DNA of 64,000 nt from Hyphomicrobiales bacterium (GTDB lineage: Bacteria > Pseudomonadota > Alphaproteobacteria > Rhizobiales > Rhizobiaceae): NCBI GenBank assembly GCA_900466875.1, contig UBNQ01000006.1, forward strand, positions 62,001 through 126,000, given 5' to 3'. Positions 1 through 64,000 of this stretch are shown here, piece after piece. The translations under genes and the position numbers were made by a program. Each line of letters begins with the position of its first letter. Position 1 is the first letter of the stretch. The notes beneath the pieces were generated by a model, which saw only the letters and a program-made list of their open reading frames with translations, searched no databases and had not been told where the DNA came from.

Positions 1-441
1 GAGATCGTAGGGCGCGTCAGCCGCATAGCCCTTTGTGAGATCGCCGGTCACCACAGTCGCGTTGCGACAGTCGAGGGCTTTCAGATTGACGGTGGCCTGT
101 TCAGCCAGCGCCGGGTCACTTTCGAGCGCGGTCACCGAACCCGCCAGCCGCGACAAAAGCGCTGCCACGTAGCCGGTTCCGGTGCCGACATCCAGAACCC
201 GTTCGTCGCTGGTGATCTCGGCAGCTTGGAGCTGCTTGGCCAAGGGGGAGGCTTCCATGAGGTAGCGGCCCGGCGCCAGTTCGATATCGGCATCGAGATA
301 GGCCAAAAGCTTTGACTTTTCAGGTACAAAAGCCTCGCGCGGCACCGCGAAAAACGCGCGCAGAACGGAGTGTGACGTTACATCTGTGGTCCGGATCTGG
401 TTTTCCACCATCTTTATCCGGGCGGCTTCGAAATCTATCAT
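1..441 (-). CDS. pcm: protein-L-isoaspartate O-methyltransferase family protein (3' end off the window)
   Basis: The reading frame is open from an ATG at 441 through base 1, giving 147 codons without a stop, so the C-terminus lies outside the window. The start reads MIDFEAARIKMVENQIR, the usual beginning of rhizobial PCMT-like proteins. The SAM-binding motif I (DVGTGTGY) lies near residue 85, after a conserved PLAKQLQ segment. Family members transfer a methyl group from SAM to isoaspartyl residues of damaged proteins in the cytosol; rhizobial copies near tolC/valS are of this type, but the true substrate is not proven. The family is recognised with good certainty; the exact role is inferred. 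Confidence 0.9.
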   Translation of the reverse strand, partial: MIDFEAARIKMVENQIRTTDVTSHSVLRAFFAVPREAFVPEKSKLLAYLDADIELAPGRYLMEASPLAKQLQAAEITSDERVLDVGTGTGYVAALLSRLAGSVTALESDPALAEQATVNLKALDCRNATVVTGDLTKGYAADAPYDL

Positions 442-604
442 ATCCTGCCCCTCGCATCCTGTCTGTCGACCGTATTACTGGCGCAGGCCAATCGTTTCAA
501 GACGGCGCGTGGCGGGTCGGTAAAAAACCTGCCTATCCGCCTCCTCCCCTTAATAGGGTAAAGAAGGGATTACGATACGGAGCGGATACCCGCCCGGTCC
601 GATA

Positions 605-802
605 TCAGGAATGCGCCCGCAACGGATTGTTGAGCTTTTTCGCCAGCATGTAATCCTGCCCGTAGGAGGAGCGCATGTTGCTGGCCTCGTCGGATTTTGC
701 CTGGTTTGAAATGGCGGCTGCGAACAAGCCGTCCGGATAGGTGCCTGTTCCTTCAGCGTCGGCAACAGACGGGCGAAACGCATTGACGAATTTGGTGAGC
801 AC
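605..802 (-). CDS. small conserved-looking protein of unknown function, 65 aa
   Basis: This 65-codon frame starts with GTG at 802, preceded by a strong GGAGG Shine-Dalgarno sequence about nine bases upstream. The product is hydrophilic and has no membrane segment or recognised domain; it ends in a basic stretch (MLAKKLNNPLRAHS). It sits 163 bases ahead of pcm on the same strand but has no clear operon link. The ribosome-binding site and reasonable composition argue for a real gene; a longer frame over 550-876 on the same strand has an implausible composition. I do not recognise the family. Confidence 0.55.
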   Translation of the reverse strand: MLTKFVNAFRPSVADAEGTGTYPDGLFAAAISNQAKSDEASNMRSSYGQDYMLAKKLNNPLRAHS

Positions 803-1044
803 GGATCCGATCCTCCATTCAGGGCATTGACGGCCTTAAAAGCGCGAAGCACGCCTTCGGTTCCAGGCTGTCGCAAAGAAGTTAAAAATTAACCATGTTG
901 CGTGGCGAGACTGAGGTGGCTGCATGAAATTTCTGCGACACCGGATGCGACAAGAAAAATATGCGCATCGGCCCTCAAGGCGCTTGCGCGACAATTCGAT
1001 TCGTTCTAAACGCCCCACCACACACCGCAAACTACTGCATGGAT

Positions 1045-1118
1045 GGCCTCGTGGCGGAGTGGTGACGCAGAGGACTGCAAATCCTCGTACCCCGGTTCAA
1101 TTCCGGGCGAGGCCTCCA
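1045..1118 (+). tRNA. tRNA-Cys (GCA)
   Basis: The sequence folds into a full cloverleaf: a seven-pair acceptor stem (GGCCTCG with CGAGGCC), an anticodon loop with GCA at 1077-1079, a T-loop GGTTCAATTCC, and an encoded CCA end at 1116-1118. It is 74 bases long. Confidence 0.97.
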
Positions 1119-1349
1119 ATCCCTTTCAGACAGAACTATAAACATACAGAAACACTGAATAGTTTCTCAGGTGTGGCGATATGGGTTGCAAACGTTCTGC
1201 CGGATGAACCCCAGGCGTTTCGCTTCGAGCACTCCGCCTGACTTAACCCAATATTTACACTCTCCATTCGGCCATTTTTAAAGCACCGTCATTATTCATG
1301 TCGGAAGCGGCGATGTTGCCGCAACGTCCTTTATTTTAGAAGGATCGCC

Positions 1350-1466
1350 ATGACGGCGATGATCGACATGAAACTCACTTTTTCAGACGCCTTCGCGGCG
1401 TTCGCGACCATCATCTCGCTTTCTGCCATACTCTATGTTCTGCACATGGTGCTGGCGCTCTTCTAA
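1350..1466 (+). CDS. membrane microprotein, 38 aa
   Basis: A 39-codon frame starts at ATG 1350 behind an AGAAGG ribosome-binding site and ends at TAA 1464-1466. The product begins MTAMIDMKLTFSD and continues as one hydrophobic helix to its C-terminus (ending LHMVLALF), so it is probably a single-pass inner-membrane peptide. A rhizobial palindromic repeat follows at once, which probably ends its transcript. No homologue is recognised; the call rests on the ribosome-binding site, the amphipathic start and the clean transmembrane helix. Confidence 0.55.
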   Translation: MTAMIDMKLTFSDAFAAFATIISLSAILYVLHMVLALF

Positions 1467-1568
1467 AGCGTGTCGCGATCCTTCGGATTCGCTCCAAACG
1501 CTTTAGATTTTTAATTTATCGCATGTCTTTTGCGCAAACCTCTGCACGGTTTTGCGCGCCATGCTTTA
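1467..1568. repeat. rhizobial palindromic intergenic repeat, copy 1
   Basis: About 100 bases here match a second copy at 4453-4555. Both share GCG(T/C)GTCGCGAT near the left end, TATCGCATGTC in the middle, and a right half in which TTTGCGCAAA/TCGCAAAAC pairs with GTTTTGCGCG before CATGCTTTA. The inverted right half would form a stable hairpin. It resembles the dispersed RIME-type mosaic elements described in rhizobia; the family name is an inference. Confidence 0.7.
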
Positions 1569-1860
1569 TATGACATTCCAGCGACACTCGTCCCGCCAAT
1601 CGAGATAGCGGCCAAAAGCCGCCTTTCCCAAACCAATCGACGCCAGTCCAGACCCGCACAGAAGCAGGGAGCCAGGCGCACGCCTTGCGCGCCGCTCCCT
1701 GACGCGCGTCCTCTCCTAACGCTTTCACCTGCATGGCTCAAAGCCCATGCGGCGTTTTGGCGTGCAGCATTTTTTGCATCAACTGGGCGTTGGTGATACC
1801 ATCTGCTCATACTGGGTGGGAGAAGGCACCCGGTATCGAATGCAGCAGGAGGAGACTGGC
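1569..1860. other. intergenic region without a supported gene
   Basis: Between the repeat and the 36-codon gene at 1861, overlapping frames on both strands lack ribosome-binding sites and have biased, implausible composition. No RNA gene or hairpin of note was seen. Confidence 0.5.
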
Positions 1861-1971
1861 ATGCATTACTTCGAATTTTTCACATCCATCAATCCGATTG
1901 TCCTGGGCGTTTTGGCTGCGGTCGTCGTTTGCGGCCTATACGACCATTGGCTGGAGACGCACCAGAAGTAG
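1861..1971 (+). CDS. membrane microprotein, 36 aa
   Basis: A 37-codon frame starts at ATG 1861 with GGAGGAG seven to twelve bases upstream and stops at TAG 1969-1971. The product starts MHYFEFFTSINPIVLGV, has one hydrophobic helix (about residues 10-26) and a polar C-terminal tail with WLETHQK. It is probably a single-pass membrane peptide. An in-frame extension upstream to 1747 is possible but has no better ribosome-binding site. The function is unknown. Confidence 0.55.
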   Translation: MHYFEFFTSINPIVLGVLAAVVVCGLYDHWLETHQK

Positions 1972-2094
1972 CAAACCTGTCGAAACGCACCGCGTCAGAC
2001 CCTGATTTTCCCGCCAGAGTGGGAGCTGCGACTTTGCTTGACGGGTTGTTGCTGCTATCCATTGCCACCCCTGTGGCGGCAATGGAGCATTGTT

Positions 2095-2736
2095 TTGCAC
2101 GCGAACTTCGACTTTCAGGATACCAGCACATCCCTCAGTGAAACTCTTCGCAATCTGATCAGCGGCATTGAGGGGCCGACCGTATCGCTGCGAGACCTGA
2201 TGGAGAAGATCGGCGAACAGGGATTGCTGCTCGTGTGTGCGATCGCTGCCCTGCCATTTCTCATTCCGGTATCGATTCCCGGTGTCAGCACCGTCTTTGG
2301 CGCCGCGATCATCCTGATCAGCATCTCGATCACGCTGAACCGGATGCCATGGCTGCCGAGCAAGATCCTGGATCGCCAACTCGATACGCAAAAACTTCTT
2401 CCCGCACTGGGAAAAGGTGCCAATATCGTGTCGCGCCTCGACCGCTTCCTCAAGCCGCGCCTGCGCGGGCTGACGACCGGCGCTACGGTCAACCGGCTGA
2501 ACGGACTTGCAATCACGCTTGCCGGCGTGCTGCTGATGTTTCCATTGGGCCTTATCCCCTTTTCGAACACGCTTCCCGGCATCGCCATTCTCCTACTTTC
2601 GGCAGGCATATTGCAACGGGATGGCGCAGTCGTTCTGGCAGGTCACTTCTTCAACGTGATCACCATCGTCTATTTCGGCGTTCTCGCCTATGCAGCCTTT
2701 AGCGCTGGCCAGGGCCTCGCCACCTTCTTCAGCTGA
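2095..2736 (+). CDS. exoD: ExoD family exopolysaccharide synthesis protein
   Basis: The roughly 213-residue product matches the ExoD family (PF06055): a polar N-terminal segment with SLRDLMEKIGEQG followed by hydrophobic helices (ALPFLIPVSIPGVS, LMFPLGLIPFSNTLPGIAILLLSAG). Members are inner-membrane proteins; in Sinorhizobium meliloti exoD mutants are altered in exopolysaccharide and alkali tolerance, with an unknown biochemical activity. I chose TTG at 2095 because GGAG lies seven bases upstream at 2084-2087; the frame is open back to 2038 but there the residues are cysteine-rich and unlike the family. The start is therefore moderately certain. Confidence 0.88.
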   Translation: MHANFDFQDTSTSLSETLRNLISGIEGPTVSLRDLMEKIGEQGLLLVCAIAALPFLIPVSIPGVSTVFGAAIILISISITLNRMPWLPSKILDRQLDTQKLLPALGKGANIVSRLDRFLKPRLRGLTTGATVNRLNGLAITLAGVLLMFPLGLIPFSNTLPGIAILLLSAGILQRDGAVVLAGHFFNVITIVYFGVLAYAAFSAGQGLATFFS

Positions 2737-2797
2737 TCAAACCGGCCGATCCCGGCCGCGAGGGAACAATCCCGGCATGGCGCGGCTGTGTCGGGAT

Positions 2798-2971
2798 TTA
2801 TTGCAGGTTCAATCTCAGCTGAATCCCCTTAGGGATATTCGGCTTTCGCAACGAGGCGATCTGTACCCGCTCGTAAACTTCCCTGCGCTGTTTGTCGTGA
2901 CGCTCCCGCAAGGCCCGGGATGCGGCGGCAACGGCAAGAGCACGTTCTGCGACTTCTTCGGCACGATTCAT
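2798..2971 (-). CDS. small basic helical protein, 57 aa
   Basis: The frame starts at ATG 2971, four bases after GGAGGT, and encodes MNRAEEVAERALAVAAASRA followed by an arginine-rich helix and a proline-containing tail ending in QLRLNLQ. It is likely cytosolic and largely alpha-helical. In-frame starts up to 3004 exist but have poorer ribosome-binding sites. No domain is recognised. It lies convergent to exoD with 61 bases between the stops. Confidence 0.55.
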   Translation of the reverse strand: MNRAEEVAERALAVAAASRALRERHDKQRREVYERVQIASLRKPNIPKGIQLRLNLQ

Positions 2972-3340
2972 CTGCACCTCCATCTTGTTCACTATATGTT
3001 CCATATTTCCTGTCGCAAGTCAAGACGGCTGCAACAGATGTGGAAAGATGACTGCAATGCGTGATGGATAGTGCCATTGCGGCATTCTAGCGAAGAAAGA
3101 TTCCGCTGCTCTCGCAATCAGCCGCCCTCCAAGAGAAGACGCTCGGCACAGACAGAAGCTCCGAGGTTATAAAGCGCGTAGCGATCTTCAAATCCGCCTG
3201 TCGCGCTTCAGCTTCCTGTTTCCATGCATGTCTTTATCCCGAAACCGCGACCGTCTTCGGGAGACATGTTGCAAAACCCGTCCCGGACAGACCAAGCAGG
3301 CCGGTGTCATGCCAGATACATAAGGTCAGGCTAGGAGAAA
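2972..3340. other. intergenic region without a supported gene
   Basis: About 370 bases between the small protein gene and the tRNA-Asn terminator. Candidate frames are short, lack ribosome-binding sites and cross no recognised family. No RNA structure was identified by eye apart from the adjacent terminator. Confidence 0.5.
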
Positions 3341-3383
3341 TAAAAAAGCCCCGTTTTCCGGATGATCCGTGAAAACGAGGCTT
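3341..3383 (-). terminator. rho-independent terminator of tRNA-Asn
   Basis: Reading the minus strand just after the tRNA, AAGCCTCGTTTTC pairs with GGAAAACGGGGCTT, followed by a run of T. This is a classic intrinsic terminator placed about ten bases after the CCA end. Confidence 0.85.
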
Positions 3384-3392
3384 CTTTGAATT

Positions 3393-3467
3393 TGGCTCCC
3401 CGGGCCGGATTCGAACCGGCGACCTGTCGATTAACAGTCGAATGCTCTACCGCTGAGCTACCAGGGA
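3393..3467 (-). tRNA. tRNA-Asn (GTT)
   Basis: On the minus strand the 75-base sequence has acceptor arms TCCCTGG and CCGGGGA, a D-arm with AGCTCAGCGGTAGAGC, anticodon GTT at 3435-3433, a GGTTCGAATCC T-arm and an encoded CCA. Confidence 0.97.
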
Positions 3468-3621
3468 ACACCGCGTCGCGGCGTGTGCGGCGGGTAATAC
3501 GCATGCTTTTCCGATTTGCCAAGCGCTTTTTTATAAAAAAAACCAACTTCCTTGTTTAATCCCCAATTCCTCCCCATCTCGCAGCCGGATATCGTGTATT
3601 TTCAAAGGGATTTTTGACTGG

Positions 3622-3927
3622 ATGGTCTCGGCACCGCACAAACGACATTTCGGCATAGACCCTCGCACCGGCAAACTGGTGCTCGGCACATGGCACATTC
3701 CGATGCCGAGATCGCGCGCCGGTCGCATCGGCCTTGGATCCGCCCTGATGGTGGGCGGTACGCTCGGATTTCTTCCGGTTCTCGGCTTCTGGATGCTGCC
3801 GCTCGGTTTCGTCGTCCTGTCGAACGACATATCCTTTATACGACGCAGGCGCCGCCGCATGGTGATCTGGTGGATGCGCCGCAAGCGTCGCCCGAACGCC
3901 AAATCGGGTACGACATCGGATACCTGA
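3622..3927 (+). CDS. hypothetical membrane protein, 101 aa
   Basis: The product has a soluble start (MVSAPHKRHFGIDPRTGK), a glycine-rich hydrophobic segment around residues 36-68 (LGFLPVLGFWMLPLGFVVLS) that likely forms one or two short membrane helices, then an arginine-rich tail (RRRRRRMVIWWMRRKRR) consistent with a cytosolic anchor by the positive-inside rule. Similar short proteins occur in Rhizobiaceae with no known function. The start lacks a strong ribosome-binding site, so the first residues are uncertain. Confidence 0.75.
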   Translation: MVSAPHKRHFGIDPRTGKLVLGTWHIPMPRSRAGRIGLGSALMVGGTLGFLPVLGFWMLPLGFVVLSNDISFIRRRRRRMVIWWMRRKRRPNAKSGTTSDT

Positions 3928-4114
3928 CGGATAATGGGCGACAGCGGCACGCTCTCGAATATCCACAGGGAGAAAACGCGGTTTCTACTTAAATTCATAA
4001 ATGCGGCAACTTGGCCCAGCAAACACAGCCTAAACGAGAAAATATTCGTAGCGGCAACGGAACCCGCGGTGTACGCTCCTCATTATTCGGGGCTGAGCAC
4101 TGGGAGGATCGTTC

Positions 4115-4357
4115 ATGCCGCATAGTAATTGGCAAAAGCCGGTTCAGATCGCATTCGGAAATCACGGCATCGAGATGGTCAGCAGCCCATCCGAGGCATT
4201 GCTGGTGCTTACCGATCGCTGGCCGGATCTGCGCGGACCGCAATTCGTCAAGGCAAGGAGTTGCTGCCGCGCAGCGCTCGACGGGCGCCGCACGCCCGAA
4301 GAAGCCCGGCAACAGTTTGAGAACGCCGTGAGCGAAGCACAGCTCCACGTAAATTGA
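4115..4357 (+). CDS. DUF982 domain-containing protein
   Basis: This 80-residue protein has the DUF982 pattern: W-x-x-PV-x-I near the start, EALLVLTDRWP in the middle, then an A-x-x-C-x-x-AL-x-G segment and a closing ARQQFENAVSEA helix. ATG 4115 follows GGGAGGATCG. DUF982 proteins are small, multi-copy and nearly confined to Rhizobiales; their function is unknown. It stands alone between intergenic regions and is followed by a short terminator. Confidence 0.88.
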   Translation: MPHSNWQKPVQIAFGNHGIEMVSSPSEALLVLTDRWPDLRGPQFVKARSCCRAALDGRRTPEEARQQFENAVSEAQLHVN

Positions 4358-4377
4358 GGTAAGGCGCCTCACCTTTT
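4358..4377 (+). terminator. probable terminator of the DUF982 gene
   Basis: Directly after the TGA stop, the near-palindrome GGTAAGGCGCCTCACC is followed by TTTT, consistent with an intrinsic terminator. Confidence 0.6.
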
Positions 4378-4452
4378 CCAAACTGCGTTGCGGTCGCCCC
4401 CTGGACGGCCGCAAATTGCTGTGTCTGAAATCCAGCCTCTGTATCCAACCAA

Positions 4453-4555
4453 AGCGCGTCGCGATTTTTCAGGTTCGCCCATAACGCTTAGTTTTTTGTT
4501 CTATCGCATGTCTCTTTCGCAAAACCGCTGCACAGTTTTGCGCGGCATGCTTTAG
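4453..4555. repeat. rhizobial palindromic intergenic repeat, copy 2
   Basis: This is the second copy of the element at 1467-1568, with the same internal order: GCGCGTCGCGAT, CATAACGCTTAG, TATCGCATGTC, then GCAAAAC pairing with GTTTTGC, ending GCATGCTTTAG. Its right end supplies the stop codon of the minus-strand gene that follows, so the hairpin may serve as that gene's terminator. Confidence 0.7.
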
Positions 4556-5196
4556 ACGCCCAATATGTCACCCAGAATCCGGAAGGTCGGGCCGCTCAGC
4601 GTGATGGGCGCCAGCAGGACGGAAAAGCACAGGCACGGCCGATCAGAACCGGCCACGGGGCGATGCAGGATAGTCTCGTCAGCGACAGAGACGTCGCCTT
4701 CCGAAAATTCTCCTCTTTGGTCGTGAAACTGCCCCTGCAAGACAAGCGTAAGTTCGAGACCGCGATGATGGTGGTGCGGCAGAGCCCTACCGGGTCTTGC
4801 CCATAGAAGGCTTGCTTCCATCCCCGACGACTTTTCGATCACGTGCTGCTTGAGACCGGGCAGTTTGGTTTTCCACGGCACATCATCGAGATTTCGCCCT
4901 GCATAGGAACGCAAGAAGTGCGGCAGCGAATCGCCATGATCGGCCATCAAAGGCGGCAATTCGATTTCCGGAGGGGAGTCCAGGATAGCCTTTAATCGAT
5001 CCGCGGACGACGAGAGCTGGTTCGGCTGGGTGTCATCGAGGGTCTGCCCCGCAAAGACATCCAGCAGGCCGGCCAGCCGACCCGATGCCGGTTGCATCTC
5101 CAGATGAGAGCCCACGAGTATATGCGCCGGCTCCGGCAGGCAGCCGGCGACGTAGTGAGCAACAAGCAGATCAAGCCGTTCGAGGTTCAGCAACAT
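4552..5196 (-). CDS. ChrR-like cupin protein (putative anti-sigma/regulatory factor)
   Basis: The product of about 214 residues has the two-part ChrR plan: an N-terminal helical anti-sigma-like region with LVAHYVAGCLPEP, and a C-terminal cupin barrel with LPHHHHRGLELTLVLQG as metal-binding strand. In Rhodobacter ChrR, the N-terminal zinc site that holds sigma-E uses H/H/C/C ligands; here the usual C-P-A-C after the conserved HLE is Q-P-A-S, so that zinc site looks absent. No sigma-factor gene adjoins it. ATG 5196 was chosen; a TTG four codons upstream is possible, and neither has a clear ribosome-binding site. The stop lies in the repeat at 4453-4555. The role is uncertain. Confidence 0.8.
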   Translation of the reverse strand: MLLNLERLDLLVAHYVAGCLPEPAHILVGSHLEMQPASGRLAGLLDVFAGQTLDDTQPNQLSSSADRLKAILDSPPEIELPPLMADHGDSLPHFLRSYAGRNLDDVPWKTKLPGLKQHVIEKSSGMEASLLWARPGRALPHHHHRGLELTLVLQGQFHDQRGEFSEGDVSVADETILHRPVAGSDRPCLCFSVLLAPITLSGPTFRILGDILGV

Positions 5197-5450
5197 GTCT
5201 GTTGTCAAATCTAGAGGGGTATCGACACAACGTAAAGATGGTAGATTTCGGGGGTTCGTCTATTTGGATCACAAAATCGCGCGCATGTCTCATTGCTCAT
5301 ACAATCGAAAACACGCAGCGCCTTCTTTCCATACCGCGACACAGCAGAGCTTTTCCCATAGTCCTATGGACCAGGAACGGATTTTCTTGCGCTGGAGTGC
5401 TTGTCCGTGGAAAAGACGCTGACTAAATCAGCCAAAAAAGGCGAGTGATC

Positions 5451-6488
5451 ATGGTTTCCTATCCCAACGTCATCGACATCATCGGCAATACCCCGCTCAT
5501 CCGGCTGAAGGATGCGTCGGAGAAGACCGGTTGCGAAATTTTAGGCAAGGCGGAATTTCTCAACCCCGGCCAATCGGTGAAGGACAGGGCCGCCCTGTTC
5601 ATCATTCGCGATGCAGAGCGCAAAGGGCTTCTGAAACCCGGCGGCGTGATCGTCGAGGGGACAGCCGGCAATACCGGGATAGGCCTGACGCTGGTCGCCA
5701 AGGCGCTCGGATACAGGACTGTGATCGTCATTCCCGAGACCCAGAGCCAGGAGAAGAAAGACGCGCTGAAACTTCTCGGCGCCGAACTGGTCGAGGTTCC
5801 GGCAGTTCCCTACAAGAACCCCAACAACTACGTGAAGGTGTCCGGCCGGCTTGCCGAGCAACTGGCGAAGACGGAACCTGCAGGTGCAATCTGGGCAAAC
5901 CAGTTCGACAATGTCGCCAACAGGCAGGCCCATATCGAGACCACAGCGCCGGAAATCTGGGAACAGACCGGCGGCAAGGTCGACGGCTTCATCTGCTCGG
6001 TCGGCTCCGGCGGTACGCTGGTCGGCACGGCCATGGGCCTGAAGGCGAAGAATGCCGGCGTCAAAATCGGCATTGCCGACCCGGATGGTGCAGCACTCTA
6101 CGAATATTACTCCCATGGCGAGCTGAAATCGGAAGGCAATTCGATCACAGAGGGTATCGGCCAGGGGCGGATTACCGCCAATCTCGAAAGTTTCACCCCG
6201 GACTTTTCCTATCGGATTTCCGACGCGGAGGCCCTGCCCTATATTTTCGATCTTGTGGAGACGGAAGGCCTTTGCCTCGGCGGATCCTCCGGCATCAATA
6301 TCGCTGGCGCGGTCCGTCTGGCCAAGGATCTGGGGCCGGGCCACACGATCGTCACCGTGCTTTGCGACTACGGCAATCGCTATCAGTCGAAACTGTTCAA
6401 TCCCGACTTCCTGAAGTCAAAGGGCCTGCCGATCCCCCCGTGGCTGACGCAGAAGCGGCACATCCCGGTGCCTTTCGAGACCGTCTGA
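5451..6488 (+). CDS. cysK: cysteine synthase A (O-acetylserine sulfhydrylase)
   Basis: A 345-residue PLP-dependent beta-family enzyme that makes L-cysteine from O-acetylserine and sulfide. Visible features are the early DIIGNTPLIRL motif, the PLP lysine in NPGQSVKDRAA, the substrate-binding loop TAGNTG, and the glycine-rich phosphate loop GSGGTLVGTA. The C-terminal extension (LPIPPWLTQKRHIPVP) makes it longer than the about 315 residues of enteric CysK, as in many rhizobial copies. ATG 5451 follows AAGGCGAG. It leads a run of same-strand genes with 21, 22 and 15-base gaps. Cystathionine beta-synthase activity cannot be ruled out from sequence alone. Confidence 0.93.
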   Translation: MVSYPNVIDIIGNTPLIRLKDASEKTGCEILGKAEFLNPGQSVKDRAALFIIRDAERKGLLKPGGVIVEGTAGNTGIGLTLVAKALGYRTVIVIPETQSQEKKDALKLLGAELVEVPAVPYKNPNNYVKVSGRLAEQLAKTEPAGAIWANQFDNVANRQAHIETTAPEIWEQTGGKVDGFICSVGSGGTLVGTAMGLKAKNAGVKIGIADPDGAALYEYYSHGELKSEGNSITEGIGQGRITANLESFTPDFSYRISDAEALPYIFDLVETEGLCLGGSSGINIAGAVRLAKDLGPGHTIVTVLCDYGNRYQSKLFNPDFLKSKGLPIPPWLTQKRHIPVPFETV

Positions 6489-6509
6489 CATAGTATCCGA
6501 GAGCATCCC

Positions 6510-7247
6510 ATGCCTTCCCAGCTGCTTTACCGCGACGACTTCTATCTGACCACGACAGAGGCCGTCGTGACTGCCGTGCATGAGGATGGTGGGATCGAGT
6601 TCGATCGCACCTGTTTTTATGCGACCTCCGGCGGCCAGCCGGGCGATACCGGTTTTCTCGACAGAGCCGACGGGAGCCGTATCCTGCTTGGGCAGACAAG
6701 GCATGGCGCGACCAAGGACATCGTCCTTCACGTTCCGCGTGAAGGACAGGCGCAGCCTTTGGTCGGCGAGACGGTGAGGCTTTCGATCGACTGGCCGCGC
6801 CGCTTCAATCTGATGCGGATGCACACCGCCTGCCATCTGCTTTCGGTCGTCTGCCAGTATCCGATCACAGGAGCTGCTGTCGGCGAAGACGAATCGCGCG
6901 TCGATTTCGACATGACCGACACGATCGACAAGGATGACGTGACCGCAAGGCTCATGGAACTCGTCAATGCGGACCATCCGGTCTATCTGCAATGGATCAC
7001 CGACGAGGAGCTTGCGGCCAATCCGGGCATCGTGAAGTCGAAAAATGTCCGTCCACCGGTCGGCCTGGGACGCGTCAGCTTGGTCTGCATCGGCAAGAAT
7101 TCCAGCGTTGACAGCCAGCCCTGCGGCGGAACACATGTCGCGAGAACATCCGAGATCGGGGCGATCCACATCGCCAAGATCGAGAAGAAGGGCAAGGAGA
7201 ATCGTCGATTCCGAATCCGGTTCGGCGAGCCCGAGGCACAGGCCTGA
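6510..7247 (+). CDS. alanyl-tRNA editing protein (AlaX-type)
   Basis: A 245-residue free-standing homologue of the alanyl-tRNA synthetase editing domain. It carries the start segment FYATSGGQPGDTG and both zinc-binding motifs of the family, HTACH (about residue 110) and CGGTH (about residue 209). Such proteins hydrolyse Ser- or Gly-tRNA(Ala) in trans in the cytosol. It follows cysK by 21 bases and precedes sseA by 22, so the three are probably cotranscribed. Assignment to the family is secure; the size class (AlaX-M) is inferred from length. Confidence 0.92.
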   Translation: MPSQLLYRDDFYLTTTEAVVTAVHEDGGIEFDRTCFYATSGGQPGDTGFLDRADGSRILLGQTRHGATKDIVLHVPREGQAQPLVGETVRLSIDWPRRFNLMRMHTACHLLSVVCQYPITGAAVGEDESRVDFDMTDTIDKDDVTARLMELVNADHPVYLQWITDEELAANPGIVKSKNVRPPVGLGRVSLVCIGKNSSVDSQPCGGTHVARTSEIGAIHIAKIEKKGKENRRFRIRFGEPEAQA

Positions 7248-7269
7248 ACGGCCTTGAGGGAGACATGAG

Positions 7270-8145
7270 ATGAGCGACGCGATTGAGGGCCAGACGAGCC
7301 GATTCGTGGTTTCGTCCGACTGGCTGGCGAAGGAACTGGGCGCGCCTGACCTGAAGGTCATCGATGCCTCCTTCTATCTGCCGGCTCAGGGCCGCGACGC
7401 CGAGGCCGAATATCGTTCCGGCCATATTCCCGGCGCCATCCGCTTCGATCACGACAAGATCGCCAATCACTCGACCGGGCTTCCACACATGGTCCCTGCC
7501 CCGGAGGTCTTTGCCGAGGCTGTCGGCAGGATGGGGATCAGCGAAACCGACCGTATCGTCGTTTATGACGGTCCCGGCATTTTTTCCGCGCCGCGCGGCT
7601 GGTGGCTGTTCCGGATCATGGGGGCGCAAAACGTCTTCGTGCTCGATGGCGGCCTCGACGGCTGGAAGGCCGAGGGGCGGCCTCTGGAGACCGAGGTTCC
7701 CCCGCCCCAAGTGAGCACGTTCAAGACGGATCTGCGTCTCGACAAGGTGATCGATTTCCGCGAAATGCTGTCGATCGTCGTCGATGGCAGCCGCCAGATC
7801 GCCGATGCGCGCAGCGCCGGCCGGTTTGCGGCAACGGAGCTCGAGACCCGTCCGGGCCTGCGTTCTGGCCATATGCCGGGCGCCCACAGCCTTCCCTCCG
7901 GCACGTTTTCGCTCAACGGCAAGCTGCGCAGCCTGCCGGAACTGCGCCAGGCGATCGAGAATGCCGGGATCGATTTCGGTCAGCCGGTCGTTACCACCTG
8001 CGGATCCGGCATTACCGCCGCGATCATCACGCTGGCGCTCGAATCGCTCGGGCACGAGGACAATGCGCTTTATGATGGGTCCTGGACCGAGTGGGGTGGA
8101 CGCGAGGACGCCCCGGTCGTGGCCGGACCGGCAGATGCGCGATAG
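7270..8145 (+). CDS. sseA: 3-mercaptopyruvate sulfurtransferase
   Basis: A 291-residue protein of two rhodanese domains. The C-terminal domain carries the active-site loop CGSGITA, the form typical of mercaptopyruvate sulfurtransferases rather than thiosulfate sulfurtransferases (CRKG). The inactive N-terminal domain shows the CH2A-like VIDASFYLP and the GHIPGAIRFDHD motif. The enzyme transfers sulfur from 3-mercaptopyruvate, a cysteine breakdown product, to acceptors such as cyanide or thioredoxin. ATG 7270 follows GAGGGAG. Its place after cysK and the editing gene supports a cysteine-metabolism operon. Confidence 0.94.
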   Translation: MSDAIEGQTSRFVVSSDWLAKELGAPDLKVIDASFYLPAQGRDAEAEYRSGHIPGAIRFDHDKIANHSTGLPHMVPAPEVFAEAVGRMGISETDRIVVYDGPGIFSAPRGWWLFRIMGAQNVFVLDGGLDGWKAEGRPLETEVPPPQVSTFKTDLRLDKVIDFREMLSIVVDGSRQIADARSAGRFAATELETRPGLRSGHMPGAHSLPSGTFSLNGKLRSLPELRQAIENAGIDFGQPVVTTCGSGITAAIITLALESLGHEDNALYDGSWTEWGGREDAPVVAGPADAR

Positions 8146-8160
8146 GCGGAAACAATTTTT

Positions 8161-8718
8161 ATGGCGAAGAAACCCCTCCCGCTGAAGCTGCGCGTCACCC
8201 GGCTCGAAATGACGGCGGCACCGCGCAACAGCCTTCCCGTGCCGGTCAATGTCCAGACGGCGATCATGCGCACGCAGGAAATCCCGCTGCATTTCTATCG
8301 CTATCTCTATCGACAGGTGGGCAAGCGCTGGCACTGGTATGAACGCCTTCGGCTGAGCGACGAAGAGCTTGGCGCGATCCTCCACAGCCCGCAGGTTTCC
8401 ATCTGCGTGCTTTACGTCGATGGCGCGCCCGCGGGTTTCTTCGAGTTCGCCAAACAGGCTGACGACGTGGTCGAGCTTTCCTATTTCGGTCTGTTCGAAC
8501 GGGCAATCGGACTTGGCATCGGCAAGTGGTTTCTGCTGCAGGCGCTTTATGCGGCCTGGCAGGACAATCCGTCGAAGGTCGTCGTCACCACCAACACACT
8601 CGATCATCCCCGCGCAATCCAGCTCTACCAGATGATGGGGTTCTCGCCGGTCAGCACCAGCGACGGGCTGGTCCTGCCGATGACCGACGCCGAGCTTCTG
8701 AAGGCGCTTGACGGATAG
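8161..8718 (+). CDS. GNAT family N-acetyltransferase
   Basis: A 185-residue GNAT-fold protein: GFFEFAKQADDVVELSYFGLF forms the central strands, and GLGIGKWFLLQAL matches the acetyl-CoA pyrophosphate-binding loop (Q/R-x-x-G-x-G/A). A C-terminal ALYAAW...TNTLDHPRAIQLYQMMGF follows the usual order. The substrate is unknown. It lies 15 bases after sseA, so it is probably the fourth gene of that operon. Confidence 0.88.
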   Translation: MAKKPLPLKLRVTRLEMTAAPRNSLPVPVNVQTAIMRTQEIPLHFYRYLYRQVGKRWHWYERLRLSDEELGAILHSPQVSICVLYVDGAPAGFFEFAKQADDVVELSYFGLFERAIGLGIGKWFLLQALYAAWQDNPSKVVVTTNTLDHPRAIQLYQMMGFSPVSTSDGLVLPMTDAELLKALDG

Positions 8719-8802
8719 GGGCAAAGACTGCCGGCAAGAAACGGGTGGCGACATCGCCGGATCACCGTCATCACAGGGCTTTTCCAGTTTCAGGAGATAC
8801 CC

Positions 8803-9273
8803 ATGTCGACGATCCGATTTCATGCCATGCCGACGGAACATGCCGAAAGCCTCTGGAACGGCGGTGACGATGCCTATGGAAGCCGGCCTGAAACGATGGT
8901 TTCCGATGGTCCCGGCCATCCGTGCCGTCACTGCCTGCAGAATATAGACGCGGGGCAAAAGCTGCTGGTGCTCGCCTATCGCCCCTTCCCGTCGCTGCAG
9001 CCCTATGCCGAGACTGGGCCTATCTTTCTGCACGCCACGCCCTGCCCGCGTTATGTCTGCGACGAGGCCTTGCCGCCGGTGCTTTCCAGTTCGGACTATA
9101 TCGTTCGCGGTTATGGTTTCGACGACCGGATCGTCTATGGCTCCGGCGCGGTGACGCCGACCGACGATATTCCGGAACGGGCGAGAAACCTGTTTGAGCG
9201 AGACGACATCGCCTATGTGCATGTGCGCTCGGCGCGCAACAATTGCTATCAGTGCCGGATCGACAGGGCCTGA
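8803..9273 (+). CDS. DUF1203 domain-containing protein
   Basis: A 156-residue protein matching DUF1203. Characteristic features are the cysteine pairs HPCRHCLQ and CPRYVC, the strand YVHVRSARNNCYQC at the C-terminus, and PFPSLQPYAETGPIFLH in the middle. The paired cysteines could bind a metal, which is inference. ATG 8803 follows AGGAGATACCC. The 84-base gap to the preceding gene leaves cotranscription open. Function is unknown for the family. Confidence 0.88.
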   Translation: MSTIRFHAMPTEHAESLWNGGDDAYGSRPETMVSDGPGHPCRHCLQNIDAGQKLLVLAYRPFPSLQPYAETGPIFLHATPCPRYVCDEALPPVLSSSDYIVRGYGFDDRIVYGSGAVTPTDDIPERARNLFERDDIAYVHVRSARNNCYQCRIDRA

Positions 9274-9798
9274 GATCGTCACGGATGCAGTACTCTTGGT
9301 TCGAATGAAACGATGCGGCACGAATTCAAGAACAGAGTCCTCCCTTGGTGCCTGAGCGGTTTTTTTCCTCGGGTGATCCTCGGGTTAAACCCGAGGACGA
9401 GGACGGCCGGGACACGTCGGGTGCCTCGAATTGAATTTTTATAAATGACACTCGGCGTGTCCCGTTCGGTGTGTTTTTCCGCGCAACTCCGGTCCGTCTG
9501 CGGCGGCCGGTCTTCCATCCTTTCGGACTGCCGGCCGGTATGTGTGCGACACACGCACGCCCTTTGTCAGGGGGCAGACCATTTTCTGCGCAGCCCCGGA
9601 TGATCCGCCTGCATAAGGGCGGCTCACCCGGTCACCGGTCCCACCTCGCCGGTTATGCGGACCGGTGTAGCCGAAGCGGAACGGGGTGATTGTAGGCACG
9701 GATTTTGAGGGCGGGGATGAAGATTATTTCAAGTGATTGGAATTGTTGGGGCGGAGGATGATTTCATCCCCGCTTGGGGTCGCGCTGGTGGAGGCGTC
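9274..9798. other. repeat-rich intergenic region
   Basis: No supported gene lies here; frames of 70-90 codons on either strand have no ribosome-binding site. The region holds several inverted repeats: CCTCGGGTTAAACCCGAGG at about 9380-9398, CGGGACACGTCGGGTG (9409-9424) against CACTCGGCGTGTCCCG (9448-9463), and a small TGTGTGCGACACACG hairpin near 9540. The first resembles the palindrome at 15938-16010. Confidence 0.55.
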
Positions 9799-9968
9799 TG
9801 CCCCTCATCCGCCTGCGTCCTGCGGACCCTTCTCCCCGTTTTTGACGGGGAGAAGGACGCAAGTCGCGCCGTCTCTGCCTCTCGCTGACGTTGAGCGTGG
9901 CAAGTCCCCTCTCCCCGTCATTACGGGGAGAGGTGGAGCGCAGCTAGCTGCGCTCTGGGTGAGGGGCA
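9799..9968. repeat. rhizobial three-hairpin palindromic element with terminal inverted repeats
   Basis: The unit opens with TGCCCCTCATCC and closes with GGGTGAGGGGCA, nearly perfect inverted repeats. Inside are CTTCTCCCCGT-ttttg-ACGGGGAGAAG, CCTCTCCCCGT-catt-ACGGGGAGAGG and GAGCGCAGCTAGCTGCGCTC. This layout is very common between genes in Rhizobium, Sinorhizobium and Agrobacterium. It abuts the padR-type stop codon, so it may act as its terminator. Confidence 0.8.
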
Positions 9969-9974
9969 AAGACT

Positions 9975-10691
9975 TCAGCTCAACCCGCCGCCACCTGCAT
10001 CCTTGTTTGCATCACCATCGAGATCCTCGGCCACCTGCAGAAGCAGCTTGACGAGATCGCCGGCCTTTTTTTCATCCGTCGCCAGTTTGGCGGCGATGAC
10101 TTCGCGCAGGTTCAGCAGTGCCGCGTCGACGCTGCGTGGCAGGTCCGGACCTCTTTCCCGGCGCTGGTGGTGTTCGTTACGTTCCTGACGCTGCTTGATG
10201 CGTTCGGCAAATTCGGTCAACCTGCCCAGAATGGTGGAGGCAAAGCTGCGGTTTTCTTCGAGATGCGCCCGGCCCTCTTCGGTGATCGCGTAACGTTTCT
10301 TGTTGCCATCGGCCTCGGAGACCACATAGCCGGCCTCTTCCAGATAGGTCAGGGTCGGGTAGATGACGCCCGGGCTCGGGGCATAAAAGCCGTAGGTCAT
10401 GTCCTCGATATGCTTGATGATCTCGTAGCCATGGCGCGGCTCCTTCTCGATCAGCGCCAGGACGAGAAGGCGAAGATCGCCCTGCATCAGGAACCGGCCG
10501 ATACGGCCATCGCCCTCATCGCCAAAACCGTGGCCACCACCCGGCCCCCCTGGACCACCTCGCCCTCCGCGGCCCGGACCGCCAAAACCACGGCCGAATG
10601 GTCCGCCACGCGCGGCAAAGATTTCCTCAAAAGCCTTTCGGCCTCCACGTTCGCCGCATCCATGGCGGCCATCAAACCTGTGTCCAAACAT
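9975..10691 (-). CDS. PadR family transcriptional regulator, YqjI-like
   Basis: A 238-residue protein. Residues 1-65 are rich in Gly, His and Arg (for example GPGRGGRGGPGGPGGGHGFG), as in E. coli YqjI, whose N-terminal extension binds nickel or iron. The PadR winged helix follows: MQGDLRLLVLALIEKEPRHG, then SPGVIYPTLTYLEEAGYV with the recognition helix and wing, then a C-terminal coiled dimerisation helix. ATG 10691 follows AAGGAG at ideal spacing. A perfect inverted repeat lies between the gene and its probable promoter (10705-10734), suggesting autorepression. Metal sensing is an inference from the N-terminus; only three or four His and one Cys are present, fewer than in YqjI. Confidence 0.88.
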   Translation of the reverse strand: MFGHRFDGRHGCGERGGRKAFEEIFAARGGPFGRGFGGPGRGGRGGPGGPGGGHGFGDEGDGRIGRFLMQGDLRLLVLALIEKEPRHGYEIIKHIEDMTYGFYAPSPGVIYPTLTYLEEAGYVVSEADGNKKRYAITEEGRAHLEENRSFASTILGRLTEFAERIKQRQERNEHHQRRERGPDLPRSVDAALLNLREVIAAKLATDEKKAGDLVKLLLQVAEDLDGDANKDAGGGGLS

Positions 10692-10704
10692 TTCTGTCTC
10701 CTTA

Positions 10705-10768
10705 GACTATCTTTCGATATATCTAAAGATAGTCAAAACGAAACCTTACGCAAGAACTAAGATATATC
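10705..10768. promoter_or_regulatory. probable PadR operator region
   Basis: GACTATCTTT (10705-10714) and AAAGATAGTC (10725-10734) form a perfect ten-base inverted repeat. Its spacer carries GATATATC (10716-10723), which recurs at 10761-10768. Their place just upstream of the regulator gene suggests autoregulation. Confidence 0.65.
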
Positions 10769-10850
10769 TAAATAATATCTAATTGATTTTACGCGCAAAA
10801 AAACGCCGGGTGACATGCACCCGACGTCCAGAGTGATGAAAGCGACTGGA

Positions 10851-11969
10851 TCAGGCGACGTTCAGCAGGCTTTCAGGGGCGAAAGCTTCGTAACCAAGTG
10901 CGTCGGCAACGGCCGCGTTGGTGACCCTGCCCTTGTGCACGTTCAGTCCGTTGCGCAGATGCCGGTCCTCGGCAATGGCGCGCAGGCCGCGATCGGCAAG
11001 CGCCAGACCATGTTGGAGCGTGGCATTGTTGAGCGCATGGGCGGAGGTTACGGGAACGGCACCGGGCATGTTGGCGACGCAATAATGGACGATGCCGTCG
11101 ACCTCGTAGGTCGGGTCTGAATGGGTCGTGGCATGCGATGTCTCGAAGCAACCGCCCTGATCGATCGCAACATCGACCATGACGGCCCCCTGCTTCATCC
11201 CGGTCAGCATTTCGCGGGTGACGAGTTTTGGCGCTGCGGCGCCCGGAATGAGGACTGCGCCGATGACGAGATCGGCAGAGAACGTCTCCTCCTCCAGCGC
11301 ATCGATCGTCGAATAACGGGTGTGGACACGGCCGCCGAAAAGATCATCCAGCTGACGCAGTCGCGGCAGCGACCGGTCGAGGATCGTCACATCGGCCCCG
11401 AGGCCTGCCGCCATGCGGGCCGCATGAAGGCCGACCACGCCACCACCGATGACCGTGACCTTGGCCGGCAATACGCCCGGCACGCCGCCGAGCAGGATTC
11501 CGCGACCGCCATTGGCCTTCTGCAGTGCCGTCGCACCGGCCTGAATGGCGAGCCTGCCGGCGACTTCCGACATGGGTGCCAGAAGCGGCAGGCCGCCACG
11601 CTCGTCGGTCACGGTTTCATAAGCGACACCGGTGACGCCGGAGGCAAGCAGGCCTATCGTCTGCTCCGGATCCGGCGCGAGATGAAGATAGGTGTAGAGG
11701 ATCTGGCCGTCGCGCAACTGCGCCCATTCCGCCGGCTGCGGCTCCTTGACCTTCACCACCATGTCGGATTTTTCGAAAATCTCCTTTGCGGAACCGACGA
11801 CCCTGGCGCCGGCCGCCTGATAGGCAGCGTCATCCGCGCCGATTCCGGCTCCGGCTTTCGTCTCGATAATGACGTCGTGACCGTGAGCTACATATTCACG
11901 CACGGCTCCCGGCGTGAGGCCGACACGATATTCATGGTTCTTGATTTCCTTCGGGCACCCGACACGCAT
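10851..11969 (-). CDS. ald: alanine dehydrogenase
   Basis: A 372-residue NAD-dependent enzyme interconverting L-alanine and pyruvate plus ammonia. The start [20 protein letters not shown], the catalytic-region [13 protein letters not shown], and the Rossmann loop [15 protein letters not shown] are all in place, and the C-terminus [19 protein letters not shown] is typical. ATG 11969 follows AGAGGA; the frame extends further upstream but that part is unlike the family. It is divergent from an Lrp/AsnC regulator at 12127, the arrangement seen in other rhizobia where the regulator activates ald in response to alanine. Confidence 0.95.
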
Positions 11970-12126
11970 GCAGCATTCCTCTCTTTTATATTGGCTATCG
12001 CCAGTTGATTTTTTACCGAGCGAGCACATCAGAAAAGCGACCGAATGTCCTTGCGAAGAGCGATTGCCGAAACGGCGATTTTCGGGGATTGTTGCGTGAA
12101 GCGTCCACTTTTCGAAAGAAATCCCG

Positions 12127-12588
12127 ATGAGCAGCCTTGATGCCATAGATCGTGCGATCATGCGGGTTCTGCAGGAGCGTGGGCGGATTTCCAATGCGGA
12201 CCTTGCCGAACTGGTTGGCCTGTCGGCTTCCGCCTGCTCGCGCCGCCTCGACATTCTGGAAAAGAACGGCACGATCAGCGGTTATCATGCGCGTCTTTCC
12301 AATGCCGCGCTCGACTACAAGATGATGGTGATCGTTCACATCTCGCTGTCGGGCCAGTTCGCCAAAACGCTGACGGAGTTCGAAGCGGCGGTGAAACTCT
12401 GTCCCAACGTGCTGGTCTGCTACCTGATGTCGGGGGAATACGACTACATCCTGCGCGTTGCGGCCAAGGACCTGGAGGATTACGAGCGCATTCACCGCGA
12501 CTGGCTCTCGGCCCTGCCCCATGTGGTGAAGATCAATTCCAGTTTTGCGCTGCGCGAGATCATCGACAGGCCGAATGTCGGGCTGTGA
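12127..12588 (+). CDS. Lrp/AsnC family transcriptional regulator (probable ald regulator)
   Basis: A 153-residue protein with an N-terminal winged helix-turn-helix (LDAIDRAIMRVLQERGRISNA then LAELVGLSASACSRRLDILEK) and a C-terminal RAM ligand-binding domain with VLVCYLMSGEYDYILRV. Such proteins form octamers that bind amino acids. Divergent transcription from ald with 157 bases between the starts makes it the likely alanine-responsive activator (AldR/AlaR type); this is inferred from context. Confidence 0.92.
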   Translation: MSSLDAIDRAIMRVLQERGRISNADLAELVGLSASACSRRLDILEKNGTISGYHARLSNAALDYKMMVIVHISLSGQFAKTLTEFEAAVKLCPNVLVCYLMSGEYDYILRVAAKDLEDYERIHRDWLSALPHVVKINSSFALREIIDRPNVGL

Positions 12589-12720
12589 TCCGCCCCCCGA
12601 TCGGCTCCATCAGAAGTAAAGCAGCCGTTACCTGATCCGCTAGAATTTTGTGACGCAAACTAAAGGCGTTTCAATTCATGCCAGATATGGTTCCTGTATA
12701 AGGACAGGAGGTATAAGGTT

Positions 12721-13059
12721 ATGCCGGTCAACAATCTCAATATGAAGGTGCGCTCTGCCCCCCGGCGGAAGGCCCGCATCCCCGGAACAGTGAAATACTA
12801 CGGACAATCCGTGAACGGCCGGGTTGTCGATATTTCCACGACAGGCCTGGCGCTCGATCTCAGCGCGCCGCTCAACGCTTCCGTCGGCAGCCCCGTCAGG
12901 ATCGACAGCGAAGAACTGGGCGTGCTGGAAGGCATCGTCAAATGGAGCCATAACGGACGCGTCGGCATCCAGTTTCGCCCCAACACGAATGCGGCAGCCC
13001 AGGTTGCAGCCTATTTCCGTTTCTTCCACCAGGACATCAATCCCGTCCTGAGGCGATAG
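12721..13059 (+). CDS. PilZ domain-containing protein
   Basis: A 112-residue single-domain PilZ protein. The c-di-GMP binding signature is present: the RxxxR box as RRKARIP near residue 16 and the D-x-S-x-x-G box as DISTTGLAL near residue 38, followed by the beta-barrel strands VLEGIVKWSHNGRVGIQF. It is probably a cytosolic c-di-GMP effector. ATG 12721 follows GGAGGT. Two c-di-GMP turnover genes lie 6-10 kb downstream. Confidence 0.9.
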   Translation: MPVNNLNMKVRSAPRRKARIPGTVKYYGQSVNGRVVDISTTGLALDLSAPLNASVGSPVRIDSEELGVLEGIVKWSHNGRVGIQFRPNTNAAAQVAAYFRFFHQDINPVLRR

Positions 13060-13071
13060 ATCGCAGAGGCC

Positions 13072-13776
13072 TTAGCGGGCAAGTTGAACATCAAAATTGT
13101 AGGGCTGCGTCCCTTTCGCCCCCAGCGAGCGATTGAAGTCGTTCCAATAGCTACGATTGATATCGACGTCCAAGGTCACCTTGCCGTTTCCGCTGGCATA
13201 TCCCTGATAGACCTTGCCCAGGTCAACTTGGGCCGGATTGGTATCCATGCCGCGAAACTCCAGAATTTTCGCGGTATTGGGCACCTCTATCGTTGCTGAT
13301 GGAGCCGTAGCAAGTGGCTCAGTGGCAATGGGCTTTCCGTCCGCCCCCCAGAATGTCACGGTACATGTCTCGCAGCCCTTGCCGCCCACGAACTTTCCAA
13401 CATCAAGATAGACTTCCGGTCCGCTGCCCGAAGACTGCGCGTAGGCTGAGGTAACAAATCCGAGGCTGCCTGAATATGCTATCTTGATCTGCTCAGGCGG
13501 GTTGCCCGCGTTATTGACTGAAGCAACGATGAATGCCGGTGCGCCTATGCCAAGCAGCAAAGCCTTTTGCACGCTTTGGTCTTCGTAGACGTAGGCGACA
13601 ATTGCGCCGATGATGAAATAGACGACCATGGGGATTAACGCCACCAAGATGGCGATCCAGACATTCGGAGCCGTTCCCAACCAGAGCATCACCACTCCTT
13701 CGTTCCACGCCTCCACCTTGTCCACGAGCGTTGGTAGCACCCCACCGGCTCCTCCGATCAACGCGATCTTCCACAT
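13072..13776 (-). CDS. hypothetical membrane-anchored protein with an extracytoplasmic domain
   Basis: A 234-residue product of no recognised family. Two hydrophobic helices lie at about residues 38-65 (NVWIAILVALIPMVVYFIIG) and 70-87. A segment TSAYAQSSG near residue 112 looks like a signal-peptidase site placed in mid-protein. The rest is a soluble, likely periplasmic, beta-rich domain with one close cysteine pair (GCETC). ATG 13776 was chosen over in-frame GTG 13782 and TTG 13788. It is convergent with the PilZ gene (12 bases between stops). The region reads less G+C-rich than its neighbours near its 5' end. Confidence 0.72.
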   Translation of the reverse strand: MWKIALIGGAGGVLPTLVDKVEAWNEGVVMLWLGTAPNVWIAILVALIPMVVYFIIGAIVAYVYEDQSVQKALLLGIGAPAFIVASVNNAGNPPEQIKIAYSGSLGFVTSAYAQSSGSGPEVYLDVGKFVGGKGCETCTVTFWGADGKPIATEPLATAPSATIEVPNTAKILEFRGMDTNPAQVDLGKVYQGYASGNGKVTLDVDINRSYWNDFNRSLGAKGTQPYNFDVQLAR

Positions 13777-13938
13777 ATCCACCCCCAAGGTTGCTGCCCG
13801 AAGAGTACGCTATCTTTAATTGTATTTTACTGCATTGCATTTTTTGGTTGTGATCGCGTGTACCCCTGTCATTTGAGTGATGCGCAGCCATGCGAATGGC
13901 TTTAGTGTCCTGCTGCAAATGAAGACGAGGGAGTTCTC

Positions 13939-15927
13939 ATGTCATCCATAAATCCGCTTCTGACGCTGTCGCGCCGCTCGGTGATCGGCGGGATCGCGGC
14001 CTCCTCCGCGCTGGTCGCGCTGCATCCTTTCGCGGCCAGTGCACAGTCCAATCAGGCGCATCTGAGGATCATGGAAACGACGGATATCCATGTCCACGTT
14101 TTCCCTTACGACTATTACGCCGACAAGCCGAACGACACGCTGGGCCTCTCGCGCACCGCCTCGATCATCGACGCGATCCGTGCGGAAGCCGGAAACACGA
14201 TGCTGATCGACAATGGCGACTTCCTGCAGGGCAACCCGCTCGGCGATTACATCGCCTATGAGCGCGGCATGAAGGAGGGCGACAAGCACCCGGTCATGAG
14301 CGCGATGAACGTGCTCGGTTACGATGTTGGGACGCTTGGAAACCACGAGTTCAACTATGGACTGGATTTTCTGGGCAAGGTTCTGGCCGGAGCCGGATTT
14401 CCCTATGTTTGTGCGAATCTTACCAAGGGCATGCTGGCATCCGATGCCAAAAAGGATGAACTGCTCTTCAAGCCCTATGTGATCATCGAAAAACAGATCC
14501 GCGACGGGTCCGGTGCCAGTTCACCGATCAAGGTCGGCTTTATCGGCTTCGTGCCTCCGCAGATCATGGTGTGGGATGCCAAGAACCTCGAGGGCAAGGC
14601 GCAGACCCGCGACATCGTCGATGCGGCAAAAGCCTGGGTGCCGCAGATGAAGGAGGAAGGCGCCGATATCGTGATCGCGCTGTCGCATTCCGGCATCGAC
14701 GGTTCCGGCCAGAGCGAGCGGATGGAAAACGCCTCACTTTATCTCGCCGGCATCGAAGGCATCGATGCGATCTTTACCGGTCACCAGCATCTCGTCTTCC
14801 CCGGCCCGAAGGATTTTGACGGGATCGTCGGCGCCGATGCCAAGAAGGGCACGCTGATGGGCAAACCGGCGGTGATGGCCGGTTTCTGGGGCTCGCATAT
14901 GGGCCTGATCGACCTGCTGCTGGAAAAGGATGGCAATGGGTGGAAGATCATCTCGTCCACGTCAGAGGCACGGCCGATCTATCATCGCGACGAGAACCGC
15001 AAGGTCGTTGCCGACGTGAAGGACAAGCCGGAGGTTCTGGCAGCTGCCAAGGCCGACCATGAGGCGACGCTTGCCTATGTGCGACGCGCAGTCGGCAAGA
15101 CATCCGCGCCACTCTATTCCTATTTCGCGCTGGTTGCCGACGATCCGTCGGTGCAGATCGTTTCCAATGCGCAGACCTGGTATATCAGGCAGATGCTGAA
15201 GGACGGTCCCTACAAGGATTATCCGGTGCTCTCGGCGGCAGCACCGTTCAAGGCAGGCGGGCGCGGCGGTGCGGACTATTATACAGACGTGCCGACCGGC
15301 GACATCGCGATCAAGAATGTCGCCGACCTCTATCTCTATCCGAATACGGTTCAGGCGGTGCTGATCACCGGCGAGCAGGTGAAGAACTGGCTGGAAATGT
15401 CGGCCGGCATGTTCAACCAGATCAAGGCCGGCGAAAAGGATGCGGCGCTCATCAACGATGGGTTCCCGTCCTACAATTACGATGTCATCGACGGCGTGAC
15501 CTACCGGATCGACCTGTCGCAGCCGGTGCGGTTCGACAAGGACGGCAAACTCGTCAATGCCGATGTCAACCGCATAACCGACTTGAAGTTCAACGGAAAA
15601 CCGATTGATCTACTTCAGAAATTCATTGTCGTGACGAATAATTATCGCGCTGGCGGCGGGGGCAAGTTCCCGGAGATCGCGGCCGACAAGCTGATCTTCG
15701 TCGCACCGGATACCAATCGCGACGTGATCGTGCGCTATATCGTCGATCAGGGCACGATCAACCCGTCAGCCGATGACAACTGGTCGTTCAAGCCGCTGCC
15801 GGGAACGACGGCGATCTTCGAGAGCGGCCCGAAGGCGCGCGACTTTGTCGGCGAGATCAAGGGCGCAAAGATCGAGGATGCCGGTGACGGTGAAAACGGG
15901 TTTGCCAAGTTCCGGCTGGTCCTGTGA
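13939..15927 (+). CDS. cpdB: 2',3'-cyclic-nucleotide 2'-phosphodiesterase / 3'-nucleotidase, periplasmic
   Basis: A 662-residue secreted metallophosphoesterase. It begins with a twin-arginine signal (SRRSVIGGIAASSALVAL...SAQ). The calcineurin-like domain has the metal motifs TTDIHVHVF, DNGDFLQGNPLGD, TLGNHEFNYG and FTGHQH; the C-terminal 5'-nucleotidase domain follows from about residue 370 with the substrate-binding DVIDGVTYRIDLSQP. The enzyme releases nucleosides and phosphate from cyclic and 3'-nucleotides in the periplasm. ATG 13939 follows GGGAG. Confidence 0.94.
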   Translation: MSSINPLLTLSRRSVIGGIAASSALVALHPFAASAQSNQAHLRIMETTDIHVHVFPYDYYADKPNDTLGLSRTASIIDAIRAEAGNTMLIDNGDFLQGNPLGDYIAYERGMKEGDKHPVMSAMNVLGYDVGTLGNHEFNYGLDFLGKVLAGAGFPYVCANLTKGMLASDAKKDELLFKPYVIIEKQIRDGSGASSPIKVGFIGFVPPQIMVWDAKNLEGKAQTRDIVDAAKAWVPQMKEEGADIVIALSHSGIDGSGQSERMENASLYLAGIEGIDAIFTGHQHLVFPGPKDFDGIVGADAKKGTLMGKPAVMAGFWGSHMGLIDLLLEKDGNGWKIISSTSEARPIYHRDENRKVVADVKDKPEVLAAAKADHEATLAYVRRAVGKTSAPLYSYFALVADDPSVQIVSNAQTWYIRQMLKDGPYKDYPVLSAAAPFKAGGRGGADYYTDVPTGDIAIKNVADLYLYPNTVQAVLITGEQVKNWLEMSAGMFNQIKAGEKDAALINDGFPSYNYDVIDGVTYRIDLSQPVRFDKDGKLVNADVNRITDLKFNGKPIDLLQKFIVVTNNYRAGGGGKFPEIAADKLIFVAPDTNRDVIVRYIVDQGTINPSADDNWSFKPLPGTTAIFESGPKARDFVGEIKGAKIEDAGDGENGFAKFRLVL

Positions 15928-15937
15928 GAGCACTTTC

Positions 15938-16010
15938 GTCATTCTCGGGCTTGTCCCGAGGTCTGCCATAAGATGCCGTCGTAGATCCTCGGGACAAGCC
16001 CGGGGATGAC
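15938..16010. repeat. palindromic intergenic repeat
   Basis: GTCATTCTCGGGCTTGTCC-CGAGG at the left pairs with ATCCTCGGGACAAGCCC-GGGGATGAC at the right over a 22-base spacer. It follows the cpdB stop by about ten bases and could end its transcript. The core CCTCGGG resembles the palindrome near 9380. Confidence 0.7.
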
Positions 16011-16046
16011 TTCCTCTCTGTTCAACCATGCAGTTTTGTAATCCCC

Positions 16047-16883
16047 ATGCCCACATTTTCTTTCCAGCAGATCGATGTCTTTTCCAGCCAGCCGATGCGC
16101 GGCAATCCGCTTGCGGTCGTCATCGGCGCGGATGCGCTCGACGACAAGCAGATGCAGTCCTTCGCCAACTGGACCAATCTGAGCGAAACCACCTTTCTCA
16201 TGACGCCGACGACGTCGCAAGCGCATTACCGGGTACGGATTTTCACGCCGACGCAGGAACTGCCGTTTGCCGGGCATCCGACGCTCGGCAGTGCGCATGT
16301 GTGGCTGAGCCAGGCGGCGGATGGGCCCGAGGGCGAGATCGTGCAGGAATGCGGTGCCGGGCTGGTGCGCATTCGCCGCGATGGCGAAAGGCTGGCATTT
16401 GCCGCGCCGCCGCTTCTGCGCAGCGGTGCGGTGGAGCCTGCGCTGATCGACAGGATCGCCAGGGGGCTCGGCATTCCCACCGCAATGATCGAGGATGCGA
16501 ACTGGATCGAGAACGGGCCGGACTGGATCGGCATTCGCCTGCCTTCGCGTGCCGATGTGCTGGCGGTCAGGCCGGATTACTCCATTCTTGCAGGCGCGCG
16601 GGTCGGACTGGTCGGCCGGTTCGATCCGCAGGTGGACGGTGAGGACGCGCAGTTCGAAGTGCGCGCCTTCACCCGCAACGGCTACGAAGACCCGGTGACG
16701 GGGAGCCTCAATGCCGGTCTGGCCCAGTGGCTGATCGGCTCCGGCATTGCGCCGGAACACTATGTCGCGGCGCAGGGAACCGTTCTTGGTCGCGCCGGGC
16801 GGGTGCATGTCGACAAGGTGGGCGACGATATCTGGATCGGCGGCGACGTCGCGACATGCATTTCCGGCAGCCTTACGCTGTAA
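16047..16883 (+). CDS. PhzF family phenazine biosynthesis-like isomerase
   Basis: A 278-residue protein of the PhzF/YddE family with the diaminopimelate-epimerase-like fold. Visible motifs are the start FQQIDVFSSQPMRGNPLAVV, the active-site-region glutamate in NLSETTFL, the ELPFAGHPTLGSAH loop, and VTGSLNAGLAQWL near the C-terminus. Family members isomerise or epimerise small metabolites; phenazine synthesis itself is unlikely because no other phz genes are present. The start has no strong ribosome-binding site. Confidence 0.92.
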   Translation: MPTFSFQQIDVFSSQPMRGNPLAVVIGADALDDKQMQSFANWTNLSETTFLMTPTTSQAHYRVRIFTPTQELPFAGHPTLGSAHVWLSQAADGPEGEIVQECGAGLVRIRRDGERLAFAAPPLLRSGAVEPALIDRIARGLGIPTAMIEDANWIENGPDWIGIRLPSRADVLAVRPDYSILAGARVGLVGRFDPQVDGEDAQFEVRAFTRNGYEDPVTGSLNAGLAQWLIGSGIAPEHYVAAQGTVLGRAGRVHVDKVGDDIWIGGDVATCISGSLTL

Positions 16884-16952
16884 CGCTGTCAGGCGGGGCT
16901 TGAGATCTCCGGGCGTTTTCCGGCCGTTTCTGGTGGTTGGGGCTGGCGGCGG

Positions 16953-17924
16953 CTATTCGGCCGCCTCGGAATAGGCGGAGCGGCCTTTTTCGGCGTGAAC
17001 CAAGGCCGTGAAATGCTCCTTGTTCGGGCAGGTCGAGAGCCGGCGGGCGAAGCTGTCGATCAGCCACTGGCCGGCCGGACCGGGCGGGCTTGCCATTCGG
17101 CGCAGTGCATAAAGCGGATATTCGCCCTGTTCATAAGCTTCGATGTCGAGGATGACGAGATTGCCGTCGCGCACGTCTTCGCGCACCAGCGATGCCGGCA
17201 GGCCGCCCCATCCAAGCCCGCCCTTGACGAGATGATGCTTGGTGGCGATGTCGCTGACCCGCCATATCTTGTAGGACAGAACGTTGAAATCGCGGCCGGC
17301 GGTGATGCCCGACGCGTCGGTCACGACCAATTGCGTCTCTTCGCGGACATCGGCAAGCGTCAGCGGCCGCCCGAGCTGGACAAGCGGATGATCCGCGGCA
17401 GCCACCGGCAGCAGGAAGGCATGGCCGATGCGCTCGGCGATGAGCGAATCGTCCTGCTTCAACAGCGCGCCGCCAATGCCGATATCCGCCTTGCCGTTCA
17501 TGACGAGGTTCATCACCATGCCGAGTTCGCCGACATTCAGGTTGAGCGCGACGGTGGGAAACTCCGTGCGGAACTCCTTCAGCTCTGCAACAAGCGCATC
17601 GGCCGGAACCATGACGCTGATCGCCAGCGTGATCTCCGCCTCAAGCCCCTGCCTGATGCCCTTGGCGCGCGAGCGCATGACCTGCAGGTCGGCGACGATC
17701 CGGCGGGCATCGGCCAGCATCGCCCTGCCCGCTTCGGTCAGCTTCGGCTGGCGCGCGCCGCTACGCTCGAACAGCGTGACTTCGAGCTGCGCCTCGAGAT
17801 TGCCGATCGTGTAACTGACGACCGATTGCGCCCGATTGAGCGATCGGGCCGCGGCCGAAAAGCTGCCCGTTTCTGCAACTGCGATGAAGACCTGCAACTG
17901 GTCGAGGGTCGGATTGGCGTCCAT
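16953..17924 (-). CDS. LysR family transcriptional regulator
   Basis: A 323-residue LysR protein. The N-terminal helix-turn-helix reads LDQLQVFIAVAETGSFSAAARSLNRAQSVVSY, followed by the linker helix and a two-lobed inducer-binding domain (from about residue 90, with LAISVMVPADALVAELKEF). It is divergent from azoR with about 150 bases between the starts and a perfect inverted repeat in that gap, so it is the likely azoR regulator; the inducer is unknown. Confidence 0.92.
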   Translation of the reverse strand: MDANPTLDQLQVFIAVAETGSFSAAARSLNRAQSVVSYTIGNLEAQLEVTLFERSGARQPKLTEAGRAMLADARRIVADLQVMRSRAKGIRQGLEAEITLAISVMVPADALVAELKEFRTEFPTVALNLNVGELGMVMNLVMNGKADIGIGGALLKQDDSLIAERIGHAFLLPVAAADHPLVQLGRPLTLADVREETQLVVTDASGITAGRDFNVLSYKIWRVSDIATKHHLVKGGLGWGGLPASLVREDVRDGNLVILDIEAYEQGEYPLYALRRMASPPGPAGQWLIDSFARRLSTCPNKEHFTALVHAEKGRSAYSEAAE

Positions 17925-17943
17925 GTGAGCTATCCAGATATTC

Positions 17944-17965
17944 GATAATAACCTTCGATATTATC
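17944..17965. promoter_or_regulatory. probable LysR operator between the regulator and azoR
   Basis: GATAATA and TATTATC form a perfect seven-base inverted repeat around an eight-base spacer, 20 bases upstream of the LysR start. A related ATTCGATA precedes it. The site has the dyad form expected of a LysR binding site. Confidence 0.55.
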
Positions 17966-18076
17966 CCAGTTTTATCGATAGCGGTCCACCCTTATTTCAG
18001 CATGGAAGCGAGCCCTCCCATCTCTCGCGCAACAATGCGGTCGACAGACCCACCTCATAATCAAGGAATTGGTACC

Positions 18077-18694
18077 ATGTCCTCCATCCTTCTGGTCACC
18101 TCGAGCCCACGCGGCGCAGACTCGCTCTCCACCAAGATCGCCAGCGAGTTTGTCGACAAGCTGAAGGCGCAAAATTCGGCCGCAACCGTCACTCATCGCG
18201 ACCTGGGCAAAAACCCGATCGCCCACCTCGACACGGTCACGACCTCGGCCATCAAGAAGCAGCCTGCCGACCGTACCGCAGACGAGGCTGCTGCTGTTGT
18301 CGAGTCCGACAAGCTGACCGCCGAACTGCTCGATGCCGACACGGTCGTGCTGGCAACAGGCCTGATCAACTTCAACATCTACTCCTCGCTGAAGAGCTGG
18401 ATCGACAACGTTGCACGCGCCGGCCTGACCTTCAGCTACACGGCAGAAGGTCCGCAGGGTCTTGCCACCGGCAAGAAGGTCTATGTCGTGCTTTCCGCCG
18501 CCGGCATCTATTCCGAAGGGCCGGCCATGGCGATGAACCATGCCGTTCCCTACCTCAAGACCGTTCTCGGCTTCATGGGCATGACCGATATTGAAGTGAT
18601 CTATGTCGAAGGCACGGCTTTCGGTCCGGAAGCTTTCGAGAAGGCAATCGCGTCTGCTCAGGAACGGACCGAGCAGCTGGCGCTCGCCGCCTGA
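18077..18694 (+). CDS. azoR: FMN-dependent NADH-azoreductase
   Basis: A 205-residue flavodoxin-like enzyme. The start ILLVTSSPRGADSLS is the FMN phosphate-binding loop, FNIYSSLKSWIDNVARAGLTF is the conserved dimer and flavin segment, and GKKVYVVLSAAGIYSEGP follows. Family members use NADH and FMN to reduce quinones and azo compounds in the cytosol. ATG 18077 follows AAGGAATTGG. It is divergent from the LysR gene. Confidence 0.93.
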   Translation: MSSILLVTSSPRGADSLSTKIASEFVDKLKAQNSAATVTHRDLGKNPIAHLDTVTTSAIKKQPADRTADEAAAVVESDKLTAELLDADTVVLATGLINFNIYSSLKSWIDNVARAGLTFSYTAEGPQGLATGKKVYVVLSAAGIYSEGPAMAMNHAVPYLKTVLGFMGMTDIEVIYVEGTAFGPEAFEKAIASAQERTEQLALAA

Positions 18695-18709
18695 TCGACT
18701 TTCGGAGTT

Positions 18710-19966
18710 TCAGAACTTTCCATAACGGCCGTGAACCCTGTCACGGCCGTTATTTTTTGCCTGGTAGAGCCGCTCATCCGCCCGGCTGAGAACGAGATCG
18801 AGCGTGCGGCCATCCTCGGGAGCGGTCGCAACGCCGACCGAAACCGTCAAGGGCGTGCCATCGGGGCGCGTTATATTGGCTGCAATATCCTGGCGAAGGC
18901 GTTCCGCCACTTCCAGAGCCTTGTCGTGATCGGTATCAGACATCAGGAGCACGAACTCCTCGCCGCCGAACCGGGACAGGTGATCGCTCGCCCGCGCGCT
19001 TCTGTTCAGACAGGCCGCCAGTTCTCTCAGCACGGTATCACCACGCTGATGCCCGAAACGGTCATTGACGTCCTTGAAATGATCGGCATCGACGATGACC
19101 ATGCTGATCGACTGGCGCATTGCGAGGCTCTTTCGCACCAGTTCCGGCCCGTCCATCTCATAACGGCCCCTGTCGAACACGCCGGTCAGGCCATCGACAC
19201 CCGCCTTTGCCAGCAGCGCCTGATATCGCTCGCGGAATGTGAGATCATGGAAAATGTCCTTGATCTGCCGGGAGGACACCGACCACTGATCATTCTGATC
19301 GATCTTCAGATAGACGGCAAAGAGGCCCGAGTAGATGAGCACGGCAGACAGCTTTGCGTACCAGCCGCCGAAAAAGACCGGTAGCGGCACACCAAGCAGA
19401 ATGTGAAGTACCGAGAAGAACGCAACCTGGTCAAAGGTCAGGATGATGGCACCGCTGATTGCGAACCGCACGACGATATTTTCGATGAAACGTCCAAGCC
19501 GTTCGTAAAGCAGGATGATCGCAATCGCATCGATGTAAAGTATCGTCGTGCCCCAGACCATGAGCCAGCCCATCTCATCGAGAAAGCCCATATCCGCCAC
19601 GCGGCCGCCAGGCAGTGACACGGCTGCGTGCAGTTGCAGGATCTGGGCGATGCCGACGGTGAGGAGATTGCCGAGAAACAGGCCGTAGATAGGCTGACGC
19701 ACCGTGGCGGCATCCTCCTTGATGTACAGCATCAGGATCATCATCAGCTTGCCGGCGAAAAAGATGGAGGATCCGGGCGACACGGTTCCGAACGGCAACT
19801 GGACATAAAAGACCGCCGCCAGATAGGTTTCCATAAAATGCATGACGCCGAGTGCGGCCAGGAACACTCCCAGCCCGAGCGGACGCCGGAAATGCAGGAA
19901 CGCCGTCATGACGGAGAAATAGACGACCGCTTCAACCAGAAACAGGCCGAGATTAAGCCATTGCAT
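18710..19966 (-). CDS. membrane-bound diguanylate cyclase (GGDEF)
   Basis: A 418-residue protein with about seven N-terminal membrane helices over residues 5-220, then a GGDEF domain from about residue 245. The active site reads GGEEF at 334-338. The allosteric inhibition site RxxD is intact as RASD at 325-328, five residues before it, so c-di-GMP feedback is expected. It should make c-di-GMP from two GTP. ATG 19966 has AGGAG five bases upstream, better than the ATG at 19984. The upstream neighbour on the same strand is the Amt-GGDEF-EAL gene, 85 bases away. What the membrane part senses is unknown. Confidence 0.92.
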   Translation of the reverse strand: MQWLNLGLFLVEAVVYFSVMTAFLHFRRPLGLGVFLAALGVMHFMETYLAAVFYVQLPFGTVSPGSSIFFAGKLMMILMLYIKEDAATVRQPIYGLFLGNLLTVGIAQILQLHAAVSLPGGRVADMGFLDEMGWLMVWGTTILYIDAIAIILLYERLGRFIENIVVRFAISGAIILTFDQVAFFSVLHILLGVPLPVFFGGWYAKLSAVLIYSGLFAVYLKIDQNDQWSVSSRQIKDIFHDLTFRERYQALLAKAGVDGLTGVFDRGRYEMDGPELVRKSLAMRQSISMVIVDADHFKDVNDRFGHQRGDTVLRELAACLNRSARASDHLSRFGGEEFVLLMSDTDHDKALEVAERLRQDIAANITRPDGTPLTVSVGVATAPEDGRTLDLVLSRADERLYQAKNNGRDRVHGRYGKF

Positions 19967-20051
19967 GGGCGCTCCTTGCGCCATTGAGAATAGACTCTTT
20001 TAGGATCGCCTCAGTTAAGTTTTCCTCAAGTCCCGTACGATCTTGTGGAAG

Positions 20052-23048
20052 TTAGCCAACGAGACAGCCGTTTGGATTTCCCTGAAAATCGATGTCGCGA
20101 ATTTCCGGCGACCTGCGCGGCATGTGTTTCAGCTGAACAGCGATCGCAGGATCGATCTGCCGAAGGATATCGGACATTTTTGCGGGACGACCGAGAAGAT
20201 ATCCCTGCAGTTCATGGCAGCCTGCATGCGCGAGGAAAAGCGCTTCCTCTGGAGTCTCCACGCCTTCGGCAACGACCTTCATGCCGAGTCCCGTGCCGAG
20301 ATCAATGATGGTCCGCACGATCATGCGAGCGTTTTCAGCAAGCCCGAGATTGGCAACGAAGCTGCGGTCTATCTTGAGGGTGTCGAACGGATAGCGGCTG
20401 AGGTAGCTGAGCGAGGAATAGCCGGTGCCGAAATCGTCGAGCGCGATGGTAAAGCCCATCCGTTTCAGCTCGCCGAGGATGTGAACCGCACGCTTGTCAT
20501 CGTCGATCAACACGCTCTCGGTGATCTCCAGTTCGATGCGGCGTGGATCGGCGCCGGTTCGCTGCAACAGGCCGGCGAGGTTGGCGACAAAATCTCCATG
20601 GCGGAACTGAAGCGGGCTGACGTTGACACTGATGTGCCCCTCGATGAGGTCGAGCTGCCTCACCGCCTCGACCAACACCCACTCTCCAAGCTGGATGATC
20701 TTGCCTGACGCTTCGGCCACCGGAATGAAATCCGCCGGACTGACCATGCCTTTCGTCGGATGGCTCCAGCGCAACAAGGCCTCGTAGCCGCTGATCGAGG
20801 TGTCGATGACGTTGACGCGGGGCTGAAGATAGAGCTCGAACTGCCCCTGCTGCAACGCGATTTCCAGATCACCTTCAAGCGCACGGCGCTTTTCGATCAG
20901 ATCGTTCATGCCGCAACGGAACAGGCGGAAGGCGTTTCGACCGGAACTCTTGGCGTGATGAAGCGCGATGTCGGCGCAACCGACCAACGCATCCTTATCG
21001 GCGCTGTGCTGAGGGTATCGCGCAGCGCCGATGCTGAGCGTGACATTGACCTGCTCGCCGCGGCGGATATCGATCGGCGCAGCCATGGCCACGAGCACAC
21101 GCCTGCTGAATGCTTCCAGATCCTGTTCCGTCGATACGCCGCCTAGAATGGCAGCAAATTCATCGCCTCCGAGTCGCGCAACAATGTCCTGGGGACCAAC
21201 TGCCGCCATCAATCTGGCAGCAACTTCCCGGATCACCGTATCGCCGGCCTGGTGTCCGTGGATGTCGTTGATATCCTTGAAGCGATCGAGATCGATCATC
21301 GCAACGCCGAAGGCATGGCCGTCGCCAGTATGTGCCATGATCTCGTTAAGGCTTTCGGTGAACAGGACACGATTGGGCAGACCGGTCAGCGGATCGTGCA
21401 GCGCGAGATAACGAATGCGCTTCTCTGCGTCTTTTCTCTCCCTCAGATCGACGAAGCAGCCGACACGCGCTTTCTCACCGTGGAAAGTGATATCGCGGCC
21501 GCGCGCGGCGACCGGCACGAGAACGCCATCCGGCAAGGCGATCGAAATCTCATGGCGGGCATCATCGTTGAGCTTGATGATCTCGGAAACGCGGATCGCC
21601 TCGCCGTCCCGCAGGAAATCGAAGATGGAGCGGCCAATCAGTTCCTGAAGCGGGCGCCCAACGAGTTTGGCAAGTTCCTCGTTGCCATCGACCACGATGC
21701 CGTTGCGGTGGATCATGATCGCCTCGAATGTCGCCTTGGCCAAAGCAGCTACGCGCTCGGCTTCGTCATACTGGCGCGACCATTCGGCAATCACCTCTTC
21801 ACGATCAGCCTCGACGTCCTCCGCCTTGCGGATGATCATGATGCGATCGAGAATCCGGAAGAGGATATAGCTTGCGCCGAACGCCCAATAGAAGTTGATT
21901 CCGACGCCGACGACCTGGACCCATAGCTGCTCCAGCCGCCCGCCAGCAGGCAGATGCGCAAGCGGGGCAAGGAGCGGCAACAACAGGGCACCGGCCGAGC
22001 CGGCAAAGGCATGGATGCCTATCGTGCTCATCGGATCATCGATCTTAAGCACGCGCAAGACGAAAAGGTTGCCGCCAATCGCAACTGCGCCGCCGATGCC
22101 ACCGAGGATCAACGCACCGGTGACATCGATAACGCCAGCGCCAGCAGTTGCGGTGGCCAGACCACCCAACATGCCGCAGATCAGCCGCTCCGGCACAACC
22201 TGGCGATCCATTCGCAGCGCGATCAGATAACCGATACAGGCTCCCATCCCACCCGAGAGAAGAGAATTGACAATGACGGCGGGCATATTCGCCCCGGTGA
22301 CGATTGCAATACCACCATTCAGCCCCGCCCACCCGACGAAGAGAAGCAAAGCTCCCGCAGCGGAGAAAATCACGTTGCGGCCACTCGCCTGTCTCTGCAC
22401 GCCGATCACCATGCAGGCGGCGAGCGTGATCCATCCCGCCGTCGCATGGATCGAAACGCCGCCGGCAAGATCGACGAAATCAAGGTTTGCCAGGAATGCG
22501 GTGACATTGCCGAAAAGCTGGTCTCCGAGAACCCAGTGCAGAAAAACGGGATAGACGAGGCCCGCCATAAACAGGCAGGCGGGGACGAAAGCCTTCGGCG
22601 TCATCCGCGCGGCCGCGGCGCCGGAAAAGATGGTGACCGCAAGGCCGCACAGCATCAGTTGGACAATGATCATCGCCGTCTGGCCGGAAGCCAGATTGTC
22701 CAACAAGGAGAGCCCCGGCCCGGTTCCGAACGGAAACGCATGCGACTGGCCGAAAGCCAGGGTCGCACCCAAGACAGCGAAAGCAATAACGGCGAGAACG
22801 AATCCGAAGATATTTATTCTGGCAACCAGAAGCGCGTTTCCGGGCCGCCCGGCACCGGCCGCACGGAAAAGCAGGCCGACCTGCATGATCATGACGCAGG
22901 CCGCGATGACCATCATCCAAACATCATCGACCGCCGACGAGATCGTGTGACCGCCGGACAAAGGGATGTCTGCATAGGCAAAAGGGACCGATGAAACCAT
23001 CGCCACAAAAAACCATACAACAAGCGTCAAAAGCCGCTGTGATCTCAT
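20052..23048 (-). CDS. ammonium transporter-like (Amt) domain fused to PAS-GGDEF-EAL
   Basis: A 998-residue protein. Residues 1-27 look like a cleavable signal. Residues 35-405 form an Amt/Mep/Rh domain of about eleven helices. It keeps the twin pore histidines as H201 (in GGVSIHATAGW) and H346 (in GIHAFAGSAG) and the D193 that lies eight residues before the first. The two pore-gating phenylalanines of E. coli AmtB appear as leucine (about L133 and L243). A charged linker (405-435) leads to a PAS domain (about 435-545), a GGDEF domain with intact GGDEF at 627-631 but no inhibition-site arginine (G618 in place of R), and an EAL domain with EAL at 756-758, ITES, DDFGTG and AEGVE. It could both make and destroy c-di-GMP. 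An ammonium-sensing role is inferred from known Amt fusions to signalling domains. Confidence 0.93.
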   Translation of the reverse strand: MRSQRLLTLVVWFFVAMVSSVPFAYADIPLSGGHTISSAVDDVWMMVIAACVMIMQVGLLFRAAGAGRPGNALLVARINIFGFVLAVIAFAVLGATLAFGQSHAFPFGTGPGLSLLDNLASGQTAMIIVQLMLCGLAVTIFSGAAAARMTPKAFVPACLFMAGLVYPVFLHWVLGDQLFGNVTAFLANLDFVDLAGGVSIHATAGWITLAACMVIGVQRQASGRNVIFSAAGALLLFVGWAGLNGGIAIVTGANMPAVIVNSLLSGGMGACIGYLIALRMDRQVVPERLICGMLGGLATATAGAGVIDVTGALILGGIGGAVAIGGNLFVLRVLKIDDPMSTIGIHAFAGSAGALLLPLLAPLAHLPAGGRLEQLWVQVVGVGINFYWAFGASYILFRILDRIMIIRKAEDVEADREEVIAEWSRQYDEAERVAALAKATFEAIMIHRNGIVVDGNEELAKLVGRPLQELIGRSIFDFLRDGEAIRVSEIIKLNDDARHEISIALPDGVLVPVAARGRDITFHGEKARVGCFVDLRERKDAEKRIRYLALHDPLTGLPNRVLFTESLNEIMAHTGDGHAFGVAMIDLDRFKDINDIHGHQAGDTVIREVAARLMAAVGPQDIVARLGGDEFAAILGGVSTEQDLEAFSRRVLVAMAAPIDIRRGEQVNVTLSIGAARYPQHSADKDALVGCADIALHHAKSSGRNAFRLFRCGMNDLIEKRRALEGDLEIALQQGQFELYLQPRVNVIDTSISGYEALLRWSHPTKGMVSPADFIPVAEASGKIIQLGEWVLVEAVRQLDLIEGHISVNVSPLQFRHGDFVANLAGLLQRTGADPRRIELEITESVLIDDDKRAVHILGELKRMGFTIALDDFGTGYSSLSYLSRYPFDTLKIDRSFVANLGLAENARMIVRTIIDLGTGLGMKVVAEGVETPEEALFLAHAGCHELQGYLLGRPAKMSDILRQIDPAIAVQLKHMPRRSPEIRDIDFQGNPNGCLVG

Positions 23049-23163
23049 CGAAAAAGCCGCTGGAAAATTGATAAATGCCCAGCAAACCTAGATGGCAGGT
23101 TTTAATATTGAGTGAGTATCGCAACCGCCGCGATCACCAATGATTGAACGGGGTTTGATCCGA

Positions 23164-23484
23164 TCAGGCCGAGCGGGACTTTTCACCGCCTGAAAAGAGC
23201 GAAGCGCCGTTCTGGTCAATGATTTGTTCCGCCTTGCGGACGGTGAAGGTCACCGCATCATCCAAGGAGGAGAACATGTCGGCGCGAATGATGTGACGGA
23301 CGAGCGTTTCGCCATTCACTTCCTTTTCGATGCGGCCCGCGAGGCGGTACTGGCCACCTTCGGCGATCGGCGCCGGATAAATCAGGCAATCGTTGTAAGG
23401 AACAGGCTCAGCCCCCTTGGATCCTTGGGCAGACTTGTCCTTGCCCGAGAAGGCGGAGAGAAGAGAAGAAAAAAACGATGCCAT
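23164..23484 (-). CDS. HlyU family transcriptional regulator-like protein
   Basis: A 106-residue protein matching the HlyU family (PF10115): a serine-rich start, then IYPAPIAEGGQYRLAGRIEK, the central IRADMFSSLDDAV and the closing RKAEQIIDQNG. Alphaproteobacterial members are annotated as HlyU regulators, but the fold differs from the Vibrio winged-helix HlyU and DNA binding is not established. It lies 80 bases downstream of ilvA on the same strand. Confidence 0.85.
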   Translation of the reverse strand: MASFFSSLLSAFSGKDKSAQGSKGAEPVPYNDCLIYPAPIAEGGQYRLAGRIEKEVNGETLVRHIIRADMFSSLDDAVTFTVRKAEQIIDQNGASLFSGGEKSRSA

Positions 23485-23564
23485 GACTTTTGCCTACCAC
23501 ATTGCTCCCGGCGCCAAAACGCCCCAAACGGCTGTAACCGTTTCAGGCCGGGAGCGCCAGCCCA

Positions 23565-24812
23565 TCAGATAATCAGGTTGGCGAGGATTTCGTTTTCGGT
23601 GATGTCCTCGTAACCGAGGCCCGCCGCTTCGAAGCGTTCATAAAGACCGGCGAAATTTTCCGGCGCCCTGGTTTCGATGCCGATCAGGATCGAACCGAAA
23701 TTGCGGGCCGATTTCTTCAGATATTCGAAGCGCGCGATGTCGTCATCCGGGCCCAAGAGGTTGAGGAAATCGCGCAAAGCCCCGGGGCGCTGGGGCAAGC
23801 GCAGGATGAAGTATTTCTTCAGGCCCGCGTAACGCATGGCCCTTTCCTTCACATCCGGCAGGCGCTCGAAATCGAAATTGCCGCCGGAGACGACGCATAC
23901 GATGGTCTTTCCGGCAATCTTTTCGGGGGCCAGAAGCGACAGCGCGGTGATCGAAAGACCGCCTGCCGGTTCGAGCACGACGCCCTCTACATTCAGCATG
24001 TCGGTCATCGTGACGCAGATGGCGTTTTCGGGGATGAGCAGGACCTGCTCGGACGAAAACCCTTTCAGCGCCTCGAAATTGAGATCTCCGATACGCGCGA
24101 CCGCGGCACCATCGACAAAATTGTCGACCTTCGGAAGGGTGACCGGCGATCCGGCTTCGAGGCTTTTCTTCAGGCTCGGGGCGCCGGTTGGCTCGGTGAA
24201 GAGAAAACCGTCGGCGGGCACCACGTCCTTGAGATACCCTGTGACGCCCGAGGCAAGGCCGCCGCCGCCGACCGGCAGGATGACCATGTCGGGACGCACG
24301 CCCTGCGGCAGCTGCGCTGCGATCTCGGCAGCCACGGTCGCCTGTCCTTCGATGATGTCGAGACTGTCGAAGGGAGGCACCATCATGCCGCCGATCTCCT
24401 CAACATGGGCGCGGGCGGCCGCATAGCACTGGTCGAAAATGTCGCCGATCAGCTTGATGGTGATGAATTCGCCGCCGAATATGCGGGTCTTGTCGATCTT
24501 CTGCTGCGGCGTCGTAACCGGCATGAAGACCACGCCTGGCACTTCGAAATGCCGGCAGACGAAAGCGAAGCCCTGCGCGTGATTGCCGGCGGAGGCGCAG
24601 ACGAAGGTCTTGCCCTTCGCGCCGGTGGCGATCTCCTTGCGCAGAAAATTGAAGGCACCGCGGATCTTGTAGGAACGGACCGGCGACAGGTCCTCGCGCT
24701 TCAACCAGATATCTGCGCCATAACGGCGGCTCAGATGCTCGTTCAACTGGAGCGGCGTCTCCGGAAAGATCGTCCGCATCGCCGCCCTGGCATCGTCCAC
24801 ACCTGTTTTCAT
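23565..24812 (-). CDS. ilvA: threonine ammonia-lyase (threonine dehydratase)
   Basis: A 415-residue PLP enzyme that converts threonine to 2-oxobutanoate, the first step toward isoleucine. The PLP lysine is in SPVRSYKIRGAFNF, the substrate loop is SAGNHAQG, and the phosphate loop is GGGGLASG. A C-terminal regulatory ACT-like domain starts near residue 330 (KKYFILRLPQRPGALRDFLN), so isoleucine feedback is expected. ATG 24812 was chosen; a GTG one codon upstream is possible. The window also carries ilvD. Confidence 0.93.
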   Translation of the reverse strand: MKTGVDDARAAMRTIFPETPLQLNEHLSRRYGADIWLKREDLSPVRSYKIRGAFNFLRKEIATGAKGKTFVCASAGNHAQGFAFVCRHFEVPGVVFMPVTTPQQKIDKTRIFGGEFITIKLIGDIFDQCYAAARAHVEEIGGMMVPPFDSLDIIEGQATVAAEIAAQLPQGVRPDMVILPVGGGGLASGVTGYLKDVVPADGFLFTEPTGAPSLKKSLEAGSPVTLPKVDNFVDGAAVARIGDLNFEALKGFSSEQVLLIPENAICVTMTDMLNVEGVVLEPAGGLSITALSLLAPEKIAGKTIVCVVSGGNFDFERLPDVKERAMRYAGLKKYFILRLPQRPGALRDFLNLLGPDDDIARFEYLKKSARNFGSILIGIETRAPENFAGLYERFEAAGLGYEDITENEILANLII

Positions 24813-24944
24813 CACTTAAACCATCCACGGATCATCAAGATTTCCCCCGCTATGCCACAGCAGGCGGAGGAAGACCAAGTCCGTTTTGTCGCCTTTCCGT
24901 TCCCCTCTGACGTGAGCGCTCCGGTTGGGACGGAGAAACGGCCG

Positions 24945-25844
24945 TCAATTATGGAAGACCTTGCCGAGGAACGCCGTTGCCTGGGGCAGACCGGTGCGCC
25001 AATAGGTCCAGTCGTGACCGCCTTCCCGAGCCATGAAGCGATGCGGGATTTCGAGTTTCTGCAGCTTCAGTGTCAGTTCTGCATTGCCGACGAAGAAGTC
25101 GTCATAGGAGCCGCAGTCGATGTAGAGTTCGGTCTTCTTGATGTTTTCCGCCGGCGTCTTGTCGACCAGATCGAGGACGCTGTTGGCGTAATAGGGCTGA
25201 TTGAGGCGGTCGCGGCCCGTCAGTCCGACACCCCAGGCCTTGCCGTAACGGCGATCATAGCCCGGCTGGTCCATGTCGACGATCTGCTGGTCGGTGCGGA
25301 AGGCGGCGCTCAAGGCTGCGGCACCGGCGAACAGGTCGGGATATTTCAAGGAGAAGGCGATCGCCGCATAACCGCCCATCGACAGGCCGAGAACGCCGCG
25401 GGATTTCTTGCCGGGAACGACAGGAAACGTCTTTTCCACATGCGGAACGAATTCCTTGACGAACATGTCCTGCCACAGGTACCCGCCGTCCGCATCGTTC
25501 ATGTAATAGGTGTTGAACTTGTTGTCCTCGTCGCGGCGGCCTTCCGGCGTCACGGCGATGAAGGGCGGCACCTCGCCGCTTTCGATCAGCCTGTCGAAGA
25601 CGAGATTGGCATTGCCGAAGCGGTACCAGTCCTGGTTCTGGCCATCGCCGCCGCCATGCATCAGGTAGATCACCGGATAACGCCGCTCGTCGCGGCCGTA
25701 ACCGGGCGGCAGGTAAAGCGTGAATTCGACGTTTTTCCCGAGGATACGGCTGGCCATGAACTGGCCCTCCTTCACCGTGCCTTCGGCATGGGCCGCCGAG
25801 CCGGCGAAAATCACCAGCAGAAGGAAGAATAGTTTCCTGACCAT
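24945..25844 (-). CDS. secreted esterase family protein (alpha/beta hydrolase)
   Basis: A 299-residue product with a Sec signal peptide (VRKLFFLLLVIFAGSAAHAEG). The hydrolase fold shows PVIYLMHGGGDGQNQDW as the oxyanion strand, GLSMGGY as nucleophile elbow (Ser about 158), and a late histidine in GGHDWTYW. It belongs to the esterase D/feruloyl esterase/antigen 85-like group (PF00756) acting outside the cytosol; the substrate is unknown. ATG 25844 follows GAGGAG. Confidence 0.9.
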   Translation of the reverse strand: MVRKLFFLLLVIFAGSAAHAEGTVKEGQFMASRILGKNVEFTLYLPPGYGRDERRYPVIYLMHGGGDGQNQDWYRFGNANLVFDRLIESGEVPPFIAVTPEGRRDEDNKFNTYYMNDADGGYLWQDMFVKEFVPHVEKTFPVVPGKKSRGVLGLSMGGYAAIAFSLKYPDLFAGAAALSAAFRTDQQIVDMDQPGYDRRYGKAWGVGLTGRDRLNQPYYANSVLDLVDKTPAENIKKTELYIDCGSYDDFFVGNAELTLKLQKLEIPHRFMAREGGHDWTYWRTGLPQATAFLGKVFHN

Positions 25845-26026
25845 AATTTTCTCCTCGTTATCGAGGAGGACATAGCCTCGGCCCGTGCCGCGTCAACCTG
25901 CTGTGATCCAGCCGTTTCGCATAAAAGCGCCGTCAACTGGAATTCGCTTCGTTTCGGCGCAAATGCCCATTTCCTCGCGCATCGGACGCCCTAGTTTCTC
26001 CCCTGTCACACTTTGAGGAGGACCCA

Positions 26027-26479
26027 ATGAGCATTTTCAGCAAGATCAAGAATGCGATCTTCGGCCATCCGGCGGCAGCGGCGGAAAATCCGGCCGCGGC
26101 GCCCGCCGCCACCACGGCCGCACCAGCCACGTCGGCTGCACCGGCTGCCCCCGCATCGTCTCCGGCTGCTGCTCCGGCCGCAACATCTGCCGCCCCGGCG
26201 CAAAGCCAGCCGGCATCGGGGCCGGTCGACGTTGCGCCGATCCTCGACGCCGCGGTCAAGAAGAGCGGCCAGAAACTCGACTGGCGCCACTCCATCGTCG
26301 ACCTGATGAAGGCACTCGGCATGGATGCCAGCCTTGCCGAGCGCAAGGAGCTGGCCGACGAACTGGGTTATACCGGCGACACGGGCGACTCTGCCAAGAT
26401 GAACATGTGGCTGCACAAGGCGCTGATGAAAAAGCTGTCCGAGAACGGCGGCAAGGTGCCGGCAGACCTTCTCGACTGA
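26027..26479 (+). CDS. DUF3597 domain-containing protein
   Basis: A 150-residue protein. It begins MSIFSKIKNAIFG, typical of DUF3597, passes through a long Ala/Pro/Ser/Thr-rich linker (about residues 18-64), and ends in a conserved helical domain with LDWRHSIVDLMKALGMD and ELADELGY. ATG 26027 follows GAGGAGGACC. The helical domain resembles peptidoglycan-binding-like folds, but its function is not known. Confidence 0.88.
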   Translation: MSIFSKIKNAIFGHPAAAAENPAAAPAATTAAPATSAAPAAPASSPAAAPAATSAAPAQSQPASGPVDVAPILDAAVKKSGQKLDWRHSIVDLMKALGMDASLAERKELADELGYTGDTGDSAKMNMWLHKALMKKLSENGGKVPADLLD

Positions 26480-26504
26480 GATTAGCTGCGAGACAGTCAT
26501 CTGG

Positions 26505-26538
26505 CGAGGCTGGCGCTGAGCGGCGCCGGCCTCGTTTT
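26505..26538 (+). terminator. rho-independent terminator of the DUF3597 gene
   Basis: CGAGGCTGGCGC pairs with GGCGCCGGCCTCG around a short loop and is followed by TTTTCG, 25 bases after the stop. Confidence 0.75.
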
Positions 26539-26674
26539 CGTTCGGCTTGTCGTCTATCCGGTGACCATGCGGGGGTCGAGACCAGCAAAATTGCCTGTAT
26601 GGCAAAACTCTGCGATGTGTTTTGCAAAGGTGAGCTTGACGGAATCGTCTATCTCCCTGAAAAGCAACAGCCAT

Positions 26675-26759
26675 GCGGACGTGGCGAAACTGGTAGACGC
26701 AAGAGACTTAAAATCTCTCGGCCTCGGTCATGCGGGTTCGATCCCCGCCGTCCGCACCA
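26675..26759 (+). tRNA. tRNA-Leu (TAA)
   Basis: An 85-base class II tRNA. The acceptor GCGGACG pairs with CGTCCGC, the anticodon loop CTTAAAA carries TAA at 26709-26711, a long variable arm (GGCCTCGGTCA region) marks a leucine tRNA, and CCA is encoded at 26757-26759. Confidence 0.96.
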
Positions 26760-26869
26760 TCAAACAAGTCATTGATATATAACAACATACCTGCTTATGC
26801 CGGACAGGAGGTTGCGTTTAATTGCGGGCACCGTTCGGCTGTTTGTGACCATAACTGTGCCCAAAACGC

Positions 26870-26897
26870 AAAGGGAGCAGCAAAGGCCGCTCCCTTT
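26870..26897. terminator. terminator between tRNA-Leu and wrbA (both strands)
   Basis: AAAGGGAGC and GCTCCCTTT form a nine-pair perfect stem. On the minus strand it lies 27 bases after the wrbA stop; it can also stop transcripts from the tRNA side. Confidence 0.75.
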
Positions 26898-26924
26898 CCT
26901 ATCAGCCTTGAGGGCGAAACGAGA

Positions 26925-27524
26925 TCACGCAGAAAGCTTGGCTGCGATCCTGGCGACGTGTGCGCCCTGGAATTTTGCGGCTTCCAGTTCGACTTCCGAA
27001 GGCTGGCGCGAGCCGTCACCGTCGGTGATGGTGGAGGCGCCGTAAGGCGAGCCACCCTTGACCGCTTCCACGCCCATCTGCCCCTGGAAGGCATAGGGAA
27101 GGCCGACGACGGCCATGCCGTGATGCAGCAGGGTCGGAATGAAGCCGAGGATGGTGGATTCCTGGCCGCCGTGCTGGGTGGCGGACGAGGTAAAGACCGA
27201 GCCGACCTTGCCGACCAGCTTGCCGCCTGCCCACAGGCCGCCCGTCTGATCCCAGAAATTGCGCATCTGCGAGGTGACCGTGCCGAAACGCGTGCCGGAA
27301 CCGACGATGATAGCATCATACTGGTCGAGTTCGGCGGGAGTTGCGATCTCGGCTGCCTGGTCGAGCTTGAAGTGGGAGGATTTGGCGACCTCTTCGGGGA
27401 CCAGTTCCGGAACGCGCTTCACGGTGACTTCGGCCCCTGTGGATTTCGCGCCTTCGGCGACCGCATAAGCCATCGTTTCGATATGGCCATAGGAGGAATA
27501 ATAGAGAACCAGAACTTTCGTCAT
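26925..27524 (-). CDS. wrbA: NAD(P)H:quinone oxidoreductase, WrbA family
   Basis: A 199-residue flavodoxin-like enzyme. The FMN loop [16 protein letters not shown] opens the protein; [22 protein letters not shown] and [12 protein letters not shown] are the other conserved flavin-binding segments. It reduces quinones by two electrons, protecting against oxidative stress in the cytosol. ATG 27524 (MTKVLVLYY) was chosen; an ATG three codons upstream sits too close to the AAAGGA site. Confidence 0.95.
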
Positions 27525-27821
27525 TTTCTGCATGTCCTTTGCGGATGTGGAAGCGGTTGCGGAGCTTAGAGAAGGTGCGCCGACGAGAAGATTTTTCAAG
27601 AAGTCCAGGATCATCGATCTGTCCTGTTACAAGCGTGTGGCGGCAAGCTATCGGACATCGGCACCACTTGCCAGCAGGCGTGATCGCGACGGACTGTCTA
27701 CTATTTTCGAACGATTCCGGCTAACCTTCTTCAATTTGCGCCTTATCAAGTCATGGTGGGTGGGATTGCATTCCCGGACAGGCAGATTAACGTCCGCCCA
27801 TCACAGAAAGCGAGCCCATCC

Positions 27822-28607
27822 ATGTCCGATCATTCCGCCTCCCCCATCATCGTTACGGCAGCCATGCTCGCAATCGGCGACGAACTTCTTTCGGGGCGGA
27901 CCAAGGACAAGAATATCGGACATCTGGCCGATATGTTGACGCTGTCGGCCATCGATCTCAAGGAGGTTCGCATCGTCGCCGACGAAGAGGACGCGATCGT
28001 CGAGGCGCTGAATGCGCTGAGAGCGCGCTATGATTATGTCTTCACCTCGGGCGGGATCGGTCCAACGCATGACGACATCACGGCGGATGCGGTTTCCAAG
28101 GCTTTTGGTGTCGAGTGCATTTACGAACCCGAGGCCATGACCCTGCTTGGCGACATGTACAAGCGGCGCGAAATGGAATTCACCCCTGCCCGCCAGCGCA
28201 TGGCGCGAATGCCGCAAGGTGCCAAGCATATCGCCAATCCCGTCTCTACCGCCCCCGGCTTCACCATCGGCAATGTCCATGTAATGGCGGGCGTGCCGCA
28301 GGTTTTCCAGGCGATGGTCGACAATGTTCTGCCTAACCTGCGCAGCGGCGCAAAAATGCTGTCGCGCGCCGTCTCGTGCCCCTATGGCGAGGGTGATATC
28401 GGCACGCTGCTGGCAGACATCCAGAAGGCGCATCCGGAGACCAGCATCGGCTCGTATCCGCGTTTCGACGGCAAGAAATTCTCGACCGAAATCGTCGTGC
28501 GCGCACGGGAAAAACAGCCGATGGATGACGCGGCGGAGGCCGTCTCGGCAATGATTGCCGGCCTCGATCGCAAGGGGATTTCGGCCAATCCGACCGCGGA
28601 TGCGTGA
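27822..28607 (+). CDS. molybdopterin-binding protein (CinA N-terminal / MoCF family)
   Basis: A 261-residue protein whose first 170 residues form the MoCF/MogA-like domain: AMLAIGDELLSGRTKDKN, then FTSGGIGPTHDDITADAVSKAFG. It lacks the C-terminal deamidase domain of full CinA. Related proteins act in pyridine-nucleotide repair or have no known role; molybdopterin binding is the family's nominal function. The start at ATG 27822 has only a weak ribosome-binding site. Confidence 0.9.
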   Translation: MSDHSASPIIVTAAMLAIGDELLSGRTKDKNIGHLADMLTLSAIDLKEVRIVADEEDAIVEALNALRARYDYVFTSGGIGPTHDDITADAVSKAFGVECIYEPEAMTLLGDMYKRREMEFTPARQRMARMPQGAKHIANPVSTAPGFTIGNVHVMAGVPQVFQAMVDNVLPNLRSGAKMLSRAVSCPYGEGDIGTLLADIQKAHPETSIGSYPRFDGKKFSTEIVVRAREKQPMDDAAEAVSAMIAGLDRKGISANPTADA

Positions 28608-28696
28608 CGGCTGCAGAGCGGCCGTTGACCCGTGCCGCGACAGCACCACCTTATTGGAACAAGGCTCGAAACGAAGCCGGTAATGAGGAGATGTCC

Positions 28697-29536
28697 ATGT
28701 CCTACAAGACGGTTCTTGCCGTTCTCGACACGCAGCGGAACGCAGCCCAGATCACCGATTTCGCGGTGGCGATCGCCGAGCAGTTTTCCGCGCATCTCGT
28801 GGGGGTTCACACCGAAACGCTGACGGCCGTGCCGCTGATCGCGCCGATGGAAATTCCCGATCCCACGGCGATCGAAATCCTGCAGGAAAGCGCGCAGAGG
28901 GAAACACAGGCGATCGAACAGATCTTTCGCCAGAAAACCACGCGCGAGGGACTTTCGGCCGAATGGCGCAGCTATATGCTGGCGGCAGGTTACGCTTCCA
29001 GTTCCGTGCAGGAAATTGCCCGGACGGCGGACCTGATCGTCGCCAACCAAAGCAGCCCTTCGCAGGCCGACCATCGCGCCGATCTGGAAACATTCCTCTT
29101 CGAGAGCGGGCGGCCGATGCTGCTCGTGCCCTACACGCTGAAGCAACCCAAGCCGATCGAGCGCGTGCTGATTGCCTGGAACGGGTCACGCGAGGCGGCG
29201 CGTGCCACGTTCGATGCCCTGCCCCTTCTGAAGCTCGCCTCCTCGGTCGAAGTCCTGGTGATCGATCCGCCCGAGCGTGGCGACAGGGACCGGGAGTTTG
29301 CCGGGGCCGAGCTTGCCGCGACACTTGCCCGCCACGGCATCGACGTGACCTTGACGACGCAGGACAGCGGCGGCGCCTCGCCGGCTGCGGCAATCGAGAA
29401 CCGTCTTGCCGACAAGAGCATCGATCTGCTCGTGATGGGCGGCTACGGACACTCCCGCTGGTGGGAGATGTTCTTCGGCGGGGTGACGCGCAGCCTGCTC
29501 GATTCGATGACGGCACTGACGCTGCTATCGCGCTAG
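28697..29536 (+). CDS. universal stress protein (tandem UspA domains)
   Basis: A 279-residue protein of two UspA-like domains. The second keeps the nucleotide-binding end of the fold, LVMGGYGHSRWWEMFFGGVTRS, with the G-x-x-G-(9)-G-S/T pattern seen in ATP-binding Usp proteins; the first is degenerate. ATG 28697 has GAGGAG six bases upstream, whereas the ATG at 28691 touches that site. No regulator adjoins it; a role in stress survival is inferred from the family. Confidence 0.9.
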   Translation: MSYKTVLAVLDTQRNAAQITDFAVAIAEQFSAHLVGVHTETLTAVPLIAPMEIPDPTAIEILQESAQRETQAIEQIFRQKTTREGLSAEWRSYMLAAGYASSSVQEIARTADLIVANQSSPSQADHRADLETFLFESGRPMLLVPYTLKQPKPIERVLIAWNGSREAARATFDALPLLKLASSVEVLVIDPPERGDRDREFAGAELAATLARHGIDVTLTTQDSGGASPAAAIENRLADKSIDLLVMGGYGHSRWWEMFFGGVTRSLLDSMTALTLLSR

Positions 29537-29575
29537 GCCTAACACCGCAGCGGCCGCTTTTCTCGAACGGGACGC

Positions 29576-30169
29576 CTATTTTCGCCCGAACTGTTCGCGC
29601 GTTCCGTCTTCTGCGGTGATCTCACGGATGACGCGCGCGGGATTTCCGGCGGCAACGACATTGGGCGGGATATCCTTTGTGACCACAGCTCCGCCGCCGA
29701 TCACCGCGCCGTCGCCGATCGTCACGCCCGGCATGATCGAGACACCGCCGCCGATCCAGACATCGTTGCCGATCGTGACCGGCAGGGCATATTCGAGGCC
29801 TGCGTTGCGACGCTTCGGATCCAGCGGATGGCCGGCGGTGTAGATGCCGACATTCGGGGCGATGAAGACATTGTTGCCGATCGTGACCTTTGCGCCATCC
29901 AGAATGACAAGATGGACGTTGGCATAAAAATCGTCGCCGATCTCGATGTTGAAGCCGTAATCGCAGTGAAGTGCGCCATCGAAGACGAAATTCCTGCCGA
30001 TCCGGCCCATCAGCTCGCGGATCAGGTCCGCCCGTTCTTCGCTTTCATCCGGCGACAGCGCGTTCAGCCGGTGCAGGACGCGTTTTGCCGCCTTGCGCTT
30101 TTCCAGAACCGCCGGATCGTAATTCGCGTCATAGAGCAGTCCGCGGGCGGCCTTTTCCAATTCGTCCAT
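29576..30169 (-). CDS. sugar O-acetyltransferase (maltose acetyltransferase type)
   Basis: A 197-residue left-handed beta-helix acetyltransferase. The N-terminal Mac domain (ARGLLYDANYDPAVLEKRKA) is typical of maltose/galactoside acetyltransferases. Hexapeptide repeats follow (VFIAPNVGIYTAGHPLD with the catalytic histidine, DVWIGGGVSIMPGVTIGDG, AVIGGGAVVTKDIP). It acetylates sugars with acetyl-CoA. ATG 30169 has GAGGA seven bases upstream; a GTG at 30190 is less likely. Confidence 0.92.
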   Translation of the reverse strand: MDELEKAARGLLYDANYDPAVLEKRKAAKRVLHRLNALSPDESEERADLIRELMGRIGRNFVFDGALHCDYGFNIEIGDDFYANVHLVILDGAKVTIGNNVFIAPNVGIYTAGHPLDPKRRNAGLEYALPVTIGNDVWIGGGVSIMPGVTIGDGAVIGGGAVVTKDIPPNVVAAGNPARVIREITAEDGTREQFGRK

Positions 30170-30333
30170 CAAATATTCCTCGTTATGCACAATGCGTCAT
30201 CCGCTTCGCAAAGGATTGAGGCCATATCTGGCCACTTATCCGATTATGCTCCATCAAGGCCCGCTTGCTTTCCTGCCGCATCTGCCGCTATTAGCGAGAG
30301 CCAACGAAGCTCTCACGCACTTGGCAGAACCCT

Positions 30334-30831
30334 ATGTCTCTTCCCGAAAAAGCATTTCCCGTTTCCTGGGACCAATTTCACCGCGATACCCGTGCGCTCT
30401 CATGGCGCCTCTCCGGCCTCGGCCGGGAATTCAAGGCCATCGTCTGCATCACCCGCGGCGGCCTGGTGCCGGCGGCGATCATTTCGCGCGAACTCAATAT
30501 CCGCCTGATCGATACGGTCTGCATCGCCACCCGCCACGACTATGTCAATCAGGGCGATACGGTGCTGCTCAAGGGCATTTCGCCGGAACTGATGGAAAAT
30601 GGTGGCGAAGGCATTCTTGTGGTCGATGACCTGACCGATACCGGCAAGACAGCCAAGGAAGTGCGCGAAATGATGCCGAAGGCGCATTTCGCCTGCGTCT
30701 ACGCAAAACCCTCCGGCGTGCCGACGATCGACACCTTCGTCACCGAAGTCAGCCAGGATACCTGGATCTACTTTCCTTGGGACATGGGCTTTACCTATCA
30801 GGAGCCAATTGCAAAGGGTCATCGGGGTTAA
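30334..30831 (+). CDS. gpt: xanthine-guanine phosphoribosyltransferase
   Basis: A 165-residue purine salvage enzyme that makes XMP and GMP from the bases and PRPP. The PRPP-binding motif is [17 protein letters not shown] (about residue 92); the start [19 protein letters not shown] and the purine-contact YFPWDMGF are typical. It stands alone, followed by a 27-base hairpin near 30944. Confidence 0.94.
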
Positions 30832-30943
30832 GCTCTTCCGGGATTGTGGAACACCTGAGAGCGTGACCAGAAGCGGCCACAACCGCAGGCCGCATGATAT
30901 GCACTGGCGCGTACCCTGCCCTGTCGTTTTGATGTCAATAGCC

Positions 30944-30970
30944 GGCCCGTCATCCACAGGATGGCGGGCC
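30944..30970 (+). terminator. possible terminator hairpin downstream of gpt
   Basis: GGCCCGTCATCC pairs with GGATGGCGGGCC around ACA, with one G-T pair. It lies 112 bases after the gpt stop and lacks a clear T run, so termination is uncertain. Confidence 0.4.
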
Positions 30971-31427
30971 GATCTGTATTTGGCGAGCCGTGTTACCCAT
31001 ATGTCTCAATATGGTATGGTCAGATGCTAAAACGCCCGTTGAAATAGGGCTTCTCGATCACCCGATCTGCCGTGATCGTGCCACAATCGGATTCCGCAAG
31101 CCTCGCACAAGCTTCAGCCCTTGCCGCCAAGCATTTGAGAATCCTCGTTGTTTTTTATTCCCCGTTATCCACAGGCAGCGGCCACAATATCTTGTGGTTT
31201 AGAAACTCCTACGATCTACGGCTTGACCGAATCAGCTCATCGCCGCATGAATGGACCCATGTTGCGGCGGCAACCTGGACCGGGAGTAACGAGGCCGGTT
31301 CTTTTTCGAGTTTGATGGAAACAATCGAGCGCAGGGCGTGTTTTGACAAACAGCCGGGCGACGGGGTTTCGTGCGCTTTGAAAAATGCCGCCATGACGAT
31401 GATTGAGCTGGCATAAACATGTTGTTA
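30971..31427. other. long leader / intergenic region before nrdJ
   Basis: No supported gene lies in this stretch; frames of 60-114 codons have no ribosome-binding site. It contains an exact DnaA-box match at 31165-31173. I looked for a cobalamin riboswitch B12-box, expected for some B12-linked genes, and did not see one. Confidence 0.5.
31165..31173 (+). promoter_or_regulatory. DnaA-box match (TTATCCACA)
   Basis: The nine bases match the DnaA-box consensus exactly, 419 bases upstream of the nrdJ start. A single box can occur by chance; no cluster was seen nearby. Confidence 0.4.
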
Positions 31428-31443
31428 ATACTATATTTAGTGT
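31428..31443 (+). promoter_or_regulatory. NrdR box 1 upstream of nrdJ
   Basis: ATACTATATTTAGTGT matches the 16-base NrdR-box consensus at 14 positions. It lies 32 bases before a second, weaker match, which is the three-helical-turn spacing of NrdR box pairs. Confidence 0.7.
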
Positions 31444-31459
31444 TGGCAGCCATCATCCA

Positions 31460-31475
31460 GCACAATATACAGATA
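31460..31475 (+). promoter_or_regulatory. NrdR box 2 upstream of nrdJ
   Basis: GCACAATATACAGATA keeps the ACAATATACAG-like core of an NrdR box (about 11 of 16 positions). It is 32 bases from box 1, so both would lie on the same helix face. Confidence 0.55.
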
Positions 31476-31583
31476 GACATCCAATGAGTCTGGATGGAAT
31501 TTCAGCCGGCTGCCCATGATGGAGAGCAGCCGCATCGAACACGTGCGCCTTTTGGGGCGCCAAAGGATGAGGGACTAGAGGCA

Positions 31584-34500
31584 ATGCGCATCGAACGTCG
31601 TTTCACGAAGCCTGAGACAGGCGCTTACGGGACTATCGAGTTCCGCAAGGCGACCAGCGAGATCCGCAATCCGGATGGCTCCATCGTCTTCCGCCTTGCC
31701 GATATCGATGTCCCCTCGCAGTTTTCCCAGGTCGCGACCGACGTTCTGGCCCAGAAGTATTTCCGCAAGGCCGGCGTTCCGAAGTTCCTGAAGAAGGTCG
31801 AAGAGAACGATGTTCCCTCCTTTCTGTGGCGTTCGGTTGCCGACGAAAAGGCTCTGAAGGATCTGCCAAAGGACGAGCAGTACGGTCCCGAGACCGATGC
31901 CCGCCAGGTATTTTCGCGTCTTGCCGGCACCTGGACCTATTGGGGCTGGAAGGGTGGCTATTTCACCTCCGAAGACGATGCGGCCGCCTTCATGGACGAG
32001 CTTGCCTATATGCTCGCCACCCAGCGCGTTGCCCCGAACTCCCCGCAGTGGTTCAACACCGGCCTGCACTGGGCCTATGGCATTGACGGCCCCGGCCAGG
32101 GCCATTTCTATGTCGACCCCTTCACCGGCAAGCTGACCAAGTCGAAGTCGTCCTACGAGCATCCGCAGCCGCATGCCTGCTTCATCCAGTCCGTCGGTGA
32201 CGACTTGGTCAATGAAGGCGGCATCATGGACCTGTGGGTTCGCGAGGCACGCCTGTTCAAATACGGTTCCGGCACCGGCTCCAACTTCTCCCATCTGCGC
32301 GGCGAAGGCGAAAAGCTGTCCGGCGGCGGTCGCTCGAGCGGCCTGATGAGCTTCCTGAAAATCGGCGACCGGGCAGCGGGCGCGATCAAGTCCGGCGGCA
32401 CGACCCGTCGTGCGGCCAAGATGGTCGTCGTTGATATCGACCATCCGGATATCGAGGAATACATCAACTGGAAGGTCAAGGAAGAGCAGAAGGTTGCCGC
32501 CCTCGTCACCGGTTCGAAGATCGTCGCCAAGCACCTGAAGGCGATCATGAAGGCCTGCGTCAACTGCGAGGCAGATGGCGACGATTGCTACGACCCGTTG
32601 AAGAACCCGGCCCTGAAGCGCGAAATCAAGGCTGCCAAGAAGGACCTCGTTCCGGAAAATTACGTCAAGCGCGTCATCCAGTTCGCCCAGCAGGGTTACA
32701 AGGATCTGCAGTTCAAGACCTATGACACGGACTGGGATTCGGAAGCCTATCTGACGGTTTCGGGCCAGAACTCGAACAATTCCGTTTCGCTGAAGGACGA
32801 CTTCCTGAAAGCCGTCGAAAACGACGGCGACTGGAACCTGACCGCCCGCAAGGACGGCCGCGTGATGAAGACGCTGAAGGCCAAGGATCTGTGGGAACAG
32901 ATTTCCTATGCCGCATGGGCGTCTGCCGATCCGGGCATCCATTTCAACACGACGATGAACGACTGGCACACGTCGCCGGCCGGCGGCCCGATCCGCGGCT
33001 CGAACCCGTGCTCGGAATACATGTTCCTCGACGACACGGCCTGCAACCTTGCTTCGCTCAACCTTCTCCAGTTCAAGGACAAGGCAACGAAGAACATCGC
33101 GATCGCAGATTACGAACATGCCGTTCGCCTGTGGACCGTCGTGCTTGAAGTTTCCGTCATGATGGCGCAGTTCCCGTCGAAGGAAATTGCCGAACTTTCC
33201 TACCAGTACCGCACGCTCGGCCTCGGCTATGCAAACATCGGCGGTTTCCTGATGTCGTCGGGCATCCCCTACGACTCGAAGGAAGGCCGTGCGATTGCCG
33301 GTTCGCTGACCGCGATCATGACCGGTATCTCCTATGCGACCTCGGCTGAAATGGCCGGCGAACTCGGCCCATTCCCGAATTTTGCGCCGAACCGCGAAAG
33401 CATGCTGCGCGTCATCCGCAACCATCGCCGCGCAGCCTATGGCGAAGCTACCGGCTACGAGCAGCTGTCGGTCAACCCGGTTCCGCTCTACCATTCGGAA
33501 AACCCGGACCAGACGCTGGCCACACACGCCAAGGCCGCCTGGGACAGGGCGCTGGAACTCGGTGAAAAGCACGGCTACCGCAACGCCCAGACGACCGTGA
33601 TCGCGCCGACCGGCACGATCGGCCTCGTCATGGATTGCGACACGACCGGCATCGAGCCCGATTTCGCGCTGGTGAAGTTCAAGAAGCTCGCCGGCGGCGG
33701 TTACTTCAAGATCATCAACGGCGCCGTTCCGGAAGCCCTGCGCACGCTCGGTTATTCGGAAAGCCAGATTGCCGAGATCGAGGCCTACGCCATCGGTCAC
33801 GGTAACATCAACCAGGCGCCCGGCATCAATCCCGGCACGCTGAAGGCCAAGGGCTTTTCTGACGAGAAGATCGAGGCGATCAACGGCGCCACCAAGGCTG
33901 CCTTCGACATCAAGTTCGTCTTCAATCAGTGGACGCTCGGCACCGACTTCCTCAAGAACACTCTGAAGGTCTCTGACGAGCAGCTCGCCGACATGAGCTT
34001 CAACCTGCTCGATCATATCGGTTTCTCGAAGAAGGACATCGAGGCTGCCAATATCCATGTCTGCGGTGCGATGACGCTGGAAGGCGCGCCGTTCCTGAAA
34101 GACGAACATCTGGCCGTCTTCGATTGTGCCAATCCCTGCGGCAAGATCGGCAAGCGTTACCTCTCGGTCGAAAGCCATATCCGCATGATGGCGGCTGCCC
34201 AGCCGTTCATCTCGGGGGCGATCTCCAAGACGATCAACATGCCAAACGACGCGACCGTGGAAGATTGCGGCGCCGCCTACATGCTGTCGTGGAAGCTGGC
34301 CCTGAAGGCCAACGCACTTTACCGTGACGGTTCCAAGCTCAGCCAGCCGCTCAACGCCTCGCTGATCGACGAGGACGATGCGGAAGAGGCTGTCGAAGAA
34401 CTGATGCAGCAGCCGATCGCCGCACAGGCCGTTCAGATCACCGAAAAGATCGTCGAACGCGTCATCGAGCGTGTGACCCGCGAACGCGAAAAGCTGCCGA

Positions 34501-35393
34501 ACCGCCGTCAGGGTTACACCCAGAAGGCCAATGTCGGCGGTCACAAGGTCTATCTGCGCACCGGCGAATTCGGTGACGGCCGGATCGGCGAGATCTTCAT
34601 CGACATGCACAAGGAAGGCGCTGCCTTCCGTGCGATGATGAACAACTTTGCCATCGCCATCTCGCTGGGTCTCCAGTACGGCGTGCCGCTGGAAGAATAT
34701 GTGGAGGCCTTCACCTTCACCAAGTTCGAGCCGGCCGGCATCGTCACGGGCAATGACGCGATCAAGAACGCCACGTCGATCCTCGATTACGTGTTCCGCG
34801 AACTCGCCGTTTCCTATCTCGGCCGTCATGACCTTGCTCACGTCGACACGTCGGACTTTTCCAACACGGCGCTCGGCAAGGGAATTCAGGAAGGCAAGAC
34901 CAACCTGGTCTCGACCGGCTGGACCCGCGGCTACAAGCCGACGCTCGTCTCCAACACCGGCATCGACCGCGCTTCCGGCGAACCGAAGGGTGCGGCAACC
35001 GCTGCCCCTGCCCGCGCCTCTGCCACGGTAACGTCGTTTGCCGGCTCTGCCGCCCGCAAGCTGGAGCCAACGGTTGCTATCTCGACCTCGGAAGTGGTTT
35101 CCTTCAAACGCGATTACGAAGAGCGCGCCAAGGAATTGGCCGAAGAAATCGCTGACGAGACCGTCGCCGACGAAAGCCAGCAGGCCGCCACCGCCCTCTT
35201 CTCCGACAAGGCTGCAGCCGACGCTGCCGCCGCAAAGACAGAAGCCAAGAAAGTGGAAGCCGACCGCCGCATGAAGTCGATCATGCAGGGTTATACGGGC
35301 AACATGTGCTCCGAGTGCCAGAATTTCACGATGGTGCGGAATGGCACGTGCGAGAAGTGCGACACTTGCGGCGCGACGAGCGGTTGCTCTTAA
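31584..35393 (+). CDS. nrdJ: adenosylcobalamin-dependent (class II) ribonucleoside-diphosphate reductase
   Basis: A 1269-residue class II RNR that reduces ribonucleotides to deoxyribonucleotides with a B12 radical. An N-terminal segment with [12 protein letters not shown] leads to the substrate-binding region ([23 protein letters not shown]). The active-site N-x-C-x-E is SNPCSEY, with C476 and E478. [18 protein letters not shown] is the loop before the C-terminal part. The C-terminus is a cysteine-rich tail ([16 protein letters not shown]) that serves redox relay or metal binding in this family. The length is normal and no intein is present. ATG 31584 follows AGAGG; the frame is open upstream but unlike the family. 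Two NrdR-box-like sites lie upstream, so repression by NrdR is likely. Confidence 0.96.
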
Positions 35394-35430
35394 TGGAAAG
35401 ACACCGAGGAACTTCGGTTGTAAGTTTTAG

Positions 35431-35459
35431 AAAGCCCGGGGATCATATCCCTGGGCTTT
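35431..35459 (+). terminator. terminator-like hairpin of nrdJ
   Basis: AAAGCCCGGGGAT pairs with ATCCCTGGGCTTT around a three-base loop, 37 bases after the nrdJ stop. Confidence 0.7.
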
Positions 35460-35516
35460 CGCCGTATGAGGGACCGAAACGCATAAAGGAATGCGCATCT
35501 GCGCAACTCCTAAAAA

Positions 35517-35598
35517 CGCCAAAGCCGAGACTTGGCGGTCTCGGCTTTGGATACCACGAACAAGCTGTCGCTCTCGTGGGGCAAAGAGAAGCTCTCTA
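35517..35598. other. series of stem-loops between nrdJ and the orphan gene
   Basis: CCAAAGCCGAGAC with GTCTCGGCTTTGG gives a perfect 13-pair stem (about 35517-35549). It is followed by CCACGA with TCGTGG (about 35555-35580) and AGAGAAGCTCT. Either they end readthrough from nrdJ or they form a structured leader or small RNA; the sequence alone does not decide. Confidence 0.5.
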
Positions 35599-35691
35599 CC
35601 CTGTAGCAAGGTCATTGTATGGGGAGTCTTTCTTAGAGTCGAGTTGGGTGGCAGCACTCCTCCCATGCGCAAAGCGCAAAAGGACCGACGA

Positions 35692-36435
35692 ATGAAAACC
35701 GACAAAGTAATAAGCGCTCACAAGCTGATTGAGTATGCATTTGCGAGCCCGCAAAAGCGTGTGACTATTATTGAGAATGCTCTTCAGCCACCTACATTCA
35801 TAATGGATACGATGTATCCGGATATCGAGCGGGCAACCAGCCCGTTCCTTGTCTCACTGTGCAGCGATCCAAGTCGCCTTGATAATCTCGACAGAACTTA
35901 CCAGCATCGAGAGGCTAATTCGGATCACCACGAACAGCGTCTCCTAAATGCGATGGACGCTATTTCTCATGTTAAATCCATGTCCTGGCACTTGCCTAAA
36001 ACTTGCACAGTCGAACTTGCCGGAAATATGCCAAATAGTATGGAGCTAGGTGGCATTAATGTGCGGATAAAAGCGCCAGTTGTTTTGAAGAGAAGGCAGA
36101 CAGGTTTCCGAGACCCCTTCGTCGGCGTAGCCAAGCCGTACTTTGGGAAAAACTGGCCACTGCGTTCTGCTGAAAGTGCAGAACGCGGCGTACTTTTCGC
36201 AACGCTGCTTCATTGGTTTGCCGAAAACAGCCTCAGCCATTTAGGCGATGCGGACATCGGTATGTGCTTGATCGCTGACGTTTTTGCTCAGGAAGTGCAT
36301 GTTGCGCCAAAACGCTACGCACAGAGGCGAAAGCAATTGCAAGCACTTGCGCAAGAGATCGCGGACAGATGGGGTCCCATTGCGGACCGCTTACAGTCCA
36401 AGTCAGGTGGTAGCTCTATCTCGACTGAAAAGTGA
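35692..36435 (+). CDS. orphan protein of unknown function, 247 aa, probably acquired
   Basis: The product (start MKTDKVISAHKLIEYAFAS) is soluble, has no signal peptide or membrane segment, and matches no family I recognise. Notable parts are a histidine-rich loop (HREANSDHHEQR), a possible beta-rich middle (ELGGINVRIKAPVVLKRR), and a C-terminal helix-rich region with many arginines and glutamines (KRYAQRRKQLQALAQEI). Its codons are clearly more A+T-rich than the flanking nrdJ and gldA, pointing to transfer. ATG 35692 follows AAAGGA; an ATG nine codons upstream is possible. It stands alone, with stem-loops before it. It could be a defence or mobile-element cargo gene, but nothing in the sequence shows that. 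Confidence 0.72.
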   Translation: MKTDKVISAHKLIEYAFASPQKRVTIIENALQPPTFIMDTMYPDIERATSPFLVSLCSDPSRLDNLDRTYQHREANSDHHEQRLLNAMDAISHVKSMSWHLPKTCTVELAGNMPNSMELGGINVRIKAPVVLKRRQTGFRDPFVGVAKPYFGKNWPLRSAESAERGVLFATLLHWFAENSLSHLGDADIGMCLIADVFAQEVHVAPKRYAQRRKQLQALAQEIADRWGPIADRLQSKSGGSSISTEK

Positions 36436-36589
36436 TCGAGATGCCGGCTGTTCACTGAGAACGGCCGGCACATTATCGAACTTAGGTTGGGCGGCAGGTA
36501 TTTTCCTGCCCGATCACGAAAGCGAATCGGTGAGGCCCTGCGTGCAGTAGGCAACCAGGCACCCGAAGATGCCCGGCGTAGTCGATAAC

Positions 36590-37681
36590 TCAAACAACCT
36601 TCGCCAGCGCATCCACCGCAAAGATCGCATCCGCCACTTCTTCCGCCGTGAAATCGGAACGCAGGTTCTGCAGCGTATCGTCCTTGCTGTTGGCGAGTTG
36701 GCCGACCTTGATCAGGTCTTCGCGGGAAACGCCTTCCAGATGCAGTTCTCTCAGCGTCACCGGCATCCGGATCGAGCGGTAGAACTCGATGTAACCGGCG
36801 ATTTCGTCGTCGGGGCGCTGTTCGAGGATCATGTGGGCGAGCGTGCCGTAGGCGACCTTTTCGCCGTGGGTCAGGTTGTGAATATCGCCGTGCAGCGCAG
36901 TGAAGCCGTTGTGGATCGCGTGGGCTGCGGCCAGACCGCCGTTTTCGAAACCGAGACCTGAGAGAAGCGTCGCAGCTTCGACGACCGCTTCGACGGCGGG
37001 CGTCACCAGCTTCTGTTCGACCGCCTGATAGGCGCTGAGGCCGTAGGTCAGCAGCGTCTTTTCGCAGGCTTCGGCGATCGCCATGCCGGCAATGGTGGCG
37101 GAGCCGCCGACCATGGTTTTGGAATTGGAGCGCTGGACAGCGAGCGCCTCGACGTAAGTGGCGAGACCATCGGCGATGCCCGACGCGAAGAGGCGCACCG
37201 GCGCCTGGGCGCAGATCCAGGTATCAACCAGAACGAGGTCCGGGTTCTTGGCGTAGAAGCGGTATTTTTCGAATACGCCGTCATCGGAATAGATGACCGA
37301 GAGTGCGCTGCAGGGCGCGTCGGTGGAGGCGATGGTGGGGACGATGATGACGGGGCTCTTCAGCTCGTCGGCCACGGCCTTCACCGTATCCAGCGTCTTG
37401 CCGCCGCCGATGCCGACGACGAGGTTCGTGCCGCTTTTCTTCGCCACCTCGACCAGGCGGTTGATCTCGTTGGTGGAGGCTTCGCCGCTGAATTTTTCGC
37501 GGGCGAACTCGACCTTGCCGGAAACGGCTGCTTCGACCTTCGTGCCGATCAGGCCCCAGACGATATCGTCGGATACCAGGATGGCCTTCGTGCCCATTTC
37601 GGAAAGATAATCGCCCAGTTCGGCAATGACGCCGCTTCCCTGAATATAACGGCCGGGGGAGGCAAAAATTCGCTTGGTCAT
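36590..37681 (-). CDS. gldA: glycerol dehydrogenase
   Basis: A 363-residue iron/zinc-type alcohol dehydrogenase that oxidises glycerol to dihydroxyacetone with NAD. The NAD loop GIGGGKTLDTVKAVAD is at about residues 90-105. Metal ligands are expected at the aspartate in ASTDAPCSALS and the histidines in HAIHNGF and NLTHGEKVAYG. The start MTKRIFASPGRYIQGSGV matches the family; an open frame extends 60 codons upstream without family likeness. Confidence 0.93.
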   Translation of the reverse strand: MTKRIFASPGRYIQGSGVIAELGDYLSEMGTKAILVSDDIVWGLIGTKVEAAVSGKVEFAREKFSGEASTNEINRLVEVAKKSGTNLVVGIGGGKTLDTVKAVADELKSPVIIVPTIASTDAPCSALSVIYSDDGVFEKYRFYAKNPDLVLVDTWICAQAPVRLFASGIADGLATYVEALAVQRSNSKTMVGGSATIAGMAIAEACEKTLLTYGLSAYQAVEQKLVTPAVEAVVEAATLLSGLGFENGGLAAAHAIHNGFTALHGDIHNLTHGEKVAYGTLAHMILEQRPDDEIAGYIEFYRSIRMPVTLRELHLEGVSREDLIKVGQLANSKDDTLQNLRSDFTAEEVADAIFAVDALAKVV

Positions 37682-37972
37682 GTCTGTCACTTCCAGTTCA
37701 ACAATGGAAAAACTACCACGCGGATATCGACCGACAGGCGGCTCAAGGCAAGGGTTTTGGGCGCAGTCAACGAAACCGTTACCGGCCAGCATGGTACGTC
37801 GGACGGAGAGTTCCTTGAGGCAGATCATTGCAGGGGAAAGAATTAAAACGAACGGAAACAAGGACCTGAGGCCCTGATACGGCTTCAGCCAGGCACGAAC
37901 CGGTCGCCCTGCACCAGAGAATGGACACTAAGTTTCCAATCCGGAACATCTATCGCTCGGGAACAGGGACGT

Positions 37973-39754
37973 TCAATAGGCGATAGACTGGAAATGCTGC
38001 TTGAGGCGGGTCACGTCATCTGGCGAGACGGCCGGGTCGGTCAGCGGGATCCAGGCATCGATGTAGTGTTCGGGCGCATAGACATGACCGTGGCCGATCG
38101 GCGAGCTGGTAGCGATCGCCATGTCGACCGCCAGCTGCAGGCCCGTCACGACCGGGATCCAGCTGAAGCTCGACGAGACATCCGGGCCACGGGGTTCTCT
38201 CAGCCATGCGGGCTCGCGGAAAAATGAGGACGGATCGAAGAAGGTTACGGGGTCGCTCGCGTATTGCAGATAAATCATGCGGATCGGACCCCAGGGCGCG
38301 AAATCGCCGGAGGCTGTTTTTGTCTGATTGGCAAAACGCACGATCGATCCGTCCCGGAATTTGGGCAGCCATGCGGGAGAGCCCGGCTCGCGCATGGCGG
38401 TGACCGCATTCCATCTTGCGCTGCGGAATGGCGGGCCGCTCCACAGGGCACCCTGAAACGGATCGGCGACGACGTCATAGATGTCGGTGGAGAGTTGTGA
38501 ATTCAGCGCGCCGAGGCTGAGGCCATGCAGATAGAGTTTTGGGCGTGTTTCCTTCGGCAGGGTTTTCCAGTGGTCGTAGATCGCCTGAAACAGCGCGCGT
38601 GCCGCGTCCTGCCCGTTCTCAGGCTCGACCAGCAGAGAAAGCCAGCTCGACAGATAGGAATATTGCAGGGCGACGCTCGCGACATCGCCGTCATGCAGAT
38701 ATTCGAGCGGATCCATGGCGGCCGGGTCGACCCAGCCGGTGCCTGTCGGCACGACAACGACCAGCAGCGAGCGCTCGAAACCGCCCTGCCGTTCAAGTTC
38801 CCTGAGCGCGAGAGCTGCGCGCTCCTCAACGGTGTCGGCACTGTTCAGCCCGACATAGACGCGCACCGGATCAAGCGCCGGCTTTTGCCAGAAATCGCTG
38901 ATGGCGGCCGCTTTCGGGCCGGTCGAGACGAAAGCCCGGCCCTGCCGACCGAGCGTGTCCCAGCCGACCAGCGATCCGGGACCGCCGGTCATGACCGGAC
39001 TTTTCGGCGGCGTCTCGTCCGGCTCGATCAGAGCATCGGCCTTCTGGAATGAGGCATCGGTCGCATCCAGCGCCCATTTGACCAGCAGGCCCTGCCCGAT
39101 CAGCCAGAAAACCGCAATCGCCAGCGTCAGGCCGACAACGTTGGACACCCGGCGCGGCATGATGGCATCGAGCCAATCGGAAAACCGGCTTGCGGCCAGC
39201 TGGAAAAGCCAGCCGAGCGCCAGCAGCACGACGAAAGTGACCCCGGCAATCCCTGCCAGACGAAAGGGATCAGCACTTTCCTGCGGTTCCATCTGCCAGA
39301 GCGTGCGGATCGAATTCTGCCATTCGACTGCATGCCAGAGGAAAACGATGGACAGGATGATGGCAAACAGAAGCGTCGTTGCCCGCAAGGGGGCCGCATG
39401 TCGCGAAAACCAGGGAAGCTCCAGATAACGCCACAGCCAACCGATGAAGACACCGAGCGCATAGCCCGTCGCAGCACAGGCGCCGGACAGGACGCCCTGG
39501 ATGAGCCAGGAACGGGGCATGAGGCTGGGTGTCAGGGAGGCGGCGAAAAACAGAAACGCCAGCAACACGCCGGTTGCGCTGAGCGATGCCAGAAATCTCA
39601 GAATCAAACTTAATCCTCGCCCGTCGAGTGGTCCCGTCCGTCGTCTCCGCAGCCAGATAATACATGGCGTAACCAGGTTCAGCGCCATGGCTTGCAACCT
39701 GCACGAACCATGCCGGAAAATCCACAAACCATATTCATTTTTCGAGCGCGTCAT
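37973..39754 (-). CDS. membrane-anchored alpha/beta-hydrolase (PF10081 type)
   Basis: A protein of up to 593 residues. The N-terminal half has about five membrane helices (LSATGVLLAFLFFAASLTPSLMP, AIILSIVFLWHAV, AVFWLIGQGLLV). The C-terminal half is a hydrolase domain with RVYVGLNSADTVEERA, a nucleophile elbow GLSLGALNSQ, and a late GPDVSSSFSWIPVVTGLQL. The pair of domains matches the family of alpha/beta-hydrolase membrane proteins in actinobacteria and rhizobia whose substrate is unknown. ATG 39754 is taken; an ATG at residue 23 (MALNLVTP) is an alternative, and neither has a strong ribosome-binding site. Confidence 0.87.
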   Translation of the reverse strand: MTRSKNEYGLWIFRHGSCRLQAMALNLVTPCIIWLRRRRTGPLDGRGLSLILRFLASLSATGVLLAFLFFAASLTPSLMPRSWLIQGVLSGACAATGYALGVFIGWLWRYLELPWFSRHAAPLRATTLLFAIILSIVFLWHAVEWQNSIRTLWQMEPQESADPFRLAGIAGVTFVVLLALGWLFQLAASRFSDWLDAIMPRRVSNVVGLTLAIAVFWLIGQGLLVKWALDATDASFQKADALIEPDETPPKSPVMTGGPGSLVGWDTLGRQGRAFVSTGPKAAAISDFWQKPALDPVRVYVGLNSADTVEERAALALRELERQGGFERSLLVVVVPTGTGWVDPAAMDPLEYLHDGDVASVALQYSYLSSWLSLLVEPENGQDAARALFQAIYDHWKTLPKETRPKLYLHGLSLGALNSQLSTDIYDVVADPFQGALWSGPPFRSARWNAVTAMREPGSPAWLPKFRDGSIVRFANQTKTASGDFAPWGPIRMIYLQYASDPVTFFDPSSFFREPAWLREPRGPDVSSSFSWIPVVTGLQLAVDMAIATSSPIGHGHVYAPEHYIDAWIPLTDPAVSPDDVTRLKQHFQSIAY

Positions 39755-39940
39755 CGTCCCGCAAGGACAGGCGCAAAGGAGTGAACAGCACGTCCGCTTT
39801 CACAAAAGCGTGTGGGATCTGTGCGACTAATATTTCGTCAACCTCCTATTAGCATTTCATTGACCATAATCGCGGCTTCGTTGCCGGGCATTTTGTGTTC
39901 GTTCCGGTTGTGGTGATCTTGGCGTAAAGCGAGTTGTGTC

Positions 39941-41326
39941 GTGTTCCAGTCCCTGTCGAATGCTCCTGTACCGGGCGCCATGCGCGCCCTCCTGAGCCTC
40001 GCCGCAGACACGGCATGCAGCCTGGCGAAGGCCTCTTGTGCCGCGGTTCTGGCACTGTCGGCATTTGCCGGAACATCGGCCATGGCGTTTGCCGAGGACC
40101 GGACGCTAAAGCTGCATTTCACCCATACGGGCGAGCGGGCGGCGATTACCTACAAACGTGACGGCAGGTTCGACCAGAAGGGGCTTGCCCAGGCCAACCG
40201 ATTGCTGCGCGACTGGCGCAAGAACCAGTCGACGCGCATGGACCCTCGCCTGCTCGATCTCGTCTGGGAAGTTTACCAGCGCAGCGGCGCGACAGGTTAT
40301 ATCCACGTTGTCTCCGCCTATCGCTCGCCTGCGACCAACAGCATGCTGCGCGGCCGCTCGCGCTCCTCGGGCGTCGCCCAGAAGAGCCAGCACACGCTCG
40401 GCAAGGCGATGGATTTCTTTATTCCGGGTGTGAAGATCTCGACGCTGCGGCAGCTTGCCATGCAGGCACAGGTCGGCGGTGTCGGTTTTTATCCGACATC
40501 CGGCTCTCCTTTCGTGCATCTCGATGTCGGCAATGTGCGTGCCTGGCCGCGCATGTCGCGCAAGGAACTGGCGCGCATCTTCCCCAATGGCCGCACGATG
40601 CACGTTCCGGCGGACGGCCGTCCGCTTCCTGGCTACAATCAGGCCGTCGCCGATTACAAGCGCCGCGTCGGATCGCAATCGATCCAGATCGCCAGCACCG
40701 CGCCGGATGACGATGAAGATACGGGCACCGCCAAGCGCAGCGGCAGCGGCTTGCTGACCGCGATGTTACCGACACCCAAAAGCCGTGCGGCGGAAGCGCT
40801 CGAAGAACAGACGAGCCCCAGAGTGATAGCCGGTGCCGCGGGCCGGAAGGGCGATCCGGCATTCACCGACCTTGCGGCTCTTTCCGCGCCACTGCCGATC
40901 CTGCGGCCTACCAAGGCCGTCGAAGTCGATCCGGTTCGCACAGCATCGCTTGCGCCGACATCGGGCCTTGCTCCGATTATCACGGCAAGACCGGTTCCGA
41001 CATCCGCACCCGTCAGCGTGCCGGCCTTCAGCCCGCTGGCAGCGCTCTCTCCTCCGGACGGCATGAAATTGCTGCGCACGCCGGAGGGTTCGATCGCAAC
41101 CCTGCCGATCACCGGACCAGACCTCGATGTGGAAGACGAATTCGACGGCGAGGATACGCTTCTTTCGTGGGCGCTTGCATCACCGGGCAGCGACACCGGC
41201 ATGGCGGCCCCGGTGGTCATCGGACGGACACTGACCGATCTGACCGCCGAACCGGGCCGCCCCAGCCCGCTGCCGCTGTCGATCGCCGAAGAGTTCGATC
41301 ACGACCGGTTCTGGTCAGGCGGCTGA
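39941..41326 (+). CDS. DUF882 (M15-like) murein endopeptidase-type protein, exported
   Basis: A protein of about 461 residues. A hydrophobic signal (SCAAVLALSAFAGTSAMAFAED) leads to a DUF882 domain at about residues 55-220, related to E. coli MepK/YcbK. Zinc ligands are visible as histidine and aspartate in SQHTLGKAMDF and histidine in FVHLDVG. The family cuts peptidoglycan cross-links in the periplasm. A long low-complexity Pro/Ala/Ser/Thr-rich tail (from about residue 250) has no known fold. The start is GTG 39941; an ATG at 39980 would also give an export signal. Confidence 0.88.
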   Translation: MFQSLSNAPVPGAMRALLSLAADTACSLAKASCAAVLALSAFAGTSAMAFAEDRTLKLHFTHTGERAAITYKRDGRFDQKGLAQANRLLRDWRKNQSTRMDPRLLDLVWEVYQRSGATGYIHVVSAYRSPATNSMLRGRSRSSGVAQKSQHTLGKAMDFFIPGVKISTLRQLAMQAQVGGVGFYPTSGSPFVHLDVGNVRAWPRMSRKELARIFPNGRTMHVPADGRPLPGYNQAVADYKRRVGSQSIQIASTAPDDDEDTGTAKRSGSGLLTAMLPTPKSRAAEALEEQTSPRVIAGAAGRKGDPAFTDLAALSAPLPILRPTKAVEVDPVRTASLAPTSGLAPIITARPVPTSAPVSVPAFSPLAALSPPDGMKLLRTPEGSIATLPITGPDLDVEDEFDGEDTLLSWALASPGSDTGMAAPVVIGRTLTDLTAEPGRPSPLPLSIAEEFDHDRFWSGG

Positions 41327-41456
41327 AAAGCCCGCCTGGGCCGACCCCAGGACACAACTTTCTCCGCACAGAAGCACATCCCTCGATTGCACCCGATTCG
41401 TAGAGAAGCCCTATAGAATCGCCTAGCGTCCTCCTTGCAACACATCGGAGGACAAC

Positions 41457-41639
41457 ATGCCAAGTTGCAAGGACAACAATGGGGATTTCTGGGAAATCTA
41501 TCAGAGCGGCAGCCAGTGGCGTTGGCGCCGCACGGCGTCGAATGGCGACATAGTCGGTGCCTCGACCGAATCTTACGTCAACAAAAGCGATTGCATCGAC
41601 AATGCCCGACGCAATGGAATGAAATGCGATCCAACATGA
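41457..41639 (+). CDS. DUF1508 (YegP-type) protein
   Basis: A 60-residue single DUF1508 domain: IYQSGSQWRWRRTASNGDIVGASTESYVNKSDCIDN. Larger YegP proteins have two such domains; this one has one. The function of the family is unknown; it is small, cytosolic and often stress-linked. ATG 41457 follows GGAGGACAAC. Confidence 0.88.
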   Translation: MPSCKDNNGDFWEIYQSGSQWRWRRTASNGDIVGASTESYVNKSDCIDNARRNGMKCDPT

Positions 41640-41737
41640 CCACAGTCATGTTCTGAAACAATCACAGGCCTTCGCCGCAAGGACGGAGGCCTGTGATTTA
41701 AGCGTGGAAACCAACAAGGTTTCAAATCGGCGAAAGT

Positions 41738-43711
41738 TTAAAACTCAGCCCATTCCGTCTCTTTGACCGCCGCAGCAGAGGCCGAACCGCCGCCGAATGC
41801 GGAGGCGAGCTTGCGCCCCAGCGACCGTGCCGGGGACATCCGAGGACGCTCATCCTGCTCGGCAACGCGCACAGGAGCTGCCGGACGCGACACATGCCGG
41901 TCGACGGGGCGCGCAGACCGCAGGCGTTCGGCACCGACCTGGAACTGACCGAGCAGCGTCATCAACGCATCGGCATCCTTTGCAAGGCTGTGGCTGGCGG
42001 CAGTCGACTGTTCCACCATGGCCGCATTCTGCTGGGTACCCTGATCGATCGTGTTGACGGCCGTGCTGATTTCCTGAAGGCCGAGCGACTGTTCGCGCGA
42101 GGCTTCCGCTATCGCCTGAACGTGCCGGTTTATCTCGTGCACCTCGGTGACAATCGCATCGAGCGCCTTCCCGGTCTCGCCGACCAGATCGACGCCTTGC
42201 TGCACCTGACCGCTGGAGGTATTGATCAGAACCTTGATTTCCTTGGCGGCAGCGGCAGACCTTTGGGCGAGTTCACGCACTTCCTGCGCAACAACCGCAA
42301 AGCCTTTGCCCGCATCACCGGCGCGCGCCGCCTCGACCCCGGCATTGAGCGCCAGAAGGTTGGTCTGGAAGGCAATATCGTCGATCACGCCGATGATATT
42401 GCTGATCTCGGAGGACGAGCGCTCGATCTGATGCATTGCATCGACGGCATCGCGAACGATCTCGCCGGACTTTTCCGCACCTGCCCGTGTGCGGGCGACG
42501 AGCTGGCTTGCCTCTTCGGCACGGCTTGCCGCATCCTTGACGGTGGTCGTGATCTCTTCCAGCGCGGCGGCCGTCTCTTCGACGGAAGCGGCCTGCTGTT
42601 CTGTCCGGCTGGACATGTCGTCGGCCGATGCGAGGAGTTCGTTGGCACTGGCGGTGATGGCCTGCGCATTGAGCCCGACTGACTGCATGGCGTCGCGAAC
42701 CTTGCTCAGCGAGTCGTTGAAATCATCACGGACGGAATCGAGATCGGCAACGAAGGGCGTATCGATGGTCGTCACCAGATCGCCGGTGGCGAGCCGCTTC
42801 AGGCCGTTGCCAAGCGACTGCAGTGCAAACTGCACATTACGGGCCTCGGACGCCTTTTCGATTTCCTGGCGCTCCCTTTCGCTTTCGGCGAGGTTCCTGG
42901 TGGTTTCCGTCTGCTCTTCCAGGCGCGTACGCTCGATCGCGTTCTCCCGGAACACGGTGACAGTGGCCGCCATTTCGCCGATCTCGTCGCGCCGATCACG
43001 ACCGATGATCTCGCCGGAGGTCTCGCCTTGCGCCAGCTGTTGCATCTGCTCGCGCAGACTGTGCATCGGCCTGGTAATTCCCTGCTGTACGAAGTAGGCG
43101 GCAAGGATCAGGGCAAGGACGATGCCGGCGACCATGGCTACCATATTGGTGACGATCGTGCCATGCACCAGCGTGGCCAGGCGATCCGTCCCTGCGGTCT
43201 GTACCGCCTGCAAGGCGCTGTTGCTGTCATTGAACTGTTTGGAAATACGTGTCGTCAGCCCTTCGAGCGCGCCCATTCTGGTCATCGCAGCCTCGTCCTG
43301 GTCGCTCTCTCGCAGCATCACGACGTCAGCAAGCAGCGCCCGAACGCCATTGATGTCGACCATCAGGTTATCCATTGCAGGCTTGGTGCTCGGGACAAGC
43401 GTCGAGAGTTCCTGCATTCGGCCAACGGCGATGCCGAGGAGCGAAGCGAACTCCTTTTGCGCCGTTTCGAACTGCGGTGCGTCGGCCGAGAAAAGAAGAA
43501 GGCGCCCGAGGCGGACAGCCGCGCCATTGACACCGGAGCTGGCCCTCGCCGACAGCAGAGCGGCCTTCGCCTCCGTGTTGAGAAATTCGTTATAGGCGAC
43601 ACTCGCCTCATCGAACTTGTAGGTGAGGTAGGACACTCCGCAGAGCGAGATCAGCGCCAATACGCCAATGGACAGGAGGATCTTGGTTCTGATGCGTATA
43701 TGCTTCAACAT
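41738..43711 (-). CDS. methyl-accepting chemotaxis protein
   Basis: A 657-residue chemoreceptor. A first membrane helix at about residues 10-30 (ILLSIGVLALISLCGV) and a second at about 188-210 (MVAMVAGIVLALILAAYF) bracket a four-helix-bundle-like periplasmic sensor domain. HAMP domains follow, then the cytoplasmic hairpin with the conserved tip DIAFQTNLLALNAGVEAARAG. The C-terminus EWAEF resembles the W-x-x-F pentapeptide that tethers CheR. The sensed ligand is unknown. No che genes are adjacent, so signals likely go to an array encoded elsewhere. Confidence 0.93.
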   Translation of the reverse strand: MLKHIRIRTKILLSIGVLALISLCGVSYLTYKFDEASVAYNEFLNTEAKAALLSARASSGVNGAAVRLGRLLLFSADAPQFETAQKEFASLLGIAVGRMQELSTLVPSTKPAMDNLMVDINGVRALLADVVMLRESDQDEAAMTRMGALEGLTTRISKQFNDSNSALQAVQTAGTDRLATLVHGTIVTNMVAMVAGIVLALILAAYFVQQGITRPMHSLREQMQQLAQGETSGEIIGRDRRDEIGEMAATVTVFRENAIERTRLEEQTETTRNLAESERERQEIEKASEARNVQFALQSLGNGLKRLATGDLVTTIDTPFVADLDSVRDDFNDSLSKVRDAMQSVGLNAQAITASANELLASADDMSSRTEQQAASVEETAAALEEITTTVKDAASRAEEASQLVARTRAGAEKSGEIVRDAVDAMHQIERSSSEISNIIGVIDDIAFQTNLLALNAGVEAARAGDAGKGFAVVAQEVRELAQRSAAAAKEIKVLINTSSGQVQQGVDLVGETGKALDAIVTEVHEINRHVQAIAEASREQSLGLQEISTAVNTIDQGTQQNAAMVEQSTAASHSLAKDADALMTLLGQFQVGAERLRSARPVDRHVSRPAAPVRVAEQDERPRMSPARSLGRKLASAFGGGSASAAAVKETEWAEF

Positions 43712-44207
43712 CGTATTATTACCTATGAAATCGACCGGATCAAAAATGCGCCATGACCGCAGCTCGACTTAAATCGGCTTGCTGGAGATGACGGAGGATT
43801 GGGGGCGGTTCGCATCATGCGACGGGATCATGCAGGCCACCTGCATTGGCGCTACAAAAACCGACATCGATTAATGCATCCACAACAAACAGAGGCCAAT
43901 ACTTAGTCGTACTTGAAGTTCGTCAACTGAAAGGCGATTTCACTGAAACAAATCGGCCATAAAATCGTATATCCGAATGAAATACGCCCGTCAGTGAATC
44001 TATACTTAAATTCGATTTCTGTAATCAGAAAAGCTGATAACGGCCGGTGCCATCATTATCGATATCGGCAGGGTCGGATCACGTGTCCGCCGTATCGAAG
44101 CCCAAGATCCGGGACTGCACCTGGCGACAAACGAAAATGGCGCCGCATACCCGAAGATATGCAACGCCATCGTCATGTCACTGGCGAGCCTTTCGGCCCG
44201 GTATTTT
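43712..44207. other. intergenic region without a supported gene
   Basis: Nearly 500 bases, A+T-richer than average between about 43900 and 44050. Frames are short and lack ribosome-binding sites. It probably holds the promoter of the chemoreceptor gene and the end of the porin transcript; no RNA gene was recognised. Confidence 0.5.
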
Positions 44208-44846
44208 TTAGAACTTGTAGTTCACGCCGGCCTTGATCGTGTGATCGCCGATCGTCTTTTCGGAGGTGCCGAAACCATCGCGGAAGCTGCGGACATCACT
44301 GGTCTGGGTGTAGTTGTATTCAACGCGACCCGAGAGATTGCCGGTGATCTTCTGCTCGACACCCGCACCGACCAGCCAGCCAGGCTTCCAGCCATCCGGG
44401 CCTTCGACGGCGCCGTTGTCCCGCAGGCTGGTCATAGCCACACCGGCAGTACCGTAAACCAGCGTGCTGCCGAGCGGCGCACCGACCTTGGCCTTGGCTG
44501 CGATGCGATAACGTTCCTTCAGCTTGCCGCCGCGCACGCCCACTTCCGCATCACCGAGATGAGACAGCTCGGCTTCGCCGCCGACGACAACGCCGTTGAT
44601 TTCGGTGTTGTAACCGCCGTGGATACCACCGGTGAATTCGGAAGAGCTCGAGAACGGGTTCAGCTTGTCGGACGCCGTGCCGGCATGCACACCGGCGTAA
44701 GCGCCGCTCCAATCGGAGGACGGGCCGGACGGCTCGTTGTAAGCTGGCGGCTCATAGGAATTGGTGAGATCGGCAGCGGATACCGAAAGTGCGGAACCGG
44801 AAACGAAAATGGCGGCGAGCGCCAGCGCGAAGGGCTTGTTCGTCAT
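44208..44846 (-). CDS. outer membrane beta-barrel protein (Omp25/Omp31-like porin family)
   Basis: A 212-residue protein with a Sec signal (FALALAAIFVSGSALSVSAAD), a short proline-rich segment (SYEPPAYNEPSGPSSDWSG), then beta-strands of an eight-stranded barrel ending in the typical outer-membrane C-terminus KAGVNYKF with terminal phenylalanine. It belongs to the Omp25/Omp31/RopB-like rhizobial group. ATG 44846 was chosen over upstream extension; GGAG lies ten bases before it. It is probably abundant and surface-exposed. Confidence 0.9.
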   Translation of the reverse strand: MTNKPFALALAAIFVSGSALSVSAADLTNSYEPPAYNEPSGPSSDWSGAYAGVHAGTASDKLNPFSSSSEFTGGIHGGYNTEINGVVVGGEAELSHLGDAEVGVRGGKLKERYRIAAKAKVGAPLGSTLVYGTAGVAMTSLRDNGAVEGPDGWKPGWLVGAGVEQKITGNLSGRVEYNYTQTSDVRSFRDGFGTSEKTIGDHTIKAGVNYKF

Positions 44847-45216
44847 AATACAATTACTCCATACACAGCCTGCGTCTGGTGGATGGGCAGGCGATACATC
44901 CGACTCTGAAGCCTCGGGTCGTTCATGCGGATTTGCCCTACCCCTGGCCGCATGTGCGATCCCGCACCGTTCGCCCTGTATTTTCATGAATTCATAAACA
45001 CTCCATTAACTGCGACCGGCGGGCCGCAAAAAGACATGCGCCGGATCGTCACGAGATCGCGAGCAGCGCGAGAGCATCACCACGCTTGCCGGCACAAGCT
45101 CGAGCGGCGTGGCATTTTTGACTGCCGGTGACAGGCGATGATCTGGCCGGGACCGCGATGAGTGCTATCTTCCGGTTCACCACACCCCGTCTGTCAGTCA
45201 TCAGCCCCGAGGCATC
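44847..45216. other. intergenic region without a supported gene
   Basis: The divergent gap between the porin and the acyltransferase. Several overlapping frames occur on both strands but none has a family match or a good ribosome-binding site. It should hold both promoters. Confidence 0.5.
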
Positions 45217-46311
45217 ATGAAAACCGAAGACCGCCCGACCAGAGACCGCTTCGTGCTGCTCGACGGTCTGAGGGGCATTGCTGCCATCTTCATCATCCAG
45301 CGCCATGCGGAGGACCTTCTGGGCAAGGCCCTGCCCTCCAGCTATCTCGGGGTCGACCTGTTTTTCGCGCTGAGCGGCTTCGTGCTTGCCCACGCCTATG
45401 GCGCTTCGCTGGCGCAAGGACGGATCTCGCCGCTGCAGTTCATGAAGGCGCGGCTTCTGCGGCTCTATCCGCTTTATGCGATCGCGCTTGCGCTTGTCAC
45501 CGCCTATTACGTCCACATGTATTTCGCGGGCGTGGCGGTCATGGCGGATGAATACGTCATTCCCGACGAACTACTACTTGCCTTCGTCACCGGTCTTTTC
45601 TTCCTGCCATCGCCGGTCACGATTTCGTTCAATGCGGCGCTGTTTCTCGTCCATCCGGCATGGTCGCTGTTCAACGAACTGGTGGCAAACCTTGCCTATG
45701 CGTTGCGCGGGGTGCGGGCAACGCTGCGCCAGATGGGTATCGTGATTGCGGTCAGCGCGGTGGTTCTGGTGGTTGCGGCGCTACAGTTCGATCGCCTGCA
45801 TGCGGGCTTTCGATGGCATGAAATGTATGTCGGCATGGCGCGCGTATTTTTCTCATTCTCCGTGGGGATGCTGATCTATCGTTACCGTCGCAAGATACCG
45901 GTGGTGCGTCCCGTCCAAGCGCTGCTTTGCCTCGGACTGCTGATCGTCGTGCTCGCATTTCCGACGCCGCGTGACTGGCGCTGGATTTTCGACCTCTTCG
46001 TCGTCTTTCTGGTCTGGCCGGTGCTGCTTTACTGGGGAAGCGCGATCGTGCCCGGTCCGAAAACCGCAGCCGTCTCCAGCTTCCTCGGAACTGCGTCCTA
46101 TGCGGTTTATGTCCTGCACACGCCGCTGCTCGACTGGGCGCTTGTCATCGCTCCCAGCATAACCAGCCCCGAACTGATGCCCTTCGCCGGCATCGTCCTT
46201 GTGACGCTTGTCGTCCTCATTTCATGGTGCCTGACAATCTGGCTCGATCAGCCGCTGCAAAAGCGTTTCAAAAAGCTGGTTTTCCACGTTCGACCAGCCA
46301 CACAAGAATAA
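45217..46311 (+). CDS. acyltransferase family 3 membrane protein
   Basis: A 364-residue membrane protein of the acyltransferase 3 (OafA/NodX) family with about ten helices. The start LLDGLRGIAAIFIIQRHA holds the family's conserved R and H, followed by YLGVDLFFALSGFVLAHAYG and KARLLRLYPLYAIAL. It moves an acyl group (often acetyl) onto a sugar of a surface polysaccharide. ATG 45217 follows GAGG. The target is unknown; no polysaccharide genes adjoin it. Confidence 0.93.
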   Translation: MKTEDRPTRDRFVLLDGLRGIAAIFIIQRHAEDLLGKALPSSYLGVDLFFALSGFVLAHAYGASLAQGRISPLQFMKARLLRLYPLYAIALALVTAYYVHMYFAGVAVMADEYVIPDELLLAFVTGLFFLPSPVTISFNAALFLVHPAWSLFNELVANLAYALRGVRATLRQMGIVIAVSAVVLVVAALQFDRLHAGFRWHEMYVGMARVFFSFSVGMLIYRYRRKIPVVRPVQALLCLGLLIVVLAFPTPRDWRWIFDLFVVFLVWPVLLYWGSAIVPGPKTAAVSSFLGTASYAVYVLHTPLLDWALVIAPSITSPELMPFAGIVLVTLVVLISWCLTIWLDQPLQKRFKKLVFHVRPATQE

Positions 46312-46393
46312 ATTTCGTCTTGAGCGGAACCTTTTGCTCCCTCAAGAAATTGAGAAAGGGTTCGTGCAAAAAACAGAGAGGAGAACTGCATCC

Positions 46394-46609
46394 ATGTCGA
46401 ACGACGCTCACCAATCTGTTGTGTCACCCCAAGACCATGTCCTCACGGTTCAGGAGGCGCTCGAACCGCTCTTCCTTGCGCTTGAGCAGGAGGCCGAGCT
46501 TAAGATGCTTTCGGCGGCACTCAATGCCGGCTGGCCGCTCGATGAAGCGGTCACTGCAATCGACGAATTGCGACGCAACGAGCTTTTGCCGTTGAGCCGT
46601 CCGCACTAA
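46394..46609 (+). CDS. hypothetical helical protein, 71 aa
   Basis: A small acidic, leucine- and alanine-rich protein with no membrane segment (centre ALEPLFLALEQEAELKMLSAALNAGWPLDEAV). ATG 46394 lies ten bases after GAGGAG. Similar short proteins occur in rhizobia, but no function is known. It is 82 bases after the acyltransferase gene. Confidence 0.65.
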   Translation: MSNDAHQSVVSPQDHVLTVQEALEPLFLALEQEAELKMLSAALNAGWPLDEAVTAIDELRRNELLPLSRPH

Positions 46610-46711
46610 CCAACACCCCGATGGGTGATTGACCGATCACAAAAACTCGTTCGCATCACCGTCCCCGCTGCTTTAGTCTTGCCGTCTACAGTCGACGTGC
46701 AGCGAGGGACG

Positions 46712-47713
46712 ATGAGCATCAGGACGGTTTGCATTTATGGCGCAGGGGCACTTGGCGGCGCAGTCGCGGCCCATATTGCGCATGCTCTTGGAGAAGGGGT
46801 GAAGGTCTCGGTTATCGCGCGCGGGGCACAGCTTGCGGCGATCCGCGACCAAGGGCTCGGCGTCGTCTATGACAATCAAGCGTTTCCCTCGATCTCTGCC
46901 GGCGTCGCCGCGACTGACGATGCCTCGAGCCTGCCCCCTCAGGATTTGGTGATTACCGGGCTAAAGGGCCATCAACTGTCCGCAGCCGCTGGCGGCATCT
47001 CCCACCTGCTGCACCCGCAAACGCGCGTGATGATGATCCTCAACGGCATCCCGTGGTGGTATTTCCATCAGGATCAGGAAAGTGGATTTACGGGGCGGCA
47101 ACTGCCGCAGCTCGACCCCGGCGGCAGATTGTGGACGCAGATCGGCCCCGAACGCGTCATCGGCTGCGTCGCCTATCAGGGCGCCGAGGTAATCCGGCCC
47201 GGATGCACGAAACTCAACGGCAAAGGTCATTTCTTTCTCGGAGAACCCAACGGCGATATCTCTGCCGATCTACAGGCCGTCGCAGACCTTCTCGGCAAGG
47301 CGGGCCTCGATATTCGGCCGACAGAACGCATCCGCGATGAGATCTGGGCAAAGCTCAGGGGCAACGCCGCATTCAATCCGATCAGCGCGCTGACCCGGAC
47401 GCTGATGGTCGACATGATGGCCAACCCCGATCTGGCGCTGATGGTCCGAAGGATCATGAACGAAGTGCAGGCCGTCGGATCGGCACTCGGCTGCCGTTTC
47501 CAGCGCTCCGCAGACGAACAGTTTGCCAGCGCCCACGGGTTCGGCCCGGTCAAGACCTCGATGCTGCAGGACCTGGTTGCCGGCAAGGCGTTGGAGATCG
47601 TTCCCCTGAATGGGATGGTGGTCGAGCTGGGAAAGCTTGCCGATGTGCCCACACCGGTCTGCGAAACCGTGCTGGCGCTTGCCAGTCAGCTCGACATCGA
47701 GAATCGACGCTGA
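46712..47713 (+). CDS. 2-dehydropantoate 2-reductase family protein
   Basis: A 333-residue NADPH-dependent reductase of the ApbA/PanE group. The Rossmann loop CIYGAGALGGAVAAHIA opens the protein, and the C-terminal domain has the catalytic lysine/asparagine segment KLRGNAAFNPISALT. PanE reduces ketopantoate to pantoate for coenzyme A, but many paralogues of this length act on other 2-keto acids, so the substrate is open. ATG 46712 follows GCGAGGG. Confidence 0.9.
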   Translation: MSIRTVCIYGAGALGGAVAAHIAHALGEGVKVSVIARGAQLAAIRDQGLGVVYDNQAFPSISAGVAATDDASSLPPQDLVITGLKGHQLSAAAGGISHLLHPQTRVMMILNGIPWWYFHQDQESGFTGRQLPQLDPGGRLWTQIGPERVIGCVAYQGAEVIRPGCTKLNGKGHFFLGEPNGDISADLQAVADLLGKAGLDIRPTERIRDEIWAKLRGNAAFNPISALTRTLMVDMMANPDLALMVRRIMNEVQAVGSALGCRFQRSADEQFASAHGFGPVKTSMLQDLVAGKALEIVPLNGMVVELGKLADVPTPVCETVLALASQLDIENRR

Positions 47714-47728
47714 TGCACCATAAAGAAA

Positions 47729-47757
47729 ACCTCGCCGAGGGGACGCGGCGAGGTTGG
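47729..47757 (+). terminator. terminator hairpin after the reductase gene
   Basis: AACCTCGCCG pairs with CGGCGAGGTT around an eight-base loop, about 15 bases after the stop. The T run is weak. Confidence 0.6.
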
Positions 47758-47956
47758 AATTGGAGGTCGGCTTTTATTCTTGTCAGGCGATACAGGGGAC
47801 GGGCATCGCCGGCCTTATTCCTGTGACATCGGTGTCAATTGCTCCAGGATTTGCCATTCGTCTATATAACCCGTCAGGCAGGGTTAGGTTCCACCAATCC
47901 TTAACCCGGCGGGGACTAAGATCGACGAACTCTGACCGAGTAGCAAAGAGACTGAC

Positions 47957-48271
47957 ATGACGGGGCCGAATTTCCGTTTCACCCATTACGATCTCAAGCC
48001 ACAGCGCGCGGGAACCGCGATCGAGGTGACGTTGAGTGCTGTCAACAATATCCGCCTGATGAATGCGGCAAACTATCAGCGTTTCACGGAACGACTCGAT
48101 TTCAAATATGTCGGCGGGGTCACGCGCAAATCCCCCATTCGGCTGGTCATCCCCGAAAACGGGCACTGGCACCTGATCGTCGATATGGAAGGCCATCACG
48201 GATTGGCTGAATCCTCCGTCAAACTGCTTCCTGTTCCGGCGATGCAAAGCCCGCAAAAGCAGGTTTCCTGA
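47957..48271 (+). CDS. DUF1883 domain-containing protein
   Basis: A 104-residue single-domain protein with the DUF1883 pattern: FTHYDLKPQRAGTAIEVTL, VRLMN-like INIRLMNAANYQRF, and SPIRLVIPENGHWHLIVDMEG. In several bacteria DUF1883 is fused to a TIR domain in NAD-cleaving or signalling proteins; here it stands without TIR. The function is unknown. ATG 47957 follows AAGAG. Confidence 0.88.
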   Translation: MTGPNFRFTHYDLKPQRAGTAIEVTLSAVNNIRLMNAANYQRFTERLDFKYVGGVTRKSPIRLVIPENGHWHLIVDMEGHHGLAESSVKLLPVPAMQSPQKQVS

Positions 48272-48417
48272 TCAATACCATACGGATGCCGCGATACGCA
48301 GTCCGCTCGATGCGTCAAGATGCGTGTCTTCGTCATCTTGATCGCAACCCATTCTGTGAACACCATGCGCGCTTCATCACCGGGATGTGATGACCATGCT
48401 GCAGGGAGGAGACTGCT

Positions 48418-49236
48418 TTGGCGGAATTGCAATATCTGGAGACCACGACGGACGGAGACGTCATTCCGATGTCGGATGATGCCCCCAACCAGCTCAGCGG
48501 CTCATGGCCGGACCGGAGTTTCGAGACGGTCTCGCGGCTGGAACTACATGCCTTCCGTGTGCCGAAGCCGAAAGCACAGGCGCTTGTCTATCCCGGCGGC
48601 GGTTATCTCAAGCTGATGCATGACAAGGAAGGCGTTGAAGTCGCCCTGTGGCTGAACTCGCTGTCAGTTGACGCCTATGTGGTGACCCATCGCCTCCCCG
48701 GCGCGGCATCCGCAGACGGGTTTCATCCCAAGGATATCGCACTGACCGATGGGCTCGCCTGCCTCGACCATCTGCATCGTGAAGGTCCGCATCTGCCGCT
48801 GTTTCATGTCGGCCTGTCCTCGGGGGGGCATCTTGCCGGCGTGATGGCCTGTCAGGACCATCCGCTTGCCGCAAAAGGTGCGATCATTGCCTATGCGCCG
48901 GTGAATGCCAATCACCGGGACTACAAGTCGCCTGCGGGAAAACCGGACTATCCGCCCGTCGAAAAACAGGCCTTCTATAACGACTGGCCGATCGGGATTG
49001 CGGCGCTGCCGCATGGAATGCCGAAAATTCCGCTATTCCTGGCCTATGCCCTGCATGACCAATCCGTTCCGGTGGACCATGTTCTCAACCTGATCCGATC
49101 CGCCCATCAAGCCAAGCGTGACGTCGACGCCCATATATTCGGGGCGGCGCCTCATGGTTTCGCGCTCAGGGACACGTCCGGTACGCATGCGGCATGGACC
49201 AGCCTAGCAGAACAGTGGATCGATCAGCATCTGTAG
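48418..49236 (+). CDS. alpha/beta hydrolase
   Basis: A 272-residue hydrolase of the BD-FAE/xylanase-esterase-like group. ALVYPGGGYLKL is the oxyanion-hole strand (YPGGGY), GLSSGGHLAGVMA is the nucleophile elbow, and GAAPHGFALRD carries the catalytic histidine; HDQSVPV likely holds the acid. It has no signal peptide. The start is TTG 48418 behind GGGAGGAG, a clear non-ATG start. The substrate is unknown. Confidence 0.9.
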   Translation: MAELQYLETTTDGDVIPMSDDAPNQLSGSWPDRSFETVSRLELHAFRVPKPKAQALVYPGGGYLKLMHDKEGVEVALWLNSLSVDAYVVTHRLPGAASADGFHPKDIALTDGLACLDHLHREGPHLPLFHVGLSSGGHLAGVMACQDHPLAAKGAIIAYAPVNANHRDYKSPAGKPDYPPVEKQAFYNDWPIGIAALPHGMPKIPLFLAYALHDQSVPVDHVLNLIRSAHQAKRDVDAHIFGAAPHGFALRDTSGTHAAWTSLAEQWIDQHL

Positions 49237-49311
49237 ATGCATTGCCGTTTCCCCCGAAACGCGGAAATGCTGCATCTTTTATGTTCTCTGGGATTTATTG
49301 AATCGGACCGA

Positions 49312-50628
49312 TCATGGTTCGCCACGTTCCCTGCGCAGTTTCGCCCACCAGTCCAGTCGCTTCCTGATATCCCGCTCGAAACCACGTTCGACGGGCTCGT
49401 AAAACGTCTGCCGCCCCATTTTTTCGGGAAAATAGTTCTGGCCGGAAAAGGCGTCCGGCTCGTCATGGTCGTAACGATAGCCTTCGTTATAACCTTCCTG
49501 CTTCATCAGCTTGGTCGGCGCATTGAGGATATGTTTTGGCGGCAGAAGCGAGCCGTTTTCCTTTGCGGCACGCATCGCCGATTTGAAGGCGTTATAGACG
49601 GCGTTGGATTTCGGCGCTGTGGCGAGGTAGACGCAGGCATTGGCGAGCGCCAACTCACCTTCCGGTGACCCGAGATAATCGTAGGCATCCTTGGCAGCAT
49701 TGCAGACGACTAGCGCCTGCGGATCGGCAAGGCCGATATCCTCGATGGCCATGCGCACTAGGCGTCGGCCGAGATAGAGCGGATCTTCGCCGGCATCGAA
49801 CATGCGGGCCAGATAATAGAGCGCGGCATCGGGATCTGACCCCCGCACCGACTTGTGCAGGGCGGAAATGAGATTGTAGTGGCCGTCCTGCCCCTTGTCA
49901 TAGACAGGGGCGCGGCGCTGAACGATCTCGGTCAGGCCGGCCGTGTCGAAAACCTCCCCTGCCCTTGCGGCGCGCCAGACCTCTTCAGCCAGCGTCAGCA
50001 CCGCGCGACCGTCGCCATCGGCCATGCGCAGCAACGTCGCCCTTGCATCCTCGTCGAGCGGCAGCGGCTTGGCCTCGGCCTGCTCGGCCCGGTTCAGGAG
50101 TTCGCCAAGGCTTTCTTCGTCATGCGCGCGGAAGGTCAGGACGCGCGCGCGGGACAGAAGAGCGGCATTGAGCTCGAAGCTCGGATTTTCCGTCGTCGCA
50201 CCGACGAGGATGACGGTGCCGTCCTCCATGACCGGCAGGAAACTATCCTGCTGCGCACGATTGAACCGATGGATCTCGTCGACGAAAAGAAGCGTCTGGC
50301 GACCGTCCATGCGGCGCAGGCGGGCCGTTTCGAATACTTTCTTCAAATCGGCAACGCCGGAAAAAATCGCGGAAATCTGCTCGAAGGCAAGCCCCGTTTC
50401 GCCGGACAAGAGCCGGGCAACTGTCGTCTTTCCCGTGCCCGGAGGCCCCCAGAAGATCATCGAACCGAGCGTGCCCGACGCGATCATGCGGCGCAGTGCG
50501 CCATCCTCTCCCGTCAGATGCGACTGGCCGGTGACTTCACCGAGCGAGGTCGGGCGCAGCCTGTCCGCAAGCGGTCTCCGACTGGCGACATCATCCGGAA
50601 TACGGGGAGCAAAAAGATCGTTGCTCAT
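49312..50628 (-). CDS. rarA: replication-associated recombination protein A (AAA+ ATPase)
   Basis: A 438-residue RarA/MgsA protein acting at stalled replication forks. Walker A is GPPGTGKTTVARLL, Walker B LLFVDEIHRFN, and sensor 1 GATTENPSF; a C-terminal tetramerisation region with YDYLGSPEGELALA follows. Its ATG overlaps the stop of the upstream protease gene in ATGA at 50625-50628, so the two are translationally coupled. The pairing of a Deg protease with rarA is common in alphaproteobacteria. Confidence 0.95.
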   Translation of the reverse strand: MSNDLFAPRIPDDVASRRPLADRLRPTSLGEVTGQSHLTGEDGALRRMIASGTLGSMIFWGPPGTGKTTVARLLSGETGLAFEQISAIFSGVADLKKVFETARLRRMDGRQTLLFVDEIHRFNRAQQDSFLPVMEDGTVILVGATTENPSFELNAALLSRARVLTFRAHDEESLGELLNRAEQAEAKPLPLDEDARATLLRMADGDGRAVLTLAEEVWRAARAGEVFDTAGLTEIVQRRAPVYDKGQDGHYNLISALHKSVRGSDPDAALYYLARMFDAGEDPLYLGRRLVRMAIEDIGLADPQALVVCNAAKDAYDYLGSPEGELALANACVYLATAPKSNAVYNAFKSAMRAAKENGSLLPPKHILNAPTKLMKQEGYNEGYRYDHDEPDAFSGQNYFPEKMGRQTFYEPVERGFERDIRKRLDWWAKLRRERGEP

Positions 50629-52028
50629 CGGAAGAATTGTCGAATGCGCTGGCCGCCCCGTTCGATTTCCACACGCCAGAAGCTCGGGTCCTCTTCCAGC
50701 ATGTTTTCGAGCGTCTTGGTGGTGTTGACCGTGCTGCCGTTGATCGAAACGATGATGTCGTTCGGCTGAAAGCCGAGGCGTGCCGAAGGCGAACCACGGC
50801 TCACTTCGGTCACGACGACACCGCTCTTGTCGGTCGGCAGATGCAGTTCCGTTGCGAGCCTGGGCGACAGGTTTGCGACATGCAGGCCGGCGAACGGGCT
50901 ACGCCCTTCCATCAGACGTTCGTCACGCGGCGTTGTTTCCGGTGCAGTGTTGAGCAGGAGCTTCATCTGCCGCTGGCCGTCGCCGGTCTGGACGGTGAGA
51001 TCCGCCTGCTTGCCGAGGCCGGCTGTCGTCAACCGGTACCCGAGGGCATCGGGATGCTCCACCGCAACGCCATTGACGGCGGTGATCACTTCGCCGGGCT
51101 TCAGGCCCGCCTTGTCGGCCGGACCGCCTTCGACGGTGCGCACGACCAAAGCGCCGCGCGCCGCCTTCAGCCCCAGAGCTTCGGCGACGTCGGAGGTCAC
51201 AGCGTCGAAAGTCGCGCCGACATAAGGCCGTTCGAAGGTTGTCTTGCCCTCTTCGGCGGCCACAAGGAAAGCCTTCACGAGATTGGCGGGTATGGCGAAA
51301 CCGACGCCGTTGGAGCCGCCACCGCGGGAGAAGATCGCGGTATTGATGCCGATCAGTTCGCCATTCATGTTCGTCAAGGCACCACCGGAATTGCCGGGGT
51401 TGATGGAGGCATCGGTCTGGATGAAGAAGCCGAAATCGCCGCTCGACACCTGATTGCGGGCGAGCGCCGACACGATGCCGCTGGTGACCGTCTGCCCGAC
51501 ACCGAAGGGGTTGCCGATCGCCAGAACCAGATCGCCGACTTCGGTGCGGTCAGAATCACCGATGGCGAGAACCGGAAAATTCTCCTTGCTCTTGATGCGC
51601 AGTACCGCAAGGTCGACGCTCTCATCCTTCAGCACCAGTTCGCAGGGGAACTCACGACCATCGGCAAGCGCGATCTTGATGTCGTCGGCGCCCTGGATGA
51701 CGTGGTTGTTGGTGACTACGAGACCTTCGTGCGAGAGGATTACGCCGGAACCGAGAGAGGACTGCTTTTCCGAACGGTTCGGCATGCGCTGGCCGAAAAA
51801 CTGATCGAAAAAGGGATCGCCCGTTAACGTGCTCGGACGCTGGACCAGCCGCTCGGCATAAACATTCACCACGGCACCGGCCGTCTGCTTGACGAGCGGC
51901 GCGAAGGACAGCTGCATTTCCTGACGGCTTTGAGGAACCGTCCTGCCGTCCTGCGCATAGGATATTGCGGGACAAACAACGGCCAGAACGAGAAGACCGA
52001 CCGACATACGCTTGAACAGGCTTGGCAT
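50625..52028 (-). CDS. periplasmic Do/Deg family serine protease
   Basis: A 467-residue protein with a signal peptide (VGLLVLAVVCPAISYAQDG), a trypsin-like domain and two PDZ domains. The catalytic triad is visible as His in VVTNNHVIQG, Asp in DLAVLRIK and Ser in INPGNSGGALT. It degrades misfolded periplasmic proteins. Its 3' end overlaps rarA by four bases. DegQ- or DegS-like specificity cannot be told from sequence; two PDZ domains favour DegP/DegQ. ATG 52028 follows AGAGGA. Confidence 0.94.
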   Translation of the reverse strand: MPSLFKRMSVGLLVLAVVCPAISYAQDGRTVPQSRQEMQLSFAPLVKQTAGAVVNVYAERLVQRPSTLTGDPFFDQFFGQRMPNRSEKQSSLGSGVILSHEGLVVTNNHVIQGADDIKIALADGREFPCELVLKDESVDLAVLRIKSKENFPVLAIGDSDRTEVGDLVLAIGNPFGVGQTVTSGIVSALARNQVSSGDFGFFIQTDASINPGNSGGALTNMNGELIGINTAIFSRGGGSNGVGFAIPANLVKAFLVAAEEGKTTFERPYVGATFDAVTSDVAEALGLKAARGALVVRTVEGGPADKAGLKPGEVITAVNGVAVEHPDALGYRLTTAGLGKQADLTVQTGDGQRQMKLLLNTAPETTPRDERLMEGRSPFAGLHVANLSPRLATELHLPTDKSGVVVTEVSRGSPSARLGFQPNDIIVSINGSTVNTTKTLENMLEEDPSFWRVEIERGGQRIRQFFR

Positions 52029-52155
52029 TTGATTCCTCTTTACGAATTTCCGGATCGAGTTTTAGCGCCGGGGCCAGGAAAAGAAAGATGGCGGCCACCA
52101 GACAAATCGACCATCCGTTCGTTTATATGGTAGCGGCCAGACGTGAGATAAGAAG

Positions 52156-52530
52156 ATGCTGAAAACGGCAAAAGCATGGGCAAAGGCCCTCAAGCGCGAC
52201 ATCACCGCCCTGTGGCTCGCCGCGCGCGACCGGCGGGTGCCGCTGACGGCCAAGCTGGTGGCGGGAGCCGTGGCAGCCTATGCGCTTTCTCCGATCGATC
52301 TCATTCCCGATTTCATTCCCGTTCTCGGCTATCTCGACGATCTTATCCTCGTACCGCTCGGCATCCTGATCGCGATCCGGCTGGTGCCACGGGAGTTGAT
52401 GTCGGAGTTCCGGCTCGCTGCGGAGCAGCGGTCGGGGCGTCTCATCAGCCGATCGGGCTTCGTCTTCATCCTTGCCATATGGCTTGTCTGCATCATCTTG
52501 CTCATCTGGAGCCTGAAGGATTTCTTCTGA
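52156..52530 (+). CDS. YkvA family (DUF1232) membrane protein
   Basis: A 124-residue protein with the family core AYALSPIDLIPDFIPVLGYLDDL, typical of DUF1232, and a C-terminal helix ILAIWLVCIILLIW. It is probably an inner-membrane protein; function is unknown. It is divergent from the protease gene. Confidence 0.93.
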   Translation: MLKTAKAWAKALKRDITALWLAARDRRVPLTAKLVAGAVAAYALSPIDLIPDFIPVLGYLDDLILVPLGILIAIRLVPRELMSEFRLAAEQRSGRLISRSGFVFILAIWLVCIILLIWSLKDFF

Positions 52531-52563
52531 CCGGCTTCCACCGCAGAGGCCGGAGTACGGAAT

Positions 52564-52917
52564 ATGAAATCGAAGCTGACTGTCATGGGCGTTATCGGCA
52601 TTCTTGTCGCCTGCACCCTTCCCCTTCCCGCGTCCGCCGCAAGTTTCGACTGCGAACGGACGGATCTTGCTGCGGATGAAAAGGCCATCTGCGACACCCG
52701 CGCGCTCAACGACGCGGATGTGAAAATGGTCACGACATTCGACATTCTTACCAGCCTGCTTGCGATGGGTACGCGTGATGCGCTTCGGGAAGAACAGAGC
52801 GCATGGCTGAAAAGGCGCCAGGCCTGCGGCAGCGATGTGGGCTGCCTGACAACCGCTTATGCCGAGCGCATGAAACAGCTTACGGAAGCATTCGAGGGGC
52901 TCAGCCGGCCCCTGTGA
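52564..52917 (+). CDS. LprI-like (DUF1311) periplasmic protein
   Basis: A 117-residue exported protein with signal peptide (VIGILVACTLPLPASAAS) and the LprI/DUF1311 signature: FDCERTDLAADEKAICDTRALNDAD and LREEQSAWLKRRQACGSDVGCLTTAY, with four cysteines likely in two disulfides. LprI of mycobacteria inhibits lysozyme; this activity is inferred. It follows YkvA by 33 bases. Confidence 0.88.
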   Translation: MKSKLTVMGVIGILVACTLPLPASAASFDCERTDLAADEKAICDTRALNDADVKMVTTFDILTSLLAMGTRDALREEQSAWLKRRQACGSDVGCLTTAYAERMKQLTEAFEGLSRPL

Positions 52918-53263
52918 CAGGTGGGTCGGCGGTCAAAAATGCCTGAAGAGTTGCAATCGTCGGATCCGCGAGTCCGCGTGTCACACGGCCGATCACCTCG
53001 ACATGCTGCGCCTCGACTGTGGCGATCTTGACAGGACGAATGACGGACGGCGCTGGCAAGCCCGCTGCTTGGTGATCTTCGATTTCTATATCATCAACCC
53101 AGCGGCGATTTTCTGCCGAGGTGATCATGACAACCCAGAGAAGCACGGCTCCCTCGCCGATGCCGCCGGCTGATACGACCAGTGCGGGTCTTCTTTGCCT
53201 TGCAGCCCTATCAGTGTAGGGGAACGGAACTCGAACGATATCGCCCTGCTCAAAGATTGGCAT
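52901..53263 (-). CDS. type II toxin, PemK/MazF family
   Basis: A 120-residue MazF/PemK-like ribonuclease toxin. The N-terminus IFEQGDIVRVPFPYTD and the RRPALVVS strand are the family signature. It starts at ATG 53263, overlapping the antitoxin gene by 14 bases, and ends by overlapping the tail of the LprI-like gene by 17 bases. Chromosomal pairs of this type cleave mRNA when the antitoxin is lost. A longer upstream frame is open but overlaps the antitoxin entirely. Confidence 0.9.
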   Translation of the reverse strand: MPIFEQGDIVRVPFPYTDRAARQRRPALVVSAGGIGEGAVLLWVVMITSAENRRWVDDIEIEDHQAAGLPAPSVIRPVKIATVEAQHVEVIGRVTRGLADPTIATLQAFLTADPPVTGAG

Positions 53264-53465
53264 AGGCTTTTCTATCCGCTTCGCTGTCCCATTCATCGAA
53301 AGCAGCAAACGGATCATCTCCGGCGCTTGGAACACGAGAGATCACCACGCGACCTTCAGTCTCCAGACTATAGAGCAACTCGTCGCCCTCGCGGAGCTTA
53401 AGCGCAATGCGGATCGCCTGAGGGATTGTCGTCTGAGACTTGCTTGTGAGTTTGCTCGTAATCAT
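53250..53465 (-). CDS. AbrB/MazE family antitoxin
   Basis: A 71-residue swapped-hairpin AbrB-type protein: ITSKLTSKSQTTIPQAIRIAL is the DNA-binding fold, followed by LREGDELLYSLETEGRVVIS and an acidic tail (DDPFAAFDEWDSEADR) that would bind the toxin. It precedes the toxin with a 14-base overlap, so the two are cotranslated. Autorepression of the operon is expected. ATG 53465 follows GCGAGG. Confidence 0.92.
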   Translation of the reverse strand: MITSKLTSKSQTTIPQAIRIALKLREGDELLYSLETEGRVVISRVPSAGDDPFAAFDEWDSEADRKAYANL

Positions 53466-53544
53466 AGCGAACCTCGCAATTTTTCATACGGTAAGGAATT
53501 TCCTTCCCGCATGCAAGGCTACCGAGTTCGTTCCTAATAGACAA

Positions 53545-53575
53545 AGCCCCGCCGAGGAAACCGGGCGGGGCTTTG
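53545..53575. terminator. terminator at the 3' end of ilvD
   Basis: CAAAGCCCCGCC pairs with GGCGGGGCTTTG around a seven-base loop; on the minus strand it follows the ilvD stop by about 26 bases. Confidence 0.75.
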
Positions 53576-53600
53576 GAAAAATCGGCAGCAGCGGCAGCGC

Positions 53601-55436
53601 TTATTCCGGCAAAATCCTGACTGCGCCCTTGTCGGCGGACGAGGCGAAGGCGGCGTAGGCCTTGAGTGCCGTCGTGACGTTGCGCTTGCGCGGGGCGGCC
53701 GGCTTCCAGCCGAGCGCGTCCTGCTCATGACGGCGAGCCGACAATTCGGCGTCGGAGACCTTCAGGTTGATCGTCCGGTTCGGGATATCGATCTCGATTG
53801 TATCGCCCGGCTGAACGAGGCCGATGGCGCCGCCCTGACCTGCTTCGGGCGAAGCATGTCCGATCGACAGGCCGGACGTGCCGCCGGAGAAGCGGCCGTC
53901 GGTGATCAGCGCGCAGGCCTTTCCAAGACCCTTCGACTTCAGGTAGCTCGTCGGATAGAGCATTTCCTGCATGCCGGGGCCGCCCTTCGGGCCTTCGTAA
54001 CGAATGACGACGACGTCGCCTGCCTTGACCTCATTGCCGAGAATACCCTTCACGGCGGCATCCTGGCTTTCGAAGACGACAGCCGGACCGGTGAATTTGA
54101 GGATCGATTCGTCGACGCCGGCAGTCTTCACGATGCAGCCGTCCAGCGCGATATTGCCGTAGAGAACGGCAAGACCGCCGTCCTTGGAGAACGGGTGTTC
54201 GACCGAGCGGATAACGCCATTTTCGCCATCTGCATCGAGATCATCCCAGCGCGAGGACTGCGAGAACGCGACTTGGGTGGGGACGCCGCCTGGCGCTGCC
54301 TTGAAGAACTCGCGGACAGTCTCGGAATTGGTGCGGGTGATGTCCCAGCGATCGATGGCATCGCCAAGCGTCGCCTCGTGGACGGTATAACAATTGCGAT
54401 TGATCAGGCCACCACGATCAAGTTCGCCGAGGATGCGCATGATGCCGCCGGCGCGATGGACGTCTTCCATGTGGACGTCCTGCTTGGCGGGTGCAACCTT
54501 GGACAGGCACGGCACCTTGCGCGACAATGCATCGATATCTTCCATGCCGAAATCGATACCGCCTTCATAGGCTGCAGCGAGGATGTGCAGGACCGTATTG
54601 GTGGACCCGCCCATGGCAATATCGAGCGACATGGCGTTCTCGAAGGCCTGCTTGGAGGCGACATTGCGTGGCAGAACGGTCTCGTCCCCCTGCTCGTAAT
54701 AACGGCGGGTAATATCGACGATCAGATGTCCGGCTTCGACGAAGAGGCGCTTGCGATCCGAATGGGTGGCAAGCGTGGAACCGTTGCCCGGCAGCGACAG
54801 GCCCAGAGCTTCGGTCAGGCAGTTCATCGAGTTGGCGGTGAACATGCCCGAGCAGGAACCGCAGGTGGGACAGGCGGAGCGCTCGATGACGGCTACGTCC
54901 TCGTCGGAAATCTTGTCGTCGGCCGCGGCAACCATGGCATCAACGAGATCGAGCGCGACCTTCTTGCCGTGCAGCGTGACCTTGCCGGCTTCCATCGGAC
55001 CGCCCGAGACGAAGACGGCCGGGATGTTCAGGCGCATGGCGGCGTTCAGCATGCCGGGCGTGATCTTGTCGCAATTGGAGATGCAGACCATGGCATCGGC
55101 GCAGTGGGCGTTGACCATGTATTCGACGCTATCGGCGATGATCTCGCGCGACGGCAGCGAATAAAGCATGCCGTCATGGCCCATGGCGATGCCATCGTCG
55201 ACGGCGATCGTGTTGAACTCCTTGGCGACACCGCCGGCAGCCTCGATCTCGCGGGCGACCAACTGGCCGAGGTCCTTCAGATGCACATGGCCGGGCACGA
55301 ACTGGGTGAACGAGTTGACGACCGCGATGATCGGCTTGCCGAAATCGCCATCCTTCATGCCGGTGGCGCGCCAAAGGCCGCGTGCGCCGGCCATGTTACG
55401 GCCGTGGGTGGTGGTTCTGGAACGATAAACTGGCAT
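53601..55436 (-). CDS. ilvD: dihydroxy-acid dehydratase
   Basis: A 611-residue iron-sulfur enzyme of branched-chain amino acid synthesis. The N-terminus [21 protein letters not shown] is the family start; cluster and Mg ligands are expected at the cysteines in [12 protein letters not shown] and [21 protein letters not shown]-terminal [21 protein letters not shown] and [15 protein letters not shown] are typical. ATG 55436 follows GAGGAAAGACCC. It functions with ilvA, present at 23565-24812, in isoleucine synthesis. Confidence 0.96.
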
Positions 55437-55606
55437 GGGTCTTTCCTCGCTCGATCAAGCCCTCCAGTCTATCCGCTCCTCGGCAGAGACACAAAAGGCC
55501 CTATTTTTGAAAAAATGTCCTAGCTCAAGTGCCAGCCACTGTCACTGCCGGTTATCCGAAAATCAGTACGGTACGGTACGGTTCTCGCCTGATGCGATGG
55601 AATGTC

Positions 55607-56020
55607 CTAACGTAGATCCTCCCGGCGCAGCTCAAAATGATCGAGGATCACATCGAGATTGCGGCGGTGCGACTTGAAGAAGAGGTCGAAGAGATCACCG
55701 GCAACCGGCACGCTGCCGACGACGGCATCGACGCCGAGATTGCCCAGCATCTGGACGAGTTTTGCAGGCGGCACGCCCATGCGCCGCGCCTCGTTGATGA
55801 TGTAAAGACCGACCATCGCTCCGCCCGCATCGCCGATGACGGGGACGAGGCCAAAGATGGAATCGGCACCGAAGCGGATACCGGTGCCCGGAATGCGGAT
55901 CGCCGTATCCATCAGCCGCGCGATACCATTCAGCCGCCTCAGACGCCGCAGCTTCTCGACATGGTCCAGATCGTCTTTGACGAACCGCCCGCTGGCGGTA
56001 TCCCAGGTCTTCGTCGCCAT
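55607..56020 (-). CDS. DUF4112 domain-containing membrane protein
   Basis: A 137-residue protein matching DUF4112: [40 protein letters not shown] and [21 protein letters not shown]. It has two hydrophobic stretches and a charged C-terminus, likely in the inner membrane. ATG 56020 is preceded by GGAG nine bases upstream; an ATG at 56035 forms part of that site. It is divergent from msrP. The function is unknown. Confidence 0.9.
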
Positions 56021-56212
56021 CCCGCAATTCTCCATTTTCGTTCAAGACTACAAATGAGAATCCCCGATACGGGTTCCAAGATGGACAGGCGGCAAAGATG
56101 CCGTTTTTCTCACGTAAACGTGGTTCCGACAAGAAATCGTGCGTCTGTGAAACCGAATGGTTTGGGATTACGTATAAGAGCAGGAACGGCAACGCGCCCG
56201 AGGAGACATCCC

Positions 56213-57157
56213 ATGCCCGCCTATCGTCCGCCGCATATTGCGTCTTCGGAGATCACGCCGAAGAATATCTATCTGTCCCGCCGCAGCTTCATCGGTGCCG
56301 CCGCGGCTGCCGGGTTCGGTCTCGCTGCCAGCGGCGATGCCTGGGCGGCTCCTCTCAACACCGTGCCCGGACCCTACAAGCTCAGCGAAAAGCTGACACC
56401 GAAGGAAGCGGTCACCAGCTACAACAATTTCTACGAGTTCGGGGTCAACAAGGAAGACCCGGCGCAGAATTCCGGCGCCTTCAAGCCAACACCCTGGTCG
56501 GTGAAAGTCGAGGGCATGGTCGGCAAGCCGAAGGAATTCGGGCTTGATGAAATCTTGAAGATGAAGCTCGAGGACCGGACCTACCGGATGCGCTGCGTCG
56601 AGGGTTGGTCGATGGTAGTCCCCTGGATCGGCTTTCCGCTGTCGGCGATCCTCGATCAGGTCGAGCCGCTCGGCAGTGCCAAGTATGTCGCCTTCGAAAC
56701 CGTCGTGCGACCAGAGGAAATGCCGGGCCAGGGTGGTCTCTTCCAGCCCCTGCCCTGGCCTTATGTCGAAGGCCTCAGAATGGACGAGGCGCGCCATCCG
56801 CTGACCATTCTGGCGGTCGGCCTTTATGGCGAAACGCTGCCGAACCAGAACGGTGCGCCGATCCGGCTTGTCGTTCCGTGGAAATACGGATTCAAAAGCA
56901 TCAAGTCGATCGTCAAGATCAAGCTGGTGGAAGAACAGCCGCAGACAACCTGGAAAAATTCCAACGCCCGGGAATACGGGTTTTACTCCAACGTCAATCC
57001 GGCGGTCGATCACCCGCGCTGGAGCCAGGCGACGGAACAGCGGATCGGCGAAGGCGGCTTCTTTGGCACCAAGCGGGTGGATACGCTGCCGTTCAACGGT
57101 TATGCAAACGAGGTGGCAAGCCTTTATTCCGGCATGGACCTGAAGGCGAATTACTGA
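56213..57157 (+). CDS. msrP: protein-methionine-sulfoxide reductase catalytic subunit MsrP
   Basis: A 314-residue molybdenum oxidoreductase exported by the Tat route (signal [15 protein letters not shown]). The molybdopterin cysteine is C128 in [15 protein letters not shown]. It repairs oxidised methionines of periplasmic proteins with electrons from MsrQ. ATG 56213 follows GAGGAGAC. The msrQ gene starts two bases after its stop, so the two form an operon. Confidence 0.95.
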
Positions 57158-57159
57158 CC

Positions 57160-57813
57160 ATGGCTTCTCTTGCAGCCGCCATCCCTGCCCTGCCTCGGCG
57201 TTATCATGCCGCCAGTATCTGGGCGCTTTACGTCGTCGGGCTCTGTCCGGCGGCCTGGTATTTCTACCAGGCAGCAACCGGCGGGCTCGGGTTCAATCCG
57301 GTAAAGACGTTCGAGCACCTTCTCGGCATCTGGGCATTGCGGCTGATTATCGCGACGCTCGCCATCACGCCCCTGCGCGATCTCTTCGGCATCAACTGGG
57401 TGCGCTACCGAAGGGCGCTCGGGCTTCTGGCCTTCTATTATGTGCTGATGCATTTTTCCGTTTATCTGCTGCTCGACCTGCAGCTCAATTTCGCAGCGGT
57501 CGGCGGAGATATCGCGAAGCGTCCCTATATCACGATCGGGTTTGCCGCTTTGCTTCTGCTTATTCCCCTTGCGGTGACATCGAACAACTGGTCGATCCGA
57601 AAGATGGGACAGGGATGGATCCGGCTGCACAAGCTGATCTACCTTATCGCCATCGGCGGAGCGGTCCATTATGTGCTTGCCGTCAAATCGGTAACATCCG
57701 GACCGTTCACCCATATCGCGCTGATCGGGATTCTGGTTGCATACCGCCTTATCCGGCGGCCCTTGCTCAACTGGAAGCGCGCGCGACGTCAGCCGGCACA
57801 GGCCGCCCGCTGA
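57160..57813 (+). CDS. msrQ: heme-binding membrane subunit MsrQ
   Basis: A 217-residue membrane protein with about six helices, passing electrons from the quinone pool or flavin reductase to MsrP. Heme-ligand histidines are expected in YYVLMHFSVYLLL and WIRLHKLIYLIAIGGAVHYVL, both typical of the family. ATG 57160 lies two bases after the msrP stop. It is convergent with the dehydrogenase gene. Confidence 0.94.
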   Translation: MASLAAAIPALPRRYHAASIWALYVVGLCPAAWYFYQAATGGLGFNPVKTFEHLLGIWALRLIIATLAITPLRDLFGINWVRYRRALGLLAFYYVLMHFSVYLLLDLQLNFAAVGGDIAKRPYITIGFAALLLLIPLAVTSNNWSIRKMGQGWIRLHKLIYLIAIGGAVHYVLAVKSVTSGPFTHIALIGILVAYRLIRRPLLNWKRARRQPAQAAR

Positions 57814-57834
57814 CGTCACCGAATGGCGACAGGC

Positions 57835-58539
57835 TTACACCGAGCGCGTTAATCCGCCATCGACCTTGAGGTTCTGGCCGGTAATATAGCCTGCCCCTTC
57901 CGAGGCGAGGAAAGCGACGGTGGCTGCGATCTCGTCGCTCGTACCGTAACGCTTCATCGGCACGCCTTCGCGCCGCTCCTCGGTGGCTGGCAGGCTGTCG
58001 ATCCAACCCGGCAGGACATTGTTCATCCGCACATTATCGGCCGCATAGGCATCGGCAAAAATCTTGGTGTATGCGGCGAGACCGGCGCGAAAGACGGCCG
58101 AGGTCGGGAACATGGCGGACGGTTCGAAGGCCCAGGCCGTGGAGATATTGACGATGCTGCCGGATTTCTGCGCCTGCATGATCGGCGCGACGAGGCGGAC
58201 CGGGCGGATGACGTTCATCAGGTAGACGTCGAGGCCCGTGTGCCACTGCTCGTCGGTAATCTCGATGATCTGCGCGCGCGGTCCGTGGCCGGCGCTGTTG
58301 ACGAGAACGTCTACGCGGCCCCATGCATCCATCGTCGTGTCGATAAGCCGCCTCAGATCGTCATTCGACTGGTTTGAGCCGGTAATGCCAATCCCGCCAA
58401 GTTCCTGGGCAAGCGCCTCCCCCTTGCCGGACGAAGACAGGATCGCGACCTTGTATCCATCGGCAGCAAGCCGCTTTGCGGAGGCCGCTCCCATGCCGCT
58501 GCCACCCGCCGTTACGATCGCCACTTTTGCTTCCGACAT
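57835..58539 (-). CDS. SDR family oxidoreductase with altered active site
   Basis: A 234-residue short-chain dehydrogenase with a Rossmann start VTAGGSGMGAASAKRLA (TGxxxGxG type), NSAG loop (LVNSAGHG) and serine in VNISTAW. The usual catalytic Y-x-x-x-K is replaced: the segment PTSAVFRAGLAAYTK aligns with the motif as S-x-x-x-R, so both the tyrosine and the lysine are missing. The C-terminal GAGYITGQNLKVDGG is standard. ATG 58539 follows GGAGG. It may be a divergent enzyme or a nucleotide-binding protein without classical dehydrogenase activity. Confidence 0.9.
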   Translation of the reverse strand: MSEAKVAIVTAGGSGMGAASAKRLAADGYKVAILSSSGKGEALAQELGGIGITGSNQSNDDLRRLIDTTMDAWGRVDVLVNSAGHGPRAQIIEITDEQWHTGLDVYLMNVIRPVRLVAPIMQAQKSGSIVNISTAWAFEPSAMFPTSAVFRAGLAAYTKIFADAYAADNVRMNNVLPGWIDSLPATEERREGVPMKRYGTSDEIAATVAFLASEGAGYITGQNLKVDGGLTRSV

Positions 58540-58628
58540 TGTCTGCTGCCTCCTGCTCAATGCTGATGGAACCTATCTGCAATGGGTAGCGCGGCGATGG
58601 GCTAAATGCCAGCGCAGCAGGTGCATAT

Positions 58629-59039
58629 TCAGGAGCGGTTTTTCGTCTTTATCCTTGATGCGTTCAGCGCCGCCGCCTTCCGGACGAGCGCGATGAACGC
58701 CTCCCCATCGACGCTCTCCCCTTCCCTCAGATCGATTGCACGCCGTGCATTTCCGTCGAGGCTGGCGTTGAACAGCCGGGACGGATCATCGATCGAGGCG
58801 CCCTTGGCGAAGGTCAGTTTGACGACGGATTTATAGGTCTCGCCGGTACAGAGGATACCGTGTTTCTCCCAGACCGGCACGCCGCGCCATTTCCATGTCT
58901 CGATGACGTCGGGAATGGCCTGGTGGATGAGCGCGCGGATATGCGCTAGCACATCTCCCCGCCAGTCGCCCAGTTCCGAAATGCGCTGGTCGATCTGTTG
59001 GGAGGCAGCCGCCGTCTTGTCGATCGCATCGTCCTTAAT
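58629..59039 (-). CDS. DUF1801 (YdhG-like) protein with apparent ATT start
   Basis: The conserved part runs from DKTAAASQQIDQRISELGDWRGD to the C-terminal LFNASLDGNARRAIDLREG. Family members keep the N-terminal segment, which here is read from codons before any ATG, GTG or TTG: the only in-frame standard start is GTG 58952, which would remove it. ATT at 59039 has AGGA seven bases upstream and gives about 136 residues. An amber codon at 59049-59051 lies four codons upstream in the same frame. A single base change of a former ATG would explain it. DUF1801 proteins have a YdhG/YjbR-like fold of unknown function. Confidence 0.72.
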   Translation of the reverse strand: MKDDAIDKTAAASQQIDQRISELGDWRGDVLAHIRALIHQAIPDVIETWKWRGVPVWEKHGILCTGETYKSVVKLTFAKGASIDDPSRLFNASLDGNARRAIDLREGESVDGEAFIALVRKAAALNASRIKTKNRS

Positions 59040-59048
59040 GATATCGTC

Positions 59049-59468
59049 CTAGAGTTTTTCGCCGGGCAGCAGGCTTGCCTGGCGGATCCAGGCCTCCAGT
59101 TGCGCCTCATTCCATTCGTCGGATTCATGAATATGGAAATAGCGCGCTTCAGGCGTCCTGGAACTTTCCGGCGGAACTGGATCGAGGGACGTACCGCGGA
59201 AGAAGGTAACTTTCACAAATCTATTGAAGCAATGAATGGCGAGAAACCAGCCTTGTCCTTCCAGCCCGTAAAGCGGCGTATTCCATTTCACCGCCTTTGC
59301 GACACCCGGCACGACACGGCCGACAAGTTCGTCAATCCTGCGGCCGATCTCGCTCTTCCATCCAGGCATCGCGGCGATATAGGCCTGGACAGGCTCGTCA
59401 CCATATCCCTTGGCAATTTGCGGATTGCCACCGGACAACAGTTTCGGCGCTGTGGATTTTCCCGTCAT
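59049..59468 (-). CDS. DUF1801 domain-containing protein
   Basis: A 139-residue protein of the DUF1801 family: VQAYIAAMPGWKSEIGRRIDELV, WNTPLYGLEGQGWFLAIHCFNRFVKVTFFRG and ARYFHIHESDEWNEAQLEAWIRQ. ATG 59468 follows GGGAGGAG at good spacing. Its amber stop at 59049 lies in the same frame as the following DUF1801 gene, ten bases before that gene's ATT. The two are probably translated together by reinitiation. Function is unknown. Confidence 0.88.
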   Translation of the reverse strand: MTGKSTAPKLLSGGNPQIAKGYGDEPVQAYIAAMPGWKSEIGRRIDELVGRVVPGVAKAVKWNTPLYGLEGQGWFLAIHCFNRFVKVTFFRGTSLDPVPPESSRTPEARYFHIHESDEWNEAQLEAWIRQASLLPGEKL

Positions 59469-59623
59469 GATCTCAAGCTCCTCCCTGACGATCATTGCCA
59501 GTCATCATAGGCTCCATAGACATGTCGTCTACAGAGTTTAATCCCAGACACCCATCCTCCCGGTTGCCTTGACAGCGGCCAATTCACAGGCTCCATTCCC
59601 GGCGAAAAATCAGGAACACTTAT

Positions 59624-60499
59624 ATGACGACCACGGACACGGCAGCGAACGGCGGACGGCTTTCGGTTCTGGATACCTATCTTTGTGATCTACGTCCGTG
59701 GGGCAACCTACGCGGCTTCCCACGATTCATAATCGAGTTTCTTTATTTTGGCATCAAGGAGGCACGGGCCTGTCTGTTTGCCGGGCTTTTTTTCGTCTCG
59801 ATCTTTCTGGTGCCGAAGGCCGGGCTTTTCGGGCTGCCGCGTTACGACGTGCTGCTCGCCATCGCGCTTGCCATCCAGTTCTTCATGATCTGGAGCCGGC
59901 TGGAAACCTGGGACGAAGCCAAGGCGATAGGCCTGTTCCACATTGTCGGTTTTGCGCTGGAAGTGTTCAAGACTTCCGGCAGCATCCAGTCATGGTCCTA
60001 CCCGGACTTCGCTTATACAAAGGTTCTCGGTGTACCGCTGTTTTCCGGTTTCATGTATGCGGCGGTCGGCAGCTACATCATCCAGGCATGGCGTTTGTTC
60101 GGCCTGCGCATCCAGCATCACCCGAGTTACTGGATGGCAACGCTGGTGGCGCTCGCCATCTACGCCAACTTCTTCACCCACCATTTCATCGGGGATTACC
60201 GCTGGTATATCGCCGCCTGTGCGATCGGACTTTACGCCCGCACCACCGTAATCTTCCGTCCTTACGACCGTGATCGGAAAATGCCGCTGCTTGTGGCCTT
60301 CGTGCTGATCGGCTTCTTCATCTGGCTGGCGGAAAACATCTCCACCTTCTTCGGCATATGGGCCTATCCGAACCAGCTCGGCGCGTGGTCGGCAGTCCAT
60401 CTGGGAAAGTGGAGTTCATGGTCGCTGCTGGTGATCATGACATTCACGATCGTGGCTCACCTGAAGCATATCAAGCGGCAGATACACGTGCCCGAGTGA
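59624..60499 (+). CDS. DUF817 family membrane protein
   Basis: A 291-residue polytopic protein with about eight helices and the DUF817 hallmarks FGIKEARACLFAGLFF, ETWDEAKAIGLFHIVGFALEVFK, IQSWSYPDFA and a late FGIWAYPNQLGAW. It is an inner-membrane protein of unknown function. ATG 59624 follows AGGAACAC. Its 3' end overlaps the tail of the convergent DUF2809 gene by 29 bases. Confidence 0.92.
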   Translation: MTTTDTAANGGRLSVLDTYLCDLRPWGNLRGFPRFIIEFLYFGIKEARACLFAGLFFVSIFLVPKAGLFGLPRYDVLLAIALAIQFFMIWSRLETWDEAKAIGLFHIVGFALEVFKTSGSIQSWSYPDFAYTKVLGVPLFSGFMYAAVGSYIIQAWRLFGLRIQHHPSYWMATLVALAIYANFFTHHFIGDYRWYIAACAIGLYARTTVIFRPYDRDRKMPLLVAFVLIGFFIWLAENISTFFGIWAYPNQLGAWSAVHLGKWSSWSLLVIMTFTIVAHLKHIKRQIHVPE

Positions 60500-60890
60500 A
60501 CAGGCGGATTTCCGCCGCAGCCGCGCCCGCGATGCCGATTGCGTAGGCGAGGATATTCCACAGCGAGAAGACACGGCCGAGCAGGAGCTTGCCGGCAGTC
60601 GTCAGCCGGAAAGCGTCAAGCTGCGGCGTTTGATAGAGCCGTGAAAACTCCACGGTCACGGCGATGGCCAATGCCAGCATAATGAAAAGGCCAATCCTTG
60701 CCGAACCAGCGAGGATACCGACCAGCAGGAAGACCATGCTGCCCCAAAGAATAGAACCGCCATATTTGACCACGGGGAATGGCAGGCCCAGATCATAACC
60801 GAACCGGCGAAGCGCCAGACCTGCGGCAATCACCATCAGGACACTCAGGCCACGGCCGATGCGTCTCGATCGATTTGCGTTCGCCGCCAT
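60471..60890 (-). CDS. DUF2809 (VanZ-like) membrane protein
   Basis: A 139-residue membrane protein with about four helices (GLSVLMVIAAGLALRRFGYD, SILWGSMVFLLVGILAG, LFIMLALAIAVTVEFSRLYQ) matching DUF2809. ATG 60890 follows AAGGAAG. It overlaps DUF817 tail to tail by 29 bases. The function is unknown. Confidence 0.88.
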   Translation of the reverse strand: MAANANRSRRIGRGLSVLMVIAAGLALRRFGYDLGLPFPVVKYGGSILWGSMVFLLVGILAGSARIGLFIMLALAIAVTVEFSRLYQTPQLDAFRLTTAGKLLLGRVFSLWNILAYAIGIAGAAAAEIRLFTRARVSAA

Positions 60891-60907
60891 GGCACTTCCT
60901 TTCTCCA

Positions 60908-60941
60908 AGCAAAAAGGCCGGGCGTTTCCACCCGGCCTTTC
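60908..60941 (-). terminator. rho-independent terminator of the alpha operon
   Basis: On the minus strand GAAAGGCCGGGTG pairs with CGCCCGGCCTTTTTG, giving a ten-pair GC-rich stem with a T run 22 bases after the rplQ stop. Confidence 0.85.
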
Positions 60942-60962
60942 AAATTTGCAATCGCGGATCGA

Positions 60963-61388
60963 TTAAGCGGCTTCTGCAGCTTCTGCTTCAGCAGCAACGC
61001 GAGCCTTGTCGGCTGCGCCCTTGGCAGTGACGTCGCGTTCAACGAACTCGATGACAGCCATGGGAGCGTTGTCGCCCTGACGGTAGCCAGCCTTCATGAT
61101 ACGCAGGTAGCCGCCGTTGCGGGTTGCGTAACGGGAAGCGATGACGTCGAACAGCTTGCGAACGGCGTCCTGGTCCTGAACCTGGGAAACGGCCTGACGA
61201 CGAGCGTGCAGATCGCCGCGCTTACCGAGCGTGACGAGCTTTTCGACGATCGGGCGAATTTCCTTCGCCTTCGGCAGGGTGGTTACGATCTGCTCATGGG
61301 TGATGAGCGATGCAGCCATGTTGGTGAACATAGCCTTACGGTGGCTTGCGGTGCGGTTAAGCTTGCGGCCGGCTTTTGCGTGACGCAT
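60963..61388 (-). CDS. rplQ: 50S ribosomal protein L17
   Basis: A 141-residue L17. The start [20 protein letters not shown] and the central [27 protein letters not shown] are diagnostic. An alpha-helical Ala/Glu-rich tail ([16 protein letters not shown]) extends the C-terminus, as in other rhizobia. ATG 61388 follows GAAGGAG. It is the last gene of the operon. Confidence 0.98.
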
Positions 61389-61433
61389 ATCTGGTCTCCT
61401 TCACTTGCAGGCATTCGCCTGCAGTATGACTTG

Positions 61434-62444
61434 TTAGTATTGGTCTTCGTAACGCTTAGCGAGATCTTCGATGTTTTCCGGCGGCCATGCAGGAACTTCC
61501 ATACCAAGATGGAGGCCCATGGATGCCAGTACTTCCTTGATCTCGTTCAGCGACTTGCGACCAAAGTTCGGAGTGCGGAGCATTTCCGCCTCGGTCTTCT
61601 GGATGAGGTCGCCGATATAAACGATGTTGTCGTTCTTCAGGCAGTTGGCCGAACGGACGGAAAGTTCCAGTTCGTCGACCTTCTTGAGGAGCGCCGGGTT
61701 GAACGCGAGTTCAGTGACGGATTCCTCTTCCTGTTCCTTCTGCGGCTCGTCGAAGTTGACGAAGACCGACAGCTGGTCCTGAAGAATGCGGGCGGCGAAG
61801 GCTACGGCGTCTTCACCCGTGACCGAACCATCGGTTTCAATGGTCATGGTCAGCTTATCGTAGTCGAGAACCTGGCCTTCACGGGTGTTTTCCACCTTGT
61901 AGGACACTTTCTTGACCGGCGAGTAGAGGCTGTCGACCGGGATCAAGCCGATCGGTGCATCCTCTGCACGGTTACGCTCGGCCGGGACATAACCCTTGCC
62001 GTTGTTGACCGTGAATTCCATACGGATCTCGGCGCCTTCGTCCAGCGTGCAGATCACGTGGTCGGGGTTCAGGATCTCGATGTCGCCAACCGTCTGGATG
62101 TCACCAGCGGTAACAGCGCCCGGGCCCTGCTTGCGCACGACCATGCGCTTCGGGTCATCGCCGTCCATCTTGATGGCGATTTCCTTGATGTTGAGCACGA
62201 TGTCCGTCACATCTTCCCGGACGCCCGGGATGGAGGAGAACTCGTGCAGGACGCCGTCGATCTGGACAGCCGTGACGGCTGCACCGCGGAGCGACGACAG
62301 AAGCACGCGACGCAGCGCGTTGCCGAGCGTCAGGCCGAAGCCGCGCTCAAGAGGTTCAGCAACAAGCGTTGCCTTAGTACGACCGGACGAGGTGAACTCC
62401 ACCTTGTTCGGCTTAATCAATTCCTGCCAGTTCTTCTGGATCAT
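61434..62444 (-). CDS. rpoA: DNA-directed RNA polymerase subunit alpha
   Basis: A 336-residue alpha subunit. The N-terminal domain has [30 protein letters not shown] for dimerisation and assembly; the C-terminal domain has [44 protein letters not shown], which contacts UP elements and activators. ATG 62444 follows GAAGG. It is the third gene of the operon. Confidence 0.98.
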
Positions 62445-62619
62445 GACCTACTACCTTCCGTTCGTTGCCACCATCCAATCGTGGCAACCGAGCACGAGGA
62501 ACACCGGAAAATACCCTTCCGGCGATACGGTTAAAGCCGCCTCGGCTCCTGCAGGAGACAAAGCGGCTACTACCGAGTTCAGATGGCGCTCGCCTGAAAA
62601 GCGAGCCCCAATACGTCCA

Positions 62620-63009
62620 TTAGACGCGGCGCTTCTTGCGCGGGCGGCAACCGTTGTGCGGGATCGGTGTGACGTCGCGGATGGAAGTGATCATGAAACC
62701 GGCAGCCTGGAGAGCGCGAAGTGCCGATTCACGGCCGGAACCCGGACCGCAAACTTCAACTTCAAGCGACTTCATGCCGTGTTCCTGAGCCTTCTTGGCG
62801 CAGTCTTCAGCAGCGATCTGAGCAGCAAACGGGGTCGACTTACGCGAACCCTTGAAGCCCTTTGCACCGGCGGACGACCAGGCAATAGCATTGCCCTGTG
62901 CGTCGGTGATGGTGATCATGGTGTTGTTGAATGTAGAATTTACGTGAGCAACGCCCGACGTGATATTCTTGCGTTCGCGGCGGCGAACGCGGGTGGCTTC
63001 CTTGGCCAT
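62620..63009 (-). CDS. rpsK: 30S ribosomal protein S11
   Basis: A 129-residue S11. Features are [43 protein letters not shown] and the C-terminal [14 protein letters not shown] [19 protein letters not shown] 63009 follows GAAAGGGAC. It binds 16S rRNA in the platform. Confidence 0.98.
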
Positions 63010-63131
63010 TTTGTCCCTTTCATTGATCTCTGCACCGCCGTAATGCCAGCGGCTCCACCTGGAGAGGCAGTAGACTTCAGTCAGAAGGCAACATGGCTTA
63101 CGCCCATTGCCTATTGGCTAATGCCCCAAAA

Positions 63132-63500
63132 TTACTTCTTCTTACCGGCGATTGCCTTGGCCGGACCCTTGCGGGTGCGGGCATTCGTGTGGGTGCGCTG
63201 ACCGCGGACCGGAAGGCCACGACGGTGACGCAGGCCACGGTAGCAACCGAGGTCCATGAGACGCTTGATGTTCATCGCGGTTTCGCGACGAAGATCGCCT
63301 TCGACTGCATAGTCGCGGTCGATGGTTTCGCGGATCTGAAGAACTTCAGAATCCGTCAGCTGATGGACGCGCTTTTCAGCCGGAAGACCGACCTTGTCCA
63401 TGATTTCCTGCGCAAATTTCGGGCCGATCCCGTGAATGTAGGTCAGCGCGATAACAACGCGCTTCGCAGTCGGGATGTTGACGCCAGCGATACGTGCCAC
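63132..63500 (-). CDS. rpsM: 30S ribosomal protein S13
   Basis: A 122-residue S13, starting with GTG 63500 ([15 protein letters not shown]) behind AAGGAG seven bases away. The conserved C-terminus [31 protein letters not shown] contacts tRNA and the 50S subunit. An upstream extension to 63551 in the same frame is not part of the family. It is the first gene of this operon in view; adk lies 241 bases upstream. Confidence 0.98.
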
Positions 63501-63741
63501 GTCTATTCTCCTTCGTTCCGGTTGCCATCCGGCAAGCGGTACTTCTTCCATGATAGCAGCCCGATCAAGGCCACCAGTTCAACAACACCAAACGAGACAG
63601 CTCAAAACGACCAGCCCCGGATATCCTTGCGGAAATCCGCGCCAATCGCTTAAATCTGTCGCGAGTTGGCGCGGTGTTTAACGGAATCAGCGGTCAAATG
63701 CAACCGCCGAGCCCGAGATTCTTTAACAGACCTGTGACAAC

Positions 63742-64000
63742 TCAAAGAGCCGACAGGGTCTTTTCGATTTCAGCGGTCACGGCCTTTACGTCGGCCATGC
63801 CATCGATCGCCTTCAACTGGCCGGTCTGCTCGTAGTGAGCCGAGAGCGGAGCAGTCTTTTCACGATATTCCACCAGACGCTTCTTGAAAGCTTCCGGCAT
63901 ATCGTCGGACCGGACCTTGCCGCCAGCGGCAATGGTTTCGGCCACGCGGTTTTCGATTCGGCCCATCAGAGCCCCCTCGTCCACCTTCAGTTCAATGACT
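63742..64000 (-). CDS. adk: adenylate kinase (5' end off the window)
   Basis: The frame is open from the window end to the stop at 63742, encoding the C-terminal 86 residues: [22 protein letters not shown], the LID-adjacent [31 protein letters not shown] and a final EIEKTLSAL. Adenylate kinase interconverts 2 ADP with ATP and AMP. secY normally lies upstream in this gene order. The N-terminal P-loop is outside the window. Confidence 0.95.

What the first reader, a model, noticed from the sequence alone, without database searches (positions are those of the whole stretch)
20052..23048. Amt-PAS-GGDEF-EAL fusion: a candidate ammonium sensor that both makes and degrades c-di-GMP
One 998-residue frame joins a complete-looking ammonium-transporter domain (twin pore histidines H201 and H346, D193) to PAS, an intact GGDEF and an intact EAL domain. 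The AmtB pore-gate phenylalanines appear as leucines and the GGDEF inhibition-site arginine is glycine, so transport and feedback may both be altered. Amt fusions to histidine kinases and to GGDEF domains are known in a few bacteria as ammonium sensors; a form carrying PAS, GGDEF and EAL together is rarely discussed. This would tie nitrogen state directly to biofilm/motility control in a rhizobial relative.
Basis: partly seen in the sequence, partly recalled or inferred. Interest (0 to 1): 0.82.

Follow-up and report, generated by a model that had tools for sequence, protein, structure and literature searches.

The report
Ammonium sensor that went deaf
This rhizobium-like bacterium carries a membrane protein that joins an ammonium-transporter fold to a PAS domain and two enzyme domains predicted to make and break the signal c-di-GMP; unlike most of its wider family it has lost the residues for recognising ammonium and most of the linker between sensor and enzyme, so it has likely stopped sensing ammonium and would take its cue mainly from the PAS domain.

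Summary
A 998-aa Amt-PAS-GGDEF-EAL protein lies on the MINUS strand at 20052-23048, with H201, H346 and D193 in register with AmtB H168, H318 and D160. The architecture is not rare: 28 of 57 genomes of the genus match its Amt-PAS part, and 26 of 28 named loci share the same upstream genes. I compared 81 Amt-bearing rows (window's own included). In 64 of 66 main-group rows Amt keeps the S1 filter, Phe gate, twin His and the two acids that bind NH4+ in the proven sensor Ks-Amt5; two transporters checked lack those acids. The window's protein belongs to one well-supported clade of 15 that lost both acids, Trp148 and both gate Phe (15 of 15) and Ser219 (14 of 15); in 14 of 15 the connector is cut from 89 to 27-30 residues. 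In that clade Amt evolves about 3.4 times faster relative to EAL, PAS about 3 times slower, and pore positions have lost their extra conservation. EAL catalytic residues stay intact. Elsewhere the same locus holds forms without Amt. The family is probably an ammonium sensor; this member most likely is not, and looks like a membrane-anchored, PAS-governed c-di-GMP enzyme. Nothing was measured at the bench.

The parts
20052..23048 (-). Amt-PAS-GGDEF-EAL gene, 998 aa, ATG start
21804..22928 (-). Amt domain (residues 41-415): 11 predicted membrane helices; filter positions L133/L174/I247, gate positions L133/L243, twin His H201/H346, D193; Ks-Amt5 acid positions A63/G82
21741..21824 (-). shortened connector (residues 409-436, 28 aa; 89 aa in 65 of 66 main-group rows); pLDDT below 50 at 411-439
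21435..21740 (-). PAS domain (residues 437-538), slow-evolving in this clade
20931..21413 (-). GGDEF domain (residues 546-706), GGDEF motif 627-631 intact, I-site R replaced by G618
20175..20879 (-). EAL domain (residues 724-958), catalytic residues E756 N809 E841 D871 D872 K892 E928 Q948 present (list recalled)
18710..19984 (-). VUPS-GGDEF gene, 424 aa, 67 bp downstream on the same strand; adjacent in 22 of 28 named loci
23164..23484 (-). HlyU-family gene (PF10115) upstream; same place in 26 of 28 named loci
23565..24815 (-). threonine dehydratase-like gene (ilvA) upstream; in 26 of 28 named loci, sometimes about 2 kb from hlyU

Best explanation
The gene at 20052-23048 (minus strand) encodes an Amt-PAS-GGDEF-EAL protein whose Amt domain has lost the ammonium filter, the Phe gate, the two acids of the Ks-Amt5-type cation site and most of the connector that the main group of its relatives keeps, so it likely no longer senses ammonium and its predicted c-di-GMP turnover would be governed mainly by the PAS domain. 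Shown here: the residues, the connector deletion, their coincidence in one clade, the faster evolution of Amt and slower evolution of PAS in that clade, intact GGDEF and EAL signature residues in this protein, and the conserved downstream VUPS-GGDEF gene. Inferred: the ancestor was an ammonium sensor of the Ks-Amt5 / Sd-Amt1 type; NH4+ entered through the S1 filter, bound the E/D site, and moved a tail plus HAMP-like connector that set PAS-GGDEF-EAL output. In the window's lineage the input and the connector went, the Amt fold stayed as a membrane (probably trimeric) scaffold, and PAS became the dominant input. The adjacent VUPS-GGDEF cyclase, whose I-site looks intact, would supply c-di-GMP that the EAL domain removes, which would make the fusion mainly a phosphodiesterase.
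For: (1) Residues: the F107/W148/F215/S219 equivalents, twin His and both acids are complete in 64 of 66 main-group rows. In the clade F107, W148 and F215 equivalents are lost in 15 of 15 and S219 in 14 of 15. (2) Ks-Amt5 binds NH4+ through Q24, E31, N47, D50, T51, T109, T112 (PMC5764959 section 8). The register was read from the printed HMMER alignment. E31 is E in 66 of 66 main-group and 0 of 15 clade rows; D50 is D in 65 of 66 and 0 of 15. The two transporters checked (E. coli AmtB, own AmtB) lack both acids; two Amt-MCP and one Amt-HK fusions have both. (3) Connector: 89 aa in 65 of 66 main-group rows; 27-30 aa in 14 of 15 clade rows, 85 aa in P0052. HAMP is matched, under its cut-off, by 24 of 31 main-group members (best 21.1 bits against 25) and by none of the five clade members shown singly. 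(4) The 15 rows form one clade, support 100/97, on a PAS-GGDEF-EAL tree of 79 rows. (5) Amt/EAL length ratio is 2.9-5.6 in the 8 clades holding these rows (one also holds a main-group row) and 0.3-1.6 in the 20 without; PAS/EAL is 0.39-0.58 against 0.96-6.2 (nested clades). Core 12 against 20 hand-picked near main-group rows: Amt 3.4-fold (95% 2.4-4.9), PAS 0.32 (0.17-0.56), GGDEF 1.08 (0.69-1.70). (6) Median dN/dS for Amt 0.22 (5 clade genes) against 0.040 (16 hand-picked main-group genes); PAS 0.035 against 0.163. (7) At 27 pore positions (list recalled) the main group is more conserved than random Amt sets (0 of 300 reach it), the clade is not (48% do). (8) Forms without Amt keep PAS-GGDEF-EAL at the same locus.
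Against: H201 and D193 are kept in 15 of 15 rows, H346 in 12 of 15, and W240 and N244 in all 12 core rows: something may still hold the pore. Ks-Amt5 itself has no HAMP and couples its kinase directly (PMC5764959 passages), so a short connector alone does not exclude signalling. AmtB F107A and S219A stay active and F215L was not among the variants told of (PMC10433425 passages). Amt dN/dS of 0.22 is well below 1, so the domain is not free to decay, and it was not deleted here as in other lineages. The clade repeats a particular set (L133 12/15, R174 11/15, L243 13/15, F247 12/15), which could be a new site. The slow PAS could reflect coupling to GGDEF rather than sensing; with another alignment and Amt-less rows added the gap is narrower: one clade of 4 clade rows has PAS/EAL 0.76, the lowest main-group clade 0.88, the Amt-less clade 0.88. 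No ligand is known for this PAS; the best PDB sequence match has E 0.015. dS is near saturation in some pairs. Only 5 clade members had DNA. No activity was measured.
Confidence: 0.67

Rival explanations
1. The Amt pore has been retuned rather than deafened: the rebuilt vestibule, with an arginine at the W148 position in most of the clade and Phe at S219, binds something else (NH3, an amine or an anion), or the arginine sits in the NH4+ place as a tethered cation and holds the sensor in one state.
For: Recurrent L-R-L-F set; D193 and H201 invariant in 15 of 15; dN/dS 0.22 below 1; 11 predicted membrane helices kept; the domain is retained although other lineages do without it.
Against: Pore positions are no better conserved than the rest of Amt in this clade; the window's own copy has L174 and I247, not R and F; three members lost H318 to Tyr; the connector is shortened and predicted with pLDDT below 50, so a retuned pore would have no obvious way to report.
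Confidence: 0.18
2. It is still an ammonium sensor: the twin histidines and D193 suffice for NH4+/NH3 sensing and the short connector still transmits.
For: Twin His and D160 kept in the window's copy. AmtB F107A and S219A keep activity, and N. europaea Rh50 transports although only the Phe of the S1 residues is kept (PMC10433425 passages). Ks-Amt5 signals without HAMP (PMC5764959 passages).
Against: All four S1/gate residues are changed at once; AmtB F215A, H, E, S and W variants are dead (PMC10433425 passages); both Ks-Amt5 site acids and most of the connector are lost; H346 is Tyr in 3 of 15 kin; Amt constraint is relaxed.
Confidence: 0.11
3. It is mainly an ammonium transporter with enzyme domains attached.
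For: PF00909 membership and twin His.
Against: Filter and gate lost; R62 at the AmtB F31 position; Ks-Amt5, which keeps the filter, already does not transport efficiently (PMC5764959 section 8); the genome holds a separate AmtB with full filter next to a P-II gene.
Confidence: 0.03

Closest known systems
Sd-Amt1 of Shewanella denitrificans (PDB 8qj3, 8qj4, 8qpf; titled 'Receptor Sd-Amt1', OFF- and ON-state)
   Different: Matched stretches are Amt and GGDEF only, no EAL; keeps filter, gate and the E/D acids in the printed alignments, which the window's copy has lost. No paper on it was found in the held library
Ks-Amt5 of Candidatus Kuenenia stuttgartiensis (PDB 6eu6; PMC5764959)
   Different: Output is a histidine kinase without HAMP; filter, gate and the NH4+ site with E31 and D50 present; the window's copy has A63 and G82 at the acid positions
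Main-group rhizobial Amt-PAS-GGDEF-EAL proteins (for example Neorhizobium, Pseudorhizobium, Ciceribacter)
   Same: Related by tree and, in 26 of 28 named loci, same upstream genes; same four domains
   Different: 89-aa connector (65 of 66), complete filter, gate and acids (64 of 66), strongly conserved Amt
MorA, MucR and PA0575 GGDEF-EAL proteins of Pseudomonas (4rnh, 5m1t, 5m3c)
   Same: Closest solved GGDEF-EAL or EAL parts, 42-46% identity
   Different: Other input domains (recalled)

Membership tests
Amt/Mep/Rh fold (PF00909) | Profile match over the cut-off and 11-helix fold | tested here: met
Ammonium transporter / channel (AmtB type) | S1 filter F107, W148, S219 | tested here: not met
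   L133, L174, I247
Ammonium transporter / channel (AmtB type) | Phe gate F107, F215 | tested here: not met
   L133, L243
Ammonium transporter / channel (AmtB type) | Twin His H168, H318 | tested here: met
   H201, H346; Tyr at 346 in 3 of 15 clade rows
Amt-type ammonium receptor (Ks-Amt5 / Sd-Amt1) | Amt domain fused to a signalling output | tested here: met
Amt-type ammonium receptor (Ks-Amt5 / Sd-Amt1) | Acidic pair E31, D50 of the membrane NH4+ site | tested here: not met
   A63, G82; 0 of 15 clade rows have either
Amt-type ammonium receptor (Ks-Amt5 / Sd-Amt1) | NH4+-dependent change of output activity | not testable with these tools
   needs biochemistry
Rhizobial Amt-PAS-GGDEF-EAL orthologue group | Groups by output-domain tree and sits at the same locus | tested here: met
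Rhizobial Amt-PAS-GGDEF-EAL orthologue group | 89-aa tail plus HAMP-like connector of the main group | tested here: not met
   28 aa
HAMP domain (PF00672) in the main group's connector | Match over curated cut-off | tested here: inconclusive
   24 of 31 members match at E up to 0.1, best 4e-4 and 21.1 bits against 25; helix-break-helix in the model of P0017, pLDDT about 54-72
GGDEF diguanylate cyclase | GGDEF signature | tested here: met
   GGDEF at 627-631 of the window's protein; complete in 14 of 15 clade rows, one has A at the first G
GGDEF diguanylate cyclase | Cyclase activity | not testable with these tools
   needs biochemistry
EAL phosphodiesterase | Catalytic residues E, N, E, DD, K, E, Q (list recalled) | tested here: met
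   E756 N809 E841 D871 D872 K892 E928 Q948, 15 of 15 clade rows
EAL phosphodiesterase | c-di-GMP hydrolysis | not testable with these tools
   needs biochemistry

The most novel reading that the evidence does not exclude
A natural switch of input caught in sequence: in one rhizobial clade an ammonium-receptor Amt domain lost its cation-site acids, filter, gate and connector together while its PAS neighbour came under tighter selection, and the emptied Amt pore, rebuilt around an arginine in most members, became a receptor for a different ligand or a self-liganded ('tethered cation') setter of c-di-GMP output: to my knowledge the first Amt-fold receptor that does not read ammonium.
Probability: 0.15. 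Interest if true: 0.82.

Novelty: new variant of a known kind. Interest (0 to 1): 0.6.

Why it matters
Only two Amt-type receptors (Ks-Amt5, Sd-Amt1) turned up among the solved structures matched here. This locus offers a natural experiment: at one chromosomal position related genes come in three states, sensor intact, sensor eroded in place, and no sensor. The intact state carries a five-residue signature (Q, E, N, D, T) absent from the two transporters checked, and the eroded state has lost its two acids, the filter, the gate and, in 14 of 15, most of the connector. Comparing the three states would test directly whether the Ks-Amt5 acid site and the connector are what makes an Amt protein a receptor, and how a c-di-GMP enzyme survives the loss of its sensor. 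It also warns against reading 'Amt-GGDEF-EAL' annotations as ammonium sensors without checking these residues.

Tried and rejected
Rejected: (a) alignment artefact as the cause of the leucines: MAFFT with E. coli AmtB and HMMER alignments to 8qj3, 6eu6 and 2nuu agree, and the model matches AmtB folds. (b) Several independent filter losses behind the 15 rows: one clade explains them. L019 shows a separate partial erosion (Y/W/F/A, D50 to G, connector 81 aa), and L009/L028 (one gene) has F215 to L and S219 to A with the rest intact. (c) A broken gene: the frame is open and median dN/dS is below 1 in every domain. (d) An Amt remnant in another frame in the Amt-less rows: tblastn with four Amt queries at E 0.01 found none in L010, L044 (the same gene), L016 and L018; G074 and G060 were not tested for it. 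(e) A known PAS ligand: no convincing solved relative; the fold search covered Amt and EAL mainly, so PAS was barely tested. (f) A sigma-70-like promoter: none found at 18600-25000, mean 2.4 in shuffles; uninformative for a rhizobium.

Results and limits that weaken the reading: PAS in the Amt-less clade is only mildly slow (PAS/EAL 0.88) and the lowest main-group clade has 0.88 too, so 'loss of Amt tightens PAS' is not a general rule. The rate clades are nested and not independent. The comparison sets (16 genes; 20 of 66 rows) were picked by hand as near relatives. The 66 main-group rows include one gene counted twice (L014 and L089, same genome) and several near-identical pairs, and 5 of the 66 are cut before the end of EAL. 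The protein search scored only the 7994 candidates sharing most words, so the 81 rows are not a census, and many come from unnamed sources. P0012, P0054, P0055 and P0056 were left out of the counts (a short form without EAL, and other outputs); I took the other P rows missing from the 85-row set as duplicates of loci (dropped by the script's identity rule). Paper listings were capped: 20 of 60, 15 of 44, 15 of 46, 15 of 109; two searches found 0, one search found 3, all unrelated.
Full report

HOW COMMON IT IS. A search with the Amt part returned 56 proteins including the window's own (only 7994 candidates were scored). A genome-contig scan gave 46 loci, of which 28 (L022-L049) hold the fusion or, in L044, its Amt-less form. 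In the window's genus, 33 of 57 held genomes match the Amt-PAS query: 5 in one piece (the window's short-connector type, own genome included), 23 in two pieces with an insert between them (long-connector type), and 5 only from residue 357 or later, with open frames of 657-662 residues (no Amt). Of the 28 named loci, ilvA and hlyU lie upstream in 26, and VUPS-GGDEF lies directly downstream in 22 (near but separated in L046; absent in L034, L035, L038, L045, L049). So the architecture is ordinary among rhizobia, and it reaches Roseibium, Polymorphum and Fulvimarina.

TWO KINDS OF AMT DOMAIN. I aligned 81 distinct Amt-bearing rows (window included) and 4 Amt-less rows. Of 66 main-group rows, 64 carry F107, W148, F215, S219, H168, H318 and also E and D at the positions of Ks-Amt5 E31 and D50 (register to Ks-Amt5 read from the alignment). 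In Ks-Amt5 those acids, with Q24, N47, T51, T109 and T112, bind two NH4+ ions inside the membrane, which may trigger signalling (PMC5764959, section 8 read in full). E. coli AmtB and the AmtB of this genome have neither acid, whereas two Amt-chemoreceptor fusions and one Amt-kinase fusion have both. The printed alignments show both acids in Sd-Amt1 as well. The pair is thus a usable mark of the receptor type in the rows tested. The window's protein and 14 relatives have neither acid, no Trp148, and no Phe at either gate position; Ser219 remains in 1 of 15. The window's own set is L133, L174, L243, I247, A63, G82; 11 of 15 have Arg at 174 and 12 of 15 Phe at 247. D193 and H201 remain in all 15; H346 is Tyr in 3.

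THE CONNECTOR. Between Amt and PAS the main group has 89 residues in 65 of 66 rows (81 in the other): a stretch resembling the AmtB tail (GLNxAEHxTRLG; the likeness to AmtB's tail is recalled) followed by a HAMP-like segment. 24 of 31 main-group members match Pfam HAMP, all under the cut-off, and the model of P0017 shows helix, break, helix there at modest confidence. In the window's clade 14 of 15 rows have 27-30 residues; P0052 keeps 85 but its tail motif is gone. Cytoplasmic loop 5, which the Ks-Amt5 authors find plausible as the relay to the C-terminal linker (PMC5764959 passages), is 26 residues in 64 of 66 main-group rows but 16 to 32 in the clade, and 16 in the window. Against weight on the connector: Ks-Amt5 itself lacks HAMP and couples directly.

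ONE EVENT, AND A SHIFT OF CONSTRAINT. On a tree of PAS-GGDEF-EAL alone (79 rows) the 15 rows form one clade (100/97), sister to P0011 plus the Amt-less Aliirhizobium terrae gene. With branch lengths fitted per domain on a fixed topology, Amt/EAL is 2.9-5.6 in the 8 clades holding these rows (one of them with a main-group row too) and 0.3-1.6 in the 20 without; PAS/EAL is 0.39-0.58 against 0.96-6.2 (clades are nested). With the Amt-less rows added and another alignment, clades made only of these rows have PAS/EAL 0.38-0.76 and main-group clades 0.88-6.1. A column bootstrap comparing the 12 core rows with 20 hand-picked near main-group rows gives Amt 3.4-fold faster (95% 2.4-4.9), PAS 0.32-fold (0.17-0.56), GGDEF 1.08 (0.69-1.70). 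Median dN/dS is 0.22 in the clade against 0.040 for Amt and 0.035 against 0.163 for PAS (5 and 16 genes; dS partly saturated). At 27 pore positions (list recalled from AmtB literature) the main group is far more conserved than elsewhere in Amt (0.919 against 0.713; 0 of 300 random sets reach it), the 12 core rows are not (0.730 against 0.725; 48% of sets do). This is what loss of a pore-based function with retention of a membrane scaffold would give. It is less like retuning, which should keep the pore conserved in a new form.

NO AMT ELSEWHERE. A. terrae (L044/L010/L104), G013, G032, G074 and G060 hold a form of 647-657 aa from its first start codon (G060: open segment of 659) at the same locus: hydrophobic N-terminus, one likely membrane segment, then PAS-GGDEF-EAL. 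Since these rows nest among Amt-bearing ones I infer deletion; the tree places A. terrae apart from L016/L018, so at least twice. VUPS-GGDEF is absent beside the form in G013, G032, G074 and G060 and split over two frames in A. terrae. PAS in the Amt-less clade is only mildly slow (0.88).

OUTPUT. The EAL residues needed for catalysis (list recalled) are present in all 15 clade rows; the GGDEF motif is complete in 14, the window's included. The I-site arginine is absent across most of the family. The downstream VUPS-GGDEF protein reads RASD-x5-GGEEF, so its I-site looks intact (sequence; motif recalled). No terminator-like site lies in the 67-bp gap between the two genes. I infer a cyclase-phosphodiesterase pair with the fusion as the main phosphodiesterase; this is untested.

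MECHANISM PROPOSED. Ancestor (inferred): NH4+ passes the S1 filter, fills the E/D site, moves loop 5 and the tail, and a HAMP-like connector passes the change to PAS-GGDEF-EAL. Window lineage (inferred from the losses shown): input and connector are gone, Amt stays as an anchor, PAS governs. The genome keeps a separate AmtB with complete filter beside a P-II gene for uptake.

LITERATURE SEEN. PMC5764959: section 8 in full and passages. PMC10433425: passages only. PMC9756655 (c-di-GMP domains in five alphaproteobacterial orders): passages; 'ammoni' and 'Amt' do not occur in its main text. PMC12487129: passages, irrelevant. Searches for Amt-GGDEF fusions, Sd-Amt1 and rhizobial Amt with c-di-GMP listed no paper whose title or abstract start is on this fusion; four of the listings were capped (see Tried and rejected). 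The Sd-Amt1 work is known to me here only from PDB titles.

Noticed in passing
window 18710-19984 (-): VUPS-GGDEF cyclase gene kept directly beside the fusion in 22 of 28 named loci; a search for 'VUPS' with 'GGDEF' found no paper in the held library.
   Followed up: partly
P0054, P0056: Amt domains fused to chemoreceptor (MCP) output that carry the Ks-Amt5 acid signature: candidate ammonium chemoreceptors.
   Followed up: partly
L044 9773-11084 (A. terrae): The VUPS-GGDEF gene is split over two frames beside the Amt-less form; natural break or assembly error not decided.
   Followed up: no
L019 115-3315 (G031): A separate, partial erosion of the Amt sensor: F107 to Y, S219 to A, D50 to G, connector 81 aa and degenerate.
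   Followed up: partly
window 23565-24815 (-): A threonine dehydratase-like gene, an enzyme type that releases ammonium (recalled), lies upstream of the fusion in 26 of 28 named loci; whether this is more than conserved gene order is unknown.
   Followed up: no
window 18722-18753: A 13-pair terminator-like hairpin on the plus strand just after the flavodoxin-fold (acpD-like) gene; it lies inside the last codons of the convergent VUPS-GGDEF gene.
   Followed up: no
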